64,000 bases of DNA, taken from contig NZ_FPKV01000004.1 in assembly GCF_900114265.1 (NCBI RefSeq), positions 124,001 through 188,000 on the forward strand, read 5' to 3'. Shown one piece after another: positions 1-64,000 of this stretch (position 1 is the first letter of the stretch; each line of letters begins with the position of its first letter). Position numbers and translations under genes: made by a program. This DNA comes from Flaviramulus basaltis (GTDB lineage Bacteria > Bacteroidota > Bacteroidia > Flavobacteriales > Flavobacteriaceae). Under the pieces are notes generated by a model. It had not been told where the DNA came from. It searched no databases and worked only from the letters and a program-made list of their open reading frames with translations.

Positions 1-2283
1 TAAACTACCTGTTTTTTCGGTAATAGAAATAGTTTTTACACCTTTCCCTCCACGGTTAGTAATTCTGTAAACTGCTTCTCCATCTTCTGGATCATCAATA
101 TAAGTTCGTTTACCATAACCATTTTCTGAAACCACAAGCACTGTTTGCTCCAATGGATTCTCTACCGTTACCATACCAATAACTTCATCTTTAGCATTAG
201 CAAGTGTAATACCTCTAACTCCAGAAGCTCCTCTACCCATTGGTCTTGTTTTTGCTTCTTCAAAACGGATAGCTTTACCAGATTTTAAGGCTAACATAAC
301 TTGGCTTTCTCCTGTTGTTAACTTAGCCTCTAATAATACATCATTATCCTTAATAGTTATGGCATTAATACCATTTGTACGTGGACGTGAATATTGTTCT
401 AAAGATGTCTTTTTAACTTGACCATTTTTAGTTGCCATTATAACATAATGACTATTTATGTATTCTTCATCTTTTAAATCTTGAGTACAGATGAAAGCCA
501 TTACTTTATCATCTTGTTCAATATTTATAAGGTTTTGAATAGCACGTCCTTTTGAAGTTTTACTTCCTTCTGGGATTTCGTAAACACGCATCCAGAAACA
601 TTTTCCTTTTTGTGTAAAGAACAACATGTATTGATGGTTTGTACCAACAAATAAATGTTCTAAGAAATCTTCATTACGTGTTGTTGATGCTTTTTGACCA
701 ACTCCTCCTCTATTTTGAGTTTTGTACTCGGTAAGTGAGGTACGTTTTATATATCCTGCGTGAGAAATAGTTATAACTACTTGCTCATTAGGAATCATAT
801 CTTCTATACTTAAATCGCCTCCAGCATATTCAATAACTGAACGTCGCTCATCACCATACTTATCTCTAACAACTTCTAATTCCTCTTTAATGATATCCAT
901 TCTGCGATCTTTCTTATCTAAGATATCTTTAAGATCGATAATTGTTTTCATAATTTCTTCGTACTCAGAACGTAATTTATCTTGCTCTAAACCTGTAAGC
1001 TGACGCAAACGCATCTCTACAATAGCCTTAGCTTGAATTTCTGAAAGTTCGAAACGTTTTATTAAATTTTCGCGTGCTTCATCAGCATTTGACGAGGCTC
1101 TAATAATTGCGATAACTTCGTCTATATTATCTGAAGCAATAATTAATCCTTCTAAAATATGTGCGCGCTCTTCCGCTTTACGTAACTCATAAGTAGTACG
1201 TCTTACAACAACTTCATGTCTGTGTTCAACGAAATAATGAATTAGTTCTTTTAAGTTTAATAACTGAGGACGACCATTTACTAATGCAATATTATTTACA
1301 CTAAAAGATGATTGTAAAGCCGTGTATTTAAATAATTTATTAAGAACGATGTTAGGAATTGCATCACGTTTTAAAACGTAAACGATTCGCATCCCGTTTC
1401 TATCTGATTCATCACGAATTGTAGATATTCCTTCTAATTTTTTTTCATTTACCAAGTCTGCAGTTTTCTTAATCATATCTGCCTTATTCACTTGGTAAGG
1501 AATCTCGTCAACGATTATACACTCACGTCCATTTACCTCTTCAATATTGGTTTTAGCACGCATCATAATACGTCCACGACCTGTATGAAACGCTTCTTTA
1601 ACGCCATCATAGCCATAAATAGTTCCTCCTGTTGGAAAATCTGGTGCTTTAATGTAAGTGATTAACTCATCTATTTCAATGTCGCTATTTTCAATATATG
1701 CAATAGTTCCATTAACAACCTCTGTTAAATTGTGAGGAGGCATATTAGTAGCCATACCAACTGCAATACCTGATGCTCCATTAACTAAAAGTCCAGGAAT
1801 TCGTGTTGGTAAAACTGTTGGTTCTTGTAAAGTATCATCAAAATTCAGTTTGTGATCAACAGTTTCTTTATCAATATCTGCCAACATGTCTTCAGATATT
1901 TTACGCATACGTGCCTCTGTATAACGCATTGCTGCTGGACTATCACCATCAATAGAACCAAAATTCCCTTGTCCATCAACAAGCATATAACGCAAGCTCC
2001 ATTCTTGAGCCATACGTACCATAGCATCATAAACTGATGTATCACCGTGTGGGTGGTATTTTCCTAAAACTTCTCCAACTATTCTTGCGGATTTTTTATG
2101 TGCTGTATTAGCTCTAACACCTAGTTCATGCATACCAAAAAGCACACGTCTATGAACAGGTTTTAAACCATCTCTTACATCTGGTAAAGCACGTGACACA
2201 ATGACTGACATTGAATAGTCAATGTAAGCCGATTTCATCTCATCCTCAATATTAATAGGGATCAATTTTTCTCCTTCTGCCAT
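1..2283 (-). CDS. gyrA: DNA gyrase subunit A (3' end cut by window edge)
   Basis: GyrA is the cleavage-religation subunit of gyrase, which introduces negative supercoils. The reverse strand reads open from ATG at 2283 to base 1, giving 761 codons without a stop, so the C-terminus lies outside the window. The protein begins [20 protein letters not shown] and carries the breakage-reunion core, with catalytic Tyr121 in AMRYTEAR. The quinolone region reads [10 protein letters not shown], with Thr82 and Asp86 at the E. coli Ser83/Asp87 positions; Thr82 is the wild-type state I recall for Flavobacterium. The C-terminal beta-pinwheel has a GyrA-box-like QNRGGVG, which favours GyrA over ParC, and a second NRGGKG near the edge. 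It is transcribed divergently from clpC. Confidence 0.97.
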
Positions 2284-2543
2284 ATATAATCTAATTTAGT
2301 TTTATGTGTATTTCAAAACGTGCTAATATAAGAATTTCAATAGTATTGGTAGGTCTTTTAATCGTGTTTTTCGAGTTTTTTTATTAACAATTATACCTGC
2401 TTTTTTAGTTAATAAGTATCATTTAAAATATTTTGATTTTATACAGTTTTTTTCGTCAATTAGCATCAAACACATATTTTTAGGTATAGTTTTTGCCTAT
2501 GGTTAAATGTTTTACTATTTTTAATGCAGAAAGGACACTATTT

Positions 2544-5087
2544 ATGGATGATAATTTTTCCCCAAGAGTAAAAGATGTTATTGCTTTTAGCAAAGAAGAA
2601 GCATTGCGCTTAGGCCATGATTTTATTGGTACTGAACACCTAATGCTTGGTCTTTTGCGAGACGGTAATGGGAAAGCAATAAACATACTTAACGCCTTAG
2701 ATATTGATTTAAATCACTTAAGACGAAAAGTTGAAATACTAAGTCCTGCAAACCCAAATATTGCTGTAGCTTCAAATCAAAAAAAGAATTTACATCTTAC
2801 AAGGCAAGCAGAACGCGCTTTAAAAACCACGTTTTTAGAGGCTAAACTTTTTCAAAGTACATCAATTAACACAGCACACCTATTGCTTTGTATTTTGAGA
2901 AATGAAAACGACCCCACTACCAAACTTTTAAATAAATTAAAAGTTGACTACGATAATGTTAAAGAACAATTTAAATTTATGATTACAAACGACAACAATT
3001 ATATAGAACCAAAAGCTGAATTCCAAGATGATGACGTAAGTCCGGAAGATGAAGGAACAAAAGACGTTTTTAACACACCTGCTGGAAAATCTAACAAGAA
3101 GTCTAAAACTCCTGTTTTAGATAATTTTGGACGTGATTTAACTGCTTTAGCAGAAGAAGGCAAATTAGACCCTGTAGTTGGTCGAGAAAAAGAAATACAA
3201 CGTGTTTCACAAGTTTTAAGTAGAAGAAAGAAAAACAATCCACTTTTAATTGGTGAACCTGGTGTTGGGAAATCTGCCATTGCAGAAGGTTTAGCACTTA
3301 GAATTATAAAACGAAAAGTTTCAAGAATTCTATTCAACAAACGTGTTGTTACTTTAGATTTAGCAAGTTTAGTTGCTGGAACGAAGTATCGTGGACAGTT
3401 TGAAGAACGTATGAAAGCTGTAATGAACGAGCTTGAAAAGAATGATGATGTTATTCTTTTTATTGATGAAATTCATACTATAGTTGGTGCTGGTGGAGCT
3501 ACTGGAAGTTTAGATGCTTCAAACATGTTTAAACCTGCCTTAGCTCGTGGCGAAATTCAATGTATTGGTGCTACAACTTTAGATGAATACAGACAATATA
3601 TAGAAAAAGATGGTGCCTTAGAGCGTCGTTTCCAAAAGGTAATTGTTGAACCAACTACAGTTGAAGAAACCATTGAAATTCTTAACAATATTAAAGGCAA
3701 ATACGAAGAACATCATAATGTTGATTATACTCCAGAAGCTATTGAAGCTTGTGTAAAACTAACAAATAGATATATGACAGAACGCTTTTTACCAGACAAA
3801 GCCATTGATGCTTTAGATGAAGCGGGTTCTCGTGTTCATATTACTAATATAGAAGTTCCTAAGCAAATTTTAGAGCTTGAAAAGCAACTTGAAGGTATTA
3901 AAGAAACCAAAAATGCTGTTGTTAGAAAACAAAAATATGAAGAAGCTGCTAAACTTAGAGATGATGAAAAACGCATTGAAAAGGAATTAGCCATAGCTCA
4001 AGAAAAATGGGAAGAAGACACTAAACAACATCGCGAAATTGTAACAGAAGATAATGTTGCAGATGTTGTATCAATGATGACTGGTGTTCCTGTAAACAGA
4101 ATTGCACAAACAGAAATTAATAAATTGGCCGAATTACCAACCCTTATAAAAGGAAAAGTTATTGGTCAAGATGAAGCGGTTGCCAAAGTTGTTAAGGCTA
4201 TTCAGCGTAATCGTGCAGGACTTAAAGATCCTAATAAGCCAATTGGGTCATTTATATTTTTAGGACAAACAGGTGTTGGAAAAACACAATTAGCAAAAGT
4301 ATTATCTCGGGAATTATTTGATAGTGAAGATTCACTGGTTAGAATAGACATGAGTGAATATATGGAGAAATTTGCTATTTCCAGATTAGTTGGTGCACCT
4401 CCAGGATATGTGGGTTATGAAGAAGGAGGTCAATTAACAGAAAAAATTAGACGTAAGCCTTATGCCGTTGTTCTTTTGGATGAAATTGAAAAAGCTCACC
4501 CAGATGTATTCAATATGCTTTTACAAGTACTTGACGATGGTTATTTAACTGATAGTTTAGGTAGAAAAATAGATTTTAGAAATACCATCATCATTATGAC
4601 ATCCAATATTGGTGCTCGTAAACTTAAAGACTTTGGCACAGGCATTGGTTTTGGTACATCATCACAAAAAGCACAAGAAGACGCTAACGCTAGAAGCGTT
4701 ATTGAAAATGCGCTTAAAAAATCGTTTGCCCCAGAGTTTCTAAATAGAATTGATGATGTAGTTGTGTTCAATTCTTTAGAGAAAGAAGACATCAACAAAA
4801 TTATTGATATCGAATTAGAAAAACTTCTACTTAGAATCAAAAACTTAGGTTATAATTTAACAATTACAAATAGTGCAAAAGATTTTATAGCTGAAAAAGG
4901 TTTTGATAAACAATACGGAGCAAGACCATTAAATAGAGCTATTCAAAAGTATGTTGAAGATGCTTTAGCTGAAGAAATTGTAGCATCACACTTACAAGAA
5001 GGCGATAGCATTAAAATAGATTTAGATAAGAAAAAAGAAGAATTAAGCATATCAATAGATAAGGCCGAAAAGCCTGCAGAATCTTAA
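2544..5087 (+). CDS. clpC: ATP-dependent Clp protease ATP-binding subunit, ClpC type
   Basis: This is an AAA+ unfoldase of the Clp/Hsp100 family expected to feed substrates to ClpP in the cytosol. The 847-residue protein has an N-terminal double Clp repeat (about 1-145), a first AAA+ module with Walker A GEPGVGKS (237-244), and a short middle region with a UVR-like segment KYEEAAKLRDDE (from about 464). The second AAA+ module has Walker A GQTGVGKT (574-581). The GIGFG stretch in the second module matches the ClpP-docking loop of ClpC proteins. An in-frame ATG 51 bases upstream exists, but MDDNFSPRVK is the family N-terminus. ClpB at 52396 differs by its longer coiled-coil middle domain. A hairpin terminator follows. 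Confidence 0.95.
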   Translation: MDDNFSPRVKDVIAFSKEEALRLGHDFIGTEHLMLGLLRDGNGKAINILNALDIDLNHLRRKVEILSPANPNIAVASNQKKNLHLTRQAERALKTTFLEAKLFQSTSINTAHLLLCILRNENDPTTKLLNKLKVDYDNVKEQFKFMITNDNNYIEPKAEFQDDDVSPEDEGTKDVFNTPAGKSNKKSKTPVLDNFGRDLTALAEEGKLDPVVGREKEIQRVSQVLSRRKKNNPLLIGEPGVGKSAIAEGLALRIIKRKVSRILFNKRVVTLDLASLVAGTKYRGQFEERMKAVMNELEKNDDVILFIDEIHTIVGAGGATGSLDASNMFKPALARGEIQCIGATTLDEYRQYIEKDGALERRFQKVIVEPTTVEETIEILNNIKGKYEEHHNVDYTPEAIEACVKLTNRYMTERFLPDKAIDALDEAGSRVHITNIEVPKQILELEKQLEGIKETKNAVVRKQKYEEAAKLRDDEKRIEKELAIAQEKWEEDTKQHREIVTEDNVADVVSMMTGVPVNRIAQTEINKLAELPTLIKGKVIGQDEAVAKVVKAIQRNRAGLKDPNKPIGSFIFLGQTGVGKTQLAKVLSRELFDSEDSLVRIDMSEYMEKFAISRLVGAPPGYVGYEEGGQLTEKIRRKPYAVVLLDEIEKAHPDVFNMLLQVLDDGYLTDSLGRKIDFRNTIIIMTSNIGARKLKDFGTGIGFGTSSQKAQEDANARSVIENALKKSFAPEFLNRIDDVVVFNSLEKEDINKIIDIELEKLLLRIKNLGYNLTITNSAKDFIAEKGFDKQYGARPLNRAIQKYVEDALAEEIVASHLQEGDSIKIDLDKKKEELSISIDKAEKPAES

Positions 5088-5108
5088 TTTCTAGATATAT
5101 CACCTCAC

Positions 5109-5146
5109 AAAAAAGCTCGAATTTTTAATTTTCGAGCTTTTTTTTT
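5109..5146 (+). terminator. Rho-independent terminator after clpC
   Basis: An 11-bp stem (5111-5121 with 5131-5141, core AAGCTCGAA/TTCGAGCTT) has a 9-base A/T loop and runs into a T tract of about nine bases. It separates clpC from the small gene at 5172. Confidence 0.85.
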
Positions 5147-5171
5147 ACTTTAAATTTATTATATTAGGGTT

Positions 5172-5570
5172 ATGAAAAAAACCTTAAAACTACCTGTAGG
5201 GACTTTTTATATTTACAATGATTACCTAATTGTTGAAGCCAATGAAGGAGAAACTGTTACAGTAGAATCTAATGACATTTTAGTAGACATTGCTGACACT
5301 TATTACAGTGGAAAAGAATTTGTCTACATAACAAATCGGATAAATTCTTATTCTGTAGATCCAGCAGTATACAGTAAAACGTCTCTAATTACAAATTTAG
5401 TTGGATTTGCAGTAGTTGCTACTAATTATATTTCATTAAGTAATGCTGAGATAGAAAAGTTATTTTTAAGCAAACCTTTTGAATCATTTACAGAACTTGA
5501 AAAAGCTATAAGTTGGGCGAAATCAATTATTAAACAGAATAACACAAATATAAAAACATCTGATTTTTAA
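5172..5570 (+). CDS. Conserved hypothetical protein (132 aa), possibly STAS/SpoIIAA-like
   Basis: A 132-residue soluble protein with no signal peptide or membrane segment. It opens MKKTLKLPVGTFYIYNDYLI and contains FVYITNRINSYSVDP, a pattern I associate with a family of small flavobacterial proteins of STAS-like size and predicted alpha/beta fold. The N-terminal half is strand-rich and the C-terminal half (about 90-125) is helical and Lys/Glu-rich. It is a single transcription unit, flanked by hairpin terminators on both sides. I do not know its function; the STAS resemblance is a guess from length and predicted alternation, not from a catalytic motif. Confidence 0.75.
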   Translation: MKKTLKLPVGTFYIYNDYLIVEANEGETVTVESNDILVDIADTYYSGKEFVYITNRINSYSVDPAVYSKTSLITNLVGFAVVATNYISLSNAEIEKLFLSKPFESFTELEKAISWAKSIIKQNNTNIKTSDF

Positions 5571-5592
5571 ATTCTATCTATTTTTACAAACC

Positions 5593-5633
5593 AAAATCCT
5601 ACACTCTTTAAGTCCGTAGGATTTTTTTTTTTT
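5593..5633 (+). terminator. Rho-independent terminator
   Basis: AAATCCTAC at 5594-5602 pairs with GTAGGATTT starting near 5615, followed by a run of about twelve T. It isolates the 132-aa gene from the sigma-factor operon. Confidence 0.85.
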
Positions 5634-5688
5634 GCAAAACTGTAACAAATAAATAAAGTACTAATCTATACTATAACAATATGTTTTT

Positions 5689-6252
5689 TTGACGTCAACC
5701 AAATTAAATACAGAACAACTTATTCAACTTTGTAAGTCTGGAAACCAATCTGCACAATTGGAAATTTATAACAGATATTATAAAGCAATGTATAACACTT
5801 CTTTCAGAATTGTAAAAAACAGTTTTGAAGCAGAAGATGTCATGCAAGATTCATTTCTCTTAGCATTTGCGCAATTAGAAAGCCTTAGAGAAGACAGCAT
5901 ATTTGGAGCTTGGTTAAAACGAATTGTTATAAATAAAAGTATTTATCATTATAAGAAAAAAAATAAATACCAAGAAGTTGCTTTAGATGATATGCTTTAT
6001 AAAATTGAAGATAATTCTAACGGAATTGATAGTGATTATGAGTTTACAAACTTAAAAGCACAACAAGTTTTAAACATCATGAAAACACTAAAAGATAATT
6101 ATAGAATTATACTAACATTAAATCTAATTGAAGGGTATGATTATGAAGAAATTAGTGAGATTATGAATTTATCTAATGCTAATTGCCGTACAATAATTTC
6201 AAGAGCTAAAGATAGTTTAAGGCAAAAACTGCAAACTGCAATTGAGTATTAA
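5689..6252 (+). CDS. RNA polymerase sigma factor, ECF (sigma-70 family)
   Basis: A 187-residue alternative sigma factor. Region 2 lies at about 25-95 (FRIVKNSFEAEDVMQDSFLLAF, with the DVxQDxF signature). Region 4 lies at about 125-180, with a helix-turn-helix in YDYEEISEIMNLSNANCRTI. The reading frame has no ATG: the only plausible start is TTG at 5689, immediately after a seven-T run. An upstream ATG at 5681 is out of frame and reads only three codons before TGA (5690-5692), which overlaps the TTG. The gene leads a four-gene operon with a putative anti-sigma protein 11 bases downstream, so it likely controls an envelope response. Confidence 0.9.
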   Translation: MTSTKLNTEQLIQLCKSGNQSAQLEIYNRYYKAMYNTSFRIVKNSFEAEDVMQDSFLLAFAQLESLREDSIFGAWLKRIVINKSIYHYKKKNKYQEVALDDMLYKIEDNSNGIDSDYEFTNLKAQQVLNIMKTLKDNYRIILTLNLIEGYDYEEISEIMNLSNANCRTIISRAKDSLRQKLQTAIEY

Positions 6253-6263
6253 ACAAATTAATT

Positions 6264-6824
6264 ATGAGTAAAAATAATTTAGAAAATTTATTCAAGAATT
6301 TAGAAAACACCTTTGATGTTGAAATGCCAGAAACTGGACATGAAACACGTTTTCTTGATAAATTAAATACAAAAAAGGAAGCCATAAAAATAATAGCTTC
6401 TAAAAGAACTATTTGGAAACCGTTACTAGGTATCGCAGCTTCCATTGTAATAATTATAACCATTTTTATTAGTACACCAAAACAAAAAACCTCGAGCGAT
6501 TTAGCAAGTGTTTCTCCAAAAATGGCAGAAGCTCAAGACTTTTTTACTTTAACTATAAATGATGAGTTAAACAAACTTAATAGTGAAGCTTCACCAGAAG
6601 TACAAGGATTAATAAATGATGCATTATTGCAAATTAAAAAATTAGAAGAAAATTATAATTCTTTAAAAACAGATTTACAAGAAAGTGGTGATGACAATCG
6701 AGTTATCTATGCTATGATATCAAATTTTCAAAACAGAATAGACATTCTACAAAACACTTTAAATCAAATCAAAAACGTAAAACAATTAAAAAATTCATCA
6801 AATGAAACGAGCATTACAATTTAG
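6264..6824 (+). CDS. Putative membrane-anchored anti-sigma factor
   Basis: A 186-residue single-pass membrane protein. The N-terminal ~50 residues are charged and would be cytoplasmic (ENLFKNLENTFDVEMPETGH). A hydrophobic segment at about 56-70 (LGIAASIVIIITIFIS) follows, then an extracytoplasmic half with a probable coiled coil (about 105-175, LQIKKLEENYNSLKTDL). The topology and the place directly after an ECF sigma gene are typical of anti-sigma factors. No zinc-binding anti-sigma (HxxxCxxC) motif is present, so the assignment rests on context. Its 3' end overlaps the next gene by 23 bases, which suggests translational coupling. Confidence 0.75.
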   Translation: MSKNNLENLFKNLENTFDVEMPETGHETRFLDKLNTKKEAIKIIASKRTIWKPLLGIAASIVIIITIFISTPKQKTSSDLASVSPKMAEAQDFFTLTINDELNKLNSEASPEVQGLINDALLQIKKLEENYNSLKTDLQESGDDNRVIYAMISNFQNRIDILQNTLNQIKNVKQLKNSSNETSITI

Positions 6825-7890
6825 AACTTTTATAACATTATTGATGCTACCATTATTCATATCAGCTTCAACAGAAATAAAGGACAAACACTCAAAAACA
6901 AAAACTATTAAAAAAGAGTTTTCAGTTAACTCAAATGCAACTTTAAAAGTAAAAAACAGCTACGGAAACTTAGATATAGTAACGTGGAATGAAAACCGAA
7001 TAGTTTTTGAAATCACAATAACGACTTCGGGAAATAATGAAGAAAAGGTTGAAGAAAAACTAAGCGAAATAGATGTTAAGTTTTCATCCTCTTCAGATTT
7101 TGTTTCTGCCGAAACCGAGTTTAGTAAAAACAAGTCTAACTCTTGGTGGAATTGGAATAGTAAAAACAATGTAAACATGAAGGTTAATTATGTTATTAAA
7201 ATGCCAATTACAAATAGTGTTAATTTAAATAATGATTACGGAAATATTAATTTAGAAAAACTAGAAGGAAGAGCTGAAATTAATTGCGATTATGGTAAAA
7301 TAACAACCAAAGAATTAATGGCCGATAATAATATTCTAAATTTTGATTATACAAAAGGCTGCTATTTTGAATACATAAAAAGCGGAAAAATAAATGCAGA
7401 TTATAGTGGTTTTACAATATCAAAAAGTAAAAAAATAGACATTAATGCAGATTATACAAATTCTGAAATTGAAATAGCCGAAGACATTAATTATAATTGT
7501 GATTATGGTAATATTAACGTTGGAAAAACAAATAACATTACTGGCAATGGTGATTATTTAACTACTGTAATTGGTGATGTATATAAAAATGTTTCTATAA
7601 AAGCAGACTATGGTTCTATAAAAATAAATAGAATGAATGAAAATGCTGGAAATGTTACTATCAAATCAGACTATGTGGGCATTAAAATTGGTTACGCATC
7701 TGGATATAACTTTAATTTTGAAATCGATTTAGGATATGCATCATTAAATGATGACAACGACTTAGAATTCACAAATAAAGTTATCGAATCAACAGACAAA
7801 TACTATGCTGGATACCGTGGTAATAATTCTTCAGGAAATAAAATTTCTGTATCATCAGATTATGGAAGTTTAACTTTATATAAAAATTAA
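6802..7890 (+). CDS. DUF4097-like exported beta-repeat protein
   Basis: A 362-residue exported protein with an N-terminal signal peptide (RTFITLLMLPLFISAS). The mature part is a ladder of short repeats marked by D/N-Y-G: SYGNLDIV, DYGNINLE, DYGKITTK, DYTKGCYF, DYSGFTIS, DYGNINVG, DYGSIKIN, DYGSLTLY and others, about a dozen in all. This is characteristic of DUF4097-type beta-solenoid proteins. No catalytic motif is visible. It overlaps the putative anti-sigma gene by 23 bases and precedes the GIN-domain gene by 24, so it belongs to the sigma-factor operon and probably acts in the periplasm or at the outer membrane. Confidence 0.85.
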   Translation: MKRALQFRTFITLLMLPLFISASTEIKDKHSKTKTIKKEFSVNSNATLKVKNSYGNLDIVTWNENRIVFEITITTSGNNEEKVEEKLSEIDVKFSSSSDFVSAETEFSKNKSNSWWNWNSKNNVNMKVNYVIKMPITNSVNLNNDYGNINLEKLEGRAEINCDYGKITTKELMADNNILNFDYTKGCYFEYIKSGKINADYSGFTISKSKKIDINADYTNSEIEIAEDINYNCDYGNINVGKTNNITGNGDYLTTVIGDVYKNVSIKADYGSIKINRMNENAGNVTIKSDYVGIKIGYASGYNFNFEIDLGYASLNDDNDLEFTNKVIESTDKYYAGYRGNNSSGNKISVSSDYGSLTLYKN

Positions 7891-7914
7891 TCCATCTCAT
7901 CTAAATCAACAAAA

Positions 7915-8643
7915 ATGAAAACATTAATCAAAAAACGAGCAGTATTAATCATTACATTACTATTATTTGTAGCAACATCAAATGCACAATGGAAAAAAAT
8001 TAAAGGTAATGGGAATATGACCACAGAAACTAGAACCACATCAAATTATGATGGCATAAAATGTTCTGGTTCATTCGATTACAAATTAGTAAGTGGTACA
8101 GAAGGTAAAATTACTATTGAAGCAGAAGAAAACTTACTTGAATATATTATAATAGAAGTAAAGGATAATAATTTAATAGTGAAAACTAAAAAAGGTACAA
8201 ACTTAAGTTCTAGCAATAAAAAAGGTATTGTAATAACTATACCTTTTGAAGATATTAGCAATGTTTCACTTTCTGGATCTGGTGATTTATGGAATGAAGA
8301 TAAAATAAATTCATCTAACTTTTCGGTTTCTTTATCAGGTTCTGGTGATATGATTATAGATTTAAACTCAACATCTGTTAATGCTGCTATTTCTGGATCT
8401 GGCGATTTAACAGTAAAAGGAAACACGACTAACCTCGAAGCTCGTGTTTCTGGTTCTGGTGATTTTCATGGTTTTGATTTACAATCAAATAATACTGATG
8501 TTTCTGTTGCTGGCTCAGGCGATGCAAGAGTTACCAGTAATGAAACTTTAAAAGCGAGAGTTGCTGGTTCTGGAGATATTGTCTACAAAGGCAATCCAAA
8601 AACAGATACTAAAGTTGCAGGTTCGGGGAGTATTTCAAAATAA
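7915..8643 (+). CDS. Head GIN domain-containing protein (DUF2807)
   Basis: A 242-residue exported protein with a signal peptide ending at SNAQ (about residue 25). The core is a putative auto-transporter adhesin head GIN domain, a beta-solenoid in which the motif (S/A)GSGD recurs six times (SGSGDLW, SGSGDMI, SGSGDLT, SGSGDFH, AGSGDAR, AGSGDIV) and ends with AGSGSISK. The family is widespread in Bacteroidota and its biochemical role is unknown. It is last in the sigma-factor operon, 24 bases after the DUF4097-like gene and 20 bases before a perfect palindromic terminator. Confidence 0.9.
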   Translation: MKTLIKKRAVLIITLLLFVATSNAQWKKIKGNGNMTTETRTTSNYDGIKCSGSFDYKLVSGTEGKITIEAEENLLEYIIIEVKDNNLIVKTKKGTNLSSSNKKGIVITIPFEDISNVSLSGSGDLWNEDKINSSNFSVSLSGSGDMIIDLNSTSVNAAISGSGDLTVKGNTTNLEARVSGSGDFHGFDLQSNNTDVSVAGSGDARVTSNETLKARVAGSGDIVYKGNPKTDTKVAGSGSISK

Positions 8644-8663
8644 ATTAAACTAAAATATTTTTT

Positions 8664-8703
8664 AAAAAAGAGTAATAATAATTAATTATTATTACTCTTT
8701 TTT
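8664..8703. terminator. Bidirectional palindromic terminator
   Basis: A perfect 40-base palindrome (AAAAAAGAGTAATAATAATT followed by its reverse complement) lies between convergent genes. The stop codon of the MFS gene (8702-8704) overlaps its edge, so the structure can terminate both strands. Confidence 0.85.
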
Positions 8704-9997
8704 ATGCATTCTGTTTAGGTACTCTAAACAATAAAACTATCCCAATCAAAAAGAAAATAAACAAAAATAAAATAGCGTTTCGCATGGTGCCAGTAATTTG
8801 ATCTATAGTAGCAAAAATGACCATGCCTATTACAATTCCAATTTTTTCAGCTACATCAAAAAAACTAAAATAAGATGTGGTATCTTCTGTTTCAGGCAAA
8901 AATTTAGAATACGTTGATCGTGCTAATGATTGAATGCCTCCCATAACTAAACCAACTATGCTTGCTGCAATGTAAAACTGAATAGGCGTTTGCATAAAGT
9001 ATGCATAAAAACATAAACTCATCCAAATTAAATTAACTCCAATAAGTGTTTTTATATTACCAAATATAGAAGATGCTTTCGATGTTAAAAACGCACCTAA
9101 AACAGCCACCAACTGGATAACTAAAATGCTAACTATTAATCCTGTTGTTTTTTCACTATCGCTGCCCCAAGCAATTTCTTCTTCGCCAAAGTAAACAGCA
9201 ACTAACATAATGGTTTGTACCGCCATACTAAACACAAAAAAGGCATATAAATAACGCTTTAATCTTAAATTCAACTTTAATTGTTTCCAAACTTGCTGTA
9301 ACTCTTTTAGTCCATTAAAAACTACAGCTCTTGTAACTTTATGACCACTAGAGGCTCCTTTTGGCAACCAATAAAATGAGTATTGACTAAATAAAATCCA
9401 CCATAAACCAACAGTAATAAATGAATAGCGCATCATCTGCATTTTAGATTCCCCGTCGTCCTGACTCATCACCATCCCTAAATTCAAAATCAGTAAAACA
9501 ACACTACCAAAATAACCTAATGAAAACCCTTTCGCACTTACACTATCTTGCTGTTCTGGAAATGCAATATCTGGTAAATATGAATTATAAAACACCAAAC
9601 TCCCCCAATACCCTATTAAACCCATAAAATAAAACAAAATACTTAAGTAAATATGATCTAAGCTAAACCAATACAATCCCATGCAACCTAAACCTCCAAC
9701 ATAGCAAAAAAACTTCATAAAATTCTTTTTGTTTCCAACATAATCTGCAATCCCCGAAAGAATTGGAGATGTAAATGCTACAACCAAAAAAGTAAATGCA
9801 GTAACAAAAGTTATTAACGCTGTACTCTTAAACTCAAAGCCAAAAGCTTGAACTGTTTTTATTTCTGAGAGAAATAATGCAGAATAAAATATTGGAAATA
9901 TAGAAGATGCAATGGTTAGTGTATAAACTGAGTTTGCCCAATCATAAAAAGCCCATGCATTTAGAAGTTTTTTACTTCCTTTTTTTAATGTTACCAT
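8702..9997 (-). CDS. MFS transporter, UMF1 / Atg22-like family
   Basis: A 431-residue polytopic membrane protein with about 12 hydrophobic segments. The N-terminus LLNAWAFYDWANSVYTLTI is the signature of the UMF1 permease family (related to the vacuolar effluxer Atg22). A charged cytoplasmic loop lies near the middle (KELQQVWKQLKLNLRLKRY), and the later GSLARSTYSKF-like stretch (QSLARSTYSKFLPE) is also typical. The substrate is unknown; amino-acid or drug efflux is possible from the family. The ATG lies only a few bases after the T run of the terminator of the upstream M48 gene, so its 5' leader would contain that hairpin unless it has its own promoter. Confidence 0.9.
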   Translation of the reverse strand: MVTLKKGSKKLLNAWAFYDWANSVYTLTIASSIFPIFYSALFLSEIKTVQAFGFEFKSTALITFVTAFTFLVVAFTSPILSGIADYVGNKKNFMKFFCYVGGLGCMGLYWFSLDHIYLSILFYFMGLIGYWGSLVFYNSYLPDIAFPEQQDSVSAKGFSLGYFGSVVLLILNLGMVMSQDDGESKMQMMRYSFITVGLWWILFSQYSFYWLPKGASSGHKVTRAVVFNGLKELQQVWKQLKLNLRLKRYLYAFFVFSMAVQTIMLVAVYFGEEEIAWGSDSEKTTGLIVSILVIQLVAVLGAFLTSKASSIFGNIKTLIGVNLIWMSLCFYAYFMQTPIQFYIAASIVGLVMGGIQSLARSTYSKFLPETEDTTSYFSFFDVAEKIGIVIGMVIFATIDQITGTMRNAILFLFIFFLIGIVLLFRVPKQNA

Positions 9998-9998
9998 A

Positions 9999-10027
9999 AT
10001 AAAAAAGCTGCCTTTTATTGGCAGCTC
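9999..10027 (-). terminator. Terminator after M48 protease gene, abutting the MFS start
   Basis: On the reverse strand AGCTGCC (10026-10020) pairs with GGCAGCT (10012-10006) around a 7-base loop, followed by a T run (10006-10001). It ends about three bases before the ATG of the MFS gene. Confidence 0.75.
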
Positions 10028-10053
10028 CTAAAGTAATCAAATATTTTATATTC

Positions 10054-10887
10054 CTAGTATTTCCCTAATGGTCTAAAACTAGTAACTCCATATTTTTTGG
10101 CCTCAATTTTAGCTTGAGGAGCCAATGCCTTTAAATTAGCAATACGCGAATCATTAGATGGGTGAGTGCTTAAAAATTCTGGCTGAGCTTGGCCCCCACT
10201 ATTTGCTTTCATTCGTTCCCACAATATAGAAGCTTCTTCTGGATTGTAACCAGCAATTGCCATTAAATATATACCTATTTTATCTGCTTCAGTTTCATGA
10301 CTTCTACTAAAAGGAAGCATTCCTGCAACATTAGAAACAACCCCAAACGATTGGTTGAAAATACCTTGAGCTTGTTGGTCTTTTGCCAAAGCAACATTAC
10401 CTGCTACTGCTAAACCTTGTTGCAAATATGCTGCACTCATGCGTTGTTGCCCATGATTTGCCAATGCGTGAGCTACTTCATGCCCCATTATAGCCGCAAT
10501 ACCTGTTTCATTATCTGCAATTGGTAAAATACCTGTATAAAAAGCAATTTTTCCACCAGGCATACACCAAGCATTTACTTGCTCAGATTCAATAAGCGAA
10601 TACTCCCATTTATAATCTTTTAAATACCCTTCAAAACCATTTGCATTAAGGTAACGCTCTGCAGCTACAGCAATACGTTGACCTACACGAGTAATCATTT
10701 CTGCATTTGCTGTTCCTTTTATTATTTTATTTTCGGTAAGCACTTCATTATATTGAGCAAAAGCAGATGGAAATAGCTGATTATTTGAAACAAATGCCAT
10801 TGTTTTCTTTCCTGTAAATGGATTTGTAGCACATGATATAATTAATAGTGCTATTCCAAAAGTTAATATTATTTTATTCAGTTTCAT
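10054..10887 (-). CDS. M48 family zinc metalloprotease, lipoprotein
   Basis: A 277-residue periplasmic or outer-membrane lipoprotein protease. The start at 10887 gives MKLNKIILTFGIALLIISC, a lipoprotein signal with the lipidated Cys at about 19; the longer frame to 10923 adds an unlikely extension. The zinc site is HEVAH (136-140), and the third ligand is the Glu in SRSHETEADKIG, as in peptidase family M48 (LoiP/BepA-like). These enzymes degrade misfolded outer-membrane proteins. It is followed by its own terminator and is not clearly co-transcribed with the MFS gene. Confidence 0.92.
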   Translation of the reverse strand: MKLNKIILTFGIALLIISCATNPFTGKKTMAFVSNNQLFPSAFAQYNEVLTENKIIKGTANAEMITRVGQRIAVAAERYLNANGFEGYLKDYKWEYSLIESEQVNAWCMPGGKIAFYTGILPIADNETGIAAIMGHEVAHALANHGQQRMSAAYLQQGLAVAGNVALAKDQQAQGIFNQSFGVVSNVAGMLPFSRSHETEADKIGIYLMAIAGYNPEEASILWERMKANSGGQAQPEFLSTHPSNDSRIANLKALAPQAKIEAKKYGVTSFRPLGKY

Positions 10888-11044
10888 GGTTATAAATTTT
10901 TTTAATTGTTTATAAAAATACAAAAATCATACCTTTAATATGTGACACACTTTAAATTAATTGGTCACGTTGATAAAAAAATATTTTATATTTTCATGTT
11001 ATGTTCTTCATGTAAACACGACTATTTTAAAATAAAAATAAAAT

Positions 11045-11518
11045 ATGAAAAATCTACTGGTTCTCTTAATTGTATTATTCGCATTTAACTGCAAAGGAAA
11101 CACTCAAAAAAAAACTCAAAAAGCATATACAGTTTCTAAAACTGAAGCAGAATGGAAAACTCAATTATCTGATCAAGAGTTTTACGTACTAAGAAAGGCA
11201 GGAACTGAGCGTCCATTTTCAAGTTCCTTAAATAAAAATTATAAAGAAGGAACTTATGTATGTGCAGCTTGTGACACTCCTTTATTTAAAAGTGAGCATA
11301 AGTTTGATTCTGGTACTGGTTGGCCAAGTTTTGACCAAGAAATTGAAGGCAACGTTGCTTTTGGATCAGATAATAATTTAGGTTACTCACGTGATGAAGA
11401 ACATTGTGCTGTTTGTGGTGGACATTTAGGACATGTTTTTAATGATGGACCTAGAGAAACAACAGGTAAAAGACATTGTATTAATGGTGTTGCATTAAAA
11501 TTTATTCCAAAAAAATAA
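11045..11518 (+). CDS. msrB: Peptide-methionine (R)-S-oxide reductase, lipoprotein form
   Basis: MsrB reduces methionine-R-sulfoxide in proteins. The 157-residue product has the full domain: CAACDTPLF, FDSGTGWPSF, HCAVCGGHLGHVFNDGP and the catalytic-Cys segment RHCINGVALKF. The two CxxC pairs make a structural zinc site. The N-terminus (MKNLLVLLIVLFAFNC) is a lipoprotein signal, so this copy probably repairs proteins outside the cytoplasm. A DinB-like gene follows after 16 bases. The start ATG is preceded by A/T-rich sequence with no Shine-Dalgarno element. Confidence 0.95.
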   Translation: MKNLLVLLIVLFAFNCKGNTQKKTQKAYTVSKTEAEWKTQLSDQEFYVLRKAGTERPFSSSLNKNYKEGTYVCAACDTPLFKSEHKFDSGTGWPSFDQEIEGNVAFGSDNNLGYSRDEEHCAVCGGHLGHVFNDGPRETTGKRHCINGVALKFIPKK

Positions 11519-11534
11519 AATTATATTTGATAAT

Positions 11535-12086
11535 ATGGAAAGCTATTTAACAAGTATTATCAAACAATTTGAATACTACAAAAGTTTAGGAGATAAAACA
11601 TTTTCGCAACTTACTTTTGAAGAAATACAATGGCAAAGTGATGCCGATTCAAATAGTATTTCAATAATTGTAAAGCACTTAGTTGGTAATATGCTAAGTA
11701 GATGGACAAACTTTTTAACCGAAGATGGTGAAAAAGAATGGCGTAATCGTGATGATGAATTTGTGAATAATTTCAATTCTAAAGAAGACATTATTGCTGC
11801 TTGGGAAAGCGGTTGGTTTTGTTTATTTAAAGCTATTAGACCTTTAAAAGAAACTGATTTAGAACAAATTATTTACATTAGAAACGGCGGGCATACAGTA
11901 GTCGAAGCTATTAATAGACAATTGGCACATTATTCCTACCATGTTGGGCAAATTGTTTTTTTAGGAAAACTTTTAAAAGGTAACGAATGGCAATCTCTTT
12001 CTATTCCTAAAGGTGATTCTTCAAAATATAATCAAGAAAAATTTAGCAAAGAAAAAGGTAAACGCCATTTTACTGATGATTTATAA
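11535..12086 (+). CDS. DUF1572 / DinB-like four-helix protein
   Basis: A 183-residue soluble, helix-rich protein. The sequence ESYLTSIIKQFEYYKSLGDK, the conserved SIIVKHLVGNMLSRW segment and the terminal HYSYHVGQIVFLGKLL match the DUF1572 branch of the DinB superfamily. The three histidines (one in VKHL, two in HYSYH) sit where the metal ligands of DinB-like thiol-dependent enzymes lie. Whether it acts as a bacillithiol S-transferase is not shown; a YtxJ gene at 51849 suggests this organism makes bacillithiol. It is 16 bases downstream of msrB and probably co-transcribed. Confidence 0.85.
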   Translation: MESYLTSIIKQFEYYKSLGDKTFSQLTFEEIQWQSDADSNSISIIVKHLVGNMLSRWTNFLTEDGEKEWRNRDDEFVNNFNSKEDIIAAWESGWFCLFKAIRPLKETDLEQIIYIRNGGHTVVEAINRQLAHYSYHVGQIVFLGKLLKGNEWQSLSIPKGDSSKYNQEKFSKEKGKRHFTDDL

Positions 12087-12088
12087 AT

Positions 12089-13372
12089 CTAAACTTTATG
12101 CCTCTTTTTAAAAGGACGAATAATTAAACGTGCTTCCCTATCAAAACGCACATAATTATAAACCCAGTTTACAAAAACCACCATTCTATTTCTAAAACCT
12201 ATCAAGAAAAATAAGTGAACAAACATCCAAACATACCACGCAAAAACACCTTGGAATTTAAAGTTTTTTAAATCTACCACAGCTTTATTTCTACCTATAG
12301 TTGCCATGGCACCTTTATCTTTATAACTAAAGGCTTTCATGGGTTTATCTTCAATAAATTCTAAAATATTATCCCCTAATTGCTCTCCTTGTTGAATAGC
12401 AGGTTGCGCCATCATAGGCAATCCATTTGGAAATTCGTCGTTTGCCATACAAGCAATATCTCCAATAGCAAAAATATGATTAAAGCCTTTTACTTGATTA
12501 TATTCATTAACTAAAACTCTATTTCCTCGGGTTATAAATTCTTCAGCATCTAAACCTTTTATGGTAGCTCCTTTTACTCCTGCCGCCCAAACTACCGTTT
12601 CTGCCTCAAAAGTTAAATCTGAATTTGTGGTAACTGTTTTTCCATCGTAATTAGTAACTCTCACATTTTTCCATACATTAACGCCTAATTTTTCTAAAAA
12701 ATCTTCTGCTTTTTTTGAAGCGTTTTCACTCATACCTTTTAAAATACAATCGCTTGATTGTATAATATGAATTTGAGCCATACGTGTATCTAAATCTGGA
12801 TAATCTTTTGGTAAAATCCCTTTTTTAATTTCGGCCAAAGCACCTGCAAGCTCTACTCCTGTTGGTCCACCACCAACTATTACAAAATTCATAAGTGCAT
12901 TACGTTCTTTTAAATCTGATGTTAATAAAGCATCTTCAAAATTTTCAAGAATTAAACTTCTTAAATTTAAAGATTGAGGTATGGTTTTCATAGCCATACT
13001 ATGTTTCTCAATTTCGGAATTACCAAAAAAATTGGTTTCAGAACCTGATGCTACAACCAAGTAATCAAAGTTTAAATCTCCAATATTTGTCTTTACTATA
13101 TTTTCCTTAGCATCAATTTCATTAACATTTGCTAATCGAAAATAGAAGTTTGGGAAATCTTTTAATATCTTTCTAATAGGATAAGCAATAGAATCTGGTT
13201 CTAAACCACCTGTTGATACTTGATATAATAAAGGTTGAAAAGTGTGATAGTTATTTTTATCCAAAAGCACAACTTGTACTTCTTGTTTTGATAGTTTTTT
13301 TGCTAGGGCAACACCTGCAAAACCACCTCCAATAATAACGACTCTGGGGAAACTTGTTCTTGGTATATTCAT
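12089..13372 (-). CDS. ndh: NADH dehydrogenase, type II (NDH-2)
   Basis: A single-subunit, non-proton-pumping NADH:quinone oxidoreductase that feeds electrons to menaquinone. The 427-residue protein opens MNIPRTSFPRVVIIGGGFAG, with an FAD dinucleotide fold (GGGFAG). It also has the NYHTFQPLLYQV signature of the family, a second NAD(H) fold (VIVGGGPTGVELAGAL) and a late FAD-contacting HIFAIGDIA. Two hydrophobic stretches near the C-terminus (WYVWMFVHLFFLIGF) anchor it to the membrane. I start at 13372 because a TAccTTTG -7 element (13391-13398) covers the in-frame ATG at 13393. It converges with the DinB-like gene two bases away. Confidence 0.93.
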   Translation of the reverse strand: MNIPRTSFPRVVIIGGGFAGVALAKKLSKQEVQVVLLDKNNYHTFQPLLYQVSTGGLEPDSIAYPIRKILKDFPNFYFRLANVNEIDAKENIVKTNIGDLNFDYLVVASGSETNFFGNSEIEKHSMAMKTIPQSLNLRSLILENFEDALLTSDLKERNALMNFVIVGGGPTGVELAGALAEIKKGILPKDYPDLDTRMAQIHIIQSSDCILKGMSENASKKAEDFLEKLGVNVWKNVRVTNYDGKTVTTNSDLTFEAETVVWAAGVKGATIKGLDAEEFITRGNRVLVNEYNQVKGFNHIFAIGDIACMANDEFPNGLPMMAQPAIQQGEQLGDNILEFIEDKPMKAFSYKDKGAMATIGRNKAVVDLKNFKFQGVFAWYVWMFVHLFFLIGFRNRMVVFVNWVYNYVRFDREARLIIRPFKKRHKV

Positions 13373-13390
13373 AAATAAATACTTGCTATG

Positions 13391-13398
13391 CAAAGGTA
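13391..13398 (-). promoter_or_regulatory. -7 promoter element (TAccTTTG) of ndh
   Basis: Matches the Bacteroidota TAnnTTTG consensus and ends 18 bases before ATG 13372. This implies a very short 5' leader and argues against the upstream ATG at 13393. Confidence 0.55.
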
Positions 13399-13489
13399 AT
13401 ATAAAGATGTAAATTTAAAGCCTTCTAAATTCTTTATTCAATTTAGGTTTCGTAAATTCGTTGCTTGAAATAACGATTAATTAATTGAC

Positions 13490-14866
13490 ATGAGTAAATA
13501 CGATATTATTGTTCTTGGAAGTGGTCCTGGTGGTTATGTTGCCGCAATTAGAGCATCACAATTAGGTTTTAAAACTGCTATTATTGAAAAAGAAAGCCTT
13601 GGTGGTATTTGTCTAAATTGGGGTTGTATTCCAACAAAAGCATTATTAAAATCTGCCCAAGTATTTGAATATCTTAAACATGCTGAAGATTATGGTTTAA
13701 AAGTAAAAGATGCTGAACATGATTTTGATGCTGTTGTAAAACGTAGCCGTGGTGTTGCAGATGGAATGAGCAAAGGTGTTCAGTTCTTAATGAAGAAAAA
13801 TAAAATTGATGTTATTAATGGTTACGGTAAATTAAAACCTGGTAAAAAGATTGATGTTGACGGTACCGAATATAGCGCTGATAATATTATAATTGCTACT
13901 GGTGCTCGCTCTCGTGAGCTACCAAGTTTGCCACAAGATGGTAAAAAAGTGATTGGTTATAGAGAAGCAATGTCTTTAGAAAAACAACCTAAAAAAATGA
14001 TTGTGGTTGGTTCTGGAGCTATTGGTGTAGAGTTTGCTTATTTCTACAATTCTATGGGAACTGAGGTTACTGTGGTAGAATATTTACCAAATGTGGTTCC
14101 TGTTGAAGATGAAGACGTTTCTAAACAATTAGAGCGTTCATTCAAAAAAAGTGGTATAAATATTATGACTTCTGCCGAAGTAACAAGTGTTGATACATCT
14201 GGAGAAGGTGTAAAAGCAACTGTAAAAACTAAAAAAGGAGAAGAAGTTTTAGAAGCAGATATTATTTTAAGTGCTGTTGGTATTAAAACAAATATTGAAA
14301 ATATTGGTTTAGAAGATGTTGGTATTGTTGTAGATAGAGATAAAATTATTGTAAACGATTTTTACCAAACAAATATTCCTGGTTATTATGCTATTGGAGA
14401 TGTTACTCCTGGACAAGCTTTAGCACACGTTGCTTCTGCGGAAGGAATTCTTTGTGTTGAGAAATTAGCTGGACAACATGTTGAACCTTTAGATTATGGA
14501 AACATTCCAGGTTGTACATATTGTACTCCAGAAATTGCTTCTGTAGGTTTAACTGAAAAACAAGCTCGAGAAAAAGGTTTAGACATTAAAGTTGGTAAAT
14601 TCCCTTTTTCAGCATCTGGAAAAGCGAGTGCAGCTGGAACAAAAGATGGTTTTGTGAAAGTGATTTTTGATGCAAAATATGGAGAATGGTTAGGTTGCCA
14701 TATGATTGGTGCTGGTGTTACCGATATGATTGCCGAAGCTGTTTTAGGCAGAAAACTTGAAACTACAGGACACGAAGTACTAAAAGCAGTACATCCTCAC
14801 CCAACAATGAGTGAAGCGGTTATGGAAGCTGTTGCTGATGCTTATGATGAAGTAATACATTTGTAG
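13490..14866 (+). CDS. lpdA: Dihydrolipoyl dehydrogenase (E3)
   Basis: The FAD-dependent E3 subunit re-oxidises dihydrolipoamide in the pyruvate, 2-oxoglutarate and branched-chain dehydrogenase complexes and in the glycine cleavage system. The 458-residue protein has the FAD fold GSGPGGYVAA, the redox disulfide GGICLNWGCIPTK (Cys41 and Cys46), an NAD fold (VVGSGAIGVEFAYF) and the C-terminal catalytic His in HPHPTMSEAV. No E1 or E2 gene is nearby, so it probably serves several complexes. It is monocistronic with a strong terminator. Confidence 0.97.
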   Translation: MSKYDIIVLGSGPGGYVAAIRASQLGFKTAIIEKESLGGICLNWGCIPTKALLKSAQVFEYLKHAEDYGLKVKDAEHDFDAVVKRSRGVADGMSKGVQFLMKKNKIDVINGYGKLKPGKKIDVDGTEYSADNIIIATGARSRELPSLPQDGKKVIGYREAMSLEKQPKKMIVVGSGAIGVEFAYFYNSMGTEVTVVEYLPNVVPVEDEDVSKQLERSFKKSGINIMTSAEVTSVDTSGEGVKATVKTKKGEEVLEADIILSAVGIKTNIENIGLEDVGIVVDRDKIIVNDFYQTNIPGYYAIGDVTPGQALAHVASAEGILCVEKLAGQHVEPLDYGNIPGCTYCTPEIASVGLTEKQAREKGLDIKVGKFPFSASGKASAAGTKDGFVKVIFDAKYGEWLGCHMIGAGVTDMIAEAVLGRKLETTGHEVLKAVHPHPTMSEAVMEAVADAYDEVIHL

Positions 14867-14903
14867 ACTACTTAGATTTAAAGAAACCTTAGATTATTAA
14901 TAT

Positions 14904-14937
14904 AAAAAAAGTTCCAGAAATTTCTGGAACTTTTTTT
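14904..14937. terminator. Terminator between lpdA and aroQ
   Basis: A perfect palindrome: seven A, then GTTCCAGAAA and its reverse complement, ending in seven T. It is usable by lpdA (+) and, as its mirror image, by aroQ (-). Confidence 0.85.
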
Positions 14938-14976
14938 ATATCTATTATTTACTTTAGTAAATTAAAATCTAATTTT

Positions 14977-15402
14977 TTATACTTCTAATTTAAAACTTTG
15001 AATAGCCAATTCATAGCTCTGCAACCCAAAACCAAGAATAACACCTTTTGCATTTGGAGATATATAAGATTGATGCCTAAACTCTTCTCTATTAAAAGTA
15101 TTTGAAATATGTACTTCTACAACAGGTGTTTCAATAGATTTTACGGCATCACCAATGCCAATTGAAGTATGCGTATAAGCCGCTGCATTTAAAATAATAC
15201 CATCATAACTAAAACCAGCCTCGTGTAACTTATCAATAATTTCACCTTCTATATTAGATTGAAAATATTCGATTTCTACATTTTTATACTTGTCTTTTAT
15301 TTTATCTAAAAATTCTGTAAAAGACAAACTACCATAAATAGCAGGTTCTCGTTTCCCTAATAAATTTAGATTTGGACCGTTGATGATGATTAATTTTTTC
15401 AT
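14977..15402 (-). CDS. aroQ: 3-dehydroquinate dehydratase, type II
   Basis: Catalyses dehydration of 3-dehydroquinate to 3-dehydroshikimate in aromatic amino-acid synthesis. The 141-residue length is normal for the dodecameric type II enzyme. Motifs are NGPNLNLLGKREPAIYG (with the catalytic Arg and Tyr region), FQSNIEGEIID, ILNAAAYTHTSIGI and EVHISNTFNREEFRHQSY with the catalytic His. It is divergent from xerD with one small gene between. Confidence 0.96.
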   Translation of the reverse strand: MKKLIIINGPNLNLLGKREPAIYGSLSFTEFLDKIKDKYKNVEIEYFQSNIEGEIIDKLHEAGFSYDGIILNAAAYTHTSIGIGDAVKSIETPVVEVHISNTFNREEFRHQSYISPNAKGVILGFGLQSYELAIQSFKLEV

Positions 15403-15430
15403 GCGTTAAAGATATTTAAAAAAATTGCAT

Positions 15431-15458
15431 AAAAAAAGGAAGCCAGTCGGCTTCCTTT
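15431..15458 (-). terminator. Terminator of the 161-aa outer-membrane-type gene
   Basis: A 10-bp stem (AAAGGAAGCC with GGCTTCCTTT, 15435-15444 and 15449-15458) has a four-base loop. On the reverse strand it runs into seven T. Confidence 0.85.
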
Positions 15459-15477
15459 AAAGTATTTATTAGTAAAA

Positions 15478-15963
15478 CTATAGTCCGAATTCTACACCTA
15501 AAGTTAATACATCAAATGAACTGCCGTCTCTACTAACACCTCTATAAGCTAATACTAAATCTAAACCTTCACTAAGAGAATATTGAACACGAGGTGCATA
15601 ATAAAACCCTCCATCGTTACCTTCATTTATGCCAACTGCATAACCTAAATCAGCACCAACAACAAATTTATCAGAAACACCTAATCTCCCTGCTGCCGCT
15701 AATGGTAAAAATTGAATGTCATCAATTTCAAAACCACCAATCTCATCACCAAAAGAATGTGAAAACCCAGTAACAACACCAGCGTCAAAAGAATCTGATA
15801 CTTCAAATAAGTAGCCTAAATCAACAGCTATTGAAAAAGTTGTAAAATCACCCGCATCGCCAACTGGTAAGCCAAGATTTACTCCTCCTTTTAATTGCCC
15901 TTGTGCATTCACGTTGCTTATTACGAATACAGCAATAATTAATAACAAAAATAATTTTTTCAT
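15478..15963 (-). CDS. Small outer-membrane beta-barrel-type protein
   Basis: A 161-residue exported protein with a clear signal peptide (MKKLFLLLIIAVFVISNVNAQ). The mature protein has alternating hydrophobic residues and many Gly and aromatic residues (GGVNLGLPVGDAGDF, ADLGYAVGINEG, LDLVLAYRGVSRDG), ending in LGVEFGL. This is the pattern of eight-stranded outer-membrane barrels of the OmpX/PorT type. The terminal residue is Leu rather than Phe. No function can be assigned. It is monocistronic with its own terminator. Confidence 0.82.
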   Translation of the reverse strand: MKKLFLLLIIAVFVISNVNAQGQLKGGVNLGLPVGDAGDFTTFSIAVDLGYLFEVSDSFDAGVVTGFSHSFGDEIGGFEIDDIQFLPLAAAGRLGVSDKFVVGADLGYAVGINEGNDGGFYYAPRVQYSLSEGLDLVLAYRGVSRDGSSFDVLTLGVEFGL

Positions 15964-16127
15964 AATTTTATTACGTTTAATTGATTAATAGTTGAATAAA
16001 ATAAAACTATTTATAAAACATTAACAAATTTATTTTTAATATTTCAATCAATTTAAAAACAAATAAGTAGAACTACATATTAAATTTTAAACAAAAATTA
16101 TAATTAATTTGTTCTATTTTTACATTC

Positions 16128-17033
16128 ATGAAATGGCAGAACGCACTTAAAGACTATCAATTATATTTAAGAATAGAACGTGGATTATCTCAAAACTCAA
16201 TTGATAGTTATTCTAGAGACGTAAATAAACTAACTGATTTTTTAGAAGAAAATAAAATTGTTATAACGCCTATAACAATAACTTCTGAACACCTACAAAA
16301 ATTTATTTACGAAGCAGCTAAAAATGTAAATGCTAGATCTCAATCTCGAATAATTTCGGGTTTACGAAGTTTTTTTAACTATTTAGTTTTTGAAGATTAC
16401 AGAAAAACAAACCCTTTAGAATTAATAGAATCTCCAAAAATTGGTAGAAAATTGCCCGACACACTTTCTGAAGATGAAATAGATAAATTAATTAATGCTA
16501 TCGATTTAAGTAAACCAGAAGGCGAACGCAATAGAGCCATTCTAGAAACTTTATATGGATGTGGTTTGCGTGTTAGCGAATTAATAACCCTAAAACTATC
16601 TGATTTGTTTTTTGATGAAGGCTTTATAAAAGTTACAGGAAAAGGTGATAAGCAACGTTTTGTACCTATTGTAAATACTACACAAAAATATATTAATATT
16701 TATAGGAATGAAATACGTAAACATATTAATATTCAAGCAGGTTTTGAAGACACATTATTTCTTAATAGACGCGGAAAACAATTAACACGAGCCATGATTT
16801 TTACTATTATTAAACAATTAGCAGAAAAAATCGGGTTAAAAAAAAGTATTTCTCCACATACATTTAGGCACTCCTTTGCTACACACCTATTACAAAACAA
16901 TGCAGATTTAAGATCAATTCAGCTAATGTTGGGACATGAAAGCATAACCACAACAGAAATTTATGTTCATTTAGACAAAAGTCATTTGGCTAAAATTGTT
17001 GAGGAATTTCATCCTAGAAAGCAAAAACCTTAA
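16128..17033 (+). CDS. xerD: Site-specific tyrosine recombinase XerD
   Basis: With XerC it resolves chromosome dimers at dif. The 301-residue protein has an N-terminal SAM-like core-binding domain (about 1-90, LRIERGLSQNSIDSYSRDV). The catalytic domain carries Arg148 (GCGLRVSEL), His244 and Arg247 (HTFRHSFATHLL), His270 (LGHESI) and the nucleophile Tyr279 (TEIYVHLD). The set is complete, so the enzyme should be active. Length and sequence fit the housekeeping XerD rather than a mobile-element integrase, and no att-like repeats flank it. Confidence 0.95.
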   Translation: MKWQNALKDYQLYLRIERGLSQNSIDSYSRDVNKLTDFLEENKIVITPITITSEHLQKFIYEAAKNVNARSQSRIISGLRSFFNYLVFEDYRKTNPLELIESPKIGRKLPDTLSEDEIDKLINAIDLSKPEGERNRAILETLYGCGLRVSELITLKLSDLFFDEGFIKVTGKGDKQRFVPIVNTTQKYINIYRNEIRKHINIQAGFEDTLFLNRRGKQLTRAMIFTIIKQLAEKIGLKKSISPHTFRHSFATHLLQNNADLRSIQLMLGHESITTTEIYVHLDKSHLAKIVEEFHPRKQKP

Positions 17034-17088
17034 TAATAAAATTAAATCCTTTTACTTATTTATATTTTTAATTTCAACAGATATAATG

Positions 17089-17096
17089 TATTTTTG
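17089..17096 (+). promoter_or_regulatory. -7 promoter element (TAttTTTG) of the histidine kinase gene
   Basis: An exact TAnnTTTG match 37 bases before the TTG start at 17134. No convincing -33 TTTG is seen at the usual spacing. Confidence 0.5.
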
Positions 17097-17133
17097 ACAG
17101 ATATTACCCATGTAAAACTATAGTAAAGCATCA

Positions 17134-18324
17134 TTGAAACCCAAAATTTATCGTACATCAATACTTAAAAAACTTACAGGTTTATTTAGGTCTCCCAAAA
17201 TTGAGAATAATACAGTAAAACTTCCAGAAAACACTAAGTGGCAGTTAGCGGTAGATATATCTGATATTGGTGTTTGGGAATATGATGCTGAGTTAAACAA
17301 GTTATATTTTTCTGAATCGTCAAAACGAATTATAGGTTTTGGAAATGACGATAATTTTGGCAAAAACATAGATGACTGGAATGACAGAGTACATCCAGAC
17401 GATAAAGAAAAATATCATCAAGATTATCAAGACCATATTAGTGGATTAAAACCTTTATACGCTAACGAGCACCGAATAAAATGTAAAAACGGTTCCTACA
17501 AATGGATATTAGATAAAGGGAAAATTATTAAATGGGATAAAAAAGGTAAACCCATTCGTTTTATAGGCACACATGTAGATATTACAAATCATGTTGAAAG
17601 CGGAATTAAATTATCCAACACCTTAAACATTGTTAGCAAACAAAATAATAAACTTAAAAATTTCGCACATATTGTTACTCATAATTTAAAACAACATGCG
17701 GGAAACTTTGAGAGTCTACTTGAATTTTACGAAGAAGCTAAATCTGAAAAAGAAAAAAAGGAGTTAATAGATTACCTAAACACTTTATCTACTTCCTTAA
17801 CAAAAACAATTAGCAACTTAAATGAAATTGTCTCAATACAAAATAATAAAGTTGACAAAATTGAAAAACTTTATTTAGCGGAAGAAGCCGATAAAATTTT
17901 AAATATGCTAAGTGTTGTTATTACTGAAAGCAATGCAAAAATTAGCAATAACATAGATCCTAAGCTATATATTTTTTACAATGCAACATATTTAGAGAGT
18001 ATTATTCAAAATTTATTGACAAATGCTATTAAATATAAGCATCCAGAAAGAGCTCCAGAAATAATTGCAAATACTATTATAACCAAAGAAATTATAAAAG
18101 TAATAATATCTGATAATGGTATTGGAATTGATTTAGATAAATTTGGAGACTCTATTTTTGGTTTATACAAAACATTTCATAATAATAAAGATTCTGAAGG
18201 TGTTGGTTTATATTTAGTAAAAAATCAAATAGAATCTTATGGTGGAGAAATTACTCTTGATAGTAAAGTAGGTGTTGGAACGACCTTTACCATAACAATA
18301 CCAAACAAAAAAAATCCAGTTTAA
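17134..18324 (+). CDS. PAS-domain sensor histidine kinase, soluble
   Basis: A 396-residue kinase without membrane segments, so it probably senses a cytoplasmic signal. A PAS/PAC module spans about 35-155 (ISDIGVWEYD, HPDDKEKYHQDY, KWILDKGKIIKWDKKGKPIRFIGT). The phospho-acceptor His183 lies in the variant H box VTHNLKQH. The ATPase domain has an N box (NLLTNAIKY), a G1 box (ISDNGIGID) and a G2 region (SEGVGLYLVKNQIE). The frame has no ATG upstream of the PAS domain and an in-frame stop lies at 17113, so TTG 17134 is the start. No response regulator is adjacent (orphan kinase). Confidence 0.9.
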   Translation: MKPKIYRTSILKKLTGLFRSPKIENNTVKLPENTKWQLAVDISDIGVWEYDAELNKLYFSESSKRIIGFGNDDNFGKNIDDWNDRVHPDDKEKYHQDYQDHISGLKPLYANEHRIKCKNGSYKWILDKGKIIKWDKKGKPIRFIGTHVDITNHVESGIKLSNTLNIVSKQNNKLKNFAHIVTHNLKQHAGNFESLLEFYEEAKSEKEKKELIDYLNTLSTSLTKTISNLNEIVSIQNNKVDKIEKLYLAEEADKILNMLSVVITESNAKISNNIDPKLYIFYNATYLESIIQNLLTNAIKYKHPERAPEIIANTIITKEIIKVIISDNGIGIDLDKFGDSIFGLYKTFHNNKDSEGVGLYLVKNQIESYGGEITLDSKVGVGTTFTITIPNKKNPV

Positions 18325-18340
18325 AACTAGATTTTTTTTT
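18307..18340 (+). terminator. Terminator overlapping the end of the histidine kinase gene
   Basis: AAAATCcAGTTT and AAACTaGATTTT form a stem with one mismatch, followed by a long T run. The left arm lies within the last codons of the kinase gene. Confidence 0.65.
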
Positions 18341-18362
18341 GTTTATATATTTTATTTCTTAA

Positions 18363-19937
18363 TTACTTCGCAATATTTACTGCCCTAGTTTCTCTAATTA
18401 CAGTAACTTTTACTTGACCTGGGTATGTCATATCTGTTTGTACTTTTTGAGAAATACTAAACGATAAATCTGCTGCTTTTTGGTCATCTACTTTTTCACT
18501 TTCAACAATAACCCTAAGCTCTCTACCTGCTTGGATAGCATATGCTTTTTTAACACCAGCAAATCCAAAGGCTATATCTTCTAAATCTTTTAAACGCTGA
18601 ATGTAACTATCTAAAACTTGACGTCGCGCTCCTGGACGTGCCCCTGAAATAGCATCACAAACTTGAATAATTGGTGCTAGTAATGATTTCATTTCTATCT
18701 CATCGTGGTGAGCTCCAATAGCATTACATACTTCATCTTTCTCGCCAAATTTCTCTGCCCATTGCATTCCTAAAATAGCGTGTGGAGTTTCCATATCTGC
18801 CTCTGCATCTGGCACTTTTCCTATATCATGTAGTAACCCTGCTCGCTTAGCAAGTTTAGGATTTAATCCTAATTCGGCAGCCATCACACCACAAAGCTTA
18901 GCGACTTCACGCGAGTGTTGTAATAAGTTTTGCCCGTAAGAAGAACGGTATTTCATTCTACCAACCATTTTTATAAGTTCTGGGTGTAGATTATGAATTC
19001 CTAAATCGATAACTGTACGTTTACCAACTTCTATAATTTCTTGTTCAATTTGTTTTTGAGTTTTCTTTACAACTTCTTCAATACGTGCTGGATGTATTCT
19101 TCCATCTGTCACCAATTTATGTAATGATAAACGTGCAATTTCTCGTCTTACAGAATCAAAACATGATAAAATGATTGCTTCTGGTGTGTCATCAACAATA
19201 ATTTCTACACCAGTTGCTGCTTCAATGGCTCGTATATTTCGTCCTTCACGACCAATAATACGCCCTTTAACATCATCAGATTCTATGTTAAATACAGAAA
19301 CGCAGTTATCAACCGCTTCTTCTGTACCAATACGCTGTATGGTATTTATAATAATTTTTTTAGCATCTTGCTCTGCAGTTAATTTCGCTTCTTCTAATGA
19401 ACTTTGAATGTATGCCATAGCATCATTTTTTGCTTCACCTTTTAAAGACTCTACTAATTGCTCTTTAGCTTCTTCTGCAGAAAGGCTAGAAATAACCTCT
19501 AATTGTTGTACTTGGTTTTTATGAAGCTTATCAAGTTCTTCTTGTTTCTTTTCATAAACATCAAGCCTATGATTGTAGTCTTTAACTTTATCTTCTAAGC
19601 TTTGATTTAATTTTGTGCTTTTTGAAAGTTCATTTGAGATTTGTGATTCTTTGTCACGCGTACGCTTTTCGGCTTCTGCCATTTTCTTATCTCTTGATAA
19701 AATTACTTTTTCATGTTCTGCTTTTAGCTCTAAAAATTTTTCTTTGGCCTGAAGTATTTTATCTTTTTTAACACTTTCTCCTTCACTATTAGCTTCCTTA
19801 AGTATTAAGTCTGCATTTTTTTTTGCTTCTTTCACAAGTTTTGAAGCGTTATTTTTCTCTAGTGTCTTTGCTATAATAAAGCCTATTATTAGCCCTAAAA
19901 TCACACCACCTACTGCAAATATAATTGAGTTATCCAT
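18363..19937 (-). CDS. rny: Ribonuclease Y
   Basis: Membrane-anchored endoribonuclease that initiates mRNA decay. The 524-residue protein has an N-terminal transmembrane helix ([19 protein letters not shown]), a long coiled coil (about 30-190), a KH RNA-binding domain ([20 protein letters not shown]) and an HD domain with HDIGK. The HD ligands continue in [10 protein letters not shown]. Length and domain order are canonical. It lies downstream of zapA and the 6S RNA candidate on the same strand. Confidence 0.96.
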
Positions 19938-19962
19938 CGTTATTTAGTTGATTATTGTATAT

Positions 19963-20131
19963 AAAAAAGCCTACACCAGTGTAATGTTTTGTATAAACTC
20001 CTTAAAAACAAGTTTAGGGCTAACAAGCTGATCAAGGGTCTGCTCAAGGCAGCATGCTTTTACAACTTAAACTCACCCTTTTTAAAGAATTAACGTTGAG
20101 TTTATCAAAAAAAATAACCAATGTAGGCAGT
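19963..20131 (-). ncRNA. ssrS: 6S RNA candidate (6S-Flavo-like)
   Basis: This ~165-base gap between zapA and rny folds on the reverse strand into one long, interrupted rod, as 6S RNA does. The closing stem is GCCTACA (20128-20122) with TGTAGGC (19975-19969). Next comes ATAAACTC with GAGTTTAT, then a large unpaired region, then GAGTTTA with TAAACTT (one G-U pair), and an apical part with the hairpin CTGC-CTTGA-GCAG. The closing stem runs directly into six T (19968-19963), so it doubles as the terminator. 6S RNA mimics an open promoter and binds RNA polymerase holoenzyme. In E. coli ssrS also follows zapA. No clear promoter of its own was seen; it may be processed from the zapA transcript. Confidence 0.72.
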
Positions 20132-20157
20132 AACTTTTAGTTTATTTTAAAGAACGT

Positions 20158-20451
20158 TTAAGAGATTAAATGTGAATGTAATAAATCATTTAAAGCATTT
20201 AGCTTTTCTTCAACATGCTCACTTACATTCTCTTTATCAATAGTTTTCTGTTCTACTTGAGATGCAAATTGTAAAGCACACATAGCTAATACATCTTGTT
20301 TATCTCGAACAGAATAACTTTGCTCAAACTGTTTAATCATAATTTCAATATTCTTAGCCGCTTTACGTAATCCTTCTTCTTGATTTGCTTCAATTGTTAA
20401 AGGATATACCCTATTCGCTATAGATAGCTTTATTTTAAGCTTTTCTGACAT
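20158..20451 (-). CDS. zapA: Cell division protein ZapA
   Basis: ZapA bundles FtsZ filaments at the division site. The 97-residue protein has the ZapA N-terminal segment (KIKLSIANRVYPLTIEANQEEGLRKAAKNI) followed by the dimerising helix (QDVLAMCALQFASQVEQ). It starts 14 bases after the end of a coiled-coil gene and ends 27 bases before the 6S RNA candidate, so the three are likely one transcript or share a promoter at 20781-20788. Confidence 0.92.
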   Translation of the reverse strand: MSEKLKIKLSIANRVYPLTIEANQEEGLRKAAKNIEIMIKQFEQSYSVRDKQDVLAMCALQFASQVEQKTIDKENVSEHVEEKLNALNDLLHSHLIS

Positions 20452-20465
20452 TGATTTTATGTTGC

Positions 20466-20756
20466 TTAATCAGAAATTTGACCAATACAATAGTCTATAT
20501 CTCTAATTAATGCGTTTATTTTAAGCTTAGTTTCTCTCTTATTGTCGTCACTACCAAGTATTGTATTTGCCATTTTCAAGGCTTGATACTTTTCTTCCCA
20601 ATTAGCAATATGTTGCTTTTGGGTTAAAACTTCTTGCTTTGAAACTTCTAATTCTTCATTCAATTTCAAATTAGTTTGTTTTAAAAGTTCAAGTTTGTGT
20701 AATACTTTACTAATTTTGTTTTCTAAAGAATCTACAATATCTTCAATATTACTCAT
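20466..20756 (-). CDS. Small coiled-coil protein upstream of zapA (ZapB-like?)
   Basis: A 96-residue, highly charged, almost entirely helical protein with heptad-like spacing (LENKISKVLHKLELLKQTNLKLNEEL, seen in sections) and no signal peptide. Its size, coiled-coil nature and tight linkage to zapA suggest a ZapB-like partner of the divisome. There is no sequence motif that proves this, and the identity remains inferred from position. Confidence 0.75.
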   Translation of the reverse strand: MSNIEDIVDSLENKISKVLHKLELLKQTNLKLNEELEVSKQEVLTQKQHIANWEEKYQALKMANTILGSDDNKRETKLKINALIRDIDYCIGQISD

Positions 20757-20780
20757 TTACAAATTTCAATACTTATCTCA

Positions 20781-20812
20781 CAAAGTTAACATACCTAGTT
20801 ATAAATTACAAT
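20781..20812 (-). promoter_or_regulatory. Promoter of the coiled-coil / zapA operon
   Basis: TAacTTTG (20788-20781) with ATTG (20812-20809) 20 bases upstream as a -33 element. It lies about 25 bases before the ATG at 20756. Confidence 0.55.
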
Positions 20813-20886
20813 TGTTTTCTCATAAAATTTCAAAAATCATATATTAAACTCATTCTTAACACAATGGTTTGATTTTTGTGTAATGC

Positions 20887-20917
20887 TTTGCATATTCACA
20901 TCAAATTAATACTTTAG
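20887..20917 (+). promoter_or_regulatory. Promoter of the M23 peptidase gene
   Basis: TTTG (20887-20890), 19 bases, then TACTTTAG (20910-20917), one base from the TAnnTTTG consensus. The spacing is right for a Bacteroidota promoter and the ATG at 20933 follows 15 bases later. Confidence 0.5.
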
Positions 20918-20932
20918 CCGTAATACATTTTT

Positions 20933-22618
20933 ATGAAATTTATACTGCCCCTATTTTTAATTATACCATTATTAGCAATTGCACAAAGTAATTATCCACA
21001 AGATTATTTTAGCAATCCTTTAGAAATTCCTGTTATATTATCTGGCACATTTGCAGAGTTACGCTCAAACCATTTTCATTCTGGTTTAGATATAAAAACT
21101 CAAGGGCGCACAGGCTTAAAGGTAAAAGCTTCAGCCAGTGGTTTTGTAAGCCGAATAAAAGTATCTCATTATGGCTACGGAAAAGCCTTATATATAACGC
21201 ATCCAAATGGTTACACAACCGTTTATGCGCATTTACAAAAATTTGCTCCAGAAATTGAAAGCTATGTTAAAGCGCATCAATATAAAGAAGAATCCTATGA
21301 AGTTGAAATGTTTCCAGCTGCTGAAACACTTCCCGTTTTAAAAGATAGTATAGTAGGATATAGCGGTAATTCTGGTGGTTCTGGTGGACCGCATTTGCAT
21401 TTTGAAATTCGTGATAAACAGGAACACCCAATGAACCCTATGTTATTTGGAATTGATGTAAAAGATAGCACTTACCCCATTGTAAAATCTATTTACGCCT
21501 ATCCTTTAGGTGAAAATTCAGCTATTAATAAATCTAACACAAAACAAGAATTAAGATTAATTCCTCTTAAAAATGGTGATTATACTGTAGAAAGTATTGA
21601 AGCTATTGGAAATATAGGTTTTGGTATTGAAACTATAGACAGACAAGATTTGGCAGCAAATTCTAATGGTGTTTATAACATTCAAACTTTTATAAATGGT
21701 AACAGAAACTTTGAAATAGATTTTAAACAATTTTCCTTTGATGAAACTAAGCACATCAATCAGCTTATTGATTATGAACATTATATAACAAAGCGAGAAC
21801 GTATTCAAAAATTATTCAGAAAAAACAGTCCTTTAAGTCTTTACAAAGAAGAAATAAATGATGGCTTTTTATCTATAGAAGATAGTACTTATTCCGTTTA
21901 TAAAATTAGAGTTACCGATTATAAAAACAATGAGTCCTGGGTAACCATTAACATAAAAGGAGACAAAAATGATATTTTAGTTCCTGAAAAAGAAAAAACA
22001 ACACCATATCTCATAAAAACGAACCAAACTACAAATTTAAAAGAAGGCTCGGTTAGTGTGAATTTTTATAAAGATACTTTCTATGAAGATTTTTATATAG
22101 ATTTTGAGGTAAAAAACGACACACTAAAACTTCATGAAGATGTTGTGCCTGCAATGAAAAACTTCACCATAAATTATGATGTAAGTAACTATTTAAATGA
22201 GGATATAAACAAACTATATATTGCAAGGTTGGTAGGTTACAAAAATTATCCTGCATATACCTACACAAAAAGAAAAGAAAATACTTTAATAGCAAGCACC
22301 AAAACATTAGGCACATATGCTTTGGCTACCGATACTATAAGCCCAACAATTTCGCCCATAAATTTTAAAAACGATCAATGGCTAAGTAAATATAGATACT
22401 TAAAAGTCAAGATTGATGATGAAGGTTCTGGGATTTCAAATTACAGAGCCACAGTAAATGGTAAATGGATTTTAATGGAGTATGATTATAAAACAAAAAC
22501 ACTAACCTACGATTTTAATGATGCTATTATTACAGATACCAAGAATAATTTAAAAGTAATTGTTACCGATAACGTTGGAAATAATTCTACTTTTGAAGCG
22601 TTGTTTTACCGAAAATAA
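20933..22618 (+). CDS. M23 family metallopeptidase (LytM domain)
   Basis: A 561-residue exported peptidase, likely acting on peptidoglycan cross-links. A signal peptide (FILPLFLIIPLLAIAQS) precedes the LytM domain. Zinc ligands and catalytic residues are intact: HFHSGLD (His49, Asp53) and GPHLHFEIRD (His154, His156). The ~400 residues after the domain are strand-rich with no motif I recognise and may be a lectin-like or Ig-like tail. The next gene, a TonB-dependent receptor, starts at about 14 bases after the stop and is probably co-transcribed. Confidence 0.93.
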   Translation: MKFILPLFLIIPLLAIAQSNYPQDYFSNPLEIPVILSGTFAELRSNHFHSGLDIKTQGRTGLKVKASASGFVSRIKVSHYGYGKALYITHPNGYTTVYAHLQKFAPEIESYVKAHQYKEESYEVEMFPAAETLPVLKDSIVGYSGNSGGSGGPHLHFEIRDKQEHPMNPMLFGIDVKDSTYPIVKSIYAYPLGENSAINKSNTKQELRLIPLKNGDYTVESIEAIGNIGFGIETIDRQDLAANSNGVYNIQTFINGNRNFEIDFKQFSFDETKHINQLIDYEHYITKRERIQKLFRKNSPLSLYKEEINDGFLSIEDSTYSVYKIRVTDYKNNESWVTINIKGDKNDILVPEKEKTTPYLIKTNQTTNLKEGSVSVNFYKDTFYEDFYIDFEVKNDTLKLHEDVVPAMKNFTINYDVSNYLNEDINKLYIARLVGYKNYPAYTYTKRKENTLIASTKTLGTYALATDTISPTISPINFKNDQWLSKYRYLKVKIDDEGSGISNYRATVNGKWILMEYDYKTKTLTYDFNDAIITDTKNNLKVIVTDNVGNNSTFEALFYRK

Positions 22619-22631
22619 ACTTTACAAACTT

Positions 22632-25094
22632 TTGAGAGCAAAACTTTTACTAACCAACTTTCTTTTTTTTGCTATTACCACTTTAGCTTTTTCTCAAACC
22701 GCAAAAGTTAGAGGTGTTATTTTAGACGAAAACAATAAGCCCATAGAAAACGTAAGTATTAAAGCTGGAACTATTGGCACACAAACCAATACTAATGGTT
22801 TTTATATTTTAGAAATCTCAGCAAACAAAGATATTGCTCTAGAATTCACACATCTTTCTCATAAAAAAGTTGTCGCTACTTTTAATTTAAAAAACGGTGA
22901 AGAATATGAATTCAACCCAGTAATGAGCACGTCGGTTGAACAAATAGCAACCGTAATTGTAACCAATAACAGACGCAAAGAAGTTGAAGGCATCATAAAT
23001 TTAAAACCTGAAACCATAAGGAAAATCCCTGGAGCTAATGCCGGTGTTGAAAATTTACTAATGACGCTTCCTGGTGTTAGCAATAACAATGAATTGAGTA
23101 CCCAATATTCTGTTCGTGGTGGTAATTATGATGAAAACTTAGTTTATGTAAACGGTATTGAAGTGTATCGCCCTTTTTTAGTGCGATCTGGTCAACAAGA
23201 AGGTTTAAGTTTTGTAAATACCGATTTGGTTCAAAATGTAGATTTTTCAGCAGGTGGGTTTCAAGCTAAATATGGTGACAAATTATCTTCTGTTTTAGAT
23301 ATCACTTATAAAAACCCCTATCAATTTGAAGTGAATGCCGACTTAAGTTTACTTGGTGGAAGTTTATCTGTTGAGAACATTAGTAAAGATTCTAAATTCT
23401 CTGGTATTGTTGGTGCACGTTATCGAGATAACAGTTTACTAGTAAATGCTAAAGAAACTGAAACTAATTTCAAACCATCATTCGCAGACTTACAAGGTTA
23501 TTTTACTTATAAATTTTCAAATAAATTCCATTTAAGCTTTTTAGGAAACGCTTCCCTAAACAAATACAATTACGAACCACAAACGCGTCAAACTAATTTT
23601 GGAACATTAAGCGATCCCATTGCGCTTTTAGTTTTTTATGACGGACAAGAAAAAGATAAATACCAAACGGTATTTGGTGCATTTAAAGGTTCCTACTTTG
23701 CAAATGATGATTTAACGCTACACTTAATTGCATCAACATATCATACAACAGAAGAAGAGTATTTTGATATTTTAGCACAATACAGGCTTGGTGAAGTTAA
23801 CACCAATATAGGTGATGAAGATTTGGGTAACGTTGAATTTAGCGAAGGTGTTGGAAGCCAATTAAATCATGGTCGAAACGATTTAGATGCTCTAATCACA
23901 AATATTGAACATAAAGGTGATTTTAAAATTAATGATAACCGTTTTGAATGGTCTGTAAAATACACAAATGAAGATATTCGCGACCGTTTAGTTGAATGGG
24001 AATCTATTGATTCTGCAGGTTTTTCAATAAGACCACCTAAAACATCTCCTATAAATGAGCAACCTTACGAACCTTACAGCGGACCTTTAGAGCCATTTCA
24101 AAACGTTAGAGCAACCAACAATACACAAATAAACAGATTACAAGCTTATGCACAATGGAGCAAACGTAGTACTTTAGGAATTAGCGATGTTTGGTATAAT
24201 GCAGGTGTTCGAGTTCATAATTGGTCGGTTAATGGAGATTACATTCAATCATCTAACCAAACAGTATTTAGTCCACGAGCTCAATTTGCTATAAAACCAT
24301 ATTGGGAAAAAGATATGCTTTTTAGAGTTGCTGCTGGTTTGTATTATCAACCGCCTTTTTACAGAGAACTTCGTGATGCTGAGGGCGTTATTCAACCTGA
24401 TGTAAAAGCACAAAAATCGTTTCATTTAGTATTGGGTAATGATTATAGTTTTAAAATGTGGGACAGACCTTTTAAACTAACTTCTGAAATCTATTATAAG
24501 AACTTAAGCGACGTAAATCCGTATACCTTAGAAAATGTTAGAATTAGATACAGAGCTTCAAATAATGCTAAAGCATATGCCTATGGATTGGATATGCGAT
24601 TAAATGGCGAATTTGTACCTGGAACAGAATCTTGGTTTAGTTTTGGCTATTTAAAAACCGAAGAAAATATAGATAACAGAGGTTATATTTCGCGTCCCAC
24701 AGATCAGCGTTTAAAATTCGCAGCCTTGTTTCAAGATTACGTACCTAATGTTCCTAACATGAAAATATATTTGAATCTGGTATACAATACAGGCTTACCA
24801 GGAGGTTCACCAAGTTATGCAGATCCATACGAATACCAAAACAGATTACCTGCCTACAAACGTGCAGATTTAGGCTTACAATTTGTTTTAGTTGATGCTA
24901 AAAAACAATTTAATAGCGGTTGGAAAAAACCTTTTAAAGAACTTTCTTTTGGGTTTGAAATCTTCAATATTTTTGATGTACAAAACTCCATTACTAATAC
25001 TTGGGTAAGAGATGTTTATAGTAAACGCCAATACGCCATTCCTAATTATTTAACTCCTCGAGTATTTAACGTGAGAACAACTATGAAGTTCTAA
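22632..25094 (+). CDS. TonB-dependent receptor with CarboxypepD_reg-like domain
   Basis: An ~820-residue outer-membrane transporter energised by TonB. A signal peptide (AKLLLTNFLFFAITTLAFSQ) is followed by a carboxypeptidase-regulatory-like Ig fold (about 25-110, VRGVILDENNKPIENVSI). The plug has GANAGVENLLMTLPGVSNN and YSVRGGNYDENLVYVNGIEV. A ~600-residue barrel ends VFNVRTTMKF. I prefer TTG 22632, which gives a clean signal peptide and starts just after the upstream stop. An ATG at 22560 overlaps the M23 gene by 59 bases and adds a charged extension. No SusD gene follows, so this is not a canonical SusCD pair. The substrate is unknown. Confidence 0.88.
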   Translation: MRAKLLLTNFLFFAITTLAFSQTAKVRGVILDENNKPIENVSIKAGTIGTQTNTNGFYILEISANKDIALEFTHLSHKKVVATFNLKNGEEYEFNPVMSTSVEQIATVIVTNNRRKEVEGIINLKPETIRKIPGANAGVENLLMTLPGVSNNNELSTQYSVRGGNYDENLVYVNGIEVYRPFLVRSGQQEGLSFVNTDLVQNVDFSAGGFQAKYGDKLSSVLDITYKNPYQFEVNADLSLLGGSLSVENISKDSKFSGIVGARYRDNSLLVNAKETETNFKPSFADLQGYFTYKFSNKFHLSFLGNASLNKYNYEPQTRQTNFGTLSDPIALLVFYDGQEKDKYQTVFGAFKGSYFANDDLTLHLIASTYHTTEEEYFDILAQYRLGEVNTNIGDEDLGNVEFSEGVGSQLNHGRNDLDALITNIEHKGDFKINDNRFEWSVKYTNEDIRDRLVEWESIDSAGFSIRPPKTSPINEQPYEPYSGPLEPFQNVRATNNTQINRLQAYAQWSKRSTLGISDVWYNAGVRVHNWSVNGDYIQSSNQTVFSPRAQFAIKPYWEKDMLFRVAAGLYYQPPFYRELRDAEGVIQPDVKAQKSFHLVLGNDYSFKMWDRPFKLTSEIYYKNLSDVNPYTLENVRIRYRASNNAKAYAYGLDMRLNGEFVPGTESWFSFGYLKTEENIDNRGYISRPTDQRLKFAALFQDYVPNVPNMKIYLNLVYNTGLPGGSPSYADPYEYQNRLPAYKRADLGLQFVLVDAKKQFNSGWKKPFKELSFGFEIFNIFDVQNSITNTWVRDVYSKRQYAIPNYLTPRVFNVRTTMKF

Positions 25095-25175
25095 ATTCTT
25101 TCTTAATTTTCTCTATTTTAAAAAAAACAATTACCTATTGACAAAATAGGACAATTAATATATAATAGTATTTTT

Positions 25176-25183
25176 TATATTTG
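25176..25183 (+). promoter_or_regulatory. -7 promoter element (TAtaTTTG) of the GMC oxidoreductase operon
   Basis: An exact TAnnTTTG match, 49 bases before ATG 25233. No -33 TTTG at the expected spacing was seen. Confidence 0.5.
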
Positions 25184-25232
25184 AGTTAACTAAACCATTG
25201 ATAATCAATCAAACTTTATCAACTAACTAAAT

Positions 25233-26942
25233 ATGAATACATTTTATTACAATTCCCCTTTAGAGGAATATGATGCTATTGTTGTTGGCACAGGAATTTC
25301 TGGAGGTTGGGCCGCTAAAGAACTTTGTGAAAAAGGATTAAAAACACTCGTGCTTGAACGAGGACCAATGGTAAAACATATTACCGATTACCCTACTATG
25401 GGAAAAGATCCTTGGGATTTTAAACACGGTGGAAAATTACCCGCAAGCGAACTTGGAAAGCAAATAAAACAGAGCAGAACAGGATATACAATAAATGAAG
25501 CAAGTGCTCATTGGTTTGTTGATGATGAGAAACATCCATATAACGAAGTGAAGCGTTTTGATTGGATTAGAGGATATCATGTTGGAGGTCGCTCTTTAAT
25601 GTGGGCAAGACAAAGTTACAGAATTGGAGATTTAGATTTTGAAGCAAACGCAAAAGAAGGTATTGGTATTGATTGGCCTGTACGCTATAAAGAGCTAAAA
25701 CCTTGGTATGATTATGTTGAAAGTTATATTGGTGTAAGTGGAGAAAACTTAGGTTTACCACATTTACCCGATGGTAATTTTTTACCACCAATGCCATTAA
25801 ACTGTGTTGAAGATCATTTAAAAAATAAGACTGCCGAAAATTACAAAGATAGATTAGTCACCATAAGTAGAACTGCAAATTTAACGGGTGGTGAATTTGA
25901 AGGACGCACATCATGCCAATTTAGAAATAGATGCATTAGAGGCTGTCCTTTTGGAGCTTATTTTAGTAGTAATTCTTCAACACTTCCCGCAGCAGAACGC
26001 ACCGGAAACATGACTATGAGACCAAACTCAATTGTACATGAAGTGATGTATGATAAAGATTCTAAAAAAGCAACAGGTGTTAAAGTTATTGACTCTGAAA
26101 CTAAAGAAACTTTTGAATTTAAAGCCAAAGTTATTTTCTTATGTGCATCAGCTATAGCATCCACTTCAATTTTAATGCAATCAAAATCTGAAACATTTCC
26201 TAACGGAATGGGTAACGAATCTGGCGAATTAGGTCATAATATAATGGATCATCATTTTCGAGCTGGAGCAACTGCAAAAGTTGACGGTTTTAAAGATAAA
26301 TACTATAAAGGCAGACGACCAACATCATTTTACATTCCCCGTTTTCAAAATTTAGGTGGAGATACAAATAAAAAAGACTTTTTAAGAGGCTACGGACTTC
26401 AAGGTGGTGCTAGTAGAACAGATTGGACAAATGCTGTTGGAGAATTAAGTTATGGCAAAGATTTCAAAAACGCCATTTTAGAACCTGGAGACTGGCAAAT
26501 TGGAATGACAGGTTTTGGCGAAACACTTCCAGACCACAGAAACAAATTCTATTTAGATTATGATAAAAAAGATCAATGGGGATTACCAACAGTAACCTTT
26601 GATGCAGAATATAGAGAAAACGAAATTAACATGCGTAAAGACATGATTGTTGAAGCTATGGAAATTTTTGATAAAGCTGGCTTTAAAGATGTTGCTCCAG
26701 ATGATAGAGAGGTTGGTTTTGGGCTTGGTATTCACGAAATGGGAACTGCTAGAATGGGACATAGCTCTAAAACGTCAGTAGTAAACAAACACAATCAATT
26801 ACATAACGTCAAAAATGTTTTTGTAACCGATGGTTCTTTCATGACCTCGTCAGCATGTCAAAATCCATCACTTTCATATATGGCATTTACTGCACGAGCA
26901 GTCGATTTTGCAGTAAATGAACTTAAAAAAATGAATCTTTAA
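25233..26942 (+). CDS. GMC family FAD oxidoreductase (glycoside 3-dehydrogenase-like)
   Basis: A 569-residue flavoprotein dehydrogenase. The FAD fold is VVGTGISGGWAAKEL near the N-terminus. A cysteine-rich segment (CQFRNRCIRGCPFGAYF) resembles the region that carries a cofactor or disulfide in periplasmic gluconate/glucoside dehydrogenases. The C-terminal GMC block (GIHEMGTARMG, NVFVTDGSFMTSSACQNPS) has His in the catalytic zone. The next gene encodes the matching small subunit, and a DUF1080 gene completes the set, so the substrate may be the C3 hydroxyl of a glycoside. No signal peptide is seen; export with a Tat partner is possible. Confidence 0.9.
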   Translation: MNTFYYNSPLEEYDAIVVGTGISGGWAAKELCEKGLKTLVLERGPMVKHITDYPTMGKDPWDFKHGGKLPASELGKQIKQSRTGYTINEASAHWFVDDEKHPYNEVKRFDWIRGYHVGGRSLMWARQSYRIGDLDFEANAKEGIGIDWPVRYKELKPWYDYVESYIGVSGENLGLPHLPDGNFLPPMPLNCVEDHLKNKTAENYKDRLVTISRTANLTGGEFEGRTSCQFRNRCIRGCPFGAYFSSNSSTLPAAERTGNMTMRPNSIVHEVMYDKDSKKATGVKVIDSETKETFEFKAKVIFLCASAIASTSILMQSKSETFPNGMGNESGELGHNIMDHHFRAGATAKVDGFKDKYYKGRRPTSFYIPRFQNLGGDTNKKDFLRGYGLQGGASRTDWTNAVGELSYGKDFKNAILEPGDWQIGMTGFGETLPDHRNKFYLDYDKKDQWGLPTVTFDAEYRENEINMRKDMIVEAMEIFDKAGFKDVAPDDREVGFGLGIHEMGTARMGHSSKTSVVNKHNQLHNVKNVFVTDGSFMTSSACQNPSLSYMAFTARAVDFAVNELKKMNL

Positions 26943-26952
26943 TTAAATTATT

Positions 26953-27588
26953 ATGGAAAGAAGAGAAGCTATAAAAAATTTAGGGCTATCATTAGGTTTT
27001 GTAGTAAGCACACCTACTATTTTAAGTTTATTACAAAGCTGTCAAAATAAAACTGAATCTTGGGTTCCTGCATTTTTTAATATTGAAGAAGGTATGGTGT
27101 TACAGCAACTTGTTGATATCATTTTACCAAAAACAGATACACCAGGAGCTTTAGATGTTAATGTACCTCAATTTATAGATGCATTTGTAAATGAAACTTT
27201 TGAAACCGAAGAAAAAACACATCTTAAAACCGAGTTTTCATTATTAATGAATACCATTAAAACAGAATACAATCAAGATATCAATGACGTAAATCCTGAA
27301 AATTATGATAATTTATTGTCCACATATTTCAAAATTGATGAAGTCAAACTAGAAAATTGGGAAGCACAAATAGAAACCTATAAAGCATCAGAAAACCAAA
27401 CTACAAATGGCATTGAAGATGCTTTACAGTTCGATTTATTAAACAACATAAGATCCATGTCTGTTTTAGGTTATAAAAGTTCTGAAATGGTTGGCGAAAA
27501 CATTTTAGCCTACGATCCAATACCTGGAGTTTATATTCCTTGTGGTAATCTAGATGAATTAACAGGAGGAAAAGACTGGTCTTTATAA
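26953..27588 (+). CDS. Gluconate 2-dehydrogenase subunit 3 family protein
   Basis: A 211-residue small subunit of GMC-type periplasmic dehydrogenases. The N-terminus (MERREAIKNLGLSLGF) has the RR-x-[hydrophobic] pattern of a Tat signal, then LLQSC, a possible lipobox. This would let it carry the FAD subunit across the membrane. The body is helical (FFNIEEGMVLQQLVDIILPKTDTPGA is typical of the family). It starts 10 bases after the FAD subunit gene. Confidence 0.9.
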   Translation: MERREAIKNLGLSLGFVVSTPTILSLLQSCQNKTESWVPAFFNIEEGMVLQQLVDIILPKTDTPGALDVNVPQFIDAFVNETFETEEKTHLKTEFSLLMNTIKTEYNQDINDVNPENYDNLLSTYFKIDEVKLENWEAQIETYKASENQTTNGIEDALQFDLLNNIRSMSVLGYKSSEMVGENILAYDPIPGVYIPCGNLDELTGGKDWSL

Positions 27589-27604
27589 ATAACAATCCAT
27601 AATT

Positions 27605-29134
27605 ATGAAAAAATTATTTGCAATTTGTTTAATTGTTACTATCTATAACAATCAAATTTTAACTAGCCAAAATATTATGACTCATTCAGCAAAATTTGGT
27701 GTTTTTGAAAATCAAACCAATATTGGCAACCCTAAAAATAAAGGCGCCATAGACTTTAATTCTGATACACAGGAATATACCATAAGTGGTTCTGGAATAA
27801 ATGTCTGGGGAAGTACAGATCAATTTCAATATGTATACAAATCTATTCAGGGTGACTTTATTTTAAGAGCTCATGTTCAGTTTATAGGTGATGGTGTCGA
27901 TCCTCACAGAAAAATTGGTTGGATGGTTCGTAATAATTTAAGCGCCAATTCGCCCGAAGTTCATGCTTCAATTCATGGAGATGGTTTAACATCGTTACAA
28001 TACAGAAAAATCGATGGTGGTGAAACCGAACAAATTGTTGAATCTTTAGATAAAATGCCTCAAGTGGTTCAATTAGAACGCAGAGGAAACGATTATTACA
28101 TGTCTACAGCCAAATTTGGAGACTCTTTAGTTACCACAAAGCTAGAAGGTGTTTCTTTAAGAAATGAAGCTTTTGTTGGTTTATATGTATGTTCACATAA
28201 TGAAGATGTTATTGAAAAAGCTATTTTTAGTAATGTTAGAATTATAAAACCTGCTGCACCAGACTTTCAACCTTATAGAGATTATATAGGAAGTTATATG
28301 GAAACTATGAATGTTGAAACTGGACTTCGCAAAACCCTGTTCTATTCTGCACATTCCATACAAGCACCTAATTGGGTTAATAATGACAAAGAACTGGTTT
28401 ATAATTCAAACGGATTTTTATATCGCTATACATTTGAAAATGGAGAATCTCAGCAAATAAATACAGGTTTTGCCATTAATAACAATAACGATCATATTTT
28501 TTCTTTTGACGAAAAATTATTAGGCATTAGTCATCACAATCAAGATGATAATGGTACATCCTCAATTTATATTATGGATCCTAAAGGCGATTCTATTCCA
28601 CGAAAAATTACGCATGATGGTGTTGGTGCATCCTATTTACATGGTATTTCACCAGATAATAAAACCATTATTTACACAGCAAACAGAAAAGGTAAATACG
28701 ATATTTATGGGAGTGATATTGAAACCCGTGAAGAGTTTCAGTTAACAGATACTAAAGATTTAGATGATGGAAGTGAATATTCACCTGACGGAAAATATAT
28801 TTATTTCAACTCCAATAGAACAGGAAATATGCAACTTTGGCGTATGGATGCCGATGGAAGTAACCCTAAACAATTAACTTTTGATGAAAACGCAAAAGAT
28901 TGGTTTCCACATATTTCTCCAGATGGAAAATGGATAGCTTTTATTTCCTTTCCTCCTACTATTCCATTTGGTGATCATCCTTTCTACAAACATTGTACAT
29001 TACGTTTAATGCCAACTAATTTAAGCGAAAAACCAAAAATCATAGCATATTTATATGGCGGACAAGGAACCATTAATGTTCCTAGTTGGAGTAAAGATAG
29101 TAAGCATATTTCGTTTGTATCTAATAGCAATTAA
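27605..29134 (+). CDS. TolB-like beta-propeller protein with N-terminal concanavalin-type domain
   Basis: A 509-residue exported protein (signal peptide at about 1-21, TSQN). Residues 35-215 look like a DUF1349/concanavalin-type beta-sandwich (SIQGDFILRAHVQFIGDG). The rest forms PD40 propeller blades: HISPDGKWIAF, EYSPDGKYIYFNSNRTGNMQLWRMDADGS-like repeats and SWSKDSKHISFVS. It resembles TolB-type proteins in fold only; there is no Tol-Pal context. In this operon it may bind the glycoside or its breakdown product. It is 16 bases after the dehydrogenase subunit gene and 11 before the DUF1080 gene. Confidence 0.87.
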   Translation: MKKLFAICLIVTIYNNQILTSQNIMTHSAKFGVFENQTNIGNPKNKGAIDFNSDTQEYTISGSGINVWGSTDQFQYVYKSIQGDFILRAHVQFIGDGVDPHRKIGWMVRNNLSANSPEVHASIHGDGLTSLQYRKIDGGETEQIVESLDKMPQVVQLERRGNDYYMSTAKFGDSLVTTKLEGVSLRNEAFVGLYVCSHNEDVIEKAIFSNVRIIKPAAPDFQPYRDYIGSYMETMNVETGLRKTLFYSAHSIQAPNWVNNDKELVYNSNGFLYRYTFENGESQQINTGFAINNNNDHIFSFDEKLLGISHHNQDDNGTSSIYIMDPKGDSIPRKITHDGVGASYLHGISPDNKTIIYTANRKGKYDIYGSDIETREEFQLTDTKDLDDGSEYSPDGKYIYFNSNRTGNMQLWRMDADGSNPKQLTFDENAKDWFPHISPDGKWIAFISFPPTIPFGDHPFYKHCTLRLMPTNLSEKPKIIAYLYGGQGTINVPSWSKDSKHISFVSNSN

Positions 29135-29145
29135 ACTAAAGACTT

Positions 29146-30021
29146 ATGAAAAACAGTATTAAATTATTAGTAATTATTCTTTTTTCATTTGTTTTAAATT
29201 GCAAAAACAATAAAAATCAAAAGGAAGAAATAGCGCAAGAAGATAAATGGATTAGCTTATTTAACGGAAAAGATTTAACAGGCTGGGATACAAACTTAGG
29301 TATGCATTATGAAGAAGGTCAAGATATTTGGAATCAAAAAGCACTTACTAATTATAAACCTTTTGGTATAAACAATGATTCTTTAAAGGTGTTTTCTGTT
29401 GTTGAAGTTGATGGAGAAGCTGCTTTAAGGTTGTCTGGAGAAGTTTATGGTGGCATTTCTACTGTTGATGAATTTGAAAATTATCATTTGCAAGTTGAGT
29501 TTAAATGGGGAACATTAAAATTTGCACCTCGTTTAGACGTTGTTAGAGATAGTGGTATTCTTTATCATGGAAATGGAGAACAAGGTACAGAAGCTGGCTT
29601 TTGGTTACGCTCTCAAGAAATGCAAGTACAAGAAGGAGATTGTGGGGATTATTGGGGAATTGCAGGAGCACAAGTGAATGTTAGAACCGAAATGCGTGCA
29701 GATAGTTTATATCAATACAACCCGAAAGGTGAGTTACGTCATTTTGGTGATGGTAGTGAATTAGGTAGAAATGTAAAGAAATTTCCTGATGCCGAAAAAC
29801 CAACAGGAGAATGGAATACATTAGATTTATATACTTTTGGTGACAAAAGTGCACATGTTGTAAATGGTGCTGTAACTATGATTTTAGAAAACTCAAGAAT
29901 TACTATTGACAGTATTACTAAACCACTCACAAAAGGGAAAATACAATTACAAGTTGAAGGTGCAGAAATATATTACAGACATATAAAAATTAAAACTCTG
30001 GATGAATTTCCAGAGTTTTAA
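29146..30021 (+). CDS. DUF1080 protein, likely 3-keto-disaccharide hydrolase
   Basis: A 291-residue lipoprotein (MKNSIKLLVIILFSFVLNC). The mature part is the DUF1080 concanavalin-like fold: WISLFNGKDLTGWDTN, then YHLQVEFKWGT, DSGILYHGNG, and a C-terminal GKIQLQVEGAEIYYRHIKIK. DUF1080 members include enzymes that cleave 3-keto-glycosides, which fits the upstream GMC dehydrogenase. The substrate is not identifiable from sequence. The 3' end of the coding region forms the first arm of a terminator hairpin (29992-30001). Confidence 0.9.
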   Translation: MKNSIKLLVIILFSFVLNCKNNKNQKEEIAQEDKWISLFNGKDLTGWDTNLGMHYEEGQDIWNQKALTNYKPFGINNDSLKVFSVVEVDGEAALRLSGEVYGGISTVDEFENYHLQVEFKWGTLKFAPRLDVVRDSGILYHGNGEQGTEAGFWLRSQEMQVQEGDCGDYWGIAGAQVNVRTEMRADSLYQYNPKGELRHFGDGSELGRNVKKFPDAEKPTGEWNTLDLYTFGDKSAHVVNGAVTMILENSRITIDSITKPLTKGKIQLQVEGAEIYYRHIKIKTLDEFPEF

Positions 30022-30027
30022 TTTTTT
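29992..30027. terminator. Terminator embedded in the end of the DUF1080 gene
   Basis: AAAACTCTGG (29992-30001) and CCAGAGTTTT (30010-30019) form a stem inside the last codons, followed by T-rich sequence on both strands. It can serve the DUF1080 operon and the convergent gene ending at 30026. Confidence 0.75.
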
Positions 30028-31444
30028 ATCTAGCTATTACGTTTAATGATACTGTAAGTAAGTTTCCAGAACCAGTAAAACGTTCTGCCCAAACTTCAAT
30101 AAAATCGCCAGGAGACATTTGAATTGATCCTACTATAGAAACTGCTCCAACATCATTATTAGCTCCAACTTCTCTGTAAACTCTTGTATTTGGTATAACA
30201 ACACCATTTTTTGCTAAATAGAAAATGAATATTGCATTATTATTATTCCCTTGAAAAGATAAACTTCCTGTAACACCAAAGTATCTTGTTTTTTTACCAT
30301 CATAAACAATTCTGTTATTGGTAGCACTAGTGAACCTAAATAAATTATTAGACGCCGTATTTCCTTCTATTTTTTTTGGAACACCAGTTGTAAAGGTAGT
30401 TGGAGCTCCTGATCCAATGGCATAATTCAAGTTAATATCGCCAGTTGCAACATCGTCTGTTTCAACTAATATTCCAGGGCTATTTATATCCCAATCTCTA
30501 GTGAAATTATATCCTATATAAGGAGAACTCCCGTTTATGTAATTACCTCCACCATAAAAATCTACAATCCGCATTCCTGCTCCTCCATTTATTAAAGTAA
30601 TCCCAGTTACATCAACAGCTGCAGTTGCTGTAGTAATATTACAAAAACCTCCTTGTTTTGTTATTACATCGAATACTCCAACAAATGTTTCATAAATACC
30701 TCCATTTGAACTATCCCATCCTGTAGATTGTAAAAGTAATTGACTAATATTAGTATAAGTAATACCATTTGTATTATTAAGATATTGAATTATACTTAAA
30801 AAAACAAGATTAAAATTGGATATGGAACCCACTGAACTAGAATTAGCTACAATACAATCTCTAAATGTAAGTGCTTCAACTCCTGTTCCTACTAAATTAA
30901 AAACATTTCCACTTGCAGCTATCAAAGTTAACCCTTTTACAGAACCACCGGAACTACCTGAAAATATATCTCCAGAACCAACTAATACATCTTCATTTGT
31001 ATCCTCCCCAATTATATAGGCATTATTTAAATTTATAGGAACAGCTAAATTAATAGTTCCATTAATCTCATATAATGTATTTGTGTCGAGTAAATATTCT
31101 GTTCCTCCTCCTGCAGTCAATTCATCAGCTAAATCAGCATCAGATTTTATTAATTTGTAATTATCTCGTTTTTCAGCACCTTCTAATGGCAACCAGTTGG
31201 TGCTATCGTAAAAATAAAAAACATTCTCATCAATATCAAAAACCAATAAACCTTCAGCAGGTGTAGCAATAGCAATTCGCTGTGCAGTAGTCATTCTTGG
31301 TGCCAACATACCTTGGGTTGTTGATTCAATCTCTAAAATAGAAGATGGATCTGGGTTGGTTGTGCCAATTCCAACCTGAGAAAAAGTATTATTACCAATA
31401 AGAAAAAATAAGGACACAGCAAAACAGAGAAATCTATTATCCAT
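30026..31444 (-). CDS. Flavobacterial surface protein with GIGTTNP repeat head
   Basis: A 472-residue exported protein (signal peptide to about 22, TFSQ). The mature start VGIGTTNPDPSSILEIESTTQG is the hallmark of many Bacteroidota surface and tail-fibre-like proteins. The following LVFDIDENVFYFYDSTNWLPL is a standard second part. The rest is strand-rich with many Gly/Thr/Asn residues and no recognisable catalytic motif; it may be a parallel beta-helix with a C-terminal TNF-like head. There is no T9SS C-terminal domain. Its function is unknown. Confidence 0.83.
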   Translation of the reverse strand: MDNRFLCFAVSLFFLIGNNTFSQVGIGTTNPDPSSILEIESTTQGMLAPRMTTAQRIAIATPAEGLLVFDIDENVFYFYDSTNWLPLEGAEKRDNYKLIKSDADLADELTAGGGTEYLLDTNTLYEINGTINLAVPINLNNAYIIGEDTNEDVLVGSGDIFSGSSGGSVKGLTLIAASGNVFNLVGTGVEALTFRDCIVANSSSVGSISNFNLVFLSIIQYLNNTNGITYTNISQLLLQSTGWDSSNGGIYETFVGVFDVITKQGGFCNITTATAAVDVTGITLINGGAGMRIVDFYGGGNYINGSSPYIGYNFTRDWDINSPGILVETDDVATGDINLNYAIGSGAPTTFTTGVPKKIEGNTASNNLFRFTSATNNRIVYDGKKTRYFGVTGSLSFQGNNNNAIFIFYLAKNGVVIPNTRVYREVGANNDVGAVSIVGSIQMSPGDFIEVWAERFTGSGNLLTVSLNVIAR

Positions 31445-31597
31445 AATAAATTTGTTAATTAGTTAATAGGGTTAATTTGGGAGGCTAACTAAAGTAAAGG
31501 TACAAAAAATACTACATATAATAATAATTACGACCTAAAAAAAATGTCTATATTGTAATTTAATAATCTGAATGTGAAATACAGAAAAGACTTTATT

Positions 31598-32740
31598 TTA
31601 ATCAACAAACTCTTTTAAAACACCAATAACATAATCTACTTCTTCTTTAGTATTAAAAATACTGAATGAGAAACGAATTGATGGTTTTTCTAAATCTTCA
31701 TTACTTAAAATCTCTGTTAAAACATGCGATTTTTTCGAGCTACCACTCTGGCATGCACTCCCTCTAGAGCATGCAATACCTTTTAAATCTAACTGAAATA
31801 ATAACATAGCGGCCTTTTTTTGTGATATTGGTAAACATACATTTACAAGCGTGTATGTGCTCTTTTTAAAATCTGAAGAATAGCCATTAAAAGCTACAAG
31901 TGGTATTTCTTTTTTTATTTTATTTAAAAAGTATTCCTTTAGTTCTTTAACATAAAGTTTTTCTTTATCTAAATTATCGTAAGCCGTTTTTAAAGCTATT
32001 TCCAAACCTACAATATTATGAACGCTTTCTGTACCAGCTCGTAAACCTCTCTCTTGTTCACCTCCTATAACCAAAGGTTTTAAAGCAGAGTTTTTTCTAA
32101 TAAAAGCAAAACCTACGCCTTTTGGCCCATGAAATTTATGAGCTGCAGCAACTAAAAAGTCAATTGGGATCTCTTGTAAATCCAATTTATAATGTCCTAC
32201 AGATTGTACTGCATCACTATGAAATAAGGTATTATTCGCTTTACATAAATTCGCAACACGCTTTAAATCTAAAATATTTCCTATTTCATTATTAATATGC
32301 ATTAAGCTTACTAGCGTTTTTTCTTCTGATTTTAGTAAAGTTTCTAAGTGTAAAAAATCAATACACCCATCACTATCTAAATTCACATAACTTACAGATA
32401 CATGATAATCTTTTTGAAGTTCTTCGACTGTGTGCAAAACAGCATGATGTTCAATTTTTGAAGTAATTATATGTTTTACTTTTAAATCTTTAACGGCGCT
32501 TTTTAACACCAAATTATCTGCTTCTGTACCACCAGATGTAAATATAATTTCACTCGCAGAAACGTTTAAATAACTAGCGATGGTTTTTCTAGACTTTTCA
32601 ATTAACGTTTTTGATGATCTACCAAAACTATGTGAAGATGATGGGTTTCCAAAACTATTTTTCATAACATCAATAATGGCATTTACAACTTCATCTCGCA
32701 TTGGTGTAGTAGCAGCATTATCAAAATATATTGGATTCAT
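31598..32740 (-). CDS. Cysteine desulfurase (NifS/IscS type)
   Basis: A 380-residue PLP enzyme that removes sulfur from cysteine for Fe-S clusters or tRNA thiolation. It starts MNPIYFDNAATTPMRDEV. The PLP lysine lies in AAAHKFHGPKGVGF and the catalytic Cys in GIACSRGSACQSG, and both are intact. It is a class I (IscS/NifS) rather than SufS-type sequence. No iscU or suf gene is in the window, so its partner cannot be stated. A -7 element lies at 32786-32793. Confidence 0.93.
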   Translation of the reverse strand: MNPIYFDNAATTPMRDEVVNAIIDVMKNSFGNPSSSHSFGRSSKTLIEKSRKTIASYLNVSASEIIFTSGGTEADNLVLKSAVKDLKVKHIITSKIEHHAVLHTVEELQKDYHVSVSYVNLDSDGCIDFLHLETLLKSEEKTLVSLMHINNEIGNILDLKRVANLCKANNTLFHSDAVQSVGHYKLDLQEIPIDFLVAAAHKFHGPKGVGFAFIRKNSALKPLVIGGEQERGLRAGTESVHNIVGLEIALKTAYDNLDKEKLYVKELKEYFLNKIKKEIPLVAFNGYSSDFKKSTYTLVNVCLPISQKKAAMLLFQLDLKGIACSRGSACQSGSSKKSHVLTEILSNEDLEKPSIRFSFSIFNTKEEVDYVIGVLKEFVD

Positions 32741-32785
32741 CTATTTGTTTATATTTTAAGTTAAAAAAACATCAGTTTGAAAGAC

Positions 32786-32793
32786 CAAAAATA
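32786..32793 (-). promoter_or_regulatory. -7 promoter element (TAttTTTG) of the cysteine desulfurase gene
   Basis: An exact TAnnTTTG match on the reverse strand, 45 bases before ATG 32740. Confidence 0.5.
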
Positions 32794-32843
32794 CTTGAAA
32801 TAAAATTATTATCAATAAGCTACGTTATAAATAACAATTCTAT

Positions 32844-32851
32844 TATTTTTG
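32844..32851 (+). promoter_or_regulatory. -7 promoter element (TAttTTTG) of the calcium-repeat lipoprotein gene
   Basis: An exact match, 18 bases before ATG 32870, implying a leader of about 10 bases. Confidence 0.5.
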
Positions 32852-32869
32852 CCTTAAAACCCAAACACA

Positions 32870-33796
32870 ATGCGCAAGGTATTCTATCTATTTCTATCTG
32901 TAAGTTTATTGTTTATTTATTCATGTGATGATGGAGATATTATTACTGTAGAATTAGAGTTTGAAGATTCTTTTAAAGCTTGTCAAGGAAGCAATAGTTT
33001 AGTATTATATAAAACCAAAGATGACCCATCAGAATCTTTATCTTTAAGAATTAACAACCTAACACTTACTCAAATTCTTACCGTTGGTACTAATAATACT
33101 TTTGAAAGAACTATTACAATAAACTCTACAAACCCATTTAATTACAGAACATATAGTAACACAAAACTCCCAAATGATTTGTTTTGTAATGATATCCCAA
33201 ATTCTGAAGTAGAAATTGTTGATGACACAGAAAGCACAAGCGGCACAGCATTACTAAAAACAGTTTTAACCGAAGACGATCTTGACGATATCCCTTCAGC
33301 TTTTGAAGACTTAAACAGTAATGATGATTTAACTGATGATGATACCGACGGAGATACTATACCTAATTACATTGATGCAGATGATGATGGTGATAATGTT
33401 TTAACAAAAAATGAAAACCCAGACCCAAATGGCGATGGCGATTTTAGTGATGCACAGGATACAGATGGTGATGGTATTCCAGATTATTTAGATGATGATG
33501 ATGATGGTGATGGTGTTTTAACGCGTGATGAAGAAAACGATTCTTCTGATAATAACCCAGCTAACGACCTTACCAATGGTGAAATAACAGATTATTTAAA
33601 CCCTCTTGTAGCTAATACAGTTCCTGCAACTGCTTATAGAGAACATACCATATCAAAAAGCTATATAGTAACCTTAACACTTTATAATATTGATTTGGGT
33701 TTGATATCCTACGATGAGTTTGAATTTGGTGTTTTAGAGGCTAGTGCTATTCCAACTAGTTCTAAAAGCAGAAAGATTACCCCAACATTTAACTAA
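32870..33796 (+). CDS. Lipoprotein with acidic thrombospondin type 3-like repeats
   Basis: A 308-residue lipoprotein (MRKVFYLFLSVSLLFIYSC). Residues about 160-225 are a run of Asp-rich repeats (DTDGDTIPNYIDADDDGD, DTDGDGIPDYLDDDDDGDGV), the DxDGDxxPD pattern of calcium-binding thrombospondin type 3/EF-hand-like motifs. These usually link domains in secreted Bacteroidota proteins, so calcium stiffening at the cell surface is likely. The N-terminal ~140 residues have no motif I recognise. The stop codon overlaps that of the convergent Smr gene by four bases. Confidence 0.86.
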   Translation: MRKVFYLFLSVSLLFIYSCDDGDIITVELEFEDSFKACQGSNSLVLYKTKDDPSESLSLRINNLTLTQILTVGTNNTFERTITINSTNPFNYRTYSNTKLPNDLFCNDIPNSEVEIVDDTESTSGTALLKTVLTEDDLDDIPSAFEDLNSNDDLTDDDTDGDTIPNYIDADDDGDNVLTKNENPDPNGDGDFSDAQDTDGDGIPDYLDDDDDGDGVLTRDEENDSSDNNPANDLTNGEITDYLNPLVANTVPATAYREHTISKSYIVTLTLYNIDLGLISYDEFEFGVLEASAIPTSSKSRKITPTFN

Positions 33797-34356
33797 TTTG
33801 TAGCTACGTTTTGAAAAATGTAAACTTCGGTTGCGCCTAACCCGTATTTTTGGTAGTTAGCATCGTAAAATTTTACATTATTATAGCGTCCAAAAAGATA
33901 TTCTAATTCCATTTTGAGTACACCCTCACCTATACCATGAATAAATACTATTTTTTGAATTCTTTTAGATATTGCAAAATCTAGTTTACGCCTAGCAGTA
34001 TCTAATTGAAGTGTTAACATGTCATGATTACTCATTCCTTTTGGAGATTTAATTAATTGATTAATATGTAAATCTACTTCCATTGTAGGCTCATAACGCT
34101 CTTTAGCCTTCGTTTTAACTTGTTTTCTTCTTTTGTGAGATTCTTTTTCAACTACAATATCATTTATATTGTCGTGTAAGAATAACTCAGATTTAAGTGA
34201 TTGTGTTTTTTGCTTTTTCACAAGTTCATTGCTTTTAAAATTAATTAAAAAACCCTCTTCTGTTTCAATTGAAATCGTATCACCTAATACTTTTTTCACA
34301 ACACCAGATAAATCTTCATCTAAAACCAAAACAAAATCTCCCACTTTAAATGTCAT
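33793..34356 (-). CDS. Smr domain protein with N-terminal DUF2027-like barrel
   Basis: A 187-residue protein. The N-terminal ~50 residues form a small KOW/SH3-like barrel (KVGDFVLVLDEDLSGVVKKV). The C-terminal Smr domain has EVDLHINQL and HGIGEGVLKMEL, the DLH and HGxGxG signatures of the MutS2 C-terminal nuclease-like fold. Its role is probably nucleic-acid related, but I cannot specify it. A 68-residue membrane-protein gene starts just upstream with a gap of two bases, so they form an operon. Confidence 0.88.
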   Translation of the reverse strand: MTFKVGDFVLVLDEDLSGVVKKVLGDTISIETEEGFLINFKSNELVKKQKTQSLKSELFLHDNINDIVVEKESHKRRKQVKTKAKERYEPTMEVDLHINQLIKSPKGMSNHDMLTLQLDTARRKLDFAISKRIQKIVFIHGIGEGVLKMELEYLFGRYNNVKFYDANYQKYGLGATEVYIFQNVATN

Positions 34357-34358
34357 AA

Positions 34359-34565
34359 CTATTCGTTTTCTAATTTCTTATCATCATTATTATCATTTTC
34401 GACATCACGCTTACTAGGTATATTTCTAGATATTCTATAAACACCAATCATAAGTAAAACAATACCACAAATTAGTATATATTGGTTTTGATTTGCTCCT
34501 GCTTTAGCATACATAGCTACAAAAGCACCAACAATAATTAAAATATAGTTTAAATATTTCATCAT
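34359..34565 (-). CDS. Small two-helix membrane protein (68 aa)
   Basis: A 68-residue protein with two hydrophobic segments (YILIIVGAFVAMYA and YILICGIVLLMIGVYRI) and a charged, Asp/Asn-rich C-terminal tail. Two consecutive ATG codons occur; either could be used. It is tightly coupled to the Smr gene downstream. No function can be assigned. A -7 element at 34587-34594 supports it as the operon's first gene. Confidence 0.75.
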   Translation of the reverse strand: MMKYLNYILIIVGAFVAMYAKAGANQNQYILICGIVLLMIGVYRISRNIPSKRDVENDNNDDKKLENE

Positions 34566-34586
34566 AAATTATTAAAATTCAAACCA

Positions 34587-34594
34587 CAAAATTA
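34587..34594 (-). promoter_or_regulatory. -7 promoter element (TAatTTTG) of the membrane protein/Smr operon
   Basis: An exact TAnnTTTG match on the reverse strand, 21 bases before ATG 34565. Confidence 0.5.
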
Positions 34595-34701
34595 CATTAA
34601 AAATTTATACTCATAGAGTAATTCATTAATTGACTCAAAAATTAATTTTCGTTGAAATGCATTTTTAATTCGTTAAAATACGCTTATTTATAGATAAATG
34701 G

Positions 34702-34709
34702 TATATTTG
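34702..34709 (+). promoter_or_regulatory. -7 promoter element (TAtaTTTG) of the T9SS cargo gene
   Basis: An exact match, 27 bases before ATG 34737. Confidence 0.5.
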
Positions 34710-34736
34710 TTAATATATAACTAAGTTTTTATTTGT

Positions 34737-36647
34737 ATGCTCAACAAATTCACTTTTCTCCTACTGTTATTAACTGCTAATTTTATTTTTAGCCAAGATT
34801 TATATGTTTCTGATAATAGCTATTTATATGCTAGAGATGTTGTCGTTTTCGTAAATGATGATATTAGACTTGAAACCCCAACATCAAACTTGTTTTTTAG
34901 AGGTGATGCTCAACTTATACAAAACACAGACACAAAAAATTCTGATGCTGGAGAGCTTTCTATATATCAAAACCAAACCACAAACGTATATGAGTATAAT
35001 TATTGGTGTTCACCAGTAGGAGTTAGTATTGATGGAACTGTACAAGATAATGTAGTCTTTGATGGTACAAATATTCATGATCCAGATGACGACACTGATG
35101 TAACCAATGTTTTATCAATTGCTTACTCATTCACAACAGCTTATAATGGAACTGCAACAGAACTTTCCAATTATTGGATTTATACTCTAATTGATGGAGA
35201 AGGATACTACAGTTGGAATCAAGTTTTTGATACAGGTTTAATAGATACAGGTTATGGATTCACACTTAAAGGAAGCACAAACCCAAATAATGTTTTAGAT
35301 TTTAGAGGAAGACCTAATAATGGTACTATAACGGTAAGTTGTGCTTTTGATGGCACAGACAATCAACCAACTTCTGGAACACTAGACACCGCAGAAACAT
35401 TAACAGGTAACCCTTACCCTTCTGCTTTAGATTTAAAACTATTTATTATAGGTAATACTAGTATAGCGGACGGAGGTACAGCAGCTGCAACTATTTTAAG
35501 TGGTGAAATATTTTTTTGGGAACAAAAAGTAAAAAACTCTCATTACTTAGCAGATTATGAAGGTGGATATGGAGTTTACACACCAGGAGAATTAGTAAAT
35601 TTAGCAGATAACGGTACATACGCAACAGCTGCTTTTGAAGATTACAACCAAGATGGAAGTACAAACAGCACGACTACATTAAATACCACAGATTATAGCA
35701 CTAATAATGCAAGACGATTTGCTGCTGTAGGTCAAGGGTTTGTAATACAAAGCAATAATGTTACCAATGGTGGTCTTGTAACTTTTAATAATTCTATGCG
35801 TCTATATTTACCTGAGGATTCAAATGCTATAGGTAATGGTTCTATTTTTGCTAAAAATGGAAATTCAAAAAATAATGAAGATACTGAAAATGAAATTGTT
35901 GTTATGTCTCATAATGGTTTAGACTACAAATCTATTATTGAAAACCCAACTATTGTTCCAGAAATAAGACTTCACACATATATAAATAACACCTTTTATA
36001 AAGAAAACGTCATAGCATTTAGAGAGACTACTCCAGATAACAATACTTATAATCGTTTTTATGATGGTGGTAACATAAATGAATTAAGCTCTGATGCTTA
36101 TTTAATTTCTAGTAATAAAGAATTGGTTATTAAATCAATTAATTATGATGAAAGCACAAGGATACCTTTTGGTCTTAAGGCGTCAAAAGACAATACTTTG
36201 TTTAACATTAAAATTCATAAACTAAAAGACATTCCAGAAAGTGTAAGTGTTTATGTATTTGATAATGAAAATAACACATATACAGATGTTAAAAACGGCA
36301 CTTTGGAAGTTACTTTAAATAGCGGAATTCACAACAATCGTTTTGAAATCACCTTTGCAAAAAACAGTCTAGATATTGTAGATAATACATTCACTGATTT
36401 TGAAATATTGCAAAATAACAGTATTTCACAGTTAAAACTTATTAATCCAACTGGCTTATCTATAAAATCTATAAATGTATTTGATGTTTCTGGAAAAAAA
36501 GTTTTAGTAGACAAAATAAATTCAACGAAAAGTGAATACAGCTATTCAACAAAATCATTTAGTAATGGTGTTTATATTGTTAAAATTACATCTTCAAATA
36601 ATCAAATTTTCAATAAGAAAGTAGTTGTTAGTAATAAAAATAATTAA
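34737..36647 (+). CDS. T9SS type A sorting domain-containing secreted protein
   Basis: A 636-residue protein with a signal peptide (FTFLLLLLTANFIFSQ) and a C-terminal type IX secretion sorting domain of about 80 residues. The domain reads LKLINPTGLSIKSINVFDVSGKKV, then SKSFSNGVYIVKI-like (STKSFSNGVYIVKITS) and KKVVVSNK. The domain directs passage across the outer membrane and cell-surface attachment or release. The long middle has no catalytic motif I can name; it contains many Asn/Thr/Gly residues and YNYWCSPVG, which recurs in flavobacterial secreted proteins. It is a likely surface structural protein or adhesin. Confidence 0.9.
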   Translation: MLNKFTFLLLLLTANFIFSQDLYVSDNSYLYARDVVVFVNDDIRLETPTSNLFFRGDAQLIQNTDTKNSDAGELSIYQNQTTNVYEYNYWCSPVGVSIDGTVQDNVVFDGTNIHDPDDDTDVTNVLSIAYSFTTAYNGTATELSNYWIYTLIDGEGYYSWNQVFDTGLIDTGYGFTLKGSTNPNNVLDFRGRPNNGTITVSCAFDGTDNQPTSGTLDTAETLTGNPYPSALDLKLFIIGNTSIADGGTAAATILSGEIFFWEQKVKNSHYLADYEGGYGVYTPGELVNLADNGTYATAAFEDYNQDGSTNSTTTLNTTDYSTNNARRFAAVGQGFVIQSNNVTNGGLVTFNNSMRLYLPEDSNAIGNGSIFAKNGNSKNNEDTENEIVVMSHNGLDYKSIIENPTIVPEIRLHTYINNTFYKENVIAFRETTPDNNTYNRFYDGGNINELSSDAYLISSNKELVIKSINYDESTRIPFGLKASKDNTLFNIKIHKLKDIPESVSVYVFDNENNTYTDVKNGTLEVTLNSGIHNNRFEITFAKNSLDIVDNTFTDFEILQNNSISQLKLINPTGLSIKSINVFDVSGKKVLVDKINSTKSEYSYSTKSFSNGVYIVKITSSNNQIFNKKVVVSNKNN

Positions 36648-36716
36648 ACTTCTTTTATTTATTTCTTAATTCGCTTTTAGTATTTTAGCGCATCATAATT
36701 TCTATTATATAAGTTT

Positions 36717-36992
36717 ATGGAAGATTATATGTTACCCTGTTTAAACAAAAAACTACTTGGTTTTGAGTGTATGGGTTGTGGCATACAACGGGCACTTTCT
36801 CTAATTTTTCAAGGTGAATTCGTTGAAGCATTTTATATGTATCCTGCCATTTACAGTTTAATTGCTCTTTTTTTAACTATTGGCTTAAATATTTTCTTTA
36901 AATTTAAAAATTCGAATATAGTAATTGGAGCACTAGCAATTATTTCAGTAGCTACAATTGTAATAAGCTATATTATTAAAATAATCATTTAA
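36717..36992 (+). CDS. DUF2752 membrane protein
   Basis: A 91-residue protein with the DUF2752 signature LGFECMGCGIQRAL (C-x2-C and GxxRA) followed by hydrophobic helices (AIYSLIALFLTIGLNIFF and VIGALAIISVATIVISYII). The family occurs across Bacteria and its function is unknown. It is 9 bases upstream of a CCC-motif membrane protein gene, and the two are probably co-transcribed. Confidence 0.87.
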   Translation: MEDYMLPCLNKKLLGFECMGCGIQRALSLIFQGEFVEAFYMYPAIYSLIALFLTIGLNIFFKFKNSNIVIGALAIISVATIVISYIIKIII

Positions 36993-37001
36993 AAATCACA
37001 C

Positions 37002-37334
37002 ATGGAACAACAAAAATTACCAAATGCCACGATTAGTATTGTTTTAGGTATAATCTCTTTTATAGGCTGTTGCTGTACAAGTGGATTTGGAGGCTTAGTA
37101 TTATCGGGAATAGCTTTTTTTCTTGCTAAAAAAGATGAAAAAACTTATAAAGAGAGCCCTGAATCTTATAGTAATTATGGTCAAGTAAAAACTGCTAAAA
37201 TCATAGCAATTATTGGTCTTGTGCTAAGTTTAATAATTGTAGTTATATATTTATATTTAATGTTTACCGGTCAATTAGAGGACATGAAAGATAAATACAT
37301 GGAGATGCTAGAAGAAATGCAACAAAATCAATAA
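37002..37334 (+). CDS. CCC motif membrane protein
   Basis: A 110-residue membrane protein. Two hydrophobic segments (NATISIVLGIISFIGCC and IIAIIGLVLSLIIVVIYLYL) flank the basic loop KKDEKTYKESPESY, and three consecutive Cys (FIGCCCTSGFG) are the family's named motif. It resembles dispanin/DUF4190-type small membrane proteins. The C-terminus is charged and may be a short coiled coil (MEMLEEMQ). Role unknown. Confidence 0.85.
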   Translation: MEQQKLPNATISIVLGIISFIGCCCTSGFGGLVLSGIAFFLAKKDEKTYKESPESYSNYGQVKTAKIIAIIGLVLSLIIVVIYLYLMFTGQLEDMKDKYMEMLEEMQQNQ

Positions 37335-37350
37335 TATAAAATAAATCAAA

Positions 37351-37394
37351 TACATAAATAAAAAGCGACCAAATGGTCGCTTTTTATTTATGTA
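37351..37394. terminator. Bidirectional terminator with 20-bp perfect stem
   Basis: A 20-base arm (37351-37370, ending AAAAAGCGACC) pairs perfectly with 37375-37394 around an AAAT loop. It lies between convergent genes. Confidence 0.85.
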
Positions 37395-37402
37395 TTATTT
37401 TT

Positions 37403-37861
37403 TTAGAATGAAGAAATTGAAGCAAATATTCCTATGATAAAAATCAAAATATAAATACTTATAATAGTAATAGTAAAAATACCTATATACTTATAATGAG
37501 ATTTTAAATTAGTAAATGCCAATTTAAAATCATCCTTGTTTGTATTACTTAATGCCGTTTTCATCTTTCTAGAAAAATTGAATAAATAATACACAGGAAA
37601 AAAATAAACTAAGGCTAGAACAACATATATAAGTCCAAAATATCCCATTGAAAAACCTAAGCCAGCATACGGATTAACATCTCCTAATGCTCTAGTACTC
37701 ATAATTGCTCCAAAAAATATTCCAAAAATTACCATAAGACCAATACCTATAAAACCTAATATTGATAAAAAATAACTCCATGAAGTGGTTTCTTTTAGAA
37801 GACCTTTTATATCTTCAGTTAGCTCTAGTTCAAAAGTTTCAAATGCTGATTTTTCCTCCAT
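37403..37861 (-). CDS. DUF5362 family membrane protein
   Basis: A 152-residue membrane protein with about four hydrophobic segments (WSYFLSILGFIGIGLMVIF, GYFGLIYVVLALVYFFPVYY, GIFTITIISIYILIFIIGIF) and the amphipathic segment NFSRKMKTALSNTNKDDFKLAFTN between them, which matches DUF5362. Function unknown. It follows rocD by five bases on the same strand, so the two may be co-transcribed. Confidence 0.82.
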   Translation of the reverse strand: MEEKSAFETFELELTEDIKGLLKETTSWSYFLSILGFIGIGLMVIFGIFFGAIMSTRALGDVNPYAGLGFSMGYFGLIYVVLALVYFFPVYYLFNFSRKMKTALSNTNKDDFKLAFTNLKSHYKYIGIFTITIISIYILIFIIGIFASISSF

Positions 37862-37866
37862 ACTAT

Positions 37867-39147
37867 TTATTCTTCAAATTGTTTAAGTGTTTTTGTAATA
37901 ATACCAACACAGTCTAATAACTGTTCTTCATTCATTATTAAAGGTGGTGCAAAACGAATAATATTTCCATGTGTTGGTTTTGCTAATAATCCATTATCTC
38001 GTAATGCTAAACAAATATTCCAAGCTGTATTGCTATCTTCATCATCATTAATAACTATTGCATTTAGTAAACCTTTACCACGAACTAAATTAACAATTTT
38101 ACTAGTTTCTATATATTTGTTTAATTCAGCTCTAAATAATTCACCTAAAACGAAGGCATTTTCAGCTAGTTTTTCATCTCTTACTACTTCCAAAGCTGCA
38201 ATAGCTACAGCTGCTGCAACTGGGTTTCCACCAAAAGTACTACCATGATTTCCTGGTTTTATAACATTCATAACAGCATCATTTGCTAAAACTGCAGACA
38301 CAGGATATACACCACCACTTATGGCTTTTCCTAAAATTAAAACATCTGGTTTTACATCGGGCGTACTAGAACAATTTTTATCAGCACAAGAACAATTACC
38401 GCAAGTAGCTAATAATCGCCCTGTTCTGGCTATACCTGTTTGTACCTCATCTGCAATAAACAATACGTTGTATTGCTCACATAAGGCTTTTGCTTTTGCT
38501 AAATAATCTTCACTTGGAACATAAACTCCAGCTTCACCTTGTATAGGTTCTACTAAAAATCCAGCAACATTAGGATTACTTTCTAAAGCATTTTCAAGTG
38601 CTTGAAGATTGTCATATTCTATTTTAATAAATCCTTTAGTATATGGCCCAAAGTTTTTACGTGCTACAGGATCATTACTAAAAGAAATAATAGTTGTGGT
38701 ACGTCCATGAAAATTGTTTTCGCAAACAATAATTTCAGCTTCATTTTCTTCAATTCCTTTTACTTCATAAGCCCATTTTCTACAAAGTTTTAAAGCTGTT
38801 TCTACGGCTTCAGCACCCGTATTCATTGGTAAGAGTTTATCAAATCCAAAAAATTCGCATGCGAATTTTTCATATTTTCCAAGTACATCATTGTAAAATG
38901 CCCTAGATGTTAATGCTAATGTTTGCGCTTGTTGCACCATAGCATTCACGATTTTTGGGTGACTATGCCCCTGGTTTACTGCAGAGTAAGCCGATAAAAA
39001 ATCGTAATACTGCTTTCCTTCTACGTCCCAAACATAAACACCTTCTCCCCTAGTTAATACCACAGGAAGCGGATGATAGTTGTGAGCGCCATACTTGTTT
39101 TCTAAATCTATCGCTTGTTGCGAAGTTAATTGGTCTAAAACAGCCAT
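37867..39147 (-). CDS. rocD: Ornithine--oxo-acid transaminase with cysteine-rich insert
   Basis: Transfers the delta-amino group of ornithine to 2-oxoglutarate, giving glutamate semialdehyde (arginine/proline metabolism). The 426-residue class III aminotransferase starts [28 protein letters not shown] (in sections) with the PLP lysine Lys274 in [10 protein letters not shown]. An unusual segment [11 protein letters not shown] (Cys249, 252, 254 and 259) replaces the short LAVDxE linker of other bacterial and eukaryotic enzymes and could bind a metal. I recall similar inserts in other Flavobacteriia, so it is a lineage feature rather than an error. Confidence 0.94.
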
Positions 39148-39251
39148 TTTAATTTGTTTTAAATTAATAAAATAACCATTCCTTATCTACCTTTATTCTT
39201 TCGATGAGTTCGAAAAAGCAGCGTGGGAAAGAAATCATCCCTAAGTGGGTG

Positions 39252-39280
39252 CAAATTACTAAATAAAAACGGCTTGCAAA
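39252..39280 (-). promoter_or_regulatory. Promoter of rocD
   Basis: On the reverse strand TTTG (39280-39277), 18 bases, then TAATTTG (39258-39252), a -7 element one base short of consensus. It predicts a ~100-base leader to ATG 39147, with a small hairpin (TTTCGA/TCGAAA) in it. Confidence 0.45.
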
Positions 39281-39366
39281 AACCCAAATTCAATACTTCT
39301 AATAAAAATATTTTTTAATCCTTTAAAGTTAATAGAAATAAAGTGACATTTATTTATTGCTATTAT

Positions 39367-39374
39367 TATTTTTG
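39367..39374 (+). promoter_or_regulatory. -7 promoter element (TAttTTTG) of the rlmD operon
   Basis: An exact TAnnTTTG match that ends four bases before ATG 39379. Transcription would begin at or near the start codon, so this mRNA is expected to be leaderless or nearly so. It also rules out the in-frame GTG at 39343. Confidence 0.55.
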
Positions 39375-39378
39375 CAGC

Positions 39379-40791
39379 ATGTCTAGAAAAAAAGCAAGAA
39401 AACAAGTTTTTGAAAACGTAGAAGTTATTGATGCAGGCGCTAAAGGTAAAACTATAGCTAAAGCACCAGATGGGAAAGTGATTTTTTTACCAAATGCAGT
39501 ACCTGGTGATGTGGTAGATGTGCAAACCTTTAAAAAGCGAAAAGCCTATTATGAAGGGAAAGCGACAGTTTTTCATAAACTTTCAGATAAAAGAACTAAT
39601 CCAGCTTGTGAGCATTTTGGAGTTTGTGGTGGCTGTAAATGGCAGGATATGGCTTACGAACATCAGTTATTTTACAAGCAAAAAGAAGTTACTAATAACT
39701 TAACAAGGATTGGCCATATTCAACTTCCTGAGGTCACTCCTATTTTAGGTTCAGAAAATCAATATTTCTACAGAAATAAAATGGAATTTTCTTTTAGTGA
39801 TAGCCGTTGGTTAACACTTGAAGAAATTCAATCTGATAAAGATTTAGGAGATAAAAATGCACTAGGATTTCATATTCCAGGAATGTGGGATAAAATTTTA
39901 GATCTAAACAAATGCCATTTACAAGCAGATCCTTCAAACGCCATTAGAAATGCGGTTAAACAGTTTGCAATTAAAAATGATTTAGAATTCTTCAATACTA
40001 GAAATCAAACAGGTTTATTGCGTACCATGATGATTCGTACCTCAAGTACAGGCGATATTATGGTGATGATTCAATTTTTTAAAGAAGATAAAGTAAAACG
40101 TGAATTATTGTTAGATTTTATCGCCGAAAATTTCCCTGAAATAAACTCTTTGCAATATGTTATTAATGGAAAAGCAAACGATACCATTTACGATCAAGAT
40201 GTGATTTGTTACAAAGGCAACGATCATATTTTTGAAGAAATGGAAGGCTTAAAATTTAAAATAAATGCCAAATCGTTTTATCAAACCAATTCAGACCAAG
40301 CTTTTGAATTATATAAAATAACACGTGATTTTGCAAATTTAACTGGTGAAGAACTGGTTTACGATTTATATACAGGAACTGGTACTATTGCACAATTTGT
40401 TGCAAAACAAGCCAAAAAAGTTATTGGTGTAGAATCTGTACCAGACGCTATAACAGCCGCTAAGGAAAATGCACAATTAAATAATATTAATAACGTTGAA
40501 TTCTTTGTGGGTGACATGAAACATGTTTTTAATGACAGTTTTATTAAAACACATGGTGAACCAGATGTTATTATTACAGATCCACCACGTGATGGTATGC
40601 ATAAAGATGTGGTTCAACAAATATTAAATATTGCACCTAAAAAAATAGTTTATGTAAGCTGTAATAGCGCAACACAAGCTAGAGATTTAGAGTTAATGGA
40701 CAAGCAATATAAAGTAATAAAAACCCAAGCTGTAGATATGTTTCCGCAAACTTTTCATGTGGAAAATGTTGTACTTTTGGAAAGAAGATAG
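39379..40791 (+). CDS. rlmD: 23S rRNA (uracil-5-)-methyltransferase, RlmD/RumA type
   Basis: SAM-dependent methyltransferase that makes m5U in 23S rRNA. The 470-residue protein starts MSRKKARKQVF, with an N-terminal TRAM RNA-binding domain (GAKGKTIAKAPDGKVIFL). An Fe-S-type cysteine cluster follows (CEHFGVCGGCKWQ, C-x5-C-x2-C). The methyltransferase domain has DLYTGTGTIAQF (SAM site), TDPPRDGM and catalytic Cys in VYVSCNSATQARDL. The ATG at 39379 is preferred over GTG 39343. It heads an operon with DUF6452, DUF6048 and GH5 genes. Confidence 0.93.
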   Translation: MSRKKARKQVFENVEVIDAGAKGKTIAKAPDGKVIFLPNAVPGDVVDVQTFKKRKAYYEGKATVFHKLSDKRTNPACEHFGVCGGCKWQDMAYEHQLFYKQKEVTNNLTRIGHIQLPEVTPILGSENQYFYRNKMEFSFSDSRWLTLEEIQSDKDLGDKNALGFHIPGMWDKILDLNKCHLQADPSNAIRNAVKQFAIKNDLEFFNTRNQTGLLRTMMIRTSSTGDIMVMIQFFKEDKVKRELLLDFIAENFPEINSLQYVINGKANDTIYDQDVICYKGNDHIFEEMEGLKFKINAKSFYQTNSDQAFELYKITRDFANLTGEELVYDLYTGTGTIAQFVAKQAKKVIGVESVPDAITAAKENAQLNNINNVEFFVGDMKHVFNDSFIKTHGEPDVIITDPPRDGMHKDVVQQILNIAPKKIVYVSCNSATQARDLELMDKQYKVIKTQAVDMFPQTFHVENVVLLERR

Positions 40792-40814
40792 ACACATCTA
40801 TTTAAAATTAAAAA

Positions 40815-41360
40815 ATGAAATATTTTAAAATTCTAATAATCCCAATGCTTTTGATAGTTGCTCTATCAATTAGTTGCGAGCGCGACGATATCTGTCCAGA
40901 AAACACTCCTACTACCCCGCGTTTAATTATAGACCTTTATGATGCAGCTAATCCCGAAAACAAAAAAAATGCATTCGATTTAGTAGTTGGCGGTATTGAC
41001 AATGATTTTGTTTTGCCAGGATACAATATAGTTGATACTAATCAGATTGTTTTACCACTAAAAACTGATGACAACACAACAGAATATGCACTTATAATTG
41101 ATGCTTTTATTAATGATAATGGAACACCTGAAGATGCAAGTGATGATTTTTATGATGGCAGCAACCAAGATATTATTACAATAAGTTACAGTCGAGAAGA
41201 AGTATATGTTTCCCGTGCTTGTGGTTATAAAACTATTTTTAAAAATGTAACACTCACTATTCAAGACGATGGTGATAAATGGATGATTTCTAGACAACCT
41301 GTAACCGATAACCAATCTGTAGAAGATGAAACAACAGCACACTTTACTATTACACATTAA
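40815..41360 (+). CDS. DUF6452 family lipoprotein
   Basis: A 181-residue lipoprotein (FKILIIPMLLIVALSISC, lipidated Cys at about 21). The mature part starts ERDDICPENTPTTPRLIIDLYD, typical of DUF6452, a Bacteroidota-only family found next to rlmD and DUF6048. It has no known function. It starts 23 bases after rlmD and overlaps the next gene by 35 bases, which suggests coupled translation. Confidence 0.87.
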   Translation: MKYFKILIIPMLLIVALSISCERDDICPENTPTTPRLIIDLYDAANPENKKNAFDLVVGGIDNDFVLPGYNIVDTNQIVLPLKTDDNTTEYALIIDAFINDNGTPEDASDDFYDGSNQDIITISYSREEVYVSRACGYKTIFKNVTLTIQDDGDKWMISRQPVTDNQSVEDETTAHFTITH

Positions 41361-42057
41361 AATTTTAGTATTTATGCTAATGTTTTGTGTGTCTGTTAAT
41401 GCACAAAATGATAGTATTTTAAGTACTCAAAACGATTCCACAGCCATAAAATTAAAATACGGACTTCGTGTTGGCGGTGACATTGGAAAGCTAATTCGCT
41501 CTTTTGTAGATGATGAATATAGTGGTTTTGAAATTTTGGCAGATTATCGTATTAAAAAGAGTCTATATATTGCAGGAGAAATTGGTTTTGAGGAAAAGAA
41601 AACAGTTACCGATTATATGGATATTACAAGCACAGGAACCTACCTAAAAGCTGGAGTAGACTACAATTCATATCAAAATTGGTTAGACATGGATAACATG
41701 ATTTATTTTGGTTTTCGTGTTGGAGCAAGTTCTTTTAGTCACGATTTAAACAACTTTACAATTTACAGCACCAATCAATATTGGGATCCTCAATTTTCAT
41801 CAAATGATAAACAGGAATTCAAAGGCTTAACAGCTTTTTGGGCAGAAGTTATATTGGGCTTGAAAGTAGAATTGTTCAATAATTTATACATGGGACTTAA
41901 CGTGCAACTTAAAATGCTTGCAAGCGAGACAGAGCCGAACAACTTTCAAAATGTATATATTCCTGGGTTTGGTAAAACTTATGATAGCAGTAGTATTGGC
42001 ACAGGTTATAGTTATTTCTTATCTTACAGAATACCTTTATACAAAAAAAATAAATAA
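41326..42057 (+). CDS. DUF6048 family outer-membrane-type protein
   Basis: A 243-residue exported protein (signal peptide to VNAQ, about 27). Alternating strands with terminal aromatic residues (YGLRVGGDIGKLIRSF, LYMGLNVQLKMLA, GYSYFLSYRIPLY) suggest a small outer-membrane barrel. DUF6048 genes are usually found next to DUF6452 genes. Alternative in-frame ATG codons lie inside the signal peptide; the longest gives a normal n-region. Role unknown. Confidence 0.86.
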   Translation: MKQQHTLLLHIKILVFMLMFCVSVNAQNDSILSTQNDSTAIKLKYGLRVGGDIGKLIRSFVDDEYSGFEILADYRIKKSLYIAGEIGFEEKKTVTDYMDITSTGTYLKAGVDYNSYQNWLDMDNMIYFGFRVGASSFSHDLNNFTIYSTNQYWDPQFSSNDKQEFKGLTAFWAEVILGLKVELFNNLYMGLNVQLKMLASETEPNNFQNVYIPGFGKTYDSSSIGTGYSYFLSYRIPLYKKNK

Positions 42058-42059
42058 CA

Positions 42060-43718
42060 TTGAAATTAGCCTATTACATATCACTTTTTTGCTTGATATT
42101 TTTATCATGTTCAAAAAGCGATGTAGGCACAGAACCAGAATCGATTGAAGAACCAGAAGAACCAATCGAAGAAACTCCAAAAAATCCATTAATCCAACTT
42201 AATGGGACAGATATTGTAGATGCGAATGGAAATACCCTATACTTAAAAGGCGTTGCCTTTGGTAATCAAATATGGAGTAATTCGTCTACACCTGGCACAA
42301 CTCACCACAACGAATTAGATTTTGAGCGTGTAAAAAATATGGGAATGAATGCTGTTCGTTTTTATATGAATTATACTTTTTTTGAAGATGACAGCAATCC
42401 TTATACCTATAAACAATCTGGTTGGAATTGGTTAGATCAAAATATTCAATGGGCAAAAAATCACAACGTCTATTTAATCTTAAATATGCATGCGCCACAA
42501 GGTGGTTATCAGTCGCAAGGTGAAGGTGATGCCCTTTGGGATAATGTTGAAAATCAAAACAGATTGGTAGCGCTTTGGAAAGCTATTGCAGAAAAATATA
42601 AAGATGAAGTACAAATAGCTGGATTTGGTCCTGTAAACGAACCCGTACCAACACAATCTATAAACCAATGGAGTAGCTTAGCTCAAAAGCTAATTAATGG
42701 CATTAGAGAAGTAAACGAAAATCATTTAATTTTTATTGAAAAAGCTATTTATGTTGAAGGTAATTACGATGTAGATGACAATCTTAATTTCCCTCAAGTA
42801 ACCGGCAAAAATTTGGTTTACGAATTTCACTCATACGATCCACATACATATACTCATCAACTTTTTGATTGGGCTAATTTAGGTGAAGGCGGAAAATACC
42901 CAGATGAAAACATACTTGAAATAACCAATGGGCAATGGTATACCGCCATTTTTGGTAATGATAAATTAAGCTCTGAAAATAGCGATTGGACTTATTTTGA
43001 AGGTATTAAATATACTATTGATGATACTCAAATTAGTTATGCCGTTCCTGCTTTAGTTGGCCAAAATGTTGATGGAACAGTTTACTTTGATGATATAATT
43101 ATCAAAGAATACGATGAAACTGGCAATTTTATAAGAGATATTTATGAATTTAATTTTGATGATGATTCAGGTTGGAATTATTGGAGTGAAAATGATTCTG
43201 GTGAAGGCGGTCTTTCTAATAACGAAGGAATAAATAGTAGTTCTTGTTTGTACATCTCTTCTGCAACTTCAGATTCTAATATGAGTGGAACTTCATTTAG
43301 ATTCATTCCACAACAAGGCTATCAATATCAAATAAGTGGTTGGATGAAAGGTGAGAATGTAGATGCTACCGCAAATTGCAGATTACGCTTAGATTTTTAC
43401 AATGCCGAAACTATTTTAAAACGAAATAAAGCCTATTTAGAATGGTCTGTTAAACGCTATGTGGATTGGGCAAACGCAAAAGGAGCCCCCTTATATTTAG
43501 GGGAATTTGGTGCTGGCATTCATTGCTTTGAAAATAACAAAGGTGGCTTACAATTTGTTGAGGATATGCTCGATATTATTATAACAAATAAGATTCATTT
43601 TACATATCATGCCTATCATGAAGATGCTTTTGGACTCTACTTCGGCGGCAATACTTTACCAAGTACTTCTAATGCAAATGGCCCTTTAATAGATCTTTTT
43701 ACAAATACTTTAAATTAA
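42060..43718 (+). CDS. Glycoside hydrolase family 5 lipoprotein with inserted beta-sandwich
   Basis: A 552-residue lipoprotein (MKLAYYISLFCLIFLSC) of clan GH-A. The acid/base Glu194 lies in GPVNEPVP and the nucleophile Glu482 in LYLGEFGAG, so the enzyme should be active on a beta-glycan (cellulose, mannan or a beta-glucan). The two glutamates are 288 residues apart, about twice the usual distance. Residues ~300-450 look like a carbohydrate-binding beta-sandwich (GTVYFDDIIIKEYDETGN, FRFIPQQGYQYQISGWMKG) inserted in the barrel. The frame has only a TTG start, two bases after DUF6048. It ends the rlmD operon. Confidence 0.88.
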   Translation: MKLAYYISLFCLIFLSCSKSDVGTEPESIEEPEEPIEETPKNPLIQLNGTDIVDANGNTLYLKGVAFGNQIWSNSSTPGTTHHNELDFERVKNMGMNAVRFYMNYTFFEDDSNPYTYKQSGWNWLDQNIQWAKNHNVYLILNMHAPQGGYQSQGEGDALWDNVENQNRLVALWKAIAEKYKDEVQIAGFGPVNEPVPTQSINQWSSLAQKLINGIREVNENHLIFIEKAIYVEGNYDVDDNLNFPQVTGKNLVYEFHSYDPHTYTHQLFDWANLGEGGKYPDENILEITNGQWYTAIFGNDKLSSENSDWTYFEGIKYTIDDTQISYAVPALVGQNVDGTVYFDDIIIKEYDETGNFIRDIYEFNFDDDSGWNYWSENDSGEGGLSNNEGINSSSCLYISSATSDSNMSGTSFRFIPQQGYQYQISGWMKGENVDATANCRLRLDFYNAETILKRNKAYLEWSVKRYVDWANAKGAPLYLGEFGAGIHCFENNKGGLQFVEDMLDIIITNKIHFTYHAYHEDAFGLYFGGNTLPSTSNANGPLIDLFTNTLN

Positions 43719-43846
43719 TTTCATTATTTAAAATTAGCTCCATAAAAGTTAATTTAAACTTAAAATTATTAAAGTGATAAGATGTGCTTTGCTTATTTTT
43801 AATAAATTACAACACCATACTAATCAACATTTTAATAAACTAAATA

Positions 43847-44935
43847 ATGAAGAAAATAGCAACTCTACTAGTCTTAATTACCACGTTAACACTTAGCTCA
43901 CAAAACTACCCCGAAGTAACCATTCCAGGTTCTCAAGTAAGGAAAATTACTTCACAAATTGTTTCAGGACAAGAATATAAATTAGAAATTAGGTTACCTT
44001 CTGGTTATGAAAATAGCACAAAAAAGTATCCTGTTGTTTATTTAATGGACTCTCAATGGGATTTCCCTTTGGTAACTTCTATTTATGGTGAACAATATTA
44101 TGATGGCTTTATTCCAGAAATAATACTTGTAGGTGTTACTTGGGGCGGAGAAAACCCTAATCCTGATGTATTGCGAACACGAGATTACACACCAACTAAT
44201 GACGGAAGAAATATAGAAACTGCTGGTGCTGATAAATTTCTAGAATTCATAAAAATGGAACTATTCCCATTTATTGAAAGCAATTATAAAGCAACAAGCG
44301 ATAACAGAACCTTGATGGGATGCTCGTTAGGAGGTTTATTTACTTTGCATACCCTTTTCACACATACCGAAATGTTTACAAATTTTGTTGCTGCAAGTCC
44401 AGCTGTAGGTTGGGATAACGGTGTTTTATATAAAGAAGAGAAAACATTTTCAGAAAAGCAATTATCAAAACCAGTTCGTGTGTATATGACGGTTGGCGAT
44501 GTTGAAAATGGCAAATCATACTATACTATTTTTGCTAATAAAATGAAGAGTAGCAATTATAAAAATGTTCAATTACATTCAAAAGTATTAGAAAACACAG
44601 GGCACTCAGGTACAAAAAGTGAAACTTACACAAGAGGTTTACAATATGTTTTTAAAAGAAATGAATTGAAATTAGACAATAAAACATTAAATAAATATGT
44701 TGGACAATATCAATTTGAAAACGGTGATAAACTAGAAATTAAGAATGAGAACCATCAACTTAAACTTTTTTTCTCACCAAATAACAGTACTCCGCTTTTA
44801 GCAAATTCTGAAAGTCATTTTTATGCAACATTTTCATTTTTTAATATTCATTTTAAAGAATCAAATAATATTATAGAAGGTTTTGATTTATTAACATATG
44901 GAAGAACTCAAGCATTTATAAAGCTAAAAGATTGA
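43847..44935 (+). CDS. Alpha/beta hydrolase, Fes/esterase-D-like, with C-terminal beta domain
   Basis: A 362-residue exported protein (signal peptide to about 18). Residues about 30-275 are an alpha/beta hydrolase of the enterochelin-esterase/esterase D family: YPVVYLMDSQWDFP, VGVTWGGEN, nucleophile Ser in LMGCSLGGLFTLH and a likely catalytic His in NTGHSG. Residues ~285-362 form a separate beta domain (YVGQYQFENGDKLEIKNE), lipocalin-like, found on some esterases. Neighbouring GH5 suggests carbohydrate esterase activity, but siderophore or other esters are also possible. It is 128 bases from GH5 and has its own terminator. Confidence 0.87.
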   Translation: MKKIATLLVLITTLTLSSQNYPEVTIPGSQVRKITSQIVSGQEYKLEIRLPSGYENSTKKYPVVYLMDSQWDFPLVTSIYGEQYYDGFIPEIILVGVTWGGENPNPDVLRTRDYTPTNDGRNIETAGADKFLEFIKMELFPFIESNYKATSDNRTLMGCSLGGLFTLHTLFTHTEMFTNFVAASPAVGWDNGVLYKEEKTFSEKQLSKPVRVYMTVGDVENGKSYYTIFANKMKSSNYKNVQLHSKVLENTGHSGTKSETYTRGLQYVFKRNELKLDNKTLNKYVGQYQFENGDKLEIKNENHQLKLFFSPNNSTPLLANSESHFYATFSFFNIHFKESNNIIEGFDLLTYGRTQAFIKLKD

Positions 44936-44963
44936 GGTTAGTTAATAAACAAATACCTAGAAA

Positions 44964-44995
44964 TAAAAAAACCTGCTAAAAGCAGGTTTTTTTTA
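44964..44995. terminator. Bidirectional terminator
   Basis: AAAAAACCTGCT and its reverse complement with an AAA loop, then a T run. It lies between the esterase (+) and glyA (-). Confidence 0.85.
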
Positions 44996-45022
44996 TTAAA
45001 TATATTGTTTAAAATAATGAAA

Positions 45023-46294
45023 TTAAACAAATAAAGGTTTGTCTTTCATCATCGCATTTACTTTTGCTTTTACAGCTTCTAAAGTAGCTTCATCATCAAA
45101 ATTAGTAATTACTTCGTCAATTAATTCAACAATAGCAATCATATCATCTTCTTTCAGACCACGTGTAGTTACTGCTGCAGTTCCTAAACGAATTCCAGAA
45201 GTAACAAATGGTGATTTATCATCAAATGGTACCATGTTTTTATTAGCTGTAATATCTGCCTTAACAAGCGCTTGTTCTGCATCTTTACCAGATACATTTT
45301 TGTTACGCAAATCTATTAACATCATATGATTATCTGTTCCTCCAGAAATAATATGATAATCTTTAGCAACTAAGGCATTTGCCATAGCATTTGCATTTTG
45401 TTTTACTTGTAATTGGTAGTGCAAAAACTCATCGGTTAGTGCTTCTCCAAAAGCAATAGCTTTTGCTGCAATTATATGTTCTAATGGTCCGCCTTGGTTT
45501 CCTGGAAATACTGCAGAATCTAACAAAGAAGACATTTTACGTAAGCTTCCATTTTTTAAAGTGATTCCAAATGGGTTATCAAAATCTTGCCCCATCATAA
45601 TCATTCCTCCTCTTGGTCCTCTTAAAGTTTTATGCGTTGTTGTAGTAACAATATGACAATGCGGAAGCGGATCATTTAAAATACCTTTAGCAATTAATCC
45701 AGCAGGATGCGAAATATCTGCCAACAAAATAGCTCCAACGCTATCTGCAATTACTCTAAAACGCTCAAAATCTATATCACGTGAATAAGCTGATGCTCCA
45801 GCAATAATTAATTTAGGTTGCTCTTTTGTAGCAATTTCTTGTATTTTATCATAGTTTAAAACACCTGTCTCCTGCTCTACACCGTAAAAAACTGGATCAT
45901 ATAATTTTCCAGAAAAGTTAACAGGCGACCCATGAGTTAAGTGACCTCCATGTGACAAATCAAAACCTAAAATCTTGTCTCCTGGTGTTAAACAAGCATG
46001 GTAAACCGCAGTATTTGCTTGACTTCCAGAGTGTGGTTGTACATTTACATATGCTGCTCCAAACAACGTTTTTGCTCTATCAATAGCTATTTGCTCCACT
46101 TCATCAACAACCTCACAACCACCATAATAGCGTTTTCCAGGGTAACCTTCAGCATATTTATTAGTAAGTACAGAACCTGCAGCTTCCATTACTTGGTTAC
46201 TTACAAAGTTTTCTGATGCTATAAGTTCTATACCATGAAGTTGGCGTTCTTTTTCTGCTTCAATAAGTTCAAAAATTTGTTCGTCGCGTTGCAT
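45023..46294 (-). CDS. glyA: Serine hydroxymethyltransferase
   Basis: PLP enzyme converting serine plus tetrahydrofolate to glycine plus 5,10-methylene-THF, the main one-carbon source. The 423-residue protein carries the SHMT signatures: [11 protein letters not shown] near the N-terminus, [21 protein letters not shown], and the PLP lysine in [13 protein letters not shown]. It is of normal length. A -7 element (46321-46328) gives a short leader. Confidence 0.97.
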
Positions 46295-46320
46295 AAATTA
46301 ATTTCTTTTTAAATATTGGG

Positions 46321-46328
46321 CAAAAATA
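46321..46328 (-). promoter_or_regulatory. -7 promoter element (TAttTTTG) of glyA
   Basis: An exact TAnnTTTG match on the reverse strand, 26 bases before ATG 46294. Confidence 0.55.
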
Positions 46329-46452
46329 GGAAATACATTAGTTAAATTCATTAAAATATATAGAATTACATGTAAGTTTTTAACCAATTTATTAACGTTT
46401 AAATAAAACTCAATTTTTAGGTGATTTTAACATTTAAAATGAAAAAATTGTG

Positions 46453-46460
46453 TACGTTTG
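46453..46460 (+). promoter_or_regulatory. -7 promoter element (TAcgTTTG) of fahA
   Basis: An exact match, 34 bases before ATG 46495. Confidence 0.5.
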
Positions 46461-46494
46461 AATATAATTTAATAAAATAAATAATCTATAAGGT

Positions 46495-47778
46495 ATGCCA
46501 TTATCAGCTAACAATCCAGATAGAAAATCGTGGTTACACGTCGATAAGAATTCAGATTTCCCAATTCAAAACATCCCTTTTGGTGTTTTTTTAACTCGTG
46601 ATGACATTATAACCATTGGCACACGAATTGGTGATACAGCTATAGATTTAGGTGCTTTACATCAATTAGGCTATTTTGCAGAAATCCCTTTAACTGATGA
46701 TATTTTTCTTCAAGATACTTTAAATGATTTTATTGCTGACGGAAGAAAAACATGGCGTGCAGTAAGAAATAGAATAGCCAAAATCTTTGATGCTGAGAAT
46801 AATGAATTAAAAAACAACAAACATCATAAAGAAATTGTATTGTTTCGTTTAGACGAAATAGAAATGCAATTACCTGTTCATATTGGTGATTATACCGATT
46901 TTTACTCAAGTATTGAACACGCTACTAATGTAGGTACGATGTTTAGAGATCCTGATAATGCATTATTACCAAATTGGCTACATATACCGGTTGGATATCA
47001 TGGCAGAAGTTCTTCTATAATACCTTCAGGAATTCCTATACATAGACCACAAGGGCAAACGCTTCCGGCTGATGCTACTGAACCTGTTTTTGGACCAAGT
47101 AAATTAGTTGATTTTGAATTAGAAATGGCTTTTATTACTACAGATGCTAACGATTTAGGTGAACCTATTCCTATTACAGAAGCCGAAGAGTATATTTTTG
47201 GATTAGTCTTATTAAATGATTGGAGCTCACGCGATATTCAAAAATGGGAATATGTGCCTTTAGGACCTTTCTTAGCAAAGAATTTTGCAACATCAATTTC
47301 ACCATGGATTGTTACTTTAGATGCCCTTGAACCTTACAAAGTAGAAAGTCCAAAACCTATAAAACCTCAGCTTAAATATCTTCAATATAAAGGCAAAAAG
47401 AGTTATGACATAAACTTAGAAGTCGCTATACAACCCAAAGGTGCTAAAGAAGCTGTTGTTAGTAAATCTAACTTTAAATATATGTACTGGAATATGGTAC
47501 AACAATTAGCACACCATACAGTTAATGGTTGTCCTGTAAACTCTGGAGATATGATGGGAAGTGGTACTATTTCTGGTCCAACTCCAGATAGTTATGGCTC
47601 TATGTTAGAATTAACTTGGAAAGGCGAAAAACCACTTAAAATGAAAGATGGTAGCGAACGTAAGTTTATAAACGATAACGATACGGTTATTATGCGAGGT
47701 TACTGTGAAAAAGATGGTACTAGAATAGGTTTTGGAGAAGTATCAAACAAATTACTTCCTGTTTATAGTAAAAAATAA
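46495..47778 (+). CDS. fahA: Fumarylacetoacetase
   Basis: Last enzyme of tyrosine/phenylalanine degradation; hydrolyses fumarylacetoacetate to fumarate and acetoacetate. The 427-residue protein has the N-terminal SH3-like domain (SWLHVDKNSDFPIQNIPFGVF). The catalytic domain carries YTDFYSSIEHATNVG (metal ligand Asp and catalytic His), YHGRSSSI, FELEMAFIT (metal ligand Glu), LNDWSSRDIQKWEY and NGCPVNSGDMMGSGTISG. All expected motifs are present. Other genes of the pathway are not in the window. Confidence 0.96.
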   Translation: MPLSANNPDRKSWLHVDKNSDFPIQNIPFGVFLTRDDIITIGTRIGDTAIDLGALHQLGYFAEIPLTDDIFLQDTLNDFIADGRKTWRAVRNRIAKIFDAENNELKNNKHHKEIVLFRLDEIEMQLPVHIGDYTDFYSSIEHATNVGTMFRDPDNALLPNWLHIPVGYHGRSSSIIPSGIPIHRPQGQTLPADATEPVFGPSKLVDFELEMAFITTDANDLGEPIPITEAEEYIFGLVLLNDWSSRDIQKWEYVPLGPFLAKNFATSISPWIVTLDALEPYKVESPKPIKPQLKYLQYKGKKSYDINLEVAIQPKGAKEAVVSKSNFKYMYWNMVQQLAHHTVNGCPVNSGDMMGSGTISGPTPDSYGSMLELTWKGEKPLKMKDGSERKFINDNDTVIMRGYCEKDGTRIGFGEVSNKLLPVYSKK

Positions 47779-47800
47779 AAACCTTTTCGTCATTAGTTAT

Positions 47801-47860
47801 TGTAAACACAATGAAGTAATCTCTTAATTAAAATTTTAAAAAGATTACTCCATTGTTACA
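47801..47860. repeat. Large imperfect inverted repeat (degenerate REP-like?)
   Basis: Arms at 47801-47822 and 47842-47860 share TGTAA, CAATG and AGTAATCT in mirrored order, with an 18-base A/T loop. A short CGTCATT lies just upstream (47788). The layout resembles the dispersed palindromes of the CGTCATTGCGAG...AAGCAATCT type, but is diverged. It lies after fahA and has no T run, so it is a poor terminator. Confidence 0.55.
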
Positions 47861-47976
47861 GGCTTTTGTAGTGAGGTGATTTATGTTTTAATAAGTTTTA
47901 TTAATGTTTTATCTGCACTTTAACTATTTTGGCATTACTATTGGATAAGCACTCCAATAAACCAAAACTTTTACCC

Positions 47977-49155
47977 ATGAAAAAAACACTACTCTTAACC
48001 ATAGTACTTATAATACTTACAGCTTGTAGTACTAGCAAAAAAATTGAAAAATCTTTAAGTATTGGTAATTATGATCTAGCTATTTCTGATGCTATTAGTA
48101 AATTACGAACTAACAAAGACAAACGTGGGAAAGCAGATTTTATAATTATGCTAAAAGAAGCCTATAACAAAGCAAACGAGCGTGATTTGAGCAATATTGA
48201 TTTTCTAAAAAAAGACAATAATCCTGAGAATTATATTCGTATTTATGATGCCTATTTGGATTTAAATGATAGACAGGAACGTATTAAACCGTTGCTTCCG
48301 TTATATGCAAATGGCAAAGAAGTCAATTTTAATTTTGACAATTACACCACTCAAATTATCAATTCCAAAAACAGGGCATCAGATCAAATTTATGTTAATG
48401 CCACTACCCTTTTAAAATCAAATAATAAATTAGATTTTAGGGATGCTTATAATGCTTTTAAAGATATTGAAGATATTAATCCTAATTACAAAGATGTGCG
48501 CCAACTTATGGATGTGGCTCACCAAAAAGGAACAGATTTTGTTTTGGTAGATATGATTAATGATACCAAAAAAATAATTCCTGAAAGACTTGAAAAAGAT
48601 TTACTAAACTTTAGCTCCTACGGTCTTAATAATTTCTGGGCTATTTATCACAGTACACCAGAAAAACAATTAAGTTATGATTATAACTTAATTGTTAATT
48701 TAAGAAACATTGAAATATCTCCAGAACAAATTAAAGAACGTCAAATCATAAAAGAAAAGCAAGTTGTAGATGGATGGCAATATTTGGTTGATAAAAAAGG
48801 CAAAGAAGTAAAAGATAGCCTTGGTAATAGTATTAAGGTTGATAAAATGAAAACCGTAAAATGCGAATATTACGAATTCAAACAATTTAAAGCCACACAA
48901 GTAAATGGCAATGTAGAATATATTAATTTAAAAACCAATCAGTTAGTAGATATTTTCCCTGTAACTAGCGAGTTTATTTTTGAGCATATTTATGCAACTT
49001 CACGAGGCGACCGAAGAGCGCTAGATACTAATTTAATACCTTTTTTGGAAAAACGTGCCGTTCCTTTCCCAACGGAAGAGCAAATGATTTATGATACTGG
49101 TGAAGATTTAAAACTTCAGCTTAAAAATATTATTAACTCTTATACTTTAAGATAA
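47977..49155 (+). CDS. Lipoprotein, conserved in Flavobacteriaceae (392 aa)
   Basis: A 392-residue lipoprotein starting MKKTLLLTIVLIILTAC (lipidated Cys at 17); the in-frame ATG at 47929 adds a non-signal extension. The N-terminal part (IEKSLSIGNYDLAISDAISKL, NYKDVRQLMDVAHQKG) has TPR-like helical repeats. The C-terminal half is strand- and charge-rich. No catalytic motif is seen and I do not recognise a function. It is 78 bases upstream of the zinc-ribbon gene. Confidence 0.82.
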   Translation: MKKTLLLTIVLIILTACSTSKKIEKSLSIGNYDLAISDAISKLRTNKDKRGKADFIIMLKEAYNKANERDLSNIDFLKKDNNPENYIRIYDAYLDLNDRQERIKPLLPLYANGKEVNFNFDNYTTQIINSKNRASDQIYVNATTLLKSNNKLDFRDAYNAFKDIEDINPNYKDVRQLMDVAHQKGTDFVLVDMINDTKKIIPERLEKDLLNFSSYGLNNFWAIYHSTPEKQLSYDYNLIVNLRNIEISPEQIKERQIIKEKQVVDGWQYLVDKKGKEVKDSLGNSIKVDKMKTVKCEYYEFKQFKATQVNGNVEYINLKTNQLVDIFPVTSEFIFEHIYATSRGDRRALDTNLIPFLEKRAVPFPTEEQMIYDTGEDLKLQLKNIINSYTLR

Positions 49156-49233
49156 CAAAAAACTCACAAAGTTATTTGGGTGTTAACAGTATAAAACTTA
49201 CTTTTAATAATAAGAAACCATAAAACTAAAAAA

Positions 49234-49377
49234 ATGGAAGCATATTGCGTAAAATGTAAGTCAAAAAGAGAAATGAAAGATGCCGAAGAAACTACAATGA
49301 AAAATGGTAGAAAAGCCATGAAAGGTAAATGTCCAGAATGTGGTACAGGTATGTTTAGAATAATGGGGAAATCTTAA
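49234..49377 (+). CDS. DUF5679-like small zinc-ribbon protein (47 aa)
   Basis: A 47-residue open frame starting MEAYCVKCKSKREMKDAEE and ending in CPECGTGMFRIMGKS. It has two CxxC pairs (YCVKCK and KCPECG) spaced as in a one-zinc ribbon. The basic, glycine-poor linker fits a DUF5679-type protein, possibly a nucleic-acid binder. The start ATG follows A-rich sequence and a perfect terminator follows the stop by about 20 bases, supporting a real transcribed gene that is easily missed because of its size. Confidence 0.82.
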   Translation: MEAYCVKCKSKREMKDAEETTMKNGRKAMKGKCPECGTGMFRIMGKS

Positions 49378-49396
49378 ATTTCCTTTTCTTTAAGAT

Positions 49397-49430
49397 AAAA
49401 AAACTCCCAAATTAATTTGGGAGTTTTTTT
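49397..49430. terminator. Terminator after the zinc-ribbon gene
   Basis: A 34-base perfect palindrome with core AACTCCCAAATT and seven T at the end. Confidence 0.85.
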
Positions 49431-49564
49431 GTGGCTTTTTTTGATATTATACTCATTATTTATAATTTGAATCAGTTTTAATACTTCGTCTACAATTAGT
49501 GAAATTAATTATATCAACCGATAAATAAGTTATATTTTCTTAGTAAAAAAATATAACTAACACA

Positions 49565-49969
49565 CTATTTATCAATAGTATATTTTAAATAATTACCAGA
49601 AGTAATTTGTTTTAATCCTTTAACAGGTAAATTATAAAGATATACCCAAGTTTTAAGAGTAGAACCATCTTCTAAAAAAGCGGTTGTAACTAACTTTTTA
49701 AATAATTGCGGTTCTGGATATTTCTCTCCTATGCCTTCATAATCATCCAAAACATTAAATACTGCTTCTGGGTTTTCTATTTTAAAAACCATACCATAAA
49801 CTTTGTCTAAAGTATTAGTACTTAAAATAGCACCAGGAAACCAAGTTACTTTGTATAGTTTTCCATAAAAATAACCTTTGCTAATAAACTTGGAATGAGA
49901 TGCCAAAAATTTTGACATCTCATTCTCTAAGTCTTTTAAAAGTGTTCCGTAAACAAATAGATATTCCAA
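49565..49969 (-). CDS. Gamma-glutamylcyclotransferase-like (AIG2 family) protein
   Basis: A 134-residue protein with the AIG2/GGCT fold: LFVYGTLL (substrate-binding YGTL), GKLYKVTWFPGAI, and the catalytic acid Glu in LDDYEGIG. The family cyclises gamma-glutamyl amino acids or amines to 5-oxoproline, a plausible link to the pxpABC 5-oxoprolinase genes at 61-64 kb, but the precise substrate is unknown. It is 12 bases after the DUF885 gene on the same strand and probably in one operon with it. Confidence 0.88.
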   Translation of the reverse strand: MEYLFVYGTLLKDLENEMSKFLASHSKFISKGYFYGKLYKVTWFPGAILSTNTLDKVYGMVFKIENPEAVFNVLDDYEGIGEKYPEPQLFKKLVTTAFLEDGSTLKTWVYLYNLPVKGLKQITSGNYLKYTIDK

Positions 49970-49981
49970 TAATACTTAAAA

Positions 49982-51754
49982 TTATTTATAAGCTGTAATC
50001 CAATTATCAATTTTATTTTCTAAAAGCTGTAAAGGAATACAACCTGTTTCTAACACTTGGTTATGAAACTCTTTAATATCAAATTTATCGCCTAAAGCTT
50101 CAGATGCTCTCGTTCTTAACTCTCTTAATTTTAACTGACCAATTTTATAAGATAAAGCTTGACCAGGATTGGCCATATAACGTTCAATCTCGCTAGTAAT
50201 GTCTTCTTCAGATTCTGCTTCATTTTCTAATGAATATTGTATGGCTTCTTCACGAGTCCACCCTTTTGAATGGATACCACTATCAACCACCAAACGAATG
50301 GCTCTATGAATTTCTGCACTTAGCATTCCAAAATATTGATAAGGGTCTTTATACAGTCCTAATTCTTCACCCATAGATTCTGTATACAAAGCCCAACCTT
50401 CTCCATATGCGCTAAACCATAAGGTTTTTCTAAAATCTGGTAATTCTTTATTTTCTTGTGCTAAAGAAATTTGAAAATGATGTCCTGGAATGGCTTCATG
50501 TAAAAACAAATCTTCTTTGTCAAAAACATTATAGGTTAAAACATCTGGTATTGGCGTAAAGAAAATACCGGGTCTTGTACCATCTAAAGAACCCGGATTA
50601 TAATTTGCTGCTGCCGATTTTTCTCTAAAAGGTTCTGTTCTTCTCACTTCAAAAGGTGTTTTTGGTTGTTTTCCAAATAATCTATTTATTTGAGGTTTCA
50701 TAACATTGTAAATACTATCGTAAAAAGCAATGACTTGCGAACGCTCTGTAAAAGGCATTAAATCTTTATTGGTTCTTACATGATTAAAAAATGCTTTTAA
50801 ATCACCTTTAAAACCAACTTTTTCTTTTACAGCTTCCATTTCAGAACGAATTCTGGCGACTTCACTTAACCCTAATTGATGAATATCATCTGCCGTCATA
50901 TTAGTAGTTGTGTATTTTTTTATTTGATGTGCATAATACGCATCTCCTAAAGGCGTGCCAGTTATTCCGCTAGAACTCCTACCTACTGGTAAATATTCAT
51001 TTTGTAAAAAATTGGCCATTTGTTTGTGGGCGGGTATAATTTTATTAGCCACCATATTGGTGTATGCCTTAGTAAATTCTTCATGCTCTGCATCAGTAAA
51101 TGTTTCTGGAAAATTTTTTACTGGTGCGTAGTATAAATTATTTTCAATATCATCTGAAGCTAAACCTTCAAATTGCGGAATCACTTTTACAATTAATGAA
51201 GACGGTAAAACATAACCTGTTTCCATCCCTTTTTTCATATTATCCTGTGCGGCATTTAACCAAAACAAATAAGCATCAACACGGGTTAGCCATATATTAT
51301 AATCTTCAACTGTTTTAAAAGGTTGCGCATTCGTACCACCAGCAAATTGATTAAAATCAAGATTCGTAGACCACATTTGGTCTATAGGCATCAAATCTTT
51401 TTGAAAACTCATCTCTTCAAGATTGATATCACAATCCCATTCCAAAACTGCTTTACTCATTTTCTCGGTATCGGTAAATTGAGAATCGTCAATTTTAGCA
51501 AGTGTATCTTTGTACTTTGTATAATAAGCTTTCTTTTTAGCCTTGTATGTTTCAGATAAGTTATTTGGAAATTTATCATTAAACCTGCTATCTCCTGCTC
51601 GCGTAGCATTCATCGGGTTTAATTGGTAGCCTTCTTCGTTATAATCTTTTAATAGTTGATTGAAATCAATTGCAGATTCTTGATTATCCGATTTATCTTG
51701 TTTGCAAGACATTGCAAATAGCACTATTAGGCTACATAAAACCACTTTATTCAT
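49982..51754 (-). CDS. DUF885 family lipoprotein, probable peptidase
   Basis: A 590-residue lipoprotein (MNKVVLCSLIVLFAMSC). DUF885 proteins are large helical proteins; the motif HEAIPGHHFQIS (with the HExxxH-like arrangement) and EGWALYTESMGEELGLY are its signature and resemble zinc carboxypeptidases of the M32 type. Peptidase activity is likely but unproven. Its neighbour is the GGCT-like gene. Confidence 0.87.
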   Translation of the reverse strand: MNKVVLCSLIVLFAMSCKQDKSDNQESAIDFNQLLKDYNEEGYQLNPMNATRAGDSRFNDKFPNNLSETYKAKKKAYYTKYKDTLAKIDDSQFTDTEKMSKAVLEWDCDINLEEMSFQKDLMPIDQMWSTNLDFNQFAGGTNAQPFKTVEDYNIWLTRVDAYLFWLNAAQDNMKKGMETGYVLPSSLIVKVIPQFEGLASDDIENNLYYAPVKNFPETFTDAEHEEFTKAYTNMVANKIIPAHKQMANFLQNEYLPVGRSSSGITGTPLGDAYYAHQIKKYTTTNMTADDIHQLGLSEVARIRSEMEAVKEKVGFKGDLKAFFNHVRTNKDLMPFTERSQVIAFYDSIYNVMKPQINRLFGKQPKTPFEVRRTEPFREKSAAANYNPGSLDGTRPGIFFTPIPDVLTYNVFDKEDLFLHEAIPGHHFQISLAQENKELPDFRKTLWFSAYGEGWALYTESMGEELGLYKDPYQYFGMLSAEIHRAIRLVVDSGIHSKGWTREEAIQYSLENEAESEEDITSEIERYMANPGQALSYKIGQLKLRELRTRASEALGDKFDIKEFHNQVLETGCIPLQLLENKIDNWITAYK

Positions 51755-51848
51755 TATATATATATGTTTTGATTTAAACTTATATAAAGATATGAAATAA
51801 AAGCAATTGAGATAATTAGATTAATCCCAAAAAAAAAGTAATACTGAG

Positions 51849-52238
51849 TTAGATAAATTGGCTTAAATCTATATTATTAATAGCGCCATGAGAATCTTGC
51901 GTTACAACAATACCATTTTTAATCACCAAAAGTTGAGGCGATTCATGAATAACTTGAAATTTATTAGCTATTTCGTTTGATACTTCTCTATAACTAATTA
52001 AGTCTAAATAATACAAATCCAAGTCTTTTTCGGTAAAATTATAGTCATCTACAAATTGATTCATCACCATTCTACTAATGCCACAACGTGTAGAGTGTTT
52101 AAAAATAACTTGAGTTTTTGTTGCAGATTTTGTTTCAATTAAATCTAATTGAGGTAATTCATTTAAAGGAATCCAAGGCAATACTTTTTCTTCCTTTTGC
52201 TCTGTTGAACCCCCAAATATCTTGTTTAATAATCCCAT
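51849..52238 (-). CDS. ytxJ: Bacillithiol-system redox protein YtxJ
   Basis: A 129-residue thioredoxin-fold protein. The single active-site Cys is in FKHSTRCGISRM, the YtxJ signature, which acts as a monothiol bacilliredoxin removing bacillithiol from proteins. The rest follows the thioredoxin pattern (YYLDLISYREVSNEIANKF, ESPQLLVIKNG). It has an N-terminal linker rather than a signal peptide. This suggests that the organism makes bacillithiol; the bsh genes are not in the window. Confidence 0.88.
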   Translation of the reverse strand: MGLLNKIFGGSTEQKEEKVLPWIPLNELPQLDLIETKSATKTQVIFKHSTRCGISRMVMNQFVDDYNFTEKDLDLYYLDLISYREVSNEIANKFQVIHESPQLLVIKNGIVVTQDSHGAINNIDLSQFI

Positions 52239-52395
52239 TTTTTGTATTTTATATTTTATAAGTCGAATGTTTTACAGAATCTTACAAACTGACTAAACGT
52301 CACCAAAACAAAGGCTTAAACAGACATTTTGTCTCCTTAATTGTATTGGTAAGATTATTGACTTATTCATTTTGTAAAAGTAAAATAATAAATAG

Positions 52396-55005
52396 ATGAA
52401 CTTAAATAATTATACAATAAAATCGCAAGAAGCCATACAGCAAGCGCAACAAATTGCGCAAGGTTATGGTCATCAACAAATAGAAAACGAACACCTTTTT
52501 AAAGGCATTTTTGAAGTTGATGAAAATGTATTACCATTCATTTTAAAAAAATTGAATGTAAATATTAATGTCCTTGAACAAGCTTTAGACAAACAACTTG
52601 AAAGTTACTCAAAAGTTTCTGGTAGCGAATTAATGCTTTCGCGTGAGGCTGGAAAAAGCTTAAACGAAGCTTCCATCATCGCTAAAAAAATGAAAGATGA
52701 TTTTGTGTCTATCGAGCATTTAATTATTGCTGTTTTTAAATCGAATAGCAAAATTTCACATATGCTAAAAGATCAAGGTGTTACTGAAAAGGATTTAAAA
52801 GCAGCTATTGAAGAATTACGTAAAGGCGATAGAGTAACATCTCAAAGCCAAGAAGAAACTTATAATTCCTTAAGCAAATATGCTAAAAACCTAAATCAGT
52901 TAGCGAAAGATGGTAAACTAGATCCAGTTATTGGTCGTGATGAAGAAATACGTAGAATTCTTCAAATTTTATCACGTAGAACCAAAAACAACCCCATTTT
53001 GGTTGGTGAACCAGGTACAGGTAAAACAGCTATAGCAGAAGGTTTAGCACACAGGATTATAGATGGCGATATTCCTGAGAATTTAAAAAACAAACAAATT
53101 TTTGCTCTAGATATGGGTTCACTTATTGCAGGAGCTAAATATAAAGGTGAGTTTGAAGAGCGCTTAAAAGCAGTTATAAAAGAAGTGACTGAAAGTGATG
53201 GAGACATTGTACTATTCATTGATGAAATTCACACGCTAGTAGGTGCTGGTGGCGGACAAGGTGCTATGGATGCAGCCAATATTTTAAAACCTGCTTTAGC
53301 TCGTGGTGATTTAAGAGCAATTGGAGCTACCACATTAGATGAGTATCAAAAATACTTCGAAAAAGATAAAGCCTTAGAACGTCGTTTTCAAAAAGTAACG
53401 GTTGATGAACCAGATACTGAAAGTGCTATTTCTATACTTCGTGGTATTAAAGAAAAATATGAAACACACCATAAAGTGCGTATAAAAGATGAAGCTATTA
53501 TTGGTGCGGTAGAGTTATCTCAACGCTATATTACAAATCGTTTTTTACCAGATAAAGCTATCGATTTAATGGATGAGGCTGCTTCTAAATTGCGTATGGA
53601 AATTAACTCTAAACCTGAGGAATTAGATGTTTTAGATAGAAAAATAATGCAGTTAGAAATTGAAATCGAAGCGATTAAACGTGAAAAAGATGAAACTAAA
53701 TTAAAATCATTACGTTCCGATTTAGCTAATTTAAAAGAATCTAGAAATGAACTTAATGCAAAATGGAAAAGCGAAAAAGAAGTTGTAGATAATATTCAAA
53801 ACACAAAACAAGATATTGAAAACTACAAACTTGAAGCAGAACGTGCAGAACGCGATGGCGATTATGGTAAAGTAGCCGAATTACGCTATGGAAAAATTAA
53901 AGAAGCTCAAGAGCAATTAGAAGGTTTTCAAAAGCAATTACAAGAAAATCAATCTGGAAATTCTTTAATAAAAGAGGAAGTGACTTATGATGATATTGCC
54001 GAAGTGGTTGCAAAATGGACAGGTATTCCTGTTACCAAAATGCTACAAAGCGAGCGCGAAAAACTATTAAAGTTAGAAAATCAATTACACAAACGTGTGG
54101 TCGGTCAAGAAGAGGCAATTATTGCTGTAAGTGATGCGGTTAGACGAAGTCGTGCAGGTTTACAAAACCCTAAAAAACCTATTGGTACCTTCCTTTTCTT
54201 AGGCACAACTGGTGTTGGTAAAACAGAACTTGCAAAAGCTTTAGCTGAATATTTATTTGATGATGAAAACGCCATGACACGTATTGATATGAGTGAGTAT
54301 CAAGAACGTCATGCAGTAAGCAGATTAGTTGGAGCACCTCCAGGATATGTAGGTTATGATGAAGGCGGACAACTTACAGAAGCCGTGAGAAGAAAACCTT
54401 ATTCTGTAGTGCTTTTAGATGAAATTGAAAAAGCGCATCCAGATACGTTTAATATTCTTTTACAGGTATTAGATGAAGGTCATTTAACTGATAACAAAGG
54501 GCGTGTTGCAGATTTTAAAAACACTATTATAATAATGACTTCTAATATAGGAAGCCAGATTATACATGAGCGTTTTGAAGCAACAAAAGATATTGATTCT
54601 GCAATTGAAGCTGCAAAAGTAGATGTATTAGCGTTACTTAAACAAAGCGTAAGACCTGAGTTTTTAAACCGAATAGACGATACTATTATGTTTACACCTT
54701 TAAGCAAAGAGAATATCACTGCAATTGTTGGTTTACAAATAAAAGGTCTTACAAAAATGATAGCGCAACAAGGTATTACTTTTGATGCGACGCCAGAAGC
54801 TATTAATTATTTAGCTGATAAAGGTTATAATCCAGAATATGGTGCGAGACCAGTAAAGCGTGTAATTCAAAAAGAAGTTTTGAATGCTTTAAGTAAAGAA
54901 ATTTTAGCAGGCAAAGTAACAACAGATAGTATCATTCTGTTAGATGCTTTTGATGATGAATTGGTTTTTAGAAATCAAGGAGACTTAGTTACAGAAGAAT
55001 TCTAG
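52396..55005 (+). CDS. clpB: ATP-dependent disaggregase ClpB
   Basis: Hexameric Hsp100 chaperone that, with DnaK, rescues aggregated proteins. The 869-residue protein has a Clp N domain (1-140). The first AAA+ has Walker A GEPGTGKT (204-211). A long coiled-coil middle domain spans ~400-530 ([38 protein letters not shown]). The second AAA+ has Walker A GTTGVGKT (603-610). The long middle domain and lack of a ClpP loop separate it from ClpC at 2544. Length is typical. A terminator (55069-55118) follows. Confidence 0.97.
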
Positions 55006-55068
55006 ACTTATTAAAAACTGTTTGTAACAAAACAGTACTACTACAGTCTAATAGTTGGTTGGTTAGTT

Positions 55069-55118
55069 GAAAAGCAACATGAATCTTAGCAATAAGATGA
55101 TTGTTGCTTTTCTTTATT
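55069..55118. terminator. Terminator between clpB and mqo
   Basis: GAAAAGCAACA (55069-55079) pairs with TGTTGCTTTTC (55102-55112), with an inner hairpin ATCTTA/TAAGAT (55083-55098) and a T-rich end. Confidence 0.75.
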
Positions 55119-56593
55119 TATAACTTTAATGTTCGCTTAGAATTCTCTATAGTTTGTTTAAATAATTCTGGTGTTAATTCATCTTTCCAAATAGGCACTA
55201 TGTCTTTTAACAACTGTTTGCCTTTTTCAGAATTAACTATTTCTGGAAAAGCAATTTCAAAAACTTCCAACATAATACTCGTTGCAGTTGATGCCCCAGG
55301 AGAAGCTCCTAGTAATGCCGTTATACTGCCATCTTTACTTCTTACCACTTCTGTTCCAAATTGCAAAACACCTTTTTCATATTCATCCTTTTTTATAATT
55401 TGAACACGTTGTCCTGCAACTAAAATTTCCCAATCCTCACTTTTAGCATTTTTTACAAATTGCCTTAAATCGTTCATTTTATCTTCATGGGAAGCAGCAA
55501 CTTGCTCAATTAGATATTTAGTTAGTGGCAAATTATCCCAAAATGCCCCAAGCATTGGTTTTATATTATCAAATTTTATTGAGCTAGCTAAATCAAAATA
55601 TGAACCTTCTTTTAAAAACTTTGGACTAAACCCGGCAAAAGGGCCAAACAATAATTCTCGCTTTCCATTAATAAATCTAGTATCTAAATGTGGTACAGAC
55701 ATTGGCGGGTCACCTATTCCGGCTTTACTATAAACTTTTGCAAAATGTTGATTTATTATAGCATCGTTTTTACAAACTAACCATTCACCACTAACTGGAA
55801 ATCCTCCATAACCCTCTTTTTCTTCAATTTCAACTTTTTGTAACAATAATAAACTTCCTCCACCAGCACCAATAAATACATGTTTTGCATCTAAGTATTG
55901 CTTATGCTTTGTATTTGTGTTTTTAATTTCAACAGACCATTCAACATTTTCATCTGGATCTATATCTAAAACTTCTTCATTACATTGAACCGGAGTATCA
56001 TATTCTGTTTCTAGTATTTTAAATAGTTTTTTTGTTAAAGCCCCAAAATTCATTTCGACTCCTCGTTCTATTCTTGTAGCAGCCATAGCTTCATCATCAG
56101 CTCTATCGTTCATTATTAATGGAAACCATTCACTCATTTTATCAATAGCAGTCGTAAATTCCATGTCCTGAAACATAAAATGCTTTTTTAAAGCTTCAAA
56201 ACGTTTTTGTAAATACACAGCATTTTCTTCGCCTTGAACCCAACTATGATGTGGTACAGATGTTATAAAATCTTCAGGAGAATCTATTAAATCTTCATTA
56301 ACTAAATAAGACCAAAATTGTTTTGATGTTTCAAATTGCTTACAAATTTTAAAAGCTTTATCACAATTAATCGACCCATCTTCATTCTCTGGTGTATAAT
56401 TAAGTTCACACAAAGCAGAATGACCTGTTCCAGCATTATTCCAAGCAGCAGAACTTTCTAAACCAACATCTGGAAGTCTTTCTAAAATAAGAACTTTTAA
56501 ATCAGGTTGAACAATTTTTACTAATAAGGCAAGTGTGGCGCTCATTATGCCTCCTCCAATACAAATTAAGTCGTAATCCTTATTTACATTCAT
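55118..56593 (-). CDS. mqo: Malate:quinone oxidoreductase
   Basis: Membrane-associated FAD enzyme oxidising malate to oxaloacetate and passing electrons to quinone. The 491-residue protein starts with the FAD motif ICIGGGIMSATLA, followed by SSAAWNNAGTGHSALCELNYTP, the Mqo signature. Late motifs such as HLDTRFINGKRELLFGPFAG and ASPGASTATSIMLEV are also typical. It is transcribed divergently from the TetR gene; the operator palindrome lies 69 bases before its ATG, so the regulator may also act on mqo. Confidence 0.95.
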   Translation of the reverse strand: MNVNKDYDLICIGGGIMSATLALLVKIVQPDLKVLILERLPDVGLESSAAWNNAGTGHSALCELNYTPENEDGSINCDKAFKICKQFETSKQFWSYLVNEDLIDSPEDFITSVPHHSWVQGEENAVYLQKRFEALKKHFMFQDMEFTTAIDKMSEWFPLIMNDRADDEAMAATRIERGVEMNFGALTKKLFKILETEYDTPVQCNEEVLDIDPDENVEWSVEIKNTNTKHKQYLDAKHVFIGAGGGSLLLLQKVEIEEKEGYGGFPVSGEWLVCKNDAIINQHFAKVYSKAGIGDPPMSVPHLDTRFINGKRELLFGPFAGFSPKFLKEGSYFDLASSIKFDNIKPMLGAFWDNLPLTKYLIEQVAASHEDKMNDLRQFVKNAKSEDWEILVAGQRVQIIKKDEYEKGVLQFGTEVVRSKDGSITALLGASPGASTATSIMLEVFEIAFPEIVNSEKGKQLLKDIVPIWKDELTPELFKQTIENSKRTLKL

Positions 56594-56661
56594 AGTGTTT
56601 TTTCTCTTATTTTATAATTTTCATAAAGATAGTTAAGTATTGTATTAATTAACCAAAACAC

Positions 56662-56681
56662 AATATACCAATTGGTATATT
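56662..56681. promoter_or_regulatory. TetR operator, copy 1 (perfect palindrome)
   Basis: A perfect 20-base palindrome, AATATACCAATTGGTATATT, lies between mqo and tetR, 20 bases before the tetR ATG. A near-identical copy at 57314 upstream of the next gene shows that it is a real binding site. Confidence 0.7.
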
Positions 56682-56701
56682 TTTTATATATTAGCAGAAC
56701 T

Positions 56702-57298
56702 ATGAGCAAAAAAGCAAAACTTACAGCACAATACATTATAGAAGTTTCTGCGCCTATTTTTAATAAAAATGGATATGCTGCTACTAGTTTGAATGATATT
56801 ACTAAAGCAACTGGTTTAACTAAAGGCGCTATATATGGTAACTTTAAAAATAAAGAAGATCTGGCTTATGAATCTTTTAGATATATGGTAAAAGCTTTAA
56901 TAAAACCATTATCTAAACATCTCGAATCTAGCAACTCACCTATTCAAAAGCTATTCTTAATTACAGATTTTTATAGAAATTATTATCCTTTTAGTAAACA
57001 ATTAGGTGGTTGTCCTGTCTTAAATATTGGAGTTGATGCTAATAATAGTAATTCCGAATTGCTTAATAAGGTTAGAGATACCATTCAACGTATTCAAGAC
57101 AAATTATGTTCTATTATTGAAAATGGTATTGAAGATGGAGAAATATCGACAGAAATAAATGCTATGCAATATGCAAAACGGATTGACACCATAATTCAAG
57201 GTGCTGTTTTTATGACCTATACTATGAATGATGAAGTCTATATGAAAGACACCATGAATCATGTTGATCAAATTATTACAAACGAACTTAAAATATAA
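56702..57298 (+). CDS. TetR/AcrR family transcriptional regulator
   Basis: A 198-residue repressor. The N-terminal helix-turn-helix (about 1-50) reads AKLTAQYIIEVSAPIFNKNGYAATSLNDITKATGLTKGAIYGNFKNKEDLA in sections, the TetR pattern with GAIYGNFKNKE as the recognition end. The C-terminal helical domain binds an unknown ligand; the adjacent acyl-CoA thioesterase suggests an acyl-CoA or fatty acid. ATG 56702 gives a normal TetR N-terminus; the in-frame ATG at 56672 lies inside the operator. Operators upstream of this gene and of the next suggest autoregulation. Confidence 0.92.
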   Translation: MSKKAKLTAQYIIEVSAPIFNKNGYAATSLNDITKATGLTKGAIYGNFKNKEDLAYESFRYMVKALIKPLSKHLESSNSPIQKLFLITDFYRNYYPFSKQLGGCPVLNIGVDANNSNSELLNKVRDTIQRIQDKLCSIIENGIEDGEISTEINAMQYAKRIDTIIQGAVFMTYTMNDEVYMKDTMNHVDQIITNELKI

Positions 57299-57313
57299 TA
57301 TTTTTTAACCAAA

Positions 57314-57333
57314 AATATACCACTTGGTATATT
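57314..57333. promoter_or_regulatory. TetR operator, copy 2
   Basis: AATATACCACTTGGTATATT differs from copy 1 by one base, and this breaks symmetry only at the central pair. It sits 15 bases before the thioesterase ATG at 57349, a position suited to block its transcription. Confidence 0.7.
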
Positions 57334-57348
57334 ACAAAAACACTAATC

Positions 57349-57843
57349 ATGAATCAACTTCCAAAAGTATTAGAAAGCAAAACTAAAATACGATTTCAAG
57401 ATTGCGATCCATTTAATCACTTAAATAATGGTAGTTATATTAATTACTTTATGAATCATCGTGAAGATGTACTTTTAAAGTATTATGATTTCGATATCTA
57501 TAAAAAAGCAAAAGAAGAAGGTAAAAGTTGGGTTTCTAGTAGCAACCAAATCGCATACTTAAAACCAACACTTTTAATGGAAACCGTAACCATTGAATCC
57601 CAATTAATAAATGTTACTACTAGTGAAATACATGTTGAAATGCGCATGTATAATGAAAGTAAAAGCCAATTAAAGTCTATAATTTGGTGCGGTTTTGTAC
57701 ATTTTAATTTACTGAAACAAAAAAGAGAAATTCATAATGAAGATTTAATGGAATTATTTAAAAATGTAAATAACCCAATAGACGCATCTACTTTCGAACA
57801 AAGACTTACTCAACTAAAAGACTCTTTAGTTTCTCGAAATTAA
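57349..57843 (+). CDS. Acyl-CoA thioesterase (hotdog fold)
   Basis: A 164-residue 4-hydroxybenzoyl-CoA-thioesterase-like protein. TKIRFQDCDPFNHLNNGSYINYFMN carries the catalytic Asp (QDCDPFNHLNN motif) and conserved His. It hydrolyses acyl-CoA esters, the chain specificity being unknown. An operator lies between it and the TetR gene, so expression is separately controlled, likely induced by fatty-acyl compounds. Confidence 0.9.
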   Translation: MNQLPKVLESKTKIRFQDCDPFNHLNNGSYINYFMNHREDVLLKYYDFDIYKKAKEEGKSWVSSSNQIAYLKPTLLMETVTIESQLINVTTSEIHVEMRMYNESKSQLKSIIWCGFVHFNLLKQKREIHNEDLMELFKNVNNPIDASTFEQRLTQLKDSLVSRN

Positions 57844-57942
57844 TAGAACAACAATAAATCAATCGTTATTAGGTTTAATAAATCAACAATTTTATGTTGA
57901 TAAATACTAATAAATTATCGATAAACTGTTACAAAAAATCTT

Positions 57943-57950
57943 TATTTTTG
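57943..57950 (+). promoter_or_regulatory. -7 promoter element (TAttTTTG) of the first deoC-like gene
   Basis: An exact TAnnTTTG match 89 bases before ATG 58040, implying a leader of about 80 bases. Confidence 0.45.
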
Positions 57951-58039
57951 CTTTTATTGAACTCCAATTCGTACAGCGAGATAAATAACCCTATATTTAT
58001 TAAGCCAATTTTTTACTAACAAAAAACCTACTATTAATA

Positions 58040-58774
58040 ATGAATATTTTAAAAAACATAGACTACATACTATTAAACTCTTCTGCAAGTGAACATGAGA
58101 TTATTGACCATTGCTATAAAGCAAAAATCAATAATTATTACGCCGTTAATGTAAACAGTTGCTATGTGCCATTAGCAAAACAATTGTTAGAAGATAGTGA
58201 TATAAAAGTATCTACTGTTGTAGGATTTCCACTTGGTGCTATGTCTACAAAAGCAAAAGTTTTTGAAGCTGTAAACGCTATTGAAGAAGGCGCCGATGAA
58301 ATTGATATGGTAATTAATTTAGGCTATCTAAAAAGCAGAAATTATGTGTCTGTTTTAAAAGATATTACAGATGTAAAACGCGCGATTGGCGAAGTACCTC
58401 TTAAGGTTACTATTGAAATTTCTGAATTAAATAAAAACGAAATTGTTAAGGCCTGCGAAATATGTTTAGATGCCAATGTAGACTACATAAAAACATCTAC
58501 TGGTTTTTCAAAAAATGGAGCAACACTAACTGCTGTGAAAATAATAAAGAAAATTGTTAAAAATAGAGCTAAAATAAATGCACAAGGTGGTATTGAAGAT
58601 TACGAAACCCTTTTAAAATATATAGAAGCTGGAGCAGATAGAGTTGGAATATCCTTTCAAATACAAGTTAAAAACCAAGCTCAACAAGAAAGAAATTCTA
58701 AAATCTTCAAAAAATATATTGATAATTTAGAAAAAACTGCAGTTACTATTACGGATTCAGTAACAAAAGTATAA
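58040..58774 (+). CDS. Deoxyribose-phosphate aldolase paralogue with altered active site
   Basis: A 244-residue member of the DeoC/DERA family, clearly paralogous to the gene at 58943. The Schiff-base lysine is kept (Lys151 in DYIKTSTGFS), as is DEIDMVIN. Other positions are changed: Asn180 in KINAQGG replaces the second catalytic lysine (Lys201 of E. coli), Asn37 replaces the Cys of the VCV segment, and GISFQIQV replaces the phosphate-binding GTSSGIAI. The C-terminus also has a Lys/Gln-rich extension. It may have a different substrate, a regulatory role, or be decaying. Terminator at 58805-58849. Confidence 0.85.
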   Translation: MNILKNIDYILLNSSASEHEIIDHCYKAKINNYYAVNVNSCYVPLAKQLLEDSDIKVSTVVGFPLGAMSTKAKVFEAVNAIEEGADEIDMVINLGYLKSRNYVSVLKDITDVKRAIGEVPLKVTIEISELNKNEIVKACEICLDANVDYIKTSTGFSKNGATLTAVKIIKKIVKNRAKINAQGGIEDYETLLKYIEAGADRVGISFQIQVKNQAQQERNSKIFKKYIDNLEKTAVTITDSVTKV

Positions 58775-58804
58775 TTCCAAACTTAAAGAGACTGTTTTTA
58801 AGTT

Positions 58805-58849
58805 ATAAACCATTGATTTAATACGAAAAATCAATGGTTTATTTTTATT
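58805..58849 (+). terminator. Terminator between the two deoC genes
   Basis: ATAAACCATTGATTT (58805-58819) pairs with its reverse complement at 58828-58842, followed by a T-rich stretch. The two paralogues are thus separate transcription units. Confidence 0.8.
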
Positions 58850-58908
58850 AGAAAATTAAAACTTCATTTAAAAAAATTTAGCAAAATAGCTTATGAGAAA
58901 TTATTAGC

Positions 58909-58916
58909 TATCTTTG
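58909..58916 (+). promoter_or_regulatory. -7 promoter element (TAtcTTTG) of the second deoC operon
   Basis: An exact match, 26 bases before ATG 58943. This favours the ATG over the in-frame TTG at 58940. Confidence 0.5.
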
Positions 58917-58942
58917 ATAGTCTTCACCTATAATTTAAATTG

Positions 58943-59605
58943 ATGAAATTAAATAAGTATATTGATCATACTTTACTTAAACCAACCGCAACAAAAGAAG
59001 ATATTATTAATCTTTGCAATGAAGCCAAAGCGTACAATTTTTTTTCAGTTTGTGTAAATAGTTGCTACGTATCTTTAGCTAAATCTTGTTTAGAAAATAG
59101 CAATATAAAAGTTTGTAGCGTTATTGGTTTTCCACTTGGAGCAATGAGTACTAAGGCAAAAGTTGAAGAAGCCAAAACAGCATTAAATGATGGTGCAGAT
59201 GAAATAGATATGGTAATTAACTTAGGATTACTAAAAAGCAAAGATTTTGATTGTGTTTGGAAAGATATTGAATCTGTAAAAAACATCATGCCTAACAAAA
59301 CCTTAAAAGTTATTTTAGAAACTTGTTATCTTGAAGAAATAGAAATCATTAAAGCCAGTGAACTAGCCATACAAAGCGGTGCCGATTTTATAAAAACATC
59401 TACAGGTTTTGGCATTGGTGGCGCTACATTACACGATGTAAAACTCATGATAAGTGTAGCAAACAATAAAGCTAAAATAAAAGCTTCAGGAGGTATTAAA
59501 GATGAAAAAACTGCTTTAGAATATATAAATATTGGTGTTGAGCGCTTAGGAACATCCTCTGGAATTGCAATTGTAACTGGCAAATCTTCTAATTCTAATT
59601 ACTAA
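58943..59605 (+). CDS. deoC: Deoxyribose-phosphate aldolase
   Basis: DERA splits 2-deoxyribose-5-phosphate into glyceraldehyde-3-phosphate and acetaldehyde in deoxynucleoside degradation. The 220-residue protein has IDHTLLKPT near the start, Cys37 in [17 protein letters not shown], the Schiff-base Lys151 in FIKTSTGFG, catalytic Lys180 in KIKASGGIK, and the phosphate loop GTSSGIAI. All are intact. deoD starts two bases downstream, so they are co-transcribed. Confidence 0.95.
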
Positions 59606-59607
59606 AA

Positions 59608-60306
59608 ATGAGTGTACATATTGAAGCCAAAAAAGGCGATATTTCTGAAACTATATTATTACCTGGTGATCCATTAAGAGCAAAATGGATTGCAGAAACC
59701 TTTTTTGAAAACTCTGTTTGCTTTAATAAAGTTAGAGGCATGTTGGGATACACAGGAACTTACAATGGTAAAAAAATATCTGTTATGGGTACTGGCATGG
59801 GTGTGCCATCAATTTCTATATACGCTCATGAGCTTATTAACGAATACGATGTTAAAAATTTAATTAGGGTTGGAAGCGCAGGCTCTTACCAAAAGGATGT
59901 GAAAATTCGAGATATTGTTTTGGCTATGGCTGCATCATCAAACTCTGGATTAAATGAGCTTCGTTTTGGAGGTGCAGACTATGCGCCTACTGCGAATTTT
60001 GAGTTGTTTCAAAAAGCTGTTGACACTGGTAAAGCCAAAAATATTCCTTTAAAAGCTGGAAACGTGTTTACTTCAGATGAGTTTTATGAAGATGATTTTG
60101 AATCGTACAAAAAGTGGTCAAAATTTGGAGTGCTTTGTGTTGAAATGGAAACCGCTGGTTTATACACAGTCGCTGCTAAACATAATGTCAATGCTCTATC
60201 TATATTAACAATCTCAGATTCCCTAGTTACAGGTGAACATACCACAAGTAAAGAACGGGAAACAACTTTTAAAGACATGATTGAAATAGCATTAGAATTA
60301 GCTTAA
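59608..60306 (+). CDS. deoD: Purine-nucleoside phosphorylase, DeoD type
   Basis: Phosphorolyses purine (deoxy)nucleosides to base and (deoxy)ribose-1-phosphate, feeding DERA. The 232-residue hexameric-type enzyme has [31 protein letters not shown], the RVGSAGSYQ phosphate site, [10 protein letters not shown] and [10 protein letters not shown]. It lies in the operon deoC-deoD-phosphatase. A phosphopentomutase is not in the window. Confidence 0.95.
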
Positions 60307-60315
60307 ATTAAAAAT

Positions 60316-60840
60316 ATGAAACCCTTCATTTTATTTCTATTTGTATCCATTTTGCTTTTCAGTTCTTGTAAGGACCACCAAAATGCAAGCGATTCTAAAG
60401 AAAAAACAACTTCCACATTTTATTTTATTAGACATGCTGAAAAAGATAGAAGTGATTCTTCTAACCAAAATCCTCATCTTAATGAAGAAGGCCTTTTACG
60501 AGCTAAAAAATGGAGTGAAGTTTTAAAAAACATATCTTTTGATGCTATTTATTCAACAGATTATAACAGAACACGAGAAACGGCATTACCAACAGCTTTA
60601 AGCAATAATTTACAAACCATTATTTACGATCCAAATATGATGGATATCACTAAATTTTTAAGCGATAATATTGGCAAAAATGTATTGGTTGTTGGACATA
60701 GCAACACAACACCTAAATTAGTAAATAACATTCTTAAAAGTGAAACCTACAAAGAAATTGATGATAGTAACAATGCAAATCTGTATATAGTTACTATAAA
60801 TAGTAATGAAATTACAAGCACCCTTTTGTTTATTAAATAG
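60316..60840 (+). CDS. Histidine phosphatase family lipoprotein
   Basis: A 174-residue lipoprotein (PFILFLFVSILLFSSC) with the phosphoglycerate-mutase-like fold: catalytic RHAEK near residue 40 (YFIRHAEKDRSD) and second His in LVVGHSNTTPKL. It resembles SixA-like and periplasmic phosphatases. It starts nine bases after deoD, so it may dephosphorylate nucleotides or sugar phosphates outside the cell. Its last bases overlap the convergent DUF6503 gene by eight. Confidence 0.88.
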   Translation: MKPFILFLFVSILLFSSCKDHQNASDSKEKTTSTFYFIRHAEKDRSDSSNQNPHLNEEGLLRAKKWSEVLKNISFDAIYSTDYNRTRETALPTALSNNLQTIIYDPNMMDITKFLSDNIGKNVLVVGHSNTTPKLVNNILKSETYKEIDDSNNANLYIVTINSNEITSTLLFIK

Positions 60841-61579
60841 AATTAATACTAACAGATATATTTTCTAACTCTATTTTTGATAGTAGTTCCAATTCATCCT
60901 TTTCAAATAGAACATCTATATTTTCCAATATAACATCATTAACCTTTGGTTTGTAATTATTATAATCTACAAACCGAATACCATTTATGTAACGCTCGTT
61001 ATAAGCTTCTCGAAAACGGAATCCTTTGCCCTCTTTTTCATTATATGAATAAGCTAAGTAAACCACTTTATATGTTTTATTATCAACCCAATATACAAAA
61101 ACATCTTCAAAATCCTCACCGCCTCCTTTTTGATTAAATGTAACTTTTATTTTATAATAGTTTCCTCCTTTAATTTCTACTTTACCTAAATAAGTTTTAT
61201 TAACTGCAGCATCATTTAAACCAAAAGGCAATACCGAAAAGTAATGGACAGAGTTTACTGAAGCTGTATATTTTGCAGCCATAGAATCTCTAACTGCCAT
61301 CGGAAAATTATTTACAAAACGCATAAAACCTTTGTTATTCAATACGTCTTTTACAATACCCAAAGAATCTTTAAACTCACGTTCAAATTGAAACTTTCCC
61401 TTTTCACGAATGGCTTTATAATGCTTATCTCTAAAATTGAAATCGATTGTAGACTTTTTAAAAAGTTCACCACCAGAAACCTCGATTGATTTATCTATAA
61501 TTTCATTAGCATTTTGCAACTCTTGCTTGCAACCTAAAACGAGAATTAAAAACGTAAAGGAGAATATTATTTTTTTCAT
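60833..61579 (-). CDS. DUF6503 family lipoprotein
   Basis: A 248-residue lipoprotein (IIFSFTFLILVLGC). The start NANEIIDKSIEVSGGELFKKSTIDFNFRDKHY (in sections) matches the DUF6503 family, which has a LolA/LppX-like beta fold and no known function. It is convergent with the histidine phosphatase gene, with an eight-base overlap, and follows pxpC on the same strand after 67 bases. Confidence 0.86.
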   Translation of the reverse strand: MKKIIFSFTFLILVLGCKQELQNANEIIDKSIEVSGGELFKKSTIDFNFRDKHYKAIREKGKFQFEREFKDSLGIVKDVLNNKGFMRFVNNFPMAVRDSMAAKYTASVNSVHYFSVLPFGLNDAAVNKTYLGKVEIKGGNYYKIKVTFNQKGGGEDFEDVFVYWVDNKTYKVVYLAYSYNEKEGKGFRFREAYNERYINGIRFVDYNNYKPKVNDVILENIDVLFEKDELELLSKIELENISVSINSI

Positions 61580-61646
61580 TTAATACAAGATTTTAAAGTC
61601 TGTCGTAAAACTACCAAATACATAACCTAGCCTTTTAAACCTTAAC

Positions 61647-62501
61647 TTAATATTTAGAATTAAGTTTAAAACTAATGGTTTTTCCCGTAAATTTTTGTGC
61701 TAAAATATTTAAAGCAGATTCTTTTAATTGCAAAACCCTTGGGTAACCACCTGTGGTTTGGCAATCGCGCATTAAAATAATGAGTTTTCCAGAAGGCGTT
61801 AATTGCACGGTTCCAGGAAGCACTGCCGAGGTAATAATTGGTTTTAAATTATTCTCTAAAACCTCCTCTAGTTGATATGCCATTCTGTTATTATCTTTTG
61901 AAATAGTAAAACTTTTTAAAAACAAATCGTCTTGTTGTTTTTTTGTAAGTGAATCAAATTCGGGTCCTTTAAAAACTTCAATGGCATTGCAATTCATATA
62001 GGAATTATCAAACCTAATAGAAGCGTATTGTGTTTCACTAATTGGTAAAGATTCCAAAATAGCTAATTCATCATTTTTAAGAAGCATAAACTGCTTAGTT
62101 ATGTTTTGATACATACTTTTACTACGCATCACTGTTTCTGCTTTAAAACCACCTAAAACAGCCAAATAAGACCTAAATCCCATATTTAATTTACCAAACG
62201 ATAGGACATCATTTGGTTTTACATTTACTATTTTGTCAAGTTTAATATGATCATCATTTAATTTGGCTGACATATCTGCTCCTGAAATAACAATTTGAGT
62301 TTGATTATTAAATTGAAGTATTGCTCCAGTCATCGTCATTTCTAAAACAGCTTCATCTTCATTATTTCCTAAAAGTGCATTAGCCAAAGCTGCAGCTTTT
62401 TTATCCATAACACCAGAATAAGGCACACCAAAATCCTGAAAATCAAAACGTCCAAAATCTTGAATAGTGGAATAAAATCCTGGTTTTAAAACTTTAATCA
62501 T
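61647..62501 (-). CDS. pxpC: 5-oxoprolinase subunit C
   Basis: A 284-residue subunit of the ATP-dependent 5-oxoprolinase PxpABC, which opens 5-oxoproline to glutamate. Motifs include KPGFYSTIQDFGRFDFQDFGVPYSG, ANALLGN and RDCQTTGGYPRVLQL, typical of the biotin-dependent carboxyltransferase-like family. It overlaps pxpB by eight bases, so translation is coupled. The 5-oxoproline could come from glutathione-like or gamma-glutamyl turnover, where the GGCT-like protein at 49565 may also act. Confidence 0.93.
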   Translation of the reverse strand: MIKVLKPGFYSTIQDFGRFDFQDFGVPYSGVMDKKAAALANALLGNNEDEAVLEMTMTGAILQFNNQTQIVISGADMSAKLNDDHIKLDKIVNVKPNDVLSFGKLNMGFRSYLAVLGGFKAETVMRSKSMYQNITKQFMLLKNDELAILESLPISETQYASIRFDNSYMNCNAIEVFKGPEFDSLTKKQQDDLFLKSFTISKDNNRMAYQLEEVLENNLKPIITSAVLPGTVQLTPSGKLIILMRDCQTTGGYPRVLQLKESALNILAQKFTGKTISFKLNSKY

Positions 62502-63225
62502 TTATCACCTCACTTTCTATTTGGTAAACTTTTGCATCTACCAATATTTTTATATTCTGATACTCTTTTAAGTCAATTGAATAAAACTGAATACGATCTC
62601 CTGCTTTTGCAAAACAGGGTTGTTCTTTTGAAACATCAAAAAAATTAATTGGTGAATTTCCAATAACATTCCATCCACCAGGACTTGCATTTGGATAAAC
62701 TCCTGTTTGACCTCCGCCAATAGCAACCGTACCTTTTTCTAAGTGTAATCTTGGTGTTTCTTTTCTAGGAATATGAAGTGATTTATCAAGACCACCTAAG
62801 TATAAAAACCCAGGTAAAAACCCAATAAAATAAACGGTATAAATAGCTTGTGAATGGCGTTTAATTATATCTTCTTTTGAAAGCTTTTTTTCTATTGAAA
62901 TGTCATTTAAATCAAGCCCAAATTGCTCATCATAACACACAGGAATTCTCCATAAAAATGTTTCTATTTTTTCTAAGGACTCTACCGAGCTATAGATTTT
63001 CTCTATAATATCCTTTTCAGCTTTAAAATTATTTACAAAATCATCATATATAATTAACAACGAGTTATATGCTGATTTTAATTCAACTAAAAGTTTAATA
63101 TTACTTTTTTTGATTTTTTGTTTAAAATTGATAATATCTATTAAAATAGCATCATCAATTTTTGATGGCCATTCAATTAAAATAGCACGTTCTCCAAAGG
63201 GTTTATATGTGAGTTTAAAAGCCAT
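62494..63225 (-). CDS. pxpB: 5-oxoprolinase subunit B
   Basis: A 243-residue KipI-like subunit. It opens FKLTYKPFGERAILIEWPSK; YTVYFIGFLPGFLYLGGLD and TVAIGGGQTGVYPNASPGGWNVIG are family hallmarks. It is the middle gene of the operon, overlapping pxpC and separated from pxpA by five bases. Confidence 0.93.
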   Translation of the reverse strand: MAFKLTYKPFGERAILIEWPSKIDDAILIDIINFKQKIKKSNIKLLVELKSAYNSLLIIYDDFVNNFKAEKDIIEKIYSSVESLEKIETFLWRIPVCYDEQFGLDLNDISIEKKLSKEDIIKRHSQAIYTVYFIGFLPGFLYLGGLDKSLHIPRKETPRLHLEKGTVAIGGGQTGVYPNASPGGWNVIGNSPINFFDVSKEQPCFAKAGDRIQFYSIDLKEYQNIKILVDAKVYQIESEVIND

Positions 63226-63230
63226 TAAAA

Positions 63231-63971
63231 TTATCTAATTCTAATACCATGTAATTCTAATTTTTCTTTTAAATTTTTTATTAAAATTACTGCTTTTGGA
63301 TTATCCCCATGAACACAAAATGTATGAGCCACAATACCAATTTCTGAGTCCTGAATAGTCTTTACTTTATAAGTTGAAATCATCTTAAAAACATGATTAA
63401 ACATCTCACTTTCATCCTCAATCAAAGCATCTTTTTCTTGCCTTGATACTAAGGTTAAATCATTATTATAATTCCTATCAGCAAAAGCTTCATAGGTAAT
63501 ATTAATACCATTTTTTAAAGCCAAATCTGCAATAACTGATTTATAAGGCACATAAAGTTTTATTGGCAATGCGATGCTTTTCATAACCTCAACTACCACA
63601 TTTGCAGTTTTTTCATCTATGGCTGCTAAATTATAAAGCGCTCCATGTAGTTTTATATGATGCAACAATACATGTTCTTCATTTAAAACCTCTATTAAAT
63701 CATGAATTTGATTTTTTATAGACGAAAACAAAGCAACACAAGAGATTTCCATAGGTTGTCTACCAAAATTTTCTTTATCAGGAAAAGATGGGTGCGCACC
63801 AACTTTTACACGATGTAATTTAGCAAGTTTCACAACTCTACGCATGGTTTTAAGATCACCAGCATGACCTCCACAAGCAATATTGCATGAGGAAATAAAA
63901 GGCATAAATAGCGATTCGTTATCAATGCCCTCACCTACATCAACATTAATATCAATGATTTTATTTTCCAT
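63231..63971 (-). CDS. pxpA: 5-oxoprolinase subunit A (LamB/YcsF family)
   Basis: A 246-residue protein of the LamB/YcsF family, first in the pxpABC operon. It begins IIDINVDVGEGIDN and includes ISSCNIACGGHAGDL, VGAHPSFPDKENFGR and IVAHTFCVHGDNPKAV, the conserved metal- and substrate-binding segments. A rarer N-terminal DVGEG replaces the usual DxGE[SA]; the Asp and Glu are kept. Any promoter or transporter upstream lies outside the window. Confidence 0.94.
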   Translation of the reverse strand: MENKIIDINVDVGEGIDNESLFMPFISSCNIACGGHAGDLKTMRRVVKLAKLHRVKVGAHPSFPDKENFGRQPMEISCVALFSSIKNQIHDLIEVLNEEHVLLHHIKLHGALYNLAAIDEKTANVVVEVMKSIALPIKLYVPYKSVIADLALKNGINITYEAFADRNYNNDLTLVSRQEKDALIEDESEMFNHVFKMISTYKVKTIQDSEIGIVAHTFCVHGDNPKAVILIKNLKEKLELHGIRIR

Positions 63972-64000
63972 TAAAATAAATTTAAACCAAACACTTTATT

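Follow-up and report, generated by a model that had tools for sequence, protein, structure and literature searches.

The 6S RNA gene between zapA and rny in Flaviramulus basaltis and the boxA-like element preceding it

What is encoded between zapA and rny in Flaviramulus basaltis, and under which control could it be transcribed? The first-pass annotation of a 64-kb stretch of this genome (hereafter the window), made from the letters alone, had read the reverse strand of this interval as a long rod and proposed that it is the RNA polymerase-binding 6S RNA, recorded in flavobacteria as 6S-Flavo. The present analysis makes us highly confident that positions 19963-20131 (minus strand) are the 6S RNA of F. 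basaltis, and this RNA is an ordinary member of an already known family. The question then passes to the short sequence between the zapA stop codon and the RNA, which carries a boxA-like element.

Identity, fold and bubble of the RNA

The RNA and its parts lie in the window as follows.

19963..20131, minus strand: 6S RNA gene (6S-Flavo), 169 nt in full length with closing stem and T6; RF01685 match, all major helices covarying in 40 relatives
19995..20101, minus strand: part spanned by the Rfam model RF01685 (bubble and apical rod), 115 bits
20117..20128, minus strand: 5' arm of the closing stem, GCCTACATTGGT, pairing with 19969-19980; 7 of 11 pairs covarying
19969..19980, minus strand: 3' arm of the closing stem, ACTGGTGTAGGC, followed by T6 at 19963-19968; a likely terminator, with the T-run nearly invariant
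20095..20106, plus strand: predicted product RNA 5'-GUUGAGUUUAUC-3', copied from CTCAAC at the bubble edge (RF00013 alignment, CTCAAC invariance)
20009..20016, minus strand: TAAACTTG on the 3' bubble strand, a possible mimic of the sigma-ABfr -7 box TAnnTTTG (4-5 of 6 matches)

When the Rfam covariance models were run over the window, the sole match was RF01685, the 6S-Flavo RNA of Weinberg et al. 2010 (PMC2864571), at 115 bits against a gathering threshold of 85 (E 8.9e-20). The search proposed as a check of the 6S-Flavo assignment thus returned a match above threshold, and the assignment was borne out. By the same model the gene is single-copy, with one match in the whole genome of F. basaltis, and it was found in 194 of 199 genera sampled from Flavobacteriaceae and in all 165 near-complete genomes. 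The general 6S model RF00013, also suggested as a check, gave a divided answer: it aligned end to end (19964-20132 to model positions 1-187) and ranked second by E-value among 4227 Rfam families on the 6S stretch, but with 20 bits (E 0.028) it stayed below its cut-off of 46.4. The same holds for the relatives, where the end-to-end alignments reached 33 bits at best (L038; 29 bits in L024) and the cut-off was attained in none of those tested. RF01693, labelled 6S-Bacteroidales, matched the same stretch over its full length, again below threshold, in L063, L064 and L044; it gave no match to the F. basaltis RNA up to E 10 and only three weak matches when run over the phylum. The sub-threshold matches of RF00013 and RF01693 agree in place, strand and full length. 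Since 6S RNA has been detected in F. psychrophilum (PMC9723704) and, together with product RNAs, by RNA-seq in Bacteroides (PMC7366714), and since RF01685, RF00013 and RF01693 all match here or in relatives, the RNA is to be regarded as already known, and the first-pass annotation was right about it.

For positions 19963-20131 on the reverse strand the folding energy is -48.0 kcal/mol, whereas shuffled sequences average -33.7 (z -3.7; none of 200 shuffles did as well). For comparison, the zapA-rny interval was taken from 62 distinct loci, F. basaltis included, and 40 diverse RNAs out of these were aligned and analysed for covariation. Their consensus is a rod with a closing stem, a second stem (TTGATAAACTC/GAGTTTATACAA), an open bubble, unbranched short helices, an apical loop and a T-run at the end. 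Compensatory changes on both sides occur in 25 of the 41 consensus pairs, and 97.8% of cells are paired; none of 500 shuffles equalled the real alignment on any covariation measure, and sliding the partner register by one column lowered pairing to 43-51%. The closing stem of 11-12 bp, which lies outside RF01685, is itself supported by covariation (double changes in 7 of 11 consensus pairs, 99.5% of cells paired). Fold and covariation thus present the architecture of the 6S class, i.e., a rod with a closing stem, a large asymmetric bubble and an apical stem-loop.

Most structural details proposed for the locus at the outset agree with this picture. The pairing GCCTACA/TGTAGGC has the right place and strand and belongs to the 12-bp closing stem; ATAAACTC/GAGTTTAT, likewise correctly placed, is stem 2 of the F. 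basaltis RNA; and the closing stem does run directly into a T-run, T6 following its 3' arm without a gap. Rod and internal bubble were confirmed as well, but the apex, thought to be branched, is an unbranched series of short helices. The supposed poor conservation of the primary sequence was mistaken: within the family the sequence is well conserved, and ACTCAAC and many other columns are invariant. As to termination, a simple terminator scan reported no terminator at the closing stem and T6, and a closing stem that spans the whole RNA would presumably act as one.

The hexamer CTCAAC at the bubble edge is invariant in all 40 sequences, and the 5' side of the open region of the consensus starts with AAC. 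In E. coli 6S RNA the product RNA starts at residue U44. The sub-threshold RF00013 alignment sets this residue on the last C of CTCAAC, and for this reason we predict a product RNA of the sequence GUUGAGUUUAUC. On the opposite strand of the bubble, TAAACTTG is suggestive of a mimic of the -7 promoter box, which for sigma-ABfr is TAnnTTTG (PMC7366714, PMC9723704). Matches of 4-5 of 6 positions are present in 38 of 40 sequences, between -12 and -14 relative to the predicted start; the chance of at least 5 of 6 matches in register is about 0.07 in shuffled sequences, which is not significant on one sequence. The 3' bubble strand could also form a small hairpin at 20001-20012 (minus strand; CTTG TTTT TAAG, with CCTG..CAGG in L027 and L038), reminiscent of the hairpin that is associated with release in the bubble of other 6S RNAs; its register is ambiguous.

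Transcription unit and boxA-like element

The surroundings of the RNA, all on the same strand, include the following features.

18363..19937, minus strand: rny, ribonuclease Y (TIGR03319, 633.6 bits)
20143..20156, minus strand: CGTTCTTTAAAATA, a boxA-like element following the zapA stop and preceding the 6S RNA (best match of the rRNA-leader matrix, p 0.015 here)
20158..20451, minus strand: zapA (PF05164, E 2.8e-19)
20466..20756, minus strand: 96-aa gene, first of the unit (open reading frame kept upstream of zapA in nearly all family loci)
20781..20812, minus strand: ATTG-N20-TAACTTTG, a predicted sigma-ABfr promoter 32 nt upstream of the first gene (TAnnTTTG box)

The neighbours had been named correctly as zapA and rny, as the matches to PF05164 and TIGR03319 show, and the adjacency of zapA and ssrS in E. 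coli, cited in support of the 6S assignment, was verified in MG1655. Across Flavobacteriaceae loci 6S-Flavo lies nearly always between these two genes. The 96-aa protein has no Pfam or NCBIfam match and is possibly a small coiled-coil division partner of ZapA; its gene is conserved upstream of zapA also in several other Bacteroidia families.

The TAnnTTTG box is found within 150 nt upstream of the 96-aa gene in all 41 testable loci (32-36 nt before it among the loci listed), and within 150 nt before the 6S RNA in only one of 62 loci. Judging from this distribution, the RNA is probably made as the third element of an operon of the 96-aa gene, zapA and 6S, and then processed; the missing box may also be compatible with a weak or non-canonical promoter directly before 6S. 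From the end of 6S to the start codon of rny (19938-19962, minus strand, in F. basaltis) the box was found in none of the 62 loci, and read-through is one possibility for rny transcription past the 6S terminator. A sigma-70 promoter scan found fewer promoter-like sites here than in shuffled sequences.

To characterize the element before 6S we took the 16S genes of F. basaltis and of 13 of 15 relatives. In nearly all their leaders the promoter box TATATTTGCACCCGC is followed downstream by the expected boxA, GTTCATWRACATATTG or a variant close to it. A 15-column matrix was derived from ten rRNA-leader sites only and scanned over about 500 nt around each 6S gene; in 50 of the 62 loci the best match lay between -21 and -27 relative to the start of 6S, 37 with p<0.05, and one further site, at -40, is doubtful. 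Several loci outside the 50 have one-base-shorter forms, such as CGTTCTTTACA. The element consists of a GTTC[AT]T core and, after it, an A-rich stretch, and it keeps its distance to 6S even under an overrunning zapA reading frame (L025, L031, L044). Genome-wide, the strict pattern GTTCWTWRAMATA is at chance level (11 matches, 14 in the control), so that only position is informative: the matches ahead of stable RNA are those in the 16S leader, in the 16S-23S spacer and before 6S, while most others fall within reading frames. The promoter box upstream of the zapA operon, and almost never between zapA and 6S, bears on whether the element would be present in the transcript, 5' of the 6S RNA. The genome encodes NusB-domain and Rho genes, and the element could bind NusB/NusE. 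Reading CGTTCTTTAAAATA as boxA is, from its sequence and placement, the likely interpretation.

The main survey of boxA and NusB/E targets left non-coding RNAs unconsidered (Baniulyte et al. 2017, PMC5725501). We found no report joining boxA, NusB and 6S RNA in the open-access literature, and a report elsewhere is possible. With this scope, the boxA-like signal before 6S may be new, being otherwise known ahead of rRNA genes.

Homologues in other families and comparison with known systems

In a sample of 148 genomes of the phylum, RF01685 detected the RNA in 18, 15 of them Flavobacteriaceae. A full-length covariance model, R1, was built from the 40 aligned sequences. Among 197 sampled genomes of the class it matched 25 that belong to other families and lie outside the order, in every case over the whole model. 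In these families zapA lies beside 18 of 22 loci and rny beside 19 of 22, and none of 15 homologue loci gave an Rfam 6S match at E 0.1. The p-value of the strict rRNA matrix is weak at several distant loci, and the core GTTC[AT]T was used there instead; it occurs within 130 nt upstream in 20 of 22 R1 loci against 1.3 expected (related genomes counted apart), at -23 to -111 from 6S. Three loci of one other family (L144, L147, L149) have a 6S-like RNA with the core and neither zapA nor rny in the fetched stretch, which suggests that the boxA-like element belongs to the 6S gene and not to zapA. In several distant families (L134, L135, L151 and others) a short hairpin lies between the core and the 6S start and may be a processing site.

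The RNA itself agrees in sequence and structure with 6S-Flavo RF01685, whose full model it matches. That model includes neither the closing stem nor the terminator run, and the boxA-like element is likewise outside it; the F. basaltis gene is here delimited to 169 nt. Bacteroidales-1 RNA (RF01693, for which the label 6S-Bacteroidales RNA was suggested) shows its full-length, sub-threshold likeness in L063, L064 and L044, but differs in leaving the F. basaltis RNA unmatched. E. coli ssrS (RF00013) can be aligned with the F. basaltis RNA from one end to the other, through closing stem, bubble and apical rod, though below the cut-off, and zapA is directly upstream in both organisms, whereas fau lies downstream in E. 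coli and rny in F. basaltis. The 41 bp between zapA and ssrS in MG1655 contain no boxA-like sequence. With the boxA of rRNA operons (PMC5725501) the F. basaltis element shares the GTTC[AT]T core and the A-rich stretch and is matched by the matrix from relatives' rRNA leaders, but it precedes a 6S RNA.

Alternative explanations, proposed mechanism and meaning

Could the interval between zapA and rny hold only a long terminator or an attenuator, and no RNA that acts in trans? The closing stem leads into a T-run, and read-through could matter for rny because no TAnnTTTG box precedes its start codon after the 6S end. However, the invariant bubble sequence and the covarying inner helices far exceed a terminator, the counterpart in F. 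psychrophilum was detected as 6S RNA (PMC9723704), and L144, L147 and L149 match the model and keep the boxA-like core where zapA and rny are absent from the fetched stretch. We consider this explanation very improbable.

Two other explanations leave the 6S RNA in place and concern its upstream sequence; both seem to us unlikely, and to a similar degree. By one of them, CGTTCTTTAAAATA is a promoter or a processing site for 6S, not a boxA. An RNase or promoter signal would also account for the near-fixed distance of -21 to -27, but the element is detected by a matrix made from rRNA leaders, where the site lies downstream of the rRNA promoter box; the 16S leader and the 16S-23S spacer, both places where boxA is expected, hold the other matches preceding stable RNA; and the distance varies in other families (-23 to -111), unlike that of a promoter. 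By the other, a non-canonical promoter within the 3' end of zapA serves 6S alone, and boxA acts on a short transcript. In E. coli, ssrS does have promoters of its own even though zapA lies upstream; yet in 61 of 62 loci the 150 nt ahead of 6S contain no TAnnTTTG box, whereas all 41 of 41 have one before the first gene.

Returning to the reading of CGTTCTTTAAAATA as boxA on a common transcript, we propose the following course of events. From one sigma-ABfr promoter a transcript would be made of the 96-aa gene, zapA and, as the third element, 6S. The elongating polymerase would pass the boxA-like site, where NusB/NusE could load, and transcription would end at the closing stem and T-run. The 5' end of 6S would then be trimmed to give a mature RNA of about 169 nt, whose rod, mimicking an open promoter, may bind the sigma-ABfr polymerase and block it as growth slows; release would occur once the polymerase uses the edge of the bubble as template for a short product RNA that begins with GUUGAGUUU. 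For rRNA it was proposed that Nus factors at boxA help the polymerase through an untranslated structured stretch or assist RNA folding (PMC5725501); at the present locus they might similarly help it through the untranslated structured 6S stretch, or help 6S to fold. For the F. basaltis RNA, processing, the binding of polymerase and of NusB/E, and the synthesis of a product RNA are thus predictions, while the covarying fold, the membership in the family, the synteny, the boxA-like element and the placement of the promoter box are observed.

The RNA itself is of a known kind, and it is its control by boxA that may be new; what deserves to be followed up is the boxA-like leader, together with the homologues hidden in other Bacteroidia. 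The full-length model recovers 6S in Bacteroidia families missed by the present Rfam models, which would aid annotation in the phylum. We lean, by a small measure, towards the view that the 6S RNA of Bacteroidia is a target of the Nus complex through boxA on the zapA transcript, sharing this elongation control with 16S and 23S rRNA, and that the same family exists in many Bacteroidia where Rfam sees no 6S. With a boxA before 6S, a growth-phase regulator of RNA polymerase would come under the elongation machinery of rRNA and, if this is true, the polymerase inhibitor 6S and ribosomal RNA synthesis would stand under one elongation control.
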